Positions 1 to 25,900 of a stretch of 25,900 nt of DNA are shown here, one piece after another. This DNA comes from a virus. The position numbers and the translations under genes are program-made. The notes under the pieces are model-generated. The model saw nothing but the letters and a program-made list of their open reading frames with translations, had not been told where the DNA came from and did no database searches. The stretch covers positions 1-25,900 of the IMG/VR virus record IMGVR_UViG_3300013021_000008; one strand, given 5' to 3'. Position 1 is the stretch's first letter. The number at the start of each line of letters is the position of its first letter.

Positions 1-60
1 CTCTGTAACATCTAAAGTATCACAGTTGCATTGTGCATGGTCATTGCATTGCTCACACAT
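1..60 (-). CDS. Start of a small cysteine-rich protein (cut by window edge)
   Basis: An ATG at 60 opens a reading frame that stays open to the window edge (20 codons). It is preceded at the usual distance by an AAAGGGGATGAT-type ribosome binding site, which is encoded by the last codons of the upstream GIY-YIG gene. The visible peptide MCEQCNDHAQCNCDTLDVTE has four cysteines, including a CxxC pair and a CxC pair, so metal binding is plausible. The family cannot be recognised from 20 residues. Several other small Cys-rich proteins lie in this window. Confidence 0.5.
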   Translation of the reverse strand, partial: MCEQCNDHAQCNCDTLDVTE

Positions 61-64
61 TTCA

Positions 65-694
65 TCATCCCCTTTTCAAATCTTTAGTTGTCCAGTGTTT
101 GCAGTTTAATATTTCATATATTGTATTATTCGAAACGTTATAAATTTCCCCAATTTTATAACCGCTTTTGTTTTCTTCGAAATATAATTTAAATATATTA
201 TAAACATCTTTTAGTTTAATTTTAGCTCTAGGGTTATTAGAACCTTTTGTAGCTTCACTAATTTTGTTTTTTGTTTCTTCTTTATGTTTTAAACCTGTAC
301 GAAATTTTTTTAATTTATCTTTTACCTTTTGTGATCTTTCTCTACCATACATACCATTTAATTTTCCACTTAAACTAACACCATACATGGGATTATCTTC
401 CCCACTTAACGACTCTCCTCCAGGCGTACAATTATATCCAACACCTTTATATGTGTTGTATTTTTCAATCCAATAAATTTCTCTTTCGTCAACTTTATCT
501 TTATTGGTTTCTTCAATAACTTTAATTTCAAAATTTTCTTTGCCATATTTTAATACAGCTTTGTCAATAGCGGTTTTAACATGCCCCGTATTAAAGTGTT
601 GGTATTTTATCCTTCTTTTTAAATTGTTAGTTTGACCTACATATTTTTTATCGTTAATTTTGTTTGTCATTAAATAAATATAATGTTTCCCCAT
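65..694 (-). CDS. GIY-YIG homing endonuclease with NUMOD3-type repeats
   Basis: This 209-aa protein starts at an ATG behind AAGGAG. The N-terminal GIY-YIG nuclease domain (about residues 5-95) shows the YIY and YVG pair (5-7, 18-20), a following Arg-rich helix, and the EIYWIEKYN segment (72-80) that supplies the metal-binding Glu. Residues about 95-150 contain NUMOD3-like repeats (NPMYG, NGMYG, then KHKEETKNKISEA), which bind DNA along the minor groove in this family. A small C-terminal helix-turn-helix ends in CKHWTTKDL. It is a free-standing phage endonuclease, not inside a recognisable intron, and sits directly after the metallophosphoesterase gene. A paralogue lies on the other side of that gene. 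It presumably cleaves a target in related phages and spreads by gene conversion. Confidence 0.93.
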   Translation of the reverse strand: MGKHYIYLMTNKINDKKYVGQTNNLKRRIKYQHFNTGHVKTAIDKAVLKYGKENFEIKVIEETNKDKVDEREIYWIEKYNTYKGVGYNCTPGGESLSGEDNPMYGVSLSGKLNGMYGRERSQKVKDKLKKFRTGLKHKEETKNKISEATKGSNNPRAKIKLKDVYNIFKLYFEENKSGYKIGEIYNVSNNTIYEILNCKHWTTKDLKRG

Positions 695-731
695 ATTATC
701 TACTCCTTAAATAGATTTCCTTATATAATTA

Positions 732-781
732 AGTGGGAAACAGCAAGGATACTGCTTTCGCTCTGCAGAAGCTATCCCACT
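732..781 (-). other. Structured hairpin between the phosphoesterase and GIY-YIG genes
   Basis: In the non-coding gap of about 97 bases, a 7-bp perfect stem (AGTGGGA / TCCCACT on the minus strand) encloses about 36 bases. An inner hairpin can form inside it (CTGC / GCAG around AGAGCGAAA). No T-run follows, so it is not a standard terminator. It ends about 25 bases before the endonuclease ribosome binding site. A similar-looking element lies at 5655-5706. Possible roles are mRNA 3'-end protection, translational control of the endonuclease, or an insertion scar. Confidence 0.45.
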
Positions 782-791
782 ATGTAAAACT

Positions 792-1565
792 TTATACCAT
801 AGCTCTTGCGAGTCTATGTTCACCTTCGAGAACAATGTAAGGATATGTTGTACTTGACGGTGAATAACCTCGTTTTTCTCCATAGCCCCCAAAATTGAGG
901 AAGGCATTAGTGTTAATAAATAATCTATCCTTCTTTGTTGACTTCTTATTTCTGTAATCAGATAAAAAATAACTTTTTCTAAATGCAGCTGGTACATGAG
1001 TGTGTGAATGAATATAAATGTCAGCATCAGTTGTTTCTGCCATTCTTGCTACATAATTCATCTTACCACCTGTGCTTCTCGCACCTCCGTTGCCATGCTT
1101 ACCATATATAGCATAGCAAGTTTTTCTGCTATCTCTACCTTGGTTTTTACCAAAACTAACAAATAACTTATAAGCTGGATCAGCGTATAAATCCTCTATC
1201 CATAACTGCATTGCTACAAACTTCATTATTGATATTCCACTTTCTCGATAAGTTCTATTTTCATGGTTTCCATCGATAATAACTAGTATCTTATCTTTAA
1301 CTGGTTTCAACAGTTCAACTGTCTTTTCAATAGCTTCCTCTGGTGAAAGTGTTTCTGAATATATATCAGATTTACTATGCTTAATTGCATTGTTAATTAT
1401 ATCTCCATTAACTATTAAATATCTATTATCTTGTGCAGCAACTTCTTCAAAAAATTCTTCCCTCTTTTTCTTAGCATGTTGAGCATCTCCTAAATGTAAA
1501 TCAGATAACACATATAACCTTATCTGGTTAAAATGTGAAGGTAATTCGTGTGTTATATCCTTCAT
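792..1565 (-). CDS. Calcineurin-like metallophosphoesterase
   Basis: This 257-aa protein has the full motif set of the dinuclear-metal phosphoesterase superfamily: SDLHLGD (D22, H24), NGDIINN (G54, D55), DGNHENR (N100, H101), YGKHGNGG (H157) and HSHTH (186-190). The length fits a single-domain phage enzyme. The substrate (cyclic nucleotide, phosphoprotein, nucleic acid end) cannot be told from sequence. The start codon immediately follows the stop of the upstream GIY-YIG gene, and the ribosome binding site GAGAGGGGG lies in that gene's last codons. GIY-YIG genes lie on both sides, which suggests that this locus is the one being targeted or protected. Confidence 0.9.
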   Translation of the reverse strand: MKDITHELPSHFNQIRLYVLSDLHLGDAQHAKKKREEFFEEVAAQDNRYLIVNGDIINNAIKHSKSDIYSETLSPEEAIEKTVELLKPVKDKILVIIDGNHENRTYRESGISIMKFVAMQLWIEDLYADPAYKLFVSFGKNQGRDSRKTCYAIYGKHGNGGARSTGGKMNYVARMAETTDADIYIHSHTHVPAAFRKSYFLSDYRNKKSTKKDRLFINTNAFLNFGGYGEKRGYSPSSTTYPYIVLEGEHRLARAMV

Positions 1566-2486
1566 CTATTTCCCCCTCTCTAAATCTCTAGTTGACCAAT
1601 GCTTAAGACATATTACATTCCCAATCGTCGTTTTGCCTACATTATACTTTTTAGCTAGTTCTTTTAAAGTTATATTTGTTTCTTTGTATTCTTTGATAAT
1701 TTTTAAACTTTTCTTTTTATTTAGTTTTGATTTGATATGATTTGATCCTTTCATTCTATTATCTTTTTTATTATATTTTTTAGATTTTGTTGACCAATGT
1801 TTGCAATTTATAATTTTATTTATAGTGTATAATGATATTTTATATTTTTTAGCAAAATATTTTTGAAATTTATCGCTGTTGTGATATTCTTTATATATTT
1901 TGTTGCCTACTTCTTTTGTTATGTTTTTATTTAAACTTTTACTTATTTTGGATTTAGTCTTTTTAGATACATCATGTCCAGTTTTGCCTTTACTTATATT
2001 TATTTTGTGTTTTTCAGAAAGTTTTATTCCTTTTCTTGCTTCACTCAATTTTTTTCTAAACTCATCTGGATGCTTAAACCCAGTTAATGCTTCACTTATT
2101 TTACTTTTGGTTTCTTTTGAACATTTATGCCCTTGTAATGATTTGCTTATTTTGTTTTTAGTTTCTTCAGGGAAAGAATATCCATTTAGGCCCTCCCCAC
2201 CTTCTGTAAGGTTATACCCTTTGCCATTAAAGGTATTATAAAATTTAATCCAATAAATTTCTTTATCTGACAATTCTTTTTGATCGATGTTTCTTTCTAT
2301 TATTTTAAAATTAAATTCTTTTTTTCCATACTTGTTCCAACTATTTTGTAAGTGTATATTGTGGTGTTTGTTTTTGTTTAATAACTTTTGATGTGTTTTC
2401 CATCTTTGCGGTGGATTGGTTGTCATTCCAATGTATTTCTTTCCATTAACTTTATTTTCAATACAATAAATTACACCTGTTTTCAA
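1566..2486 (-). CDS. GIY-YIG homing endonuclease, larger paralogue
   Basis: I choose the TTG at 2486 because GGAGGT sits 7 bases upstream. An in-frame ATG at 2504 lies upstream of that site and lacks one of its own. The 306-aa product opens with the GIY-YIG domain (VIYCIEN, KKYIGMT, then EIYWIKFYNTFNGKGYN). It continues with about four NUMOD3-like repeats carrying ETKNKIS or KISEA cores (about residues 105-195). Two C-terminal helix-turn-helix units follow, each ending in KHWST, the same signature as the shorter paralogue at 65-694. The two therefore share an origin, and this copy has gained extra DNA-binding repeats. Base composition is more AT-rich than its neighbours. It is the first gene after the promoter and leader at 2511-2673. 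Confidence 0.92.
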   Translation of the reverse strand: MKTGVIYCIENKVNGKKYIGMTTNPPQRWKTHQKLLNKNKHHNIHLQNSWNKYGKKEFNFKIIERNIDQKELSDKEIYWIKFYNTFNGKGYNLTEGGEGLNGYSFPEETKNKISKSLQGHKCSKETKSKISEALTGFKHPDEFRKKLSEARKGIKLSEKHKINISKGKTGHDVSKKTKSKISKSLNKNITKEVGNKIYKEYHNSDKFQKYFAKKYKISLYTINKIINCKHWSTKSKKYNKKDNRMKGSNHIKSKLNKKKSLKIIKEYKETNITLKELAKKYNVGKTTIGNVICLKHWSTRDLERGK

Positions 2487-2510
2487 TTTGATTACCTCCT
2501 GCATAAGGTA

Positions 2511-2536
2511 GAGGAAGATGATGCAGCACCTTCCTC
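2511..2536 (-). promoter_or_regulatory. Leader hairpin before the GIY-YIG gene
   Basis: A 7-bp perfect stem (GAGGAAG / CTTCCTC) with a 12-base loop lies about 13 bases upstream of the ribosome binding site of the TTG-started GIY-YIG gene. Hairpins near the start sites of homing endonuclease genes are known in other phages (I-TevI in T4) to delay translation. Here the role is inferred. Confidence 0.4.
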
Positions 2537-2561
2537 ATAGTATTTTATTAAAATTAATATA

Positions 2562-2591
2562 AGTAGGGGCAACCAGTTTGTTACCCCTACT
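2562..2591 (-). terminator. Strong 12-bp hairpin in the leader (attenuator or terminator candidate)
   Basis: AGTAGGGGTAAC pairs with GTTGCCCCTACT (one G-T pair) around a 6-base loop. The following transcript is AT-rich but has no continuous U-run, so it may be a weak terminator, an attenuator or an RNA-stability element. It lies about 50 bases downstream of the predicted transcription start of the promoter at 2645-2673, so it would be in the 5' untranslated leader. It could also terminate read-through from the early genes. Confidence 0.55.
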
Positions 2592-2644
2592 GAAAGGGGG
2601 ATAAAATGTTTAACTATTTACATAGCTATTCACTCTATACCTTT

Positions 2645-2673
2645 ATTATACAGTATAAACTGTAATTTTGCAA
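2645..2673 (-). promoter_or_regulatory. Sigma-A promoter with palindromic operator in the spacer
   Basis: On the minus strand TTGCAA (2673-2668) and TATAAT (2650-2645) are separated by exactly 17 bases. A 16-base perfect palindrome, TACAGT-TTAT-ACTGTA (2664-2649), fills most of the spacer and overlaps the -10 edge. This is where a dimeric regulator would sit. The promoter would drive the phosphoesterase/endonuclease genes and whatever follows at the left, after the early region ends at 2684. Confidence 0.75.
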
Positions 2674-2683
2674 GTTAAACCTA

Positions 2684-3046
2684 TCATGCGTCTATCATAT
2701 CAAATAAAACATTCAATTTATCAAAAGCAGATGCTTTACTCCTATAAAAACTAGCTTCTTTTTTATCCCATTCCTCCATTTCGATTATTTCATTATCTGG
2801 TACACTACCTGGTGTCCACTTACGCAAATAAGGCTCTAATTCCAGATTATACAGCTGTGTAATAATAAATAACTCATCATCATTTAAGGTTATTAACATT
2901 TTATCAACAGTATCCACAAAGTTTTTCTTCTGCTGCAAGTTGACTTCTTTATCTTTGAAAATATCATCAAACTTTTCATAAATTGTAATGTAATCACAAT
3001 AGTTAATATATTGCTTTAATACTTTATCGACTAATTCCTTATCCAT
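2684..3046 (-). CDS. Probable ArpU/RinA-type phage transcriptional regulator
   Basis: The product is about 120 aa. The ATG at 3046 overlaps the upstream stop codon and has GAAGGGG five bases before it; the adjacent ATG at 3049 is equally possible. The protein is alpha-helical and acidic. The C-terminal stretch (a LNDDELFII segment, then PDNEIIEMEEW, then SFYRSKASAFDKL) resembles the sigma-region-4-like helix-turn-helix of ArpU/RinA proteins, whose last helix typically reads YYR..K.A...L. These regulators close the early region and switch on late or packaging genes. The position fits, because a promoter with an operator-like palindrome begins just downstream. The family call rests on pattern and context only. 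Confidence 0.5.
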   Translation of the reverse strand: MDKELVDKVLKQYINYCDYITIYEKFDDIFKDKEVNLQQKKNFVDTVDKMLITLNDDELFIITQLYNLELEPYLRKWTPGSVPDNEIIEMEEWDKKEASFYRSKASAFDKLNVLFDMIDA

Positions 3047-3294
3047 CATAACCCCTTCTTCCACATTTTTTCGCATAATTTAATATGTTCTATCGGATCA
3101 AGTCTATCCTCACACTTCTCGCAGTCTAAACTATCAACTCTATCATCCTTAACATTGCACCACTCCACCTGATACTTATAGTGAATATTAGCACACCTTT
3201 TGTGGCTTGTGATTGATTTGTGGAAGTGGCACAACCCTCCATTGGTGGTTAAGTTGTCGCAACTATCAGCTGTGCATTCTGTATAATTATTCAT
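3046..3294 (-). CDS. Small cysteine-rich, probably zinc-binding protein
   Basis: This 82-aa protein has nine cysteines and several histidines. The N-terminal half has CTADSC, then LCHFHK; the C-terminal half has CNVK, then DCEKCEDR and a final C. The spacing suggests one or two metal sites of the treble-clef or ribbon type, but I do not recognise the family. Its ATG overlaps the stop of the preceding gene (ATGAATAA), and no good ribosome binding site is visible, so translation is probably coupled. It ends overlapping the next gene. Confidence 0.6.
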   Translation of the reverse strand: MNNYTECTADSCDNLTTNGGLCHFHKSITSHKRCANIHYKYQVEWCNVKDDRVDSLDCEKCEDRLDPIEHIKLCEKMWKKGL

Positions 3295-3850
3295 AGATTA
3301 TTTCATCAATTGCATTTGGTTTTATAATTGTGGTGATACCTTTAAAATTTTCATCTATTCTTTTACAATAATACTCTTTATGTTTATAATAATCATCAAT
3401 ACCAACACAAAGTATTTTGTATTTGGCTGTGCCATATACAACTTTATCTCCAACTTCCAACTCATCTTTCTTTTTAAGAGGCAATAAATCATGTTCAGCA
3501 ACTATTTTATTCACTCTTTTCTTTTTACCATAAGGCCCTTCATGGATGTAGCTAATAGCATATTCTTTTTTAAATTTATCCCTTTTTGGTGCAATTCCAA
3601 ATATTACAGCTTTTTCTCTTGATTTAATAGTTTCACTGTCAAATGATTTATATATAACTTCATCATCAATATTGAATCTGTCAGAGGCACTAAAATTACT
3701 TGGGTCAAATTGTTTTCTCCAAACCACAATATAATTGTCTTTTTTATTAATTTCTTCTATAGTACCTTTATCACCTTCTTCAATATCTAAATACATATCA
3801 GTATAATTATGCTTAACTGTTTGACCTACATAGCAATCTTCTATTTTCAT
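3287..3850 (-). CDS. Hypothetical protein with SH3-like barrel repeats
   Basis: This 187-aa protein starts behind AAAGGAGG. It contains three segments with the pattern of small SH3-like barrels: VGQTVK with EGDKGTIEEI (residues 8-33), IDDEVIYKS with KAVIFGI (about 61-87), and VGDKVVYGTAKYKILCVG (about 137-154). Such barrels often bind nucleic acid or act as spacers in phage proteins. No catalytic motif is visible. It is in the early run of small genes, and its stop overlaps the next start. Confidence 0.6.
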   Translation of the reverse strand: MKIEDCYVGQTVKHNYTDMYLDIEEGDKGTIEEINKKDNYIVVWRKQFDPSNFSASDRFNIDDEVIYKSFDSETIKSREKAVIFGIAPKRDKFKKEYAISYIHEGPYGKKKRVNKIVAEHDLLPLKKKDELEVGDKVVYGTAKYKILCVGIDDYYKHKEYYCKRIDENFKGITTIIKPNAIDEIIYE

Positions 3851-3892
3851 TATTTTTCCTCCTTTATCTTAATATCAGAAGCTATACCCCAA

Positions 3893-4075
3893 TCAGCTTT
3901 CATTTATATCTATTTTAGTTGCACCAATTATTGAATAAACACCAGTTACTAAATATAATATATTTCTAATTATATCGTATTTTATTAATTCACAAAAAGC
4001 AACTCCAACTAATGCCACTCCAGCAAAAATTAATAACCAAAAGAATATTAAATTAAATATCCGCTTTTCTTTCAT
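3893..4075 (-). CDS. Small two-helix membrane protein
   Basis: This 60-aa protein has two hydrophobic segments (about residues 8-28 and 36-52) joined by a short polar loop. The N-terminus MKEKR is positively charged and should stay cytoplasmic. GGAGGAAAG lies five bases before the ATG, inside the 3' end of the MazG-like gene, which it overlaps by 23 bases. Function is unknown. Early phage membrane peptides of this size are often superinfection-exclusion or host-takeover proteins, but nothing in the sequence proves that. Confidence 0.6.
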   Translation of the reverse strand: MKEKRIFNLIFFWLLIFAGVALVGVAFCELIKYDIIRNILYLVTGVYSIIGATKIDINES

Positions 4076-4337
4076 TTAATCTTTCCTCCAATCTATTTAT
4101 TTTTCCTTCATAATGTTTAGTTATTTCTTCTTCAGCAACTTCGCCGTAGAATTCTACCATTTGTTCAATCATAATTTGCACATCTGCTATTTCTTCATAC
4201 ATAGCATTTGGATTGCCTGTTCTATGCAATTTTGATACAGCTTGTATTAACTCCGCACACTCTTCCATTAACATTATTGATTGAGCGTTAAATCCCCACT
4301 TTTGTAATGCTTTATTATATATTTGCTTTCTTTTCAT
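4053..4337 (-). CDS. MazG-like nucleotide pyrophosphohydrolase
   Basis: The start at 4337 is chosen because AAGGAGG lies six bases upstream, giving 94 aa. The all-alpha NTP-PPase signature is present: MEECAELIQA (EExxE type, about residues 24-33) and YEEIADVQIMIEQM (ExxD type, about 47-60). These acidic residues bind Mg2+ and the triphosphate. Members hydrolyse dNTPs or alarmones to monophosphates, and phage copies may adjust nucleotide pools or blunt (p)ppGpp signalling. It overlaps the related-fold gene upstream and the membrane-protein gene downstream, so the three are probably translated together. Confidence 0.8.
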   Translation of the reverse strand: MKRKQIYNKALQKWGFNAQSIMLMEECAELIQAVSKLHRTGNPNAMYEEIADVQIMIEQMVEFYGEVAEEEITKHYEGKINRLEERLNERKADI

Positions 4338-4653
4338 TTTTATCCTCCTTAGCTGCATAAGCTATAATTGAATAACCAGCAATATCTTTGTTAGGATCTT
4401 CGTCCATCAAATCACCTTTAGGGTTACTAAATATTCTTGCTTGCTTATCTATTACCCTTGCCTGCCTTGCTATAACATCAATCATTTCTTCTGGTATAGT
4501 GTATGTTCCATCATTATTGCTGTAATGTTCTAGAAACACCTTTAATATGCGTTCTGTGTTGTTGATGCTATTTCCATACGCTTGGTTTTTCCTATCGACT
4601 AAACTTCCTATTTGAATAGCTATTTTTTCATATTTTCCTTCTTGTTGGTTCAT
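4315..4653 (-). CDS. DUF1599-like, all-alpha NTP-PPase-like protein
   Basis: This 112-aa protein starts behind GGAGGAGG. It shows the recurring phage pattern KNQAYGNS (residues 23-30), EEMIDVIARQARVIDKQARI (about 55-74) and EDP..DIAGY (about 84-93). This matches proteins usually grouped with DUF1599 and the MazG/dUTPase-like all-alpha fold. The substrate is unknown. It sits directly before the MazG-like gene, giving two nucleotide-pool candidates in tandem. The family assignment is by motif memory only. Confidence 0.55.
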   Translation of the reverse strand: MNQQEGKYEKIAIQIGSLVDRKNQAYGNSINNTERILKVFLEHYSNNDGTYTIPEEMIDVIARQARVIDKQARIFSNPKGDLMDEDPNKDIAGYSIIAYAAKEDKNEKKANI

Positions 4654-4789
4654 TTATTCCCTCCTCCGATAATTTAACATCTATATCTTCCGCTAAACTA
4701 ATCGCATAATCATGAATAAACATATTACCAGTTTGGTCTGCAATAAAGCTAGAAACTAAAAACATAAACCTTAATTTAAGTATTGTCAT
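4628..4789 (-). CDS. Small hypothetical protein (53 aa)
   Basis: The ATG at 4789 is preceded by GGAGG seven bases upstream, inside the end of the RuvC-like gene (14-base overlap). The frame runs 53 codons and overlaps the start of the next gene by 26 bases. The N-terminal half is hydrophobic (ILKLRFMFLVSSFIA) and the C-terminal half acidic (LAEDIDVKLSEEG). It explains an otherwise empty gap of about 120 bases. Function is unknown. Confidence 0.55.
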   Translation of the reverse strand: MTILKLRFMFLVSSFIADQTGNMFIHDYAISLAEDIDVKLSEEGINEPTRRKI

Positions 4790-5249
4790 TATTATCCCTC
4801 CAATGATGCAAACAAGTATAAGCTATTGCTACCGCATCAGCTTCATCCTTCTGCACATCTTCAATACCATACTTGCTGCATACTAAGTTATTAATATCAT
4901 CTTTGCTTGCTCTGCCATCGCCTGTAAATACTTTTTTAATATGTGCAGGAGCAAATCCTCCTACTTCAACTTTACCATTCATTAGCATAACTGCTCTGTA
5001 TATGCCAAGAAAATTAGATGTACTTCTCAAAGTTTTTCTATTTGGACCGTATGGTTTCTCAAAACCAAAGTGTGTAAATTCTTTCTCACATAACTCTTCA
5101 AAAAAGTTAATCACATTCATATCTCTTTTAGTGCCAGTTCGCTTAAAAGTTTTGTTGCCACTTTCAACTAATTCATCATTTTCAGAAATTATCGCCCAGC
5201 CGCAATGATTACTTCTAGTTATGCCCGGATCAATCGCTAGTATATTAAT
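4776..5249 (-). CDS. RuvC-like Holliday junction resolvase, probable ATT start
   Basis: The reading frame carries the RNase H-fold resolvase motifs: LAIDPG with catalytic Asp (residue 7 from the ATT), the acidic second strand FEKPYGPN, and the C-terminal DEADAVAIAY that supplies the last carboxylates. The first ATG in frame (5120) would delete the catalytic IDPG motif. Upstream of it, back to the stop at the end of the preceding gene, there is no ATG, GTG or TTG. An AAGGAG site stands seven bases before ATT (5249-5247). Initiation at ATT gives 157 aa, the usual RuvC size. It would resolve recombination or replication junctions before packaging. A base error or an ATA start further in is the alternative. 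Confidence 0.78.
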   Translation of the reverse strand: MNILAIDPGITRSNHCGWAIISENDELVESGNKTFKRTGTKRDMNVINFFEELCEKEFTHFGFEKPYGPNRKTLRSTSNFLGIYRAVMLMNGKVEVGGFAPAHIKKVFTGDGRASKDDINNLVCSKYGIEDVQKDEADAVAIAYTCLHHWRDNNDNT

Positions 5250-5260
5250 ACAATCACTCC

Positions 5261-5635
5261 TTAAAGTAATTCAAATTTACTCATAACTTTTATAGTTTCT
5301 CCATCATTTTTTGTTTCATCTGTTATTTTTAAAAAACTCTCTCCATCTAATTTATATATTTCTGTACCATCTGGATGTATTTCTTTTTCTATTCTTTGTG
5401 CTATATGCCCCAAGCTACTTGTATCTCCTATGTCAATAGCTTCTTGCACGTTTAAAGCCAGATTAGGGTCAACACTTCCTATTGCTAATATTATTTTTTG
5501 TTCCTTCTCCTTAATAAATTGTCTTTGCATTTTATAAAAATTTTCATTTATTTCTGATGGATAATCTAACAAATTTGCGGCTGCTTTATTTTTTTCTGCA
5601 TAAAAATTATTGATTTGTTTCTCTATGCTTGTCAT
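5261..5635 (-). CDS. Hypothetical helical protein
   Basis: The ATG at 5635 follows AAGGGG by eight bases; a GTG three codons earlier overlaps that site and is less likely. The product of 124 aa is mostly helical and charged, with a Lys/Glu-rich segment (FIKEKEQKIILAI) and a basic-acidic C-terminus. I do not recognise it. It lies between SSB and the RuvC-like gene. Its stop falls immediately before the resolvase ribosome binding site, so it is part of the replication/recombination operon. Confidence 0.6.
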   Translation of the reverse strand: MTSIEKQINNFYAEKNKAAANLLDYPSEINENFYKMQRQFIKEKEQKIILAIGSVDPNLALNVQEAIDIGDTSSLGHIAQRIEKEIHPDGTEIYKLDGESFLKITDETKNDGETIKVMSKFELL

Positions 5636-5654
5636 TTTATTCACCCCTTATAAT

Positions 5655-5706
5655 TGAGAAGCAAGGCAATGTCTAACTGCTAGCCTCACAGTACCTCAAC
5701 TTCTCA
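5655..5706 (-). other. Long imperfect hairpin after ssb
   Basis: TGAGAAGT pairs with GCTTCTCA, and after a one-base bulge GAGGTA can pair with TATTGCC-side bases, giving about 14 pairs in all. The inner loop contains the palindrome GCTAGC. It lies directly upstream of the ribosome binding site of the gene starting at 5635 and is not followed by a T-run. The 3' flank (CCTTGCT, stem, then AATTATAAGG) resembles that of the hairpin at 732-781. The rest of the 125-base gap shows no gene. Confidence 0.4.
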
Positions 5707-5770
5707 GTCGGCTAAAAATATAATAAAAGTTAATTGTTGGCACTTATTCTAATGTCGGTGTTTAATCTAA

Positions 5771-6157
5771 TTAGAAACTATCATCGAAATCATCAAAGCC
5801 ATCAACTACATCATTTGAGTTTTGTTGAGTATTATTTGGCTTCTGTGAAAAGTTAACCACTTTATCAGCATTAATTTTTAGTTTGCTGCGTTTGTTGCCA
5901 TCATTATCTTCCCACCTATCCTGCCTTAATTCACCTTTGACTAATACTAAATCACCTTTTCGAGCATTTTTGTTATACTCTGCCTGCTTATAATTTCCTC
6001 TATCCCAAATCGTTACATCAATAAAATCTGTTTCATCTCCGTAGCTTCTATTAACTGCAACTGTAACATTAGCAACTCCACTTCCGTTATTAGCATATCT
6101 CATTTCTACATCTCTAACTAAATGTCCCAAAATAAATACTTTGTTCATATTTGGCAT
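5771..6157 (-). CDS. ssb: Single-stranded DNA-binding protein
   Basis: The start at 6157 follows GGAGGGG, giving 128 aa. The OB-fold is typical: MNKVFILGHLVRDVEMRY at the N-terminus, then ANVTVAVNR, DFIDVTIWDR, KGDLVLVKGELR and a closing strand to about residue 100. The tail is Asn/Gln-rich and ends in DGFDDFDDSF, an acidic tip with terminal Phe of the kind that recruits replication and repair partners. It coats single-stranded DNA during replication and would work with the ERF protein, DnaB and the resolvase of the same region. A repeated 43-base spacer precedes it. Confidence 0.93.
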   Translation of the reverse strand: MPNMNKVFILGHLVRDVEMRYANNGSGVANVTVAVNRSYGDETDFIDVTIWDRGNYKQAEYNKNARKGDLVLVKGELRQDRWEDNDGNKRSKLKINADKVVNFSQKPNNTQQNSNDVVDGFDDFDDSF

Positions 6158-6174
6158 TTTACCCCTCCATTTTT

Positions 6175-6217
6175 TTACTAATCTTATTTCCAAATTTAGT
6201 ATTTTTGCAAATAACTA
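6175..6217 (-). repeat. 43-bp spacer repeat, copy upstream of ssb
   Basis: This copy matches 6406-6448 at 37 of 43 positions. It begins with the TAG stop codon of the zinc-ribbon gene and contains an inverted repeat, TACTAA-N14-TTAGTA, conserved in both copies. It ends just before the ssb ribosome binding site. The repeat may be an operator, a processing site, or the trace of a gene-plus-spacer duplication. Confidence 0.7.
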
Positions 6218-6394
6218 TCTCACTGGACAACTTCCACCGCTTTCACAACTGCTTCCAACATCTCTTTCATCAACACTTAGCTTAATATCAACTTCTTCTT
6301 CAAGATTAGCATCACAATGCAAACAATAACCTCTGTGATTAGATGTTAACTTACCACATTTAGGGCAGTTAACCATTTCAATTTCTTTGGACAT
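6215..6394 (-). CDS. Small zinc-ribbon protein
   Basis: The ATG at 6394 has GGAGGTGG upstream, giving 59 aa. CPKCGK (residues 10-15) and CLHC (about 24-27) form a classic four-Cys zinc ribbon, followed by an acidic linker and a second Cys pair near the C-terminus (SSCESGGSCPVR). Such ribbons in phage early operons usually bind nucleic acid or RNA polymerase, but this one has no further identifier. It is flanked by two copies of a 43-bp repeat. Confidence 0.65.
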   Translation of the reverse strand: MSKEIEMVNCPKCGKLTSNHRGYCLHCDANLEEEVDIKLSVDERDVGSSCESGGSCPVR

Positions 6395-6405
6395 ATTCCA
6401 CCTCC

Positions 6406-6448
6406 TTACTAATATTATTTTCATTTTTAGTATATTTGAAAATAACTA
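6406..6448 (-). repeat. 43-bp spacer repeat, copy upstream of the zinc-ribbon gene
   Basis: This is the partner of 6175-6217. It starts with the TAG stop of the 55-aa gene and ends before the GGAGG of the zinc-ribbon gene. The inverted repeat arms TACTAA and TTAGTA are perfectly kept, while the six differences lie outside the arms. Confidence 0.7.
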
Positions 6449-6613
6449 TAAATCACGCCCCATATTATTTTCCCAAGCTGAGTCTAAAATTTTCTGCATT
6501 TCTATTACATCTTTTTTAATTTCAATTAACAATTCCCTTTCTTCTGCATTTGGATGTTTTCCTAATAATTCGTCTATTTTACCTAACGTGTCATATTTTT
6601 CTGGTAAACTTAT
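6446..6613 (-). CDS. Small helical protein (55 aa), probable ATA start
   Basis: From 6613 the frame encodes a protein-like, strongly helical peptide (KYDTLGKIDELLGK, then AEERELLIEIKKDVIEM, ending NNMGRDL). Upstream there is no ATG, GTG or TTG before the frame's stop codon. GGGAGG lies seven bases before ATA (6613-6611), which overlaps the previous TAA as ATAA, mirroring the usual ATGA coupling. The only standard start in the first two thirds is an internal TTG (codon 29), which would leave 27 residues. A G-to-A change or sequencing error in an original ATG is the simplest alternative. Confidence 0.5.
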   Translation of the reverse strand: MSLPEKYDTLGKIDELLGKHPNAEERELLIEIKKDVIEMQKILDSAWENNMGRDL

Positions 6614-6729
6614 ATGTTTTCCTCCCTCTCTGCCCTCTTATCTACCCACATAAAACACATTTCATGCATACCGTCAATTTCTTTTTCATCAGGCTTAATT
6701 TCTTGCTTACACTTTTTACATATTTTCAT
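6610..6729 (-). CDS. Very small Cys-containing protein (39 aa)
   Basis: The ATG at 6729 sits eight bases after GGAGG. The peptide begins MKICKKCKQEI, a CxxC knuckle, and has a later MHEMCFMW that can complete a Cys/His metal site. The C-terminus is charged (KRAEREENI). It is probably a mini zinc finger. Its last codons form the ribosome binding site of the next gene, and the stop overlaps that gene's putative ATA start. Confidence 0.5.
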   Translation of the reverse strand: MKICKKCKQEIKPDEKEIDGMHEMCFMWVDKRAEREENI

Positions 6730-6743
6730 AGCTTCCTCCTTTT

Positions 6744-6935
6744 CTATTTAATTTTATATTTATCTAAAAAATCAAATATTATAAAACCCGCTTGGATTAT
6801 AAAAACTATTGCATATATTGAAGTTATTGTCATAATTCCGCCAAATAATAAATCGAACGCCCACTCGTCTAACTTATGTGCATACTTGTTAAAAAATATC
6901 CATAAAACAATTAAGCTAATAGTTAGTGAAATCAT
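6744..6935 (-). CDS. Small two-helix membrane protein
   Basis: This 63-aa protein starts behind AAAGGGG. It has two hydrophobic stretches (about residues 1-16 and 30-56) separated by a charged segment (NKYAHKLDEWAF), and ends in a basic tail. Function is unknown. It is one of several early membrane peptides in this window. Confidence 0.55.
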   Translation of the reverse strand: MISLTISLIVLWIFFNKYAHKLDEWAFDLLFGGIMTITSIYAIVFIIQAGFIIFDFLDKYKIK

Positions 6936-6936
6936 A

Positions 6937-7116
6937 TTATAACCCCTTTCTAATTTTAAGCAACCATTCAGCAGGTTTGTCAGTTAACTTTCCCATTGTG
7001 TCAAAAAACTTAATTATAATTTTAGGTAGATTTTTAGGATACTTTTTATTTTTAATAGCTGCGTATTGGTCTGGATGATCAACTTTTAATTCTTCTTCAA
7101 TGGAAACTTTAAGCAA
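6937..7116 (-). CDS. Small hypothetical protein (59 aa), TTG start
   Basis: A TTG at 7116 lies eight bases after GGGGGG, and the frame runs 59 codons to a TAA that abuts the next gene. The peptide is basic and mixed (SIEEELKVDHPDQY, then NLPKIIIKFFDTMGK, then PAEWLLKIRKG). No motif is recognised. It explains the gap of about 200 bases downstream of the PAPS-reductase-like gene. Confidence 0.55.
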   Translation of the reverse strand: MLKVSIEEELKVDHPDQYAAIKNKKYPKNLPKIIIKFFDTMGKLTDKPAEWLLKIRKGL

Positions 7117-7129
7117 TTTAATCGCCCCC

Positions 7130-7933
7130 CTAATTATCTGACATCATTTTTAATTCGCATTGGCCTTCAGCAGTCTTTTCTTTGCGCCCTCCATTTATCC
7201 ACCATTCCATTACTTCTTCACCGGTTTTCCATTGTGTTTCTTTACCTCTGCGATTTCTTTCTTCTAACATCCTCTCAAATGTTCTAATATAATTTTGATA
7301 AAACTTAGGGTATTTGTGTGCTTCAAATTTCATTTGTCGCTTATTGGCAAGCGGGCACATTATACAACCTAATCTATCAAATCCTTCATCATATAATTTA
7401 CAGTAGTTTAAGTTTTGTTCTTCAATGAAATCCCAAACATCTTTATCCGACCAGTTGATAATCGGGTTAAGATAAAACTTATCACTTTTTCTAGTATCTT
7501 GCTCAAAAACACACCTATTTGCTCTATTATTACTTTCGGCTCGTCTGACGCCTGTGACAACTATTTTTCTACCATTGCCGCCTTGTTCTTTTAGCACATC
7601 ACAACAATATCTAACCATTCTAGTAGGAGGCATTAATTTTCTAGGTATAAGTTCCCACATGGTTTCTTCTGGATGGTGCATTTCTACATCTGGATGTTCA
7701 TTTCTAATATAATTAACTAACTCTGGAGGATCAACAGTAGTCATATTATAATGAGCATCATATTTAACCTCTGCCATATCGGCAAGCGTTTTTATAACAA
7801 GACTATCCTTCCCACCACTAAAAGCTAAATAATAACCTTCATCTATTTGGTGCATTTGCAAAGCAATTACTGATTGTTTAACTTTATCCTCAAATTCCAT
7901 TCCATCTTCACCAATTTTAGCTCTTTGTAACAT
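7130..7933 (-). CDS. PAPS/APS-reductase-like protein with Fe-S cluster signature
   Basis: This 267-aa protein belongs to the adenine nucleotide alpha-hydrolase fold. The PP-loop SGGKDS (residues 39-44) binds ATP or PAPS. RYCC (Cys 110-111) and CIMC (Cys 190-193) reproduce the CC-X80-CXXC signature that holds a 4Fe-4S cluster in APS reductases. The C-terminus is basic and Trp-rich (METWW-like EVMEWWINGG). Phage members are common, but their substrates are mostly unknown: sulfate assimilation, tRNA or DNA thiolation have been suggested for relatives. An ATG at 7900 is a second possible start. It forms an operon with the 49-aa gene behind the promoter at 8106-8134. Confidence 0.85.
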   Translation of the reverse strand: MLQRAKIGEDGMEFEDKVKQSVIALQMHQIDEGYYLAFSGGKDSLVIKTLADMAEVKYDAHYNMTTVDPPELVNYIRNEHPDVEMHHPEETMWELIPRKLMPPTRMVRYCCDVLKEQGGNGRKIVVTGVRRAESNNRANRCVFEQDTRKSDKFYLNPIINWSDKDVWDFIEEQNLNYCKLYDEGFDRLGCIMCPLANKRQMKFEAHKYPKFYQNYIRTFERMLEERNRRGKETQWKTGEEVMEWWINGGRKEKTAEGQCELKMMSDN

Positions 7934-7934
7934 T

Positions 7935-8084
7935 TTAATTCACTTCCCAAGCATCTAATACTTCTTTATTAGAATGATCAAGCTCAAATTTATTTATTCC
8001 TTTTTCAAAACTTTCAGCTTTAATTGAAGATTGTCCTTGATATTTACTTTCTTTATCAACATAATAAATTAATATTTCTTTCAT
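7935..8084 (-). CDS. Small hypothetical protein (49 aa)
   Basis: The ATG at 8084 is preceded by GAGGTGAT, an excellent anti-SD match, four bases upstream; the ATG two codons earlier overlaps that site. The peptide MKEILIYYVDKESK looks like a first beta strand, and a helix follows (SFEKGINKFELDHSNKE), so a small alpha/beta domain is likely. It is the first gene behind a consensus promoter and runs straight into the reductase-like gene, two bases apart. Confidence 0.6.
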   Translation of the reverse strand: MKEILIYYVDKESKYQGQSSIKAESFEKGINKFELDHSNKEVLDAWEVN

Positions 8085-8105
8085 TTTCATCACCTCTTAC
8101 TTAAT

Positions 8106-8134
8106 ATTATACAGCACATATTCCAAAAAGTCAA
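8106..8134 (-). promoter_or_regulatory. Consensus sigma-A promoter
   Basis: On the minus strand TTGACT (8134-8129) and TATAAT (8111-8106) are 17 bases apart, located just after the DnaB gene stop. It should start a transcript beginning with the 49-aa gene and the PAPS-reductase-like gene, independently of the replication genes upstream. No terminator is visible between DnaB and this promoter. Confidence 0.75.
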
Positions 8135-8147
8135 GCTATTTTAATAA

Positions 8148-9482
8148 TTATTTTCTTAAAATTTCAATTTTATTTTTCATTCCCATATCCAGCTCATAAC
8201 CATCCTCCCAACGAACAATATCTTTGTAGAAATACATCTTGCAGACACCTGTCCCCGATGTTCTTCCTTTCTCCTGTATCATCTCGCCTAATACTCTATT
8301 CCCTCTAGTTTTGTTCTGTTTTTCAATAGACTTTTCTTCTAAATAATCCGGTCTGTGCAACAACCATATTTCATCAGCTGTTTCCTCAATTTCACCGCCA
8401 CCTCTCATATCGCTCATTTGTGGTCGCTTGCCTTCTTTGTGATTACTTCTTGTCAACTGCGAAACTAGAATAATCGGCACATTAAGCTGTAATGCAAGAC
8501 TTCTAAGGCTTCGACATATACCACCTATTTCTCGCACCATATTAGCTCTCTTGTCATATCCTATATTTTGCAGATAATCTACAACTATCACATCGAGTTG
8601 GCCCATATCTTTGTTAATTTTTCTGCAAACAGCTGCGATGTCATCAACATTCATATTTCTTTTTTCGCTGATGAATAAGTTTTTCTCATACTTATCTAAT
8701 ATATTATAAGCATTAGCAATAGCATTTTGTTGAACCTCTGATAACTTTTGAGCCTTGTCATAATCATTAGCAGGCACACAACTTTCGCTAACTATTAAGC
8801 GATCAACCACTTCTTTTGCGTCCATTTCAAGCGATATCATAGCTGCTTTGCCACCATTGAATAATATATTTCTCATCACCTTAATCGCAAAAGCTGTCTT
8901 ACCTACCGACGAGTTAGCTCCTAATACCGTAAGGTGTTTTCGCTTAAGTCCGCCCCACTTGTTGTCTATCTGATACAATCCAGTCTTAACGCTATCATCA
9001 CCTTCACCTTCTAATCGCTCCACATAGTTGCCATACGCCTTGATTAGAGCATCGCCAAGCAGGTAGTTAGTTTCATCATTATCTAGTTCTGAAGTAACTT
9101 TGAATATTAACTCTTGAGCCTTGTGTAGCATTTCTTCTGTTGATATATCATTATCTTTAGTTAATTTGTGTATTTTTTTAATTTTTTCAATTAAATTTCT
9201 TTTAGCATAATTTTTGTATAACAATTCAATACTGTCATCAAACTCGTGAAATAAGTCTTTTTCTGGCAGTTCGTCTGCGGTCATTCCTACATCACTAGTT
9301 ACTAACTTAACTATCGATAAGTTTTCATTATTATTTCTCTGCTTAACTATCCAATTATACACTTCCTTCATTTTGCTGTCAGTAAAATAATTCTTGTTAC
9401 ATTTCTCTATCAAATCATCAGCTAACTCTGGATCGGCTAATGTTGCGGCTATCACATTTTTTTCTAACTCAACTTGATTCAA
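8148..9482 (-). CDS. dnaB: Replicative DNA helicase, DnaB family
   Basis: This 444-aa protein starts at TTG behind GAGGGGG. The N-terminal helical domain (1-100, beginning EKNVIAATL) binds primase or loader. The RecA-like ATPase domain shows Walker A GANSSVGKT (188-196), the SLEM motif (217-220), Walker B VIVVDYLQ (298-305), SQLTRS (341-346) and the MRGGGEIEETAD segment (359-370). The size equals that of typical DnaB. It unwinds the fork as a hexamer, loaded by the initiator-like product encoded at 10894-11709 or by a host loader. No obvious phage loader gene is adjacent; that place is taken by the 164-aa protein upstream. Confidence 0.95.
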   Translation of the reverse strand: MNQVELEKNVIAATLADPELADDLIEKCNKNYFTDSKMKEVYNWIVKQRNNNENLSIVKLVTSDVGMTADELPEKDLFHEFDDSIELLYKNYAKRNLIEKIKKIHKLTKDNDISTEEMLHKAQELIFKVTSELDNDETNYLLGDALIKAYGNYVERLEGEGDDSVKTGLYQIDNKWGGLKRKHLTVLGANSSVGKTAFAIKVMRNILFNGGKAAMISLEMDAKEVVDRLIVSESCVPANDYDKAQKLSEVQQNAIANAYNILDKYEKNLFISEKRNMNVDDIAAVCRKINKDMGQLDVIVVDYLQNIGYDKRANMVREIGGICRSLRSLALQLNVPIILVSQLTRSNHKEGKRPQMSDMRGGGEIEETADEIWLLHRPDYLEEKSIEKQNKTRGNRVLGEMIQEKGRTSGTGVCKMYFYKDIVRWEDGYELDMGMKNKIEILRK

Positions 9483-9484
9483 AC

Positions 9485-9979
9485 CTATTCCCCCTCATAA
9501 TATTCGCATTCATCTAGATTATAATCAAATCTGCATCTACCTACACTACATATTCTACAAAATTCATCTCTAACATTTTTAGGTTCTTCACCGGTGAATT
9601 TTGACCTGTATTCTGTAAATGATCCAAACTCTTTTTTGAAAAAATATAGTGATGGATATTCTATCATTTTTTCTTTAGCAAAATCAACTATACCTTTATA
9701 ATCTAATATCCCATTTTTAATACACTTTAAAGTTACATAATTTATTTCATCAATATCAAATTTATCATGAAAATTGGTTGATTGTTTTTTAAGTTTATCT
9801 TCTCCAAAAACTTCAATTATCATATCATTCCAACTATCATATACTTTGTAGATAGTATGCAGGCTTGGATATTTATCATTATGTGCTGAAAAATCTTGAA
9901 ATTTTACACTTGAAAAACTATTCATTTCCTTTTTAGCTTTTATAATGGCTTTTGGAATATTATCCTTATTCCATTGCAA
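9485..9979 (-). CDS. DNA-binding protein with two homing-endonuclease-associated repeats
   Basis: A TTG at 9979 follows GGAGGTGATAAC; the product is 164 aa. Two copies of the HNH_repeat pattern (helix, short loop, PS.h.....F.SW) are visible: residues 10-58 ending PSLHTIYKVYDSWNDMI, and about 84-128 ending PSLYFFKKEFGSFTEY. These repeats bind DNA next to homing endonuclease domains, but here no nuclease domain is present. The C-terminus carries a four-Cys cluster (CRICSVGRC, then DEC), possibly zinc-binding. It may be a degraded endonuclease or a repurposed DNA-binding factor. It abuts the DnaB gene by two bases. Confidence 0.65.
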   Translation of the reverse strand: MQWNKDNIPKAIIKAKKEMNSFSSVKFQDFSAHNDKYPSLHTIYKVYDSWNDMIIEVFGEDKLKKQSTNFHDKFDIDEINYVTLKCIKNGILDYKGIVDFAKEKMIEYPSLYFFKKEFGSFTEYRSKFTGEEPKNVRDEFCRICSVGRCRFDYNLDECEYYEGE

Positions 9980-10010
9980 GTTATCACCTCCTTTCTAAGT
10001 ATAGCATAAA

Positions 10011-10199
10011 TTATTTATTTTGTCTAATTGTAAATTCTAATGCTTCTTTAGCGATTAAGTTATAATTATCAGTTATAAATTTATCAATAACTTCTTCATC
10101 AACGCCACAATCTTTCAACTTATTAGCCGTTCTTATAATATCTAATTTATAATCATCCCACCACTTATAAAACTCAACATGTACTTCTGGTAATTCCAT
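10011..10199 (-). CDS. Small hypothetical protein (62 aa)
   Basis: It starts behind AAAGGGGG. It is acidic, helical and Trp-containing (EVHVEFYKWWDDYKLDI, then DEEVIDKFITDNY). No known motif. It lies between two replication-region genes in the same operon. Confidence 0.5.
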   Translation of the reverse strand: MELPEVHVEFYKWWDDYKLDIIRTANKLKDCGVDEEVIDKFITDNYNLIAKEALEFTIRQNK

Positions 10200-10213
10200 T
10201 TTTATATCCCCCT

Positions 10214-10621
10214 TTAATTTTCAACTGGATTAATAACTTTATCATTATCAATAATAAATGGCTCACCCTGCTTATAATTGCTATATGTGCCGTGTATTAC
10301 AAAACCCGCCATATAATTAGCGCCTTTACTTGCATCACTCTGACATATCTTTTTAGCTTCCTCAAGTGGTATATTATCATTGCACAATCGCTTTGAACCT
10401 CTAGCACCACGTTTGCTGAAAATAAATACATCATAAGTCTGCTGGTTAAGATATTCTGATATTATTTCTTTATCAAAATTTCCTCTAACATTTGCTATAT
10501 CTATTTCATCATCAATGTTAAGAAAATTATTCTTAATGGCCCACTTAACCAAAAACCTATCTGGATCATTATAAGTTTCAGCTTCTTTTAAATAAGTTTC
10601 AACCTTAGTTTTAGCTAGCAA
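10214..10621 (-). CDS. Hypothetical protein in replication operon
   Basis: A TTG at 10621 has AGAGGTGG a few bases upstream and gives 135 aa. An upstream TTG at 10693 (159 aa) overlaps the previous gene and lacks a good site. The sequence is mixed alpha/beta: KTKVETYLKEAETY, then FLVKWAIKNNFLNI, then a C-terminal part with ARGSKRLCNDNIPLEEAK and GFVIHGTYSNYKQGEPF that looks like a small beta domain. I do not recognise the family. Confidence 0.55.
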   Translation of the reverse strand: MLAKTKVETYLKEAETYNDPDRFLVKWAIKNNFLNIDDEIDIANVRGNFDKEIISEYLNQQTYDVFIFSKRGARGSKRLCNDNIPLEEAKKICQSDASKGANYMAGFVIHGTYSNYKQGEPFIIDNDKVINPVEN

Positions 10622-10673
10622 TTTACCACCTCTTTCTAGTAAGCAGTTTATAGTGTTGCTTAGCACTTGCTTG

Positions 10674-10805
10674 TTATTGATTAGCTTTTTCAATTATAGC
10701 TTGCTTCTTTTCTTTATTCTTAATATAACCACCTGTATCTAAACATTTAACTTTATTGCCATTAACCTCAAAATATAATCCATTAAAAAATACTTTACTT
10801 TTCAT
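10674..10805 (-). CDS. Small hypothetical protein (43 aa)
   Basis: The ATG at 10805 follows GAGGGGG, and the frame of 43 codons begins MKSKVFFNGLYFEVNGNKVK, a likely beta hairpin, and ends in a Lys-rich helix. It is the first gene behind the promoter at 10852-10880. Confidence 0.5.
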   Translation of the reverse strand: MKSKVFFNGLYFEVNGNKVKCLDTGGYIKNKEKKQAIIEKANQ

Positions 10806-10851
10806 TTTTATTCCCCCTCAATTTATTGCGTTTTCCTCATCTGTTAATACT

Positions 10852-10880
10852 ATTATATATGATAAAACACAACTTGTTAA
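10852..10880 (-). promoter_or_regulatory. Early promoter sharing sequence with the 15781 promoter
   Basis: TTAACA (10880-10875), a 17-base spacer and TATAAT (10857-10852) lie right after the initiator gene. Around the -10 box, a 22-base block (10845-10866) matches the block at 15774-15795 in 20 of 22 positions. The shared part extends on both sides of TATAAT, beyond what sigma-A needs, so a common operator is possible. Confidence 0.7.
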
Positions 10881-10893
10881 GGGAATATTATAA

Positions 10894-11709
10894 TTAATTC
10901 AAATCTGCATAATAATCTATTTTTTCTTCCATCTGCTTAGGCGAATAACCTTGATCCTCTTTCATTCTAGTTTCCAGCTTAACTGCCTGTTTTCGCAACT
11001 TAGTAGCTGACAATATATTCTTATACCAGAAATCATCCTCCTGACACCAATCAATTATCTCCTTAATTTCATCCCAACTATATCCACTATCCCCACCAAC
11101 TGTGCCTAATCTATGAAGACGGTCCATTGCTAACGACCAACTTTGCATAGTTTTTGCAGAATCTTTAGGAACGGGCTGGTTAGGTATGTTAGACTTAATT
11201 TTCTTTTTGAGATACATTGCTAACTGATAAGGTTTGCTGTTTTTATCAAATTTAACTTTATCGTCAGAATCTTTGTTCTGACTAGAAGTGTTAGAGTTGT
11301 TATTATTAATACTGTTATTATTAGTACTGTTATTATTAGTACCTTCATTCTCCATTCCTTCATTTTGTGTACCTTTATTTTCTATGCCTTCAATTTGTGG
11401 GTATGGTTCTAAAGTGTAAATGTTATTTTGCCACTTCCCCTCTTCCTTGTGTTTGTCAATAGTTATATATCCTTTATCTAGCAACTGTTTTCTATATTTA
11501 TAGAATCTATTTTCGCTTATTTGCAGGTGATCACACATTAAACTTATTGAAGGAAATGCGGTCTTGCCTGTACCAGTATAACTTGCTAAATAAGCGTATA
11601 TTCCTTTAGCTTCAATATCTAAATCCTTATCCTGCATAATCTTTTTAGCAATTGTGCCATATCCTTTATCAAATATTCCAGCTAATTTACCAGAATTTTT
11701 ATCCACCAC
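10894..11709 (-). CDS. Phage replication initiator (winged-helix, DnaD/O-like)
   Basis: GTG at 11709 lies eight bases after AAGGAG; earlier GTG at 11718 overlaps that site. The 271-aa protein has an N-terminal winged helix-turn-helix (about residues 15-100: LDIEAKGIYAYLASYTG, then SLMCDHLQISENRFYKYRKQL), an Asn/Glu-rich linker made of 5-residue repeats (about 108-145), and a C-terminal domain ending DWCQEDDFWYKNILSATKLRK, typical of initiators that bind the origin and recruit DnaB. The linker DNA contains 15-bp tandem repeats that may be the origin itself, as in lambda O. It lies upstream of DnaB in the same early region. Confidence 0.82.
   Translation of the reverse strand: MVDKNSGKLAGIFDKGYGTIAKKIMQDKDLDIEAKGIYAYLASYTGTGKTAFPSISLMCDHLQISENRFYKYRKQLLDKGYITIDKHKEEGKWQNNIYTLEPYPQIEGIENKGTQNEGMENEGTNNNSTNNNSINNNNSNTSSQNKDSDDKVKFDKNSKPYQLAMYLKKKIKSNIPNQPVPKDSAKTMQSWSLAMDRLHRLGTVGGDSGYSWDEIKEIIDWCQEDDFWYKNILSATKLRKQAVKLETRMKEDQGYSPKQMEEKIDYYADLN
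11299..11343. repeat. Three 15-bp tandem repeats in the initiator gene (origin candidate)
   Basis: On the plus strand the unit GTTATTATTARTACY occurs three times head to tail (11299, 11314, 11329) with only one or two differences. It continues to about 11403 as more diverged 15-base units. It is extremely AT-rich and lies between the DNA-binding and C-terminal domains of the initiator. Iterons inside the initiator gene are established for lambda O and many related phages. Here the role is inferred; a simple coding repeat is the alternative. Confidence 0.55.
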
Positions 11710-11710
11710 T

Positions 11711-11899
11711 TTACCCACTCCTTTTATTCACAATTTTAGCATTACCATGATTAATAACAATAGGATAAGTGCCGCAATTAACACAATAAAAACCATCATC
11801 TTTATTGATTATAGATTTATGACCACAATTATCACATTTACATTCTGTTAATGGTATTTCATTAGCTTTTAACACCGCTTCTCTTTGAGCAAAAGTCAT
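11711..11899 (-). CDS. Small zinc-ribbon protein
   Basis: This 62-aa protein starts behind AGGAGGTAGA. The Cys pairs CDNC (about residues 22-25) and CVNC (about 39-42) form a zinc ribbon. The helix before it (FAQREAVLKANEI) and a basic C-terminus (NAKIVNKRSG) could bind nucleic acid. It directly precedes the replication initiator, whose start lies inside its last codons. Confidence 0.6.
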   Translation of the reverse strand: MTFAQREAVLKANEIPLTECKCDNCGHKSIINKDDGFYCVNCGTYPIVINHGNAKIVNKRSG

Positions 11900-11915
11900 A
11901 TTCTACCTCCTAATA

Positions 11916-12377
11916 TTATAATGACATACTATCCAACTCATTACAACACTTTCTAACCAACTTTTTAATCTGCTTGTAATCCTCTCTACCACCCTTAAAA
12001 TCCTTAGCTAACTCTATACATTTATCCTCTAATTCATCTGGATATTCAAAGTAAAACTTTAATTCTCGTTTCTGTTGCCCATTTAAGCTGTCTAATAGCC
12101 TCTTAATAGCCTTTTTAGCTTTGAGTAAGTGTTTATACCTCCTTTCAGCATGAAGCCTTAAATCAGCTATTTGAATAGCTCTAGCACCTACTGCGTCATA
12201 GTTGCTGTTCTGCTGTACATAAATCTTATCATAGTCAATACCTTTCATAATGTCATAATCATCATCAGTGTATTTTTCTTTCCACTTATACTTGTAGTCA
12301 ACTATTACATTATCAAGTTTGTTACGATAATATAATTTTAGTATTTCTTCTGGATAAAATTCATCAACTACATTCAT
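11916..12377 (-). CDS. Hypothetical helical protein, possible DNA-binding regulator
   Basis: This 153-aa protein starts behind AAGGGTGG, and its ATG overlaps the upstream stop as ATGA. The N-terminus is Tyr- and Lys-rich (YYRNKLDNVIVDYKYKWK). The C-terminal half is a run of helices (RRYKHLLKAKKAIKRLLDSL, then LEDKCIELAKDF, then YKQIKKLVRKCCNEL) that resembles the sigma-like helix bundle of phage regulators, but not strongly enough for a family name. It lies between the ERF gene and the initiator. Confidence 0.5.
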   Translation of the reverse strand: MNVVDEFYPEEILKLYYRNKLDNVIVDYKYKWKEKYTDDDYDIMKGIDYDKIYVQQNSNYDAVGARAIQIADLRLHAERRYKHLLKAKKAIKRLLDSLNGQQKRELKFYFEYPDELEDKCIELAKDFKGGREDYKQIKKLVRKCCNELDSMSL

Positions 12378-12523
12378 GGCTGCACCACCCTTATCTGCTC
12401 ATAATAATCATAAAATTTAGATTCTATTTCCTCTATTCTGTGTTGATCGTCAACTACACACTTTACAAATTTTCGTGGTTTCTTAAGTAAATCGCAAGTT
12501 TGCTGGATAGAAAGGTGAGCCAT
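12374..12523 (-). CDS. Small hypothetical protein (49 aa)
   Basis: The ATG at 12523 follows AAGGAGGTGA and overlaps the ERF stop (TAATG). The peptide starts MAHLSIQQTCDLLKKPRKFV, a short helix with a basic patch like the DNA-contact part of an excisionase-type fold, then continues with a charged helix. Its stop overlaps the next start. Function is unknown. Confidence 0.55.
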   Translation of the reverse strand: MAHLSIQQTCDLLKKPRKFVKCVVDDQHRIEEIESKFYDYYEQIRVVQP

Positions 12524-13149
12524 TAACTCACCTCCTTATTTAACTTTTTAATTAATTCTTCAATTTGTGATTTGTCTGTTGATGCTATATGCTTCATACC
12601 TTTGTAACCTTCTTGTTTAAGCATTTTCTTAACCTTATCAGCATCATCACTTTCTAACCACTCATTAATAATTGCTATCTGCTTCTTAGTAGCTGTTTTA
12701 ACCTGCTTATTACTTCGGGATGAGTTATTATTGATACTTTTCCGACTACCCCTGCTGTTACTTCCATCTACATCTTCTTCACTTGCTAATCCAGTTGCAG
12801 CAGCTAATGAATATCGTCTAGCATATGTTATACTACTTCCTGCACCTTGCACATCGCTCATAGACTTGCCAGTATCTTTAGGTAATCCTACTGGGCCAAA
12901 AGATAACCATTGACCGCTTTCATGAAAGATATTAGTTGTTACCAGTATATTACCTCTTTCATCATAGCCAACCTCTTGGTTGAATGATAAACCTTTACCA
13001 CTCATAGCTTCCTTAACTACATCTACAACACTATCTAATTTAGCATATTTGTAGCCATAACCTTTGGTGTCTTTGACTGGGTTTACAACTTCCTGCTGAA
13101 ACTCCATAAATGCTTTCATAACCTCATTAACTTCATTGCTCATTTTCAT
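12523..13149 (-). CDS. ERF-family single-strand annealing recombinase
   Basis: This 208-aa protein starts behind AAAGGGG. The ERF core is clear: YKYAKLDSVVDVVKEAM (residues about 34-50), FHESGQWL, then GAGSSITYARRYSLAAATG and SEEDVDG (about 100-128). After a Ser/Asn linker, a small C-terminal domain (KKQIAIINEWLESDDADKV) follows. ERF proteins form rings that anneal complementary single strands during phage recombination and circularisation. The RecB-like nuclease upstream could supply the single-strand ends, making an exonuclease-annealer pair. Confidence 0.92.
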   Translation of the reverse strand: MKMSNEVNEVMKAFMEFQQEVVNPVKDTKGYGYKYAKLDSVVDVVKEAMSGKGLSFNQEVGYDERGNILVTTNIFHESGQWLSFGPVGLPKDTGKSMSDVQGAGSSITYARRYSLAAATGLASEEDVDGSNSRGSRKSINNNSSRSNKQVKTATKKQIAIINEWLESDDADKVKKMLKQEGYKGMKHIASTDKSQIEELIKKLNKEVS

Positions 13150-13150
13150 A

Positions 13151-13309
13151 TTAATTATCCCCTTTCAATTTCATATTAATTGATGTTCTTAGATGATACC
13201 TTAATAACTCATCTTCTTCTAACAATAAATAAATTAAATTTTCAACTTGCCGCTCATTCATTCCATAATCATAAGCTAACTCTGATAAGATTAATTCTTT
13301 GTTAGTCAT
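13151..13309 (-). CDS. Small hypothetical protein (52 aa)
   Basis: GGAGG lies nine bases before the ATG at 13309, inside the previous gene's end (8-base overlap). The peptide is acidic and helical (NKELILSELAYDYGM, then ERQVENLIYLLLEEDEL). It ends just before the ERF start. No family recognised. Confidence 0.55.
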   Translation of the reverse strand: MTNKELILSELAYDYGMNERQVENLIYLLLEEDELLRYHLRTSINMKLKGDN

Positions 13310-13505
13310 ATTTAGCATCCTCCATTTTCAAACTCATTTCATTATACAAAAACTCTAATCCTTGAACAGTTGCTAAACTATCCCATATCATTGCTTCTGC
13401 TACTTCTTCACATACATGATACCTTTTCATTAATGCGTCAACAACACCTTCTTTATTAACTTCCTTGTCAGCTATTTCTAATTCAAACTTTTCTACACCT
13501 TTCAT
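13302..13505 (-). CDS. Small hypothetical protein (67 aa)
   Basis: It starts behind AGGAGGTGA. It is an acidic helical peptide (VVDALMKRYHVCEEVAEAMI, then LEFLYNEMSLKMEDAK) lying between the nuclease and ERF genes, with overlap into the next gene. No motif is recognised. Helical partners of recombinases of this size are common in phage, but that is only context. Confidence 0.55.
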   Translation of the reverse strand: MKGVEKFELEIADKEVNKEGVVDALMKRYHVCEEVAEAMIWDSLATVQGLEFLYNEMSLKMEDAKYD

Positions 13506-13536
13506 TTGTTCACCTCCTATTAACCATTATATCAAC

Positions 13537-14409
13537 CTAACTGTTATCTGTCAAATAATTTTGATGCCAATTACAATATTCAGCTACATCACAGTAATTT
13601 TGACACTTAGTTGGTTCAGCTACTCTGTGTTCAATGTAATCGCCTTTACCTTTTTCCTCCATCCACTTTTCAGCAGCTTCTCTACTATCTAACACTCTGT
13701 GCGCTCTCTTTCTACCTTTAGACTTAACAGCAAATGTATCATCATCCTGCCATCTTTGTTTTTTGCTGCAAGGTTCTATCTGATCATCATCTAATAATTC
13801 ATCTAACCTTAAACTTTCAAACTTATTTTTTATAAATTTGTCAATTTCAATAAAATCTTTCATATTAAACTCAAACTCAACAGTTTGTACAGCGTGTGGT
13901 GGATAATCTTTCTTGCGATCAACTTGCGATTTCTTCCAATCCTTGAGAAACATTACAATTTGTCCTCTTTTGCAGTTAAATCCTATTTGATTAAGCATCC
14001 AAGCATATATCAATAATTGCTTTCTGTAATCATCATAATCGCCGTATATAGCCTTCCAGACTGATGTAGTCTTATAATCTATCACTGTGTTAGTTTCTCC
14101 ATTGTATAAGTCAAATAAGCCACTTAATTTGTATCCATCAAATATATCTATTTTAATATATTCCTCTTTCAACTCAATGTCCCGCTCAACCTGTTCCTCT
14201 AATATTTTGTGAGTTGCTGTACCAAAAAGCAACCAAACCATATCTGCTACATCTTTCTCAATTTCATCATGGTATCTACGCTTTAATATAGCTTCCTTAT
14301 TGCCTTTCAACATACTTGTAACACTATATTGCTTATCTTTATATTGGTAGTCTGATTGAGCCATTTCAAGAAATGCTTTAGGTAGATTATATTTGTTAGT
14401 TATTTTCAA
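13537..14409 (-). CDS. RecB/Cas4-like PD-(D/E)XK exonuclease with probable Fe-S cluster
   Basis: I choose the TTG at 14409, nine bases after GGAGG, giving 290 aa. The nuclease core has GTATHKILE (His67), SGLFDLY (Asp100), VIDYKTT (Asp111, Lys113) and RKQLLIYAW (Gln131, Tyr135), the RecB-family motif order. Near the end Cys269, Cys273 and Cys279, with an upstream Cys near 215, look like the four-Cys Fe-S clamp of AddB/Cas4-type nucleases. It likely resects DNA ends for the ERF annealer encoded 400 bases downstream. Its start overlaps the preceding membrane-protein gene. Confidence 0.85.
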   Translation of the reverse strand: MKITNKYNLPKAFLEMAQSDYQYKDKQYSVTSMLKGNKEAILKRRYHDEIEKDVADMVWLLFGTATHKILEEQVERDIELKEEYIKIDIFDGYKLSGLFDLYNGETNTVIDYKTTSVWKAIYGDYDDYRKQLLIYAWMLNQIGFNCKRGQIVMFLKDWKKSQVDRKKDYPPHAVQTVEFEFNMKDFIEIDKFIKNKFESLRLDELLDDDQIEPCSKKQRWQDDDTFAVKSKGRKRAHRVLDSREAAEKWMEEKGKGDYIEHRVAEPTKCQNYCDVAEYCNWHQNYLTDNS

Positions 14410-14728
14410 TTTTATCAACCTCCTGTATTTTTAGTCCTGTCCACTCGTCTGGCAAATAATTTTTAGCTATCTCAAATGGATTTTCATTAGTTTGGAAATA
14501 AAACACTTCCTGCTTAAAGCTACTTGTGTATATTGCCCTGTAAAGCTTTCTATTAGCCTTGTATTCAGTTTTAAATTGTTCAGTAGCTTCTTGTACCTTT
14601 AAGTTAACTTGTGCCTCTATTTGTGCGTTTATATTAGTCTGTAACTTGTTATATAATTCTACACCTGTGCCAATTGATAATCCTACAATTAAAAATATTA
14701 GTAATAAACTAATCAGATTTCTTTTCAT
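14396..14728 (-). CDS. Membrane-anchored hypothetical protein
   Basis: This 110-aa protein starts behind AAAGGAG. MKRNLISLLLIFLIVGLSIG is a basic start followed by a hydrophobic anchor or signal segment, then a long amphipathic helix (LQTNINAQIEAQVNLKVQEA, likely coiled coil), and a small C-terminal part (FQTNENPFEIAKNYLPDEW). No Cys lipobox. The body is probably extracytoplasmic. It lies among several early membrane proteins next to the recombination nuclease. Confidence 0.6.
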   Translation of the reverse strand: MKRNLISLLLIFLIVGLSIGTGVELYNKLQTNINAQIEAQVNLKVQEATEQFKTEYKANRKLYRAIYTSSFKQEVFYFQTNENPFEIAKNYLPDEWTGLKIQEVDKIENN

Positions 14729-14846
14729 TTTTATTCTCCTTTAAACTATCTTTCCATGCTTTCCATTGACGCCACATTTCATAGTCTTTCTTTTGTTCTC
14801 TTAATTCTTTATCATGTAACCAATCTAAGTTGCTGTGTGGTATCAT
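14709..14846 (-). CDS. Small charged protein (45 aa)
   Basis: The ATG at 14846 is seven bases after AGGAGG. The peptide is a highly charged, Trp-rich helix (WLHDKELREQKKDYEMWRQW), with no further motif. It overlaps the next gene by 20 bases and follows the 34-aa membrane peptide by two. Confidence 0.5.
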   Translation of the reverse strand: MIPHSNLDWLHDKELREQKKDYEMWRQWKAWKDSLKENKNEKKSD

Positions 14847-14848
14847 AA

Positions 14849-14953
14849 TTAACCTCCTAATGCTATTATAATTAATGATAATGTTATCCATATCCCAACA
14901 ACTGTTAATCCTGCCACAAATAATAGTTTGATATTTAACAATTCTTTTAGCAT
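14849..14953 (-). CDS. Single-span membrane peptide (34 aa)
   Basis: ATG at 14953 follows AAGGTGGTGAT. The peptide has a short basic start (MLKELLNIK) and then one continuous hydrophobic span to its Gly-Gly end. Its final codons (TTAGGAGGT) supply the ribosome binding site of the next gene. Function is unknown; size and place fit an early membrane effector. Confidence 0.5.
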   Translation of the reverse strand: MLKELLNIKLLFVAGLTVVGIWITLSLIIIALGG

Positions 14954-14957
14954 TTAA

Positions 14958-15230
14958 TCACCACCTTATAGTAAATTGTGCAAACATTCCACCCAAAATT
15001 GTTGCTAATACATCTTTCAATTCCACTGTACCATTAGTTTGGCTATCATATATTTCTTTGCTAATCCCAACTACTATAACTGTTATCATCGGCTTTTCAA
15101 ATTCTATCAAATCGGCTATTGAATAAGTTATAGCCCCTGCGGCAAAGTGTTGATTTTTGTCTTTCTCAAAAGCTAACGTGGGGGTTGTGACCATAATCAA
15201 TATTAGTGTAATAACTATTATTTTTTTCAT
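14958..15230 (-). CDS. Secreted or membrane protein, YfiM/DUF2279-like pattern
   Basis: The ATG at 15230 overlaps the previous stop (TGATG). The 90-aa product begins with a signal segment (KKIIVITLILIMVTTPTLA), probably cleaved after TLA. The body shows DKNQHFAAGAITYSIADL, a hydrophobic span, GISKEIYDS and ELKDVLATILGG. This H..G / KE.YD / D..A...GG order is the one I associate with YfiM/DUF2279-type envelope proteins. The family role is unknown. It is unusual to find it in an early gene group. Confidence 0.5.
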   Translation of the reverse strand: MKKIIVITLILIMVTTPTLAFEKDKNQHFAAGAITYSIADLIEFEKPMITVIVVGISKEIYDSQTNGTVELKDVLATILGGMFAQFTIRW

Positions 15231-15415
15231 CAATACATTTCCTTTACATATTCCAATATGGCATCAAACTCATCATCCACATCTAATATTTGATGCATAG
15301 TTTCCTGAAAATCGCAAAACTTTCTTAGATGATATTTGCCAAACTGGTCTTCTTGTAGCTTCACAACTCTTTCATGGCCATCCCAATTTGTAGTTTGCTT
15401 TCTAATTTCTCTCAT
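15230..15415 (-). CDS. Small hypothetical protein (61 aa)
   Basis: Starts behind AAGGAGG. The N-terminus is basic (MREIRKQTTNWDGHERVVKL), the C-terminus acidic (ILDVDDEFDAILEYVKEMY). No motif is recognised. Second gene of the early operon. Confidence 0.5.
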   Translation of the reverse strand: MREIRKQTTNWDGHERVVKLQEDQFGKYHLRKFCDFQETMHQILDVDDEFDAILEYVKEMY

Positions 15416-15430
15416 TTTATTTCCTCCTTT

Positions 15431-15745
15431 TTATAATGATTTTATTTTATTATAGAAATATTCATCATCTTCATCAAATTTGTCAATCGTGCCATTATCT
15501 ATTTCATCATCTATCAATTGATTAAATTTATTGGAATCTATTATTAGAAATTCAATTTCATTTTCTCTGCCAGCTTCTACAAATAATTCATATCTGTGAT
15601 TGCCATCTAATATCCAACCATCTTCATCTATAATTACTGGATAATTGCTATTAAAACCTTGTTCTAATATTTCTTGTGATGCTTTGTAATCACTATTCAT
15701 GTTAGGATCTAATTTAATTTCAACATCTAATTCTTTAAGTTTCAT
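15431..15745 (-). CDS. ParB/sulfiredoxin-fold protein
   Basis: The ATG at 15745 follows GGGGGGG, giving 104 aa. YPVIIDEDGWILDGNHRYEL (about residues 35-54) is the core motif of the ParB/Srx superfamily, with DGNHR in the place of the GHHR/GERR nucleotide-binding loop; the CTPase or nuclease role of this short version is unknown. The C-terminus is very acidic (LIDDEIDNGTIDKFDEDDEY), which could mimic DNA. It is the first gene after the strongest promoter in the window, so it is probably made very early. Confidence 0.7.
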   Translation of the reverse strand: MKLKELDVEIKLDPNMNSDYKASQEILEQGFNSNYPVIIDEDGWILDGNHRYELFVEAGRENEIEFLIIDSNKFNQLIDDEIDNGTIDKFDEDDEYFYNKIKSL

Positions 15746-15780
15746 TTTATTTTCCCCCCCTCTCATTACCTTGTAATACC

Positions 15781-15809
15781 ATTATACATGATAAATTAGT
15801 GTTTGTCAA
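15781..15809 (-). promoter_or_regulatory. Consensus early promoter
   Basis: TTGACA (15809-15804), 17 bases and TATAAT (15786-15781): both boxes are perfect matches to the sigma-A consensus. It sits right after the lysis-module terminator and 35 bases before the ParB-like gene. With no other promoter close by, it probably drives the whole 15.7-11 kb early operon. Confidence 0.88.
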
Positions 15810-15820
15810 GTAAATATGTA

Positions 15821-15860
15821 AATAAAAATAAAAATCCCTACCAGCTATTAACCAGTAGGG
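15821..15860 (-). terminator. Rho-independent terminator of the late/lysis operon
   Basis: CCCTAC pairs with GTAGGG, extended by G-T pairs to about 10 bp around a 5-base loop (15860-15836). A T-rich run follows in the minus direction (TTTTTATTTTTATTT). It lies 15 bases after the stop of the last lysis-region gene and just before the early promoter. Confidence 0.88.
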
Positions 15861-15875
15861 AGGAGGGATAACTAT

Positions 15876-16244
15876 TTATTTTTGTACATTTTTGCTTTGC
15901 AGTTCTTTTCCTAATTGTTCTAATATTGTTCCGATCACAGGCTCAAACTCTTCACCTGGTATCTGTTTCTTAACTTCATCAGCAATTCTTGTCCACAATT
16001 TGTCATCAATGTCTGTTTCCTCAATAATAGTCTTAATCACCTGTAAAATAATCTCATTCATAAAATTTTCATCTCCTTTTTTAAATATGCTTATTATTAA
16101 ATTTGTCAACCACATCGGAATTTCATCCCTGTTCAACTCATCACCATATTTGTCCAACATCTCATTAGCCTTTGCAATATTTTCATCAATTGTGGGCTGT
16201 TCTGGGGTTAGGTCATCACCTCTGCTTATAGACAGCCCATTCAT
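15876..16244 (-). CDS. Hypothetical protein at the end of the lysis module
   Basis: This 122-aa acidic helical protein has an ATGA overlap with the holin-like gene. The internal segments are MWLTNLIISIFKKGDENF (amphipathic), ILQVIKTIIEETDIDD and PVIGTILEQLGKEL. No signal peptide or catalytic motif. As the last gene before the terminator it may regulate lysis (an antiholin-like role), but that is only position. Confidence 0.5.
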   Translation of the reverse strand: MNGLSISRGDDLTPEQPTIDENIAKANEMLDKYGDELNRDEIPMWLTNLIISIFKKGDENFMNEIILQVIKTIIEETDIDDKLWTRIADEVKKQIPGEEFEPVIGTILEQLGKELQSKNVQK

Positions 16245-16429
16245 TTTCCCAACTTTTTCACAGCATCACCACCGATAATTACCACCGCCAGCATTTCAAA
16301 AGTTTCAACAGGAATAACATTAAATATTAATAATATGGTTATATAAATTAAAAATGTTAATGCTTCCTGTATTTTATTACTTTCAAAAAATGATAACCAA
16401 TCATTGAAATGTTTTTTAATCCATTTCAT
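16241..16429 (-). CDS. Holin-like small membrane protein
   Basis: This 62-aa protein starts with an amphipathic basic segment (MKWIKKHFNDWLSFF) and has two hydrophobic spans (about residues 22-39 and 41-56), ending GGDAVKKLGK. Size, two-helix topology and direct overlap with the endolysin stop (ATGA) fit a phage holin. The upstream membrane/coiled-coil protein is the other holin candidate. Confidence 0.6.
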   Translation of the reverse strand: MKWIKKHFNDWLSFFESNKIQEALTFLIYITILLIFNVIPVETFEMLAVVIIGGDAVKKLGK

Positions 16430-16803
16430 GTTCTATTATCCCAATCTGCCTGCCTGTGCCTCACATCAAGATGAATAAACGTGTTATATAACCCAACGCC
16501 TGTAAAACCTATTTGCCTTGCTATACGCTTAATTTCCTCAATTTGGAGCGGTATAGTATGCAATGATATGTCAGCTGCTTTACCATATAGATGTTGACTG
16601 TTATCAGCACCTCCTACTTGCTTATTTCTTTCTGGACAACGATAAGCTGAATTAATCACAAGTGGTACGTTCAACCTATCTCGCAACAATTGCAACTTTT
16701 CAACTAACTCATCATCAACTCTAACGTGTCTGTGATTAGGATGAGTGCACTCAAATTCACTCAAATTAAAGTTTTTGCTTATTTGAAAATTATTAATTGA
16801 CAC
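16426..16803 (-). CDS. Endolysin, peptidase M15 family
   Basis: GTG start behind GAGGGTGAT; 125 aa. The zinc site of VanY/M15_3 peptidases is complete: SQHLYGKAADI (His71, Asp78) and FIHLDVR (His111). NSAYRCPERN (51-60) is the typical substrate-loop motif. It cleaves peptide cross-links of peptidoglycan at lysis. There is no separate cell-wall-binding domain and no signal peptide, so it depends on a holin. It lies between two membrane-protein genes of the lysis cassette. Confidence 0.92.
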   Translation of the reverse strand: MSINNFQISKNFNLSEFECTHPNHRHVRVDDELVEKLQLLRDRLNVPLVINSAYRCPERNKQVGGADNSQHLYGKAADISLHTIPLQIEEIKRIARQIGFTGVGLYNTFIHLDVRHRQADWDNRT

Positions 16804-16807
16804 TTAA

Positions 16808-17026
16808 TCACCCTCTTTCATCTTCAATTATTTTTTCCAAGTTATCAATTCTATCATGTGCTTTAGCTGAATTATTTTCTACATTATACATTCTTTCTAT
16901 TAGTTTGTTGTGCTTATCCTGTTTTTCCTCTATATAACTTAACTTTGTCCACACTATTCCGGCGAAAAACGCTAAGAATATTGCTTGAAATCCTATCTGT
17001 AACCAGAATTCTGTTGAGAAGTCCAA
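16808..17026 (-). CDS. XhlA-like membrane and coiled-coil protein
   Basis: The TTG at 17026 lies eight bases after GAAAGG; the GTG three codons earlier directly abuts that site. The product is 72 aa: one hydrophobic span (about residues 7-26, LQIGFQAIFLAFFAGIVW), then a charged coiled coil (EEKQDKHNKLIERM, then AHDRIDNLEKII). XhlA-type lysis proteins usually have the coiled coil first, so orientation here is reversed. It could be a holin partner or spanin-like anchor. It is the first gene of the lysis group. Confidence 0.55.
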   Translation of the reverse strand: MDFSTEFWLQIGFQAIFLAFFAGIVWTKLSYIEEKQDKHNKLIERMYNVENNSAKAHDRIDNLEKIIEDERG

Positions 17027-17056
17027 AATTATCACCTTTCCACTACGATATAATTT

Positions 17057-17551
17057 TTAAGCTGTTCTTACCCACATGTAAACTGTGATGTATGGCTGGA
17101 GGTTGTTGTGGGGTTGGTCACCACCAGTAGAACTGGTTATATCTGGTTTACCCTGCATGGTTGGTAAATTACTAATATTTATAATATTGGTTGTACCTGC
17201 CTGTCCTGACCGAAAATTTATTGGATGATTATGAACAGGCATTTCAGCTTCAGTTAATTGATGATTTTTCTCTCCACCAGTTTCGCCAGCTGTATCAAAA
17301 TCAGCGTCTGTGCTGTCTTGGCTAACTAATACTCTACCTTGTCCAAATCTTTGCCAGGTGCCAAACCCTAATAATGTTGCTGGATTTGTATTTGTATTAG
17401 CATTAATATATATACTACCTACTGGCCACATACTTCCAGTTTTAATATTAGTTATATCATTCTCATTAGTATCAATTTGCCCATCCATTTTGTCTAAATT
17501 TGTTGCGTTAACAGGAGTTGATTCTGTCCAACCAATTGGAGTGTATGCCAT
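17057..17551 (-). CDS. Tail fibre/collar protein
   Basis: This 164-aa protein follows GAGGTGG; its ATG overlaps the previous stop. The N-terminus (GWTESTPVNATNLDKMDGQI) is a typical baseplate-attachment segment, and the coiled region continues to about residue 37. Then come PVGSIYIN, LLGFGTWQRFG, GEKNHQLTEAEMPVHNHP and, at the end, NNLQPYITVYMWVRTA, the order of phage tail-collar/microcystin-dependent-type fibre heads. It probably forms a trimeric receptor-binding tip. It is the last structural gene before the lysis cassette. Confidence 0.85.
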   Translation of the reverse strand: MAYTPIGWTESTPVNATNLDKMDGQIDTNENDITNIKTGSMWPVGSIYINANTNTNPATLLGFGTWQRFGQGRVLVSQDSTDADFDTAGETGGEKNHQLTEAEMPVHNHPINFRSGQAGTTNIINISNLPTMQGKPDITSSTGGDQPHNNLQPYITVYMWVRTA

Positions 17552-17808
17552 TATACCACCTCAAATTCGCTTTTTAATGCTTGATACATTGCCCGTCTAA
17601 TTTTAACCTCATCTGGAAAATTAAATTTCCACTTAACCTCTGCATTTTCAAAAACTATTTCTGTGCCTGCATCAACCTCCATTAGTATCATTGGAGTTGT
17701 ATCAGTTGTTGCGTCAGCATTATATTCTGTTACATACTGGCTAACCTCTGTGCCATCAATTGTTATACTTCTTGTTGCTCCACCATCTTGTATTCTAACA
17801 GTTGCCAT
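17551..17808 (-). CDS. Small tail-associated protein
   Basis: This 85-aa beta-rich protein starts behind GGAAGGTGAT. It contains ATTDTTPMILMEVDAG and ENAEVKWKFNFPDEV, and ends in a helix (IRRAMYQALKSEFEVV). No family recognised. Its place between the tail-tip protein and the collar fibre suggests a virion or fibre-connector role. Confidence 0.55.
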   Translation of the reverse strand: MATVRIQDGGATRSITIDGTEVSQYVTEYNADATTDTTPMILMEVDAGTEIVFENAEVKWKFNFPDEVKIRRAMYQALKSEFEVV

Positions 17809-17822
17809 CTAATCACCTTCCT

Positions 17823-20800
17823 TTAATATGCCCAACTATAATCTGAGCGTGATATTTGCAGTGCTTCGGTTTCCTTTTTAATCAAGTCATACGGTTGTTT
17901 GTCAATTAATACACCTGTGCCTATTTGCTCTGTTGCTCTAAATCCACCTATCCAGCCAAAGTGTGTTATATTTTCATTAGCACTATTAGGACCAAGATAA
18001 GTTAGTGTATCAACTCTATCAGCTGTGTTAACATCCTGTTGTGTGTATTCCTGCCTGCCTAGCTCTGTATCACCGTTAAACCAAGCTATATGTGTTACTC
18101 TATGCTGTGGCTCAAAGTTAGGCGTATATGTGCCGTCTGCCTGCCAGGTGCCATCTGCTTTGAGTTGTCTAAATATATTAGGATTTTCAGCATAAGTCCA
18201 AGTTTTGCTGAAATCGATAGGAATGATTAATATTTCAGTTTCACCTATTCCTTCGCTGACTACTAATTCAGCACGCTTAGTTAATTCCATGAAAAATTCT
18301 TCCCACGTGCGGTGTTTCGGGCCTTTTACTGCTGAAATATCATAGAATATCTGGCCATTTTCATCAAAAGTAGATGTTTTTGTTATTAGTAATTTTTCAC
18401 CATCTGCTATATCCATTGCATCGAGGTTTCTAACTGTGATTAGTTGTCCAGCTTTTAATCCACTTCTTCTAGTTTGAAACTTCAACTCTTTGCTGTCCAC
18501 ACCGTACTTTTGTATTTTCTTATTTCCTATTTCTATTGCAGCTTCTCTACCTTCAACATTCCCAACTGTTATCGCATCTTCAACTATTCCACTTGTGCCA
18601 TCAATGTCAGCTTGTTTGCTTATCAGATTAGGGTTATAAGTTTGTGCTACAATCTTAAACTGCCCAATAAATGTACATCTAACTCTATCATTGCTGGTTA
18701 ATCTACTTTCAGCGTTATCGTGTGTGATAATATCAGACTCTTTCTCCCAATACCATTGGAAACCATCATCAACACCTTTTCTACCAACAGTTTGAGTCTG
18801 CCAAGCACCACCATTAATTGATATTTCAATAGTCGGCTCCTCTGCTATTGGAAAACTAACAGGGAAAGCTTTTTTATCACCATCTCCACGCTCAACATCA
18901 ACCTGCTTCTCTGTGATACCAATTGGGCCTTTGACTAGTTGCTGGTTGCGATATAGTGGATTGCCTGTTTTAGTTGTAGGAAGTCCTCGTATATACTGTG
19001 GCTCTAACTCCCAATCAGCAGGCTCACTATCACGGCTTTTGAAATGCAACACTTTATCAGAGTCTATTTTCCACCAAAAGTTCATCTTATCTGCTACAGA
19101 TGAAATTAATTGTTCTGTTGGCACAAAGTTAGCTCTAGTTTCTAATATTTCTGTGCCATCTTCAATAGTTGCGCCACCACTTATGATACTAATATTAATT
19201 TCATCAAAAGTTGGTGTTATACTTTCATCTGTTGTGCTAAGTGTTGTTTTATACTGCAAAGTTTTGTACATCAAATCAGTCGGCAAATTAGGTATCGGTT
19301 GTCCATTAATTGCTGTCTGCCAAGTTGTACCATTATCTAAGCTAGTTTCAACTGTGATAGAAGTATTAGTTGGTGTAGTTTCCTGCCAGCTTATTGTGCT
19401 ACCTCCATCTTCAACAGCAGGTGATAAGTCAAAAGGTTCACTTATGCGATAACCAGTTGTTTCATAAGCTGATACTACCTCTACTTCTAAACTCTCTAAT
19501 CTAGGCGTAACAGTTGTATCAGTAGTTGACAGTACCTGTCTCACATCAAGAGTAGTCGGATTAGCAGGTAGGTTAGGTATAGCACCACCATTAGTGCAGG
19601 TATCCCAAGTTGTGCCACCATCAACACTAGTTTCGATTGTAATAGTCTGTGAGTTAAGTGTTTCCTGCCAGCTTATACTGCTACTTTCAACATTTCCTGT
19701 TGCTGATAGGTCAAGTTGTGGTGATTGGCGTGTTCCTGTGCCATCTAAATTCCAACTGATGTAATTATCAGTCCAAGTTGCACCATTTATTGTTCCATCA
19801 TTATTTCCTGCACTATCTGTTAATGTTGTGCCACTACCTTCGTTCATTTTGTAGTAAGCGACAAGCCCTGTTTCAGAGCCTGTTAGTTCTTTGTTCATAT
19901 TGTTTTGTATTTCAGTTTGTGTTCTAGCTATGTTCCAAATTCTTACTTCATCTAATTTTATATTTGTATAATTTTTAAGACTTTGACTTGCACCTAAATT
20001 GGTTCTTTTGGCGGGGTCAGAAACTTTATAACTAGGCGTGTTTTCTATATCGACAACACTATTAATATATATTTTTTGATTATTGGTTCCATTTTCTTTA
20101 GAATACGCAATATGATATTTTTGCCCACTATTTATAGCAGTAGAAGTTATAATATCTAGATTACCTCCGCTACCACTTTTAAAGGTTAAAGTGCCTGTGT
20201 TAGATAAAAAACATTGAAAACCATCAATATCTACACCCCAAAGATTGTCTATTATAGCTTTATTAGATGAAGGATAAGAAATTATATAAATGTAAAATTC
20301 TAAAGTAATTTTATCACTAAATCCAGAAATTAAACCTAAATCTACATAATCATCAACCCCATCAAACTCCAAAGCAGGATTATTCTCCAACTCCAACCCA
20401 TCATTAACTGCCACTACATCAGTCAGAGTGCCTGTTGAGAAATCTGCTGTTGTAGTTTCAATGTCAGTTACATCAGAGCCGGTTTTATCTAATCTCAAAC
20501 TATCATTTTCAGCAACTACATTTGATAATGTGCCAGTTGAGAAATCTGCAGTTGTAGTTTCGACAAAGTTTAAATCTTCACTGTAATATACACCTTCTTC
20601 AACTAGTTTTTGGTCAACTATATCTTTGATTATATCTCCTGCTAATTTATTCCTTGCTGCATAGCTTATACGCCTTTTGTCAGCTAGATAATGCATATCA
20701 ATACAAACTATATCGTGCATATATGCGTTAGCTTGCCTGCTTGATAAGGGGTACTTATCGCTAGTTTCAAGGAAACCTGCAAATATTTGCTCATCATTAT

Positions 20801-20963
20801 TCTTGTCATCTATTATTGTAACAGGTTGACCTTTTTTGAAAGTATATTCATTTTGTTTGTCTGGGATAGAAAATGAACAGGTGGCTCTTTGCTCAATCTC
20901 ATCTTCTGCTGAAAAAGTGTTAGTTTTGATGTTGTAAGTTGTGTTACTAATTATTGCTCTCAT
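17823..20963 (-). CDS. Large tail-tip protein with LamG-like domain
   Basis: This 1046-aa protein starts behind AAAGGAGGTGG. Residues 1-130 look like the hub domain of phage tail-tip proteins (FSIPDKQNEYTF, GQPVTIIDD, FAGFLE). A 24-residue segment occurs twice (about 135-158 and 169-192, each with ETTTADFSTGTL). A LamG/concanavalin-type domain follows (about 196-398: FDGVDDYVDLG, LDEVRIWNIARTQTEI, GLVAYYKMNEGSGTTL). Two tandem beta-sandwich repeats come next (428-498 and 522-595, each with SWQET, GTTW, IPNLP, LSTTD). The C-terminal 400 residues resume hub and baseplate-like sequence. LamG domains bind glycans, so host attachment is likely. It follows the baseplate genes. Confidence 0.85.
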   Translation of the reverse strand: MRAIISNTTYNIKTNTFSAEDEIEQRATCSFSIPDKQNEYTFKKGQPVTIIDDKNNDEQIFAGFLETSDKYPLSSRQANAYMHDIVCIDMHYLADKRRISYAARNKLAGDIIKDIVDQKLVEEGVYYSEDLNFVETTTADFSTGTLSNVVAENDSLRLDKTGSDVTDIETTTADFSTGTLTDVVAVNDGLELENNPALEFDGVDDYVDLGLISGFSDKITLEFYIYIISYPSSNKAIIDNLWGVDIDGFQCFLSNTGTLTFKSGSGGNLDIITSTAINSGQKYHIAYSKENGTNNQKIYINSVVDIENTPSYKVSDPAKRTNLGASQSLKNYTNIKLDEVRIWNIARTQTEIQNNMNKELTGSETGLVAYYKMNEGSGTTLTDSAGNNDGTINGATWTDNYISWNLDGTGTRQSPQLDLSATGNVESSSISWQETLNSQTITIETSVDGGTTWDTCTNGGAIPNLPANPTTLDVRQVLSTTDTTVTPRLESLEVEVVSAYETTGYRISEPFDLSPAVEDGGSTISWQETTPTNTSITVETSLDNGTTWQTAINGQPIPNLPTDLMYKTLQYKTTLSTTDESITPTFDEINISIISGGATIEDGTEILETRANFVPTEQLISSVADKMNFWWKIDSDKVLHFKSRDSEPADWELEPQYIRGLPTTKTGNPLYRNQQLVKGPIGITEKQVDVERGDGDKKAFPVSFPIAEEPTIEISINGGAWQTQTVGRKGVDDGFQWYWEKESDIITHDNAESRLTSNDRVRCTFIGQFKIVAQTYNPNLISKQADIDGTSGIVEDAITVGNVEGREAAIEIGNKKIQKYGVDSKELKFQTRRSGLKAGQLITVRNLDAMDIADGEKLLITKTSTFDENGQIFYDISAVKGPKHRTWEEFFMELTKRAELVVSEGIGETEILIIPIDFSKTWTYAENPNIFRQLKADGTWQADGTYTPNFEPQHRVTHIAWFNGDTELGRQEYTQQDVNTADRVDTLTYLGPNSANENITHFGWIGGFRATEQIGTGVLIDKQPYDLIKKETEALQISRSDYSWAY

Positions 20964-20996
20964 TTGCCACCTCCTTTAAAGTGTCGCATTATCTTA

Positions 20997-21149
20997 CTAT
21001 TGTTGCACTTCTATATATTCTGTAGCATTATTATCACCAAAGTATGGTTCATCAGTATTACATATTTTTTTATGCGAATTCATATTATTCAAAGTTTCTT
21101 CAACTTCACCGACGAAAACAGCACCACATATATTGCATATTCTTTTCAT
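20997..21149 (-). CDS. Small zinc-finger protein inside the tail operon
   Basis: The ATG at 21149 follows GGAGG; 50 aa. CNIC (residues 5-8), then HKKIC (26-30) form a Cys2-His-Cys finger with an 18-residue loop. The C-terminus is acidic. It lies between two structural genes with normal spacing, so it is expressed with the late genes. Virion component or late regulator cannot be decided. Confidence 0.55.
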   Translation of the reverse strand: MKRICNICGAVFVGEVEETLNNMNSHKKICNTDEPYFGDNNATEYIEVQQ

Positions 21150-21150
21150 T

Positions 21151-21795
21151 TTACACCATCCTCCAGATTACTAGTTCAACGATATTGAAATCATAATTAC
21201 CTGTTGTTTCTTTCAAACGTATATCTATTCCAGGCGAATTAAAATTAATTTCTCGACTTACAGGTGAATTGTATAAATTACCTGATAACCCTGTTACAAT
21301 TTCTTGTTGTTCGCTTTTAAATTGGTTAGTACCAAAATCTTTTGCTTTTGAACATACAACAATATCCAATTTTCCAGAGTTAGAAGCAGGTAATTTAACC
21401 CAAATTCCATAAGCTCGACAAGGTTTAATTTCTTGCCAATATACGGATGTAGAACCTTGCGAAACTGTTATATCGCTATCGATGGTAATTAATTCATTAC
21501 TCCCTTTTTGCGACACATTGATAGTATCATCTGTAGGGTTTTGTGAGTTAAGCAAAGTATCCATTTTTGTTTCAAGATTACTTAGCCTTGTGTCAAGAGT
21601 TGTTTCAGTTGCAAAATCCTTTGCTATAAGCGTGTCTAGTTTTGTTGCTAATTGCTCATCGATTACGTATTGCTTACCATCTACATTTACTTCAAATGGC
21701 TGAAAATCACCGTTTGCGTCTTTGCCATAGTTAACTATATCTAATCCATATTCACCTGTGATTATTTCTGTTATAAAATCATTTAATGTTGGCAT
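21151..21795 (-). CDS. Tail/baseplate structural protein
   Basis: This 214-aa protein starts behind GAGGTGG. The N-terminal part (DFITEIITGEYGLDIVNYG) precedes a coiled coil (about residues 45-85: TETTLDTRLSNLETKMDTLL). The rest is a beta domain from about 95 (TIDSDITVSQGSTSVYWQEI, then GIWVKLPASNSGKLDIVV) to the end. This trimeric-looking layout is common in fibres and baseplate arms. The start overlaps the previous stop by one base. Confidence 0.65.
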   Translation of the reverse strand: MPTLNDFITEIITGEYGLDIVNYGKDANGDFQPFEVNVDGKQYVIDEQLATKLDTLIAKDFATETTLDTRLSNLETKMDTLLNSQNPTDDTINVSQKGSNELITIDSDITVSQGSTSVYWQEIKPCRAYGIWVKLPASNSGKLDIVVCSKAKDFGTNQFKSEQQEIVTGLSGNLYNSPVSREINFNSPGIDIRLKETTGNYDFNIVELVIWRMV

Positions 21796-22124
21796 TATAC
21801 CACCTCGCTTGATTTATTCGTGTTAATAGATAGCAAACCCTTAACAGGTAAGTATCTATTACTCTCAACATCTTCTAATAATAATTCAAACTCATATTTC
21901 CCACCGCTAATATCTGTATCTGTATTATCTAATTCCATCTCAATTTTACCATTAACTGCATCCGTAACATCTATACCATCAGCAGTAGTTTTCTCAATTA
22001 CAACTGTATTATCATCCCAAAATCGCCAAGTTAAAGACACGTTTGTTAAGTCTATTACTCCATCTTCATCAGATAGAGTAGCTTGTATTAACTTATCTGT
22101 TTTCTGATCTACACTTATATTCAT
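21795..22124 (-). CDS. BppU-N-like baseplate protein
   Basis: This 109-aa beta-sandwich protein begins behind AAGG. DLTNVSLTWRFWDD (residues about 25-38), DGIDVTDAVNGKIEMELDNT and SGGKYEFELLLED are the pattern of BppU N-terminal/Ig-like domains that fasten fibres to phage baseplates. It stands alone, without the usual long fibre tail. It is coupled to both neighbours by start-stop overlap. Confidence 0.7.
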   Translation of the reverse strand: MNISVDQKTDKLIQATLSDEDGVIDLTNVSLTWRFWDDNTVVIEKTTADGIDVTDAVNGKIEMELDNTDTDISGGKYEFELLLEDVESNRYLPVKGLLSINTNKSSEVV

Positions 22125-22339
22125 ATTGTATCAACCTTCTCTACAAATATATTAATTTGCTGTTTCTTATTGATAGCGAAATTAAACTCATTTCTGCTAA
22201 TTGCTAATTTGATAGCTTGTATGCCAAATAGATAATCCCAAAAACTTTGAAAAGTATCAAAGGTGGTATCTAATTCTAATGTGTGATTAATATCTACTGT
22301 ATCGTCTAAGTTATAAGTTATTCCTCTCGGATATATCAT
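22121..22339 (-). CDS. Small protein after the tape measure
   Basis: This 72-aa protein has its ATG overlapping the tape measure stop (TAATG). It is a mixed peptide (GITYNLDDTVDINHTL, then FQSFWDYLFGIQAIKLAI, ending in basic strands). No known family. The place directly after the tape measure is where distal-tail or chaperone-type proteins occur in siphoviruses, but it is much shorter than those. Confidence 0.5.
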   Translation of the reverse strand: MIYPRGITYNLDDTVDINHTLELDTTFDTFQSFWDYLFGIQAIKLAISRNEFNFAINKKQQINIFVEKVDTI

Positions 22340-25020
22340 TAGAATCTAGCACCACCTTTTATTCTGATATCGTCAACTAGAGGCTGTTTCACGGCTTGTG
22401 CGATGGTTTTTCCATCTAAGTTAACACTTATATTAGCTGTGCTGTATCCTCCACCACTAGAGCTTGTGTTTGAGCCTATAGGGGATACTGTTTCGCCTGC
22501 TTGCGCTAAGATTAAGCGTTCTTGCCCGATTGGGCCGGGTACTGTACCACCGTTGTGGAAAATACCACCAAAGAAATCACCGACACTTAGAAGTCCGCCT
22601 CCACCGCCACCTGTAATGTATCCGAATACTTTTGAGGCAGCCATTTCAGCTAACTTATCCATAACTTTATCAATTATGCTAGACCACATATCACCAAATG
22701 CTTCAGTAACACTTTTTGTACCTTTGAAAATTGACGCAAATGTATTAGCAAATCCATCTTTAATAAAGCTAAACCTTTGATTAAACCTCTCAATAGATTT
22801 TTGATTATTTTCTGCTTCTAAAGCGTCTATTTTATTATTATAAAATTGTTCAATAGCCCAAGTCGCAGCGTTCTTTTCTTCTGCTTCAGCGATTGCTTTT
22901 TCTTTCTTTTTAATTAACATTTCCATTTCAGTTGCATTTTGTTCAAATAAACGTTGTCCCCACATTTTATTAAATTCTATTCTTTCTTCGTGTTTAGCAC
23001 GTCTAATTTCAGACTTTCTATTTTGTATTTTAATCCATTTTGCTAATTGTTCAGCATTCATTTCTGATATATAGTCAGCTTGTGCTTGCATAGCTTCTTC
23101 AGTTGGTGACATTAAATCAATGCTATTTAAGTTGCCGTTAAATTGTCTGGCAAAAGCTTCTCCACCTTTTTTACCTTGTTCTTCACTTTTTTGCACAAAA
23201 CCTTCAAATATTGTTCCTGTTTGAGTGAAGTCGCTAGAACCAGTATCGGTAGACTCTTCGCTGTCGCCACCTGTGTCAATTCCGTCTCCTAAATTTTTTT
23301 TAACTTTATTTCCTTCGGCATTAATTTCTGAAAATGCTTTAACACCTTTTCTCCTTAATTCATCTAAAGATTGAGAATATTCAGTTGTAGCATTGTTGTT
23401 TGTGACAATCGTTTCATATAAAGTTTTGCCAGCATCATAAGTATTCATAAAACCATCAACTGCATTGCTCCCAAAATCAGTAACGCTTTCTTTTAAGTTG
23501 CTAAACCCTTTTTCCATATCTAAAGTATTTTTCTTTATTTTGATATTTAATTTATCTTGATCACTTTCCATTTTGTTAATTGCTTCTTCAGAGCTATCTG
23601 CAATATTTTTAAACATATCACCGACACCGGGTAAACCTTCTAATCTTCTAGCTTGCGATAAAATTTTATCTATTGCTTTAGCAAAAAATAAACTCATTCC
23701 AATTGTGCCTTTACCTATTTGAGCAACCACAATATCTAATGAATCTTTAATTATTCCAAAAGAATCGGCTAATATGATTACTGCATCTACTCCAGCAGTC
23801 ATATAAGTTTTTAATGCTTGATAAAATATATCTATTGCCTCTTTAGCATAACTTATATTTTCTGTAACAAAATCTAATCTTTCACCTAAACCTTCTATTT
23901 TTTCAATTACATTTGGCATATTTTCAACAAGATATTTAACTAACTTATCAAATGTAGGAGATAATTCTTCACCTACTTTCTCTCTAACTACTTCTATCGC
24001 AGAGCCTAATCGCTCTTGCCAAGTTGCTGAAGTGTCCATCATTGTGTTAAAAGCGTCATCAGTTGCACCTGCTCTATCCTGCATTTCATCTAAGTTTTCC
24101 GCAAATGTTTCAGCACCACTACCAGTTAAGGTTAATGCCGCTTGTCCACCTCTAATATTTTGGAATAAGTTTTGTACTTTAGTATTGCTATCCTCTGCTG
24201 CTTGTTCCATTAATACCATAGCTTCTTGCAGGTTTCCGCCATTCTCAATAAACTCTGTAAATGCTACACCCGCTACATCTTTAAATACATCATAAGCGTT
24301 AGTACCTTCTTTTGACAACTCGTTCATAGCTTGTCTAAGTTGAGTAGTCGCTTCTGTTGTTGGTACACCTTGAGCAGTCATTGTTGCTAACGCTGCACCT
24401 ACATCTTCAAAATTAACTCCAACCGCTGCTGCAATTGGTGCTACATCAGATAGACTAGAACCTAATTCATCCATTGTAGTTTTACCAGTTTTTACAGTAG
24501 TAAATAATATATCTGATACATCTTCAGCATCGCCCACTTCTTTACCATAAGCATTAATAACAGTTGTTAATCCATCTACTGCTGTGTTTAAATCAGTAAC
24601 TCCACCTCTAGCAGCTTTTTGTGCTGTTTTAAGAAACTCAAATACATTATCTTCTGGGACACCTGCTGAAATAGCATCATACAAAGCTGGTACTGTTTCG
24701 TCAGTAGTTGTACCCATTTCCATTTTGAATTCCTGCATATCGTCTATCATTTTCTCTTTAGCATCACTTGAAGCATTAGGTAACAATGTAAATACTTCTG
24801 ACATTTGTTTTTCCATGCCAGTAAATTGTTTAATGCCATCTGCTGCAACTGCTGCTAATGCTGCACCTGCTGCCGCTGCTCCCGCCACTGCCGCTGTACC
24901 GATACCGCCGAGCATTTTTGAAAACTTGCCAGTGTCTTTTTTAGCTGATGACATATCTTTTTTAAATTTTCTTGTATCTAGTTCTAACGTTTCATATAAC
25001 TCTGCTACTTTTACGGCCAT
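22339..25020 (-). CDS. Tail tape measure protein (TP901 type)
   Basis: This 893-aa protein starts behind GTAGGTGAAAC. An Ala-rich segment (about residues 38-60) precedes the TP901 core (about 68-350: GMEKQMSEVF, TTDETVPALYDAISAGVPED, TTEATTQLRQAMNELSKEG). A mostly helical, hydrophobic middle follows (about 395-460: MTAGVDAVIILADSFGII), then a coiled coil (about 640-740). The end has a Gly-rich run and FHNGGTVPGPIGQ, as in lambda-type tape measures. It sets tail length: at about 0.15 nm per residue, roughly 130 nm. It scaffolds the tube during assembly and moves into the cell wall at infection. Confidence 0.93.
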   Translation of the reverse strand: MAVKVAELYETLELDTRKFKKDMSSAKKDTGKFSKMLGGIGTAAVAGAAAAGAALAAVAADGIKQFTGMEKQMSEVFTLLPNASSDAKEKMIDDMQEFKMEMGTTTDETVPALYDAISAGVPEDNVFEFLKTAQKAARGGVTDLNTAVDGLTTVINAYGKEVGDAEDVSDILFTTVKTGKTTMDELGSSLSDVAPIAAAVGVNFEDVGAALATMTAQGVPTTEATTQLRQAMNELSKEGTNAYDVFKDVAGVAFTEFIENGGNLQEAMVLMEQAAEDSNTKVQNLFQNIRGGQAALTLTGSGAETFAENLDEMQDRAGATDDAFNTMMDTSATWQERLGSAIEVVREKVGEELSPTFDKLVKYLVENMPNVIEKIEGLGERLDFVTENISYAKEAIDIFYQALKTYMTAGVDAVIILADSFGIIKDSLDIVVAQIGKGTIGMSLFFAKAIDKILSQARRLEGLPGVGDMFKNIADSSEEAINKMESDQDKLNIKIKKNTLDMEKGFSNLKESVTDFGSNAVDGFMNTYDAGKTLYETIVTNNNATTEYSQSLDELRRKGVKAFSEINAEGNKVKKNLGDGIDTGGDSEESTDTGSSDFTQTGTIFEGFVQKSEEQGKKGGEAFARQFNGNLNSIDLMSPTEEAMQAQADYISEMNAEQLAKWIKIQNRKSEIRRAKHEERIEFNKMWGQRLFEQNATEMEMLIKKKEKAIAEAEEKNAATWAIEQFYNNKIDALEAENNQKSIERFNQRFSFIKDGFANTFASIFKGTKSVTEAFGDMWSSIIDKVMDKLAEMAASKVFGYITGGGGGGLLSVGDFFGGIFHNGGTVPGPIGQERLILAQAGETVSPIGSNTSSSGGGYSTANISVNLDGKTIAQAVKQPLVDDIRIKGGARF

Positions 25021-25034
25021 GTTTCACCTACTTT

Positions 25035-25579
25035 CTATAACATACTTAACAATTTGCCTTCTTCATCTTCTACTGGTTTTTCCCCATCAGCTCTGATTGA
25101 CCTTGCAAGAGCGGAATCGGCTGACAATGACTTGAGTAAAACATTAAATTTCCTCCAAGTTAAATTATCGGCTTCATCTATTAAATCTATTCTGTACTCT
25201 CGCAAAAAATCAGCTTCTATGAATCCCCATTTTTCTGCGATGGAGAAGGTTGAGCGTTTTTTGTATCATCCTGTTCATCATCTTTGCCATTATATTTATT
25301 CCACAGTTCTGTAATTAGCCATTCTGACTCTTCTACTGTCATTCCTTTTTCAATTAAGTTGTCAAATTGTTCTTCACCTATCATTGCCTGCAAACTTTTC
25401 TTAACCTGCTTAGCTGGCAATTCTTCAACTCCGCCTTCTTCCTGCATTTCTATAATATTCAATACACTGGAAAGAGGAGGGGAAGGTAAAAGTTCTATAT
25501 CTTCCCCGAATGCCTTAATTATAATACCTTCTTTTTTTCTCTCTTTTCTAAACTGATCAAAATCTATTGTTTTGCTCAT
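25035..25579 (-). CDS. Tail assembly chaperone, -1 frameshift fusion (gpGT type)
   Basis: Reading of the chaperone frame up to codon 108 (AAC) and then a -1 slip at A-AAA-AAC (25262-25256) gives 181 aa: 108 from the first frame and 73 from the second, ending at TAG 25037-25035. The second part (EKWGFIEADFLREYRIDL, then LTWRKFNVLLKSLSA, then SALARSIR) has the Trp-rich pattern of tail chaperone T domains. It has no ribosome binding site or start codon of its own. It fills the gap between the short chaperone and the tape measure, exactly as in lambda G/GT and other long-tailed phages. Confidence 0.87.
25217..25579 (-). CDS. Tail assembly chaperone, short form (gpG type)
   Basis: This 120-aa protein starts behind GGAGGGA. 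It is acidic and helical (FDQFRKERKKEGIII, then SSVLNIIEMQEEGG, then ITELWNKYNGKDD), ending in a hydrophilic tail (NAQPSPSQKNGDS). The short form is normally made in excess and binds the tape measure before tube assembly. Position after a virion protein gene and before the tape measure is diagnostic. Confidence 0.85.
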   Translation of the reverse strand: MSKTIDFDQFRKERKKEGIIIKAFGEDIELLPSPPLSSVLNIIEMQEEGGVEELPAKQVKKSLQAMIGEEQFDNLIEKGMTVEESEWLITELWNKYNGKDDEQDDTKNAQPSPSQKNGDS

Positions 25580-25600
25580 AATCTATCCCTCCAGATATTT

Positions 25601-25900
25601 TTATAACTTTAGTGCAGCAACTGTTACGCTTGTTACTGCATCATAATCTACGCTTACATTTCCATCGGCATCATTAAACCAATCCTGCGAAAATGGGCCA
25701 ATTATCTTTTCATCACTCGCTGGTACTGTAACAGTTGGATTACTTAATGTAATATCTATACCACCTATTGTTATTGTCTTTTGTATATTAAGTGTTACAT
25801 CGTGTGAAGATGCATCTCCATTCTTTACATATAATAATGTTTTACCATTGTTAACAAAACTATCACCTGCAACATCTGCTGCTGAAAATGAAGGTGTTAA
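25601..25900 (-). CDS. End of a virion structural protein (cut by window edge)
   Basis: The last 99 codons of a frame open to the window edge. The sequence is beta-rich: GDSFVNNGKTLLYVKNGDAS, DVTLNIQKT, TVTVPASDEKIIGPF, NVSVDYDAVTSVTVAALKL. This looks like a small beta-sandwich virion protein (major tail, decoration or connector). As the gene just before the tail chaperone, the major tail tube is the first guess, but the pattern VKNG..S / VPA..EKIIGPF is one I associate with small head-tail proteins. Confidence 0.6.
   Translation of the reverse strand, partial: LTPSFSAADVAGDSFVNNGKTLLYVKNGDASSHDVTLNIQKTITIGGIDITLSNPTVTVPASDEKIIGPFSQDWFNDADGNVSVDYDAVTSVTVAALKL

Follow-up and report, generated by a model that had tools for sequence, protein, structure and literature searches.

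A RuvC-like Holliday junction resolvase gene (ruvC) on the minus strand of a 25,900-nucleotide stretch of viral DNA, referred to in the following as the window, is probably translated from an AUU codon at position 5249, using an ordinary Shine–Dalgarno sequence, and its output is likely to be low. Comparison with relatives from other viral contigs gives good support to the ATT start. It shows a common start codon position and an absence of ATG among the family members found, and the weak start suggests that resolvase output is low.

Reading frame and start site of ruvC

The ruvC coding sequence runs from 5249 to 4776 on the minus strand, encoding 157 residues from the ATT start codon (5247–5249) to a TAA stop ending at 4776. 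Upstream, the frame is closed by an in-frame TGA (5271–5273, minus strand), after which it reads ATT ACT TTA AGG AGT GAT TGT ATT(5249) AAT ATA CTA GCG ATT GAT CCG GGC. There is no ATG, GTG or TTG between this TGA and the sequence encoding the catalytic LAIDPG motif. The first canonical start in the frame is an ATG at 5120 (5118–5120, minus strand; codon 44), downstream of LAIDPG, and a Shine–Dalgarno motif, AAGGAG (5262–5257), is separated from the ATT by exactly 7 nt. Frame reading agreed with the initial annotation on these points, namely that no canonical start precedes LAIDPG, that the first ATG is at 5120 and that AAGGAG lies seven bases ahead of the ATT.

In the list of open reading frames with standard starts, ruvC appeared as a 114-residue fragment beginning at 5120, with the catalytic N-terminus lost. 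Gene callers limited to ATG, GTG and TTG truncate the gene in the same way, so that phage resolvases of this type would escape annotation or be annotated wrongly. Two out-of-frame codons near the start, GTG at 5257 and TTG at 5253, open only short dead ends.

The predicted protein

When read from the ATT, the protein matched the Pfam RuvC family PF02075 over residues 3–145 (E = 2.7e-10; 40.8 bits, against a curated cut-off of 22.2) and PHROG 159, RuvC-like Holliday junction resolvase (E = 1e-15). Residues D7, E64, D135 and D138 are invariant among the relatives (alignment A1), and by their positions we take them to be the four acidic catalytic residues of RuvC. The IDPG core is unchanged between clades. 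With the ATT as codon 1, the first catalytic aspartate is residue 7, the same as in solved RuvC chains; a phmmer comparison with these chains gave E = 3e-4, matching mainly the C-terminal half. An AlphaFold model of the product had low confidence (pLDDT 39.6). Judged by these profile matches, the gene product is a RuvC-like Holliday junction resolvase, matched along the whole reading from the ATT.

The protein thus resembles the phage resolvases of PHROG 159, PHROG 1770 and PF02075 in its profile family, its four acidic catalytic residues and the placement of the first aspartate at residue 7. It differs in its start from other viral members with the NILAIDPG motif, which always have an in-frame ATG, GTG or TTG. 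In a control set of 57 viral contigs with DNA encoding this motif, all long frames outside the window ruvC family had such a codon at or before the motif.

Start codons in relatives

The scan of viral contigs yielded 12 relatives of the window ruvC, with 83–100% amino acid identity, 11 of which include the start. In the resulting 12 sequences, counting the window, the equivalent start codon is TTG in seven (L003, L004, L006 and L009–L012), CTG in three (L007, L008 and L013), ATT in two (the window and L002) and ATG in none. The initial annotation had raised the question of whether homologues start with ATG at the same place: the codon position is indeed the same, but it is occupied by TTG or CTG instead of ATG. 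Its central proposal, that the ATT at 5249 is the start, is strengthened by the second contig with ATT and by the homologues starting at exactly that codon. On the aligned sequences, the start is maintained in evolution and is not due to chance, as the equivalent codon has stayed a start in the 11 other contigs, and the occurrence of TTG and CTG but never ATG fits the idea of a weak start better than chance mutation.

The sequence ahead of the start codon differs between the groups. In the TTG members, a TAA immediately precedes the start codon, so the ruvC frame cannot begin earlier. The preceding codon in the ATT members is TGT or TAT, while the CTG members have an in-frame TAA upstream, with six codons in between, none of which is a canonical start.

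We considered whether translation might begin elsewhere, either at ATG 5120, giving a short protein, or at the out-of-frame GTG 5257 followed by a frameshift. The frame from ATG 5120 is the sole one in the standard list, and GTG 5257 overlaps the Shine–Dalgarno sequence. However, codon 44 is ATG only in the window, L002, L003, L004 and L006; it is TTA in the CTG members and ACA in L009–L012, and since these make up seven of the 12 sequences, ATG 5120 is not a conserved start. It also falls after the catalytic aspartate, which a protein starting there would lose. The GTG frame is open for just 6 codons in the window and for 3 in those TTG members that have the GTG, there is no common slippery site, and the upstream sequence of the CTG members differs. 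We therefore regard a start at either place as very improbable.

Another explanation is that a mutation or a sequencing error removed the canonical start of ruvC, which would now be an incipient pseudogene, barely translated or not translated at all. Loss of start codons may occur in this phage, as another window gene has ATA (at 6613) where six relatives have ATG. Against such decay, ATT occurs in two contigs with different upstream DNA: L002 encodes a protein identical to that of the window, with two synonymous differences, both in codons 4–5, whereas an ungapped comparison of the 60 nt upstream gives only 47% identity. Converting GATTAATTG to GATTATATT needs three substitutions or two indels, with the 7-nt spacing kept, which is unlike a single miscall. 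A sequencing error at the ATT itself was rejected, because L002 has the same codon. In all other respects the ruvC protein is intact, and none of its catalytic residues is missing.

The CTG members, which also lack a canonical start, keep an intact protein despite many synonymous changes relative to the ATT members (48 synonymous and 16 non-synonymous codons over codons 2–150). Within codons 2–43, the stretch ahead of the internal ATG, the window and L007 differ by 20 synonymous and 4 non-synonymous codons; the comparison with L009 is less clear, with 11 and 9. Taken together, these observations make decay improbable, and we retain the ATT at 5249 as the probable start.

The sampling behind this comparison is small. 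L009 and L010 are identical over the compared stretch, and L007, L008 and L013 likewise agree over it, which reduces the set to three ruvC clades with some seven start haplotypes; the lack of ATG is hence based on a small number of independent events. A pattern scan for AAGGAG-N7-ATT-NIL found no further ruvC members, its second ATT match (L071) being an unrelated stretch, and scans for the pattern EKPYGPN found no more ruvC relatives. The phage GenBank collection gave just remote RuvC-like matches (E = 6e-3 and worse). In a search of 84,980 prokaryote genomes no ruvC relative was detected, hence neither a host nor a prophage copy.

Gene neighborhood

The window is a fragment of a tailed-phage genome, encoding a tape measure protein, endolysin, DnaB, a DnaD-like loader, an Erf-like annealing protein, an exonuclease and SSB. 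Its DnaB and tape measure protein show low-identity likeness to phages of Bacillota, among others. Two GIY-YIG/NUMOD3 homing-endonuclease-like genes (65–694 and 1566–2504, minus strand) flank an exonuclease/phosphoesterase gene (792–1565), and a phosphoadenosine phosphosulfate reductase-like gene at 7130–7933 (minus strand; PHROG 424, E = 5e-40) is a possible auxiliary gene.

The gene order around ruvC is ssb, a conserved leader and then ruvC, with or without a cassette gene in between. The leader (5645–5720, minus strand) has the potential to form a long hairpin, GAGAAG...CTTCTC, and is followed either by the cassette gene or immediately by ruvC. An Rfam search of the sequence, including the leader, gave no match. 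In L018, the 5′ arm of the leader hairpin is altered. In the window and L002–L004, the leader and ruvC are separated by a gene without an assigned family (5261–5635, minus strand), the TAA of which (5263–5261 in the window) overlaps the ruvC Shine–Dalgarno sequence in the window. This gene is absent or replaced in the other relatives: L007, L008 and L013 have another gene, which overlaps the ruvC start, and L006 and L009–L012 have nothing between leader and ruvC. Judging from this arrangement, translational coupling to the upstream gene is possible where either of these overlaps exists, and would be absent in the leader-only form.

Start codons of other genes in these phages

Start codons were compared over orthologs from the window and from 12 related records, giving 58 start-site groups with at least three records each. 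ATG is fixed in most groups and TTG in some. In six of the 58, a member has no canonical start either at the site or ahead of it; two of these repeat a start already counted, read one or two codons further down, and a third (AGG in record G003) has an ATG two codons downstream. Three genes remain: ruvC, where 5 of the 12 members are affected, the window frame starting at 6613 (ATA), and the homologue of window gene 7116 in G003. In this comparison, ruvC is thus the sole group of the 58 with several members lacking any canonical start. TTG starts are ordinary in these phages, occurring in DnaB and other genes, so the truly unusual ruvC members are those with ATT and CTG only. Our literature search found no paper on phage resolvases with non-canonical starts.

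Initiation and expected output

The AAGGAG motif is extended by TGATT (5252–5262, minus strand), allowing 11 pairs and −12.2 kcal/mol with the 16S tail, for which a Bacillota consensus was assumed. Across all ruvC members, the predicted duplex ranges from −10.8 to −14.3 kcal/mol with this assumed tail, which may not be that of the host. The strength of the ruvC duplex is mid-range among the other window genes. In the ATT and TTG members, pairing continues towards the start codon (AAGGAGUGAUU in the window). Predicted RNA structures around the ruvC start vary from member to member and show no conserved occlusion of it.

We propose that this ordinary, start-proximal Shine–Dalgarno sequence would bring the 30S subunit to the ruvC start, where the initiator tRNA would pair poorly with AUU, making initiation a small fraction of that on AUG. 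The low output would limit a structure-selective nuclease, which in abundance may damage phage DNA during replication; the same phage encodes an Erf-like annealing protein, an exonuclease, SSB and DnaB. IF3 generally discriminates against such non-canonical codons (PMC5472188). By destabilizing complexes on them, it would tie output to host IF3, which would be a by-product of the codon and not an evolved sensor. Some IF3 dependence would follow from this general discrimination, and a dedicated link to initiation-factor levels, as the initial annotation suggested, would be conjectural.

A stronger version of the proposal is that the lineage actively excludes ATG from the resolvase gene, moving among ATT, CTG and TTG, with output set by start-codon discrimination and rising only under reduced fidelity of host initiation (IF3) or, late in infection, with abundant resolvase mRNA. 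We consider this version unlikely. The absence of ATG in ruvC is mildly surprising, and the few independent lineages limit its weight.

The ATT might also be a genuine start that arose by neutral drift and has no regulatory meaning, being allowed by a good Shine–Dalgarno sequence, by upstream coupling or by a host with lax start selection. The common use of TTG starts in these phages would agree with drift, as would two other genes in which single members have ATA or TTT/CTG. Coupling may help where the upstream stop overlaps the Shine–Dalgarno sequence or spacer (the window and L002–L004) or where the upstream gene overlaps the start (L007). However, coupling is not required, as ruvC directly follows the untranslated leader in five of the seven TTG members. 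Furthermore, a single substitution would turn TTG or ATT into ATG (two were counted for CTG), and selection generally keeps AUG starts (PMC5622118), yet ATG is found in no ruvC member. Drift is thus a possible explanation, but a somewhat doubtful one, and we continue to favor a weak AUU start that keeps resolvase output low.

Comparison with known non-canonical starts

Weak starts of the AUU type are already known; what is new here is a phage example in which one gene family never uses ATG and has three alternative codons. Like the start proposed for ruvC, that of the E. coli infC gene, encoding IF3, is an AUU with a Shine–Dalgarno sequence and weak initiation, but infC serves autoregulation through IF3 (PMC5472188 and references there), whereas ruvC encodes a phage nuclease. 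E. coli pcnB, too, parallels the proposed role, being described as a nucleic-acid enzyme held low by an AUU start (Binns and Masters 2002, as cited in PMC13009471). Unlike the phage ruvC, pcnB is a chromosomal gene with an experimental test.

In Staphylococcus aureus, AUU and AUA starts have an extended, start-proximal Shine–Dalgarno sequence (PMC13009471). There, cvfC1 (AUU) and ccpN (AUA) resemble ruvC in combining such a sequence with a non-canonical start; they do so in a low-GC Gram-positive, where starts of this kind, the cvfC1 AUU among them, gave about 10% of AUG output (PMC13009471). The cvfC1 start is conserved among Staphylococci and that of ccpN between S. aureus and B. subtilis (PMC13009471), while the ruvC codon varies between ATT, TTG and CTG. 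AUU initiation also worked in engineered clostridia (PMC11040787). In Streptomyces, the GTC start of sigR is repressed by IF3 and limits a protein that is harmful in excess (PMC5472188). A similar limit is proposed for ruvC, but IF3 dependence was demonstrated for sigR (PMC5472188), while for ruvC it would follow from the codon. If low output is the purpose of the ruvC start, it would be a simple case of start-codon choice limiting a phage nuclease, and the three natural codons provide a ready series for comparing starts.

Other start sites in the window and related records

The window frame at 6446–6613 (minus strand) is a small conserved ORF (ISLPEKYDTLGKIDELLGKH...) with its ATA start at 6613–6611 and a good Shine–Dalgarno sequence, GGGAGG. 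The window has CATATGAGT where relatives have CATATAAGT, and the same change turns the TGA stop of the upstream gene into TAA; ATA was seen in the window only. In the G003 homologue of the window TTG gene 7116 (L085; G003 19695–19701, plus strand), TTT CTG replaces TTG CTA/CTT; AAGGAG lies upstream, and the frame lacks a canonical start. Finally, for the window gene at 10214–10693 (minus strand), the listed start, TTG 10693, probably lies too far upstream; the start that is conserved is TTG 10621 (GGTGGTAAATTG), where three relatives have ATG.
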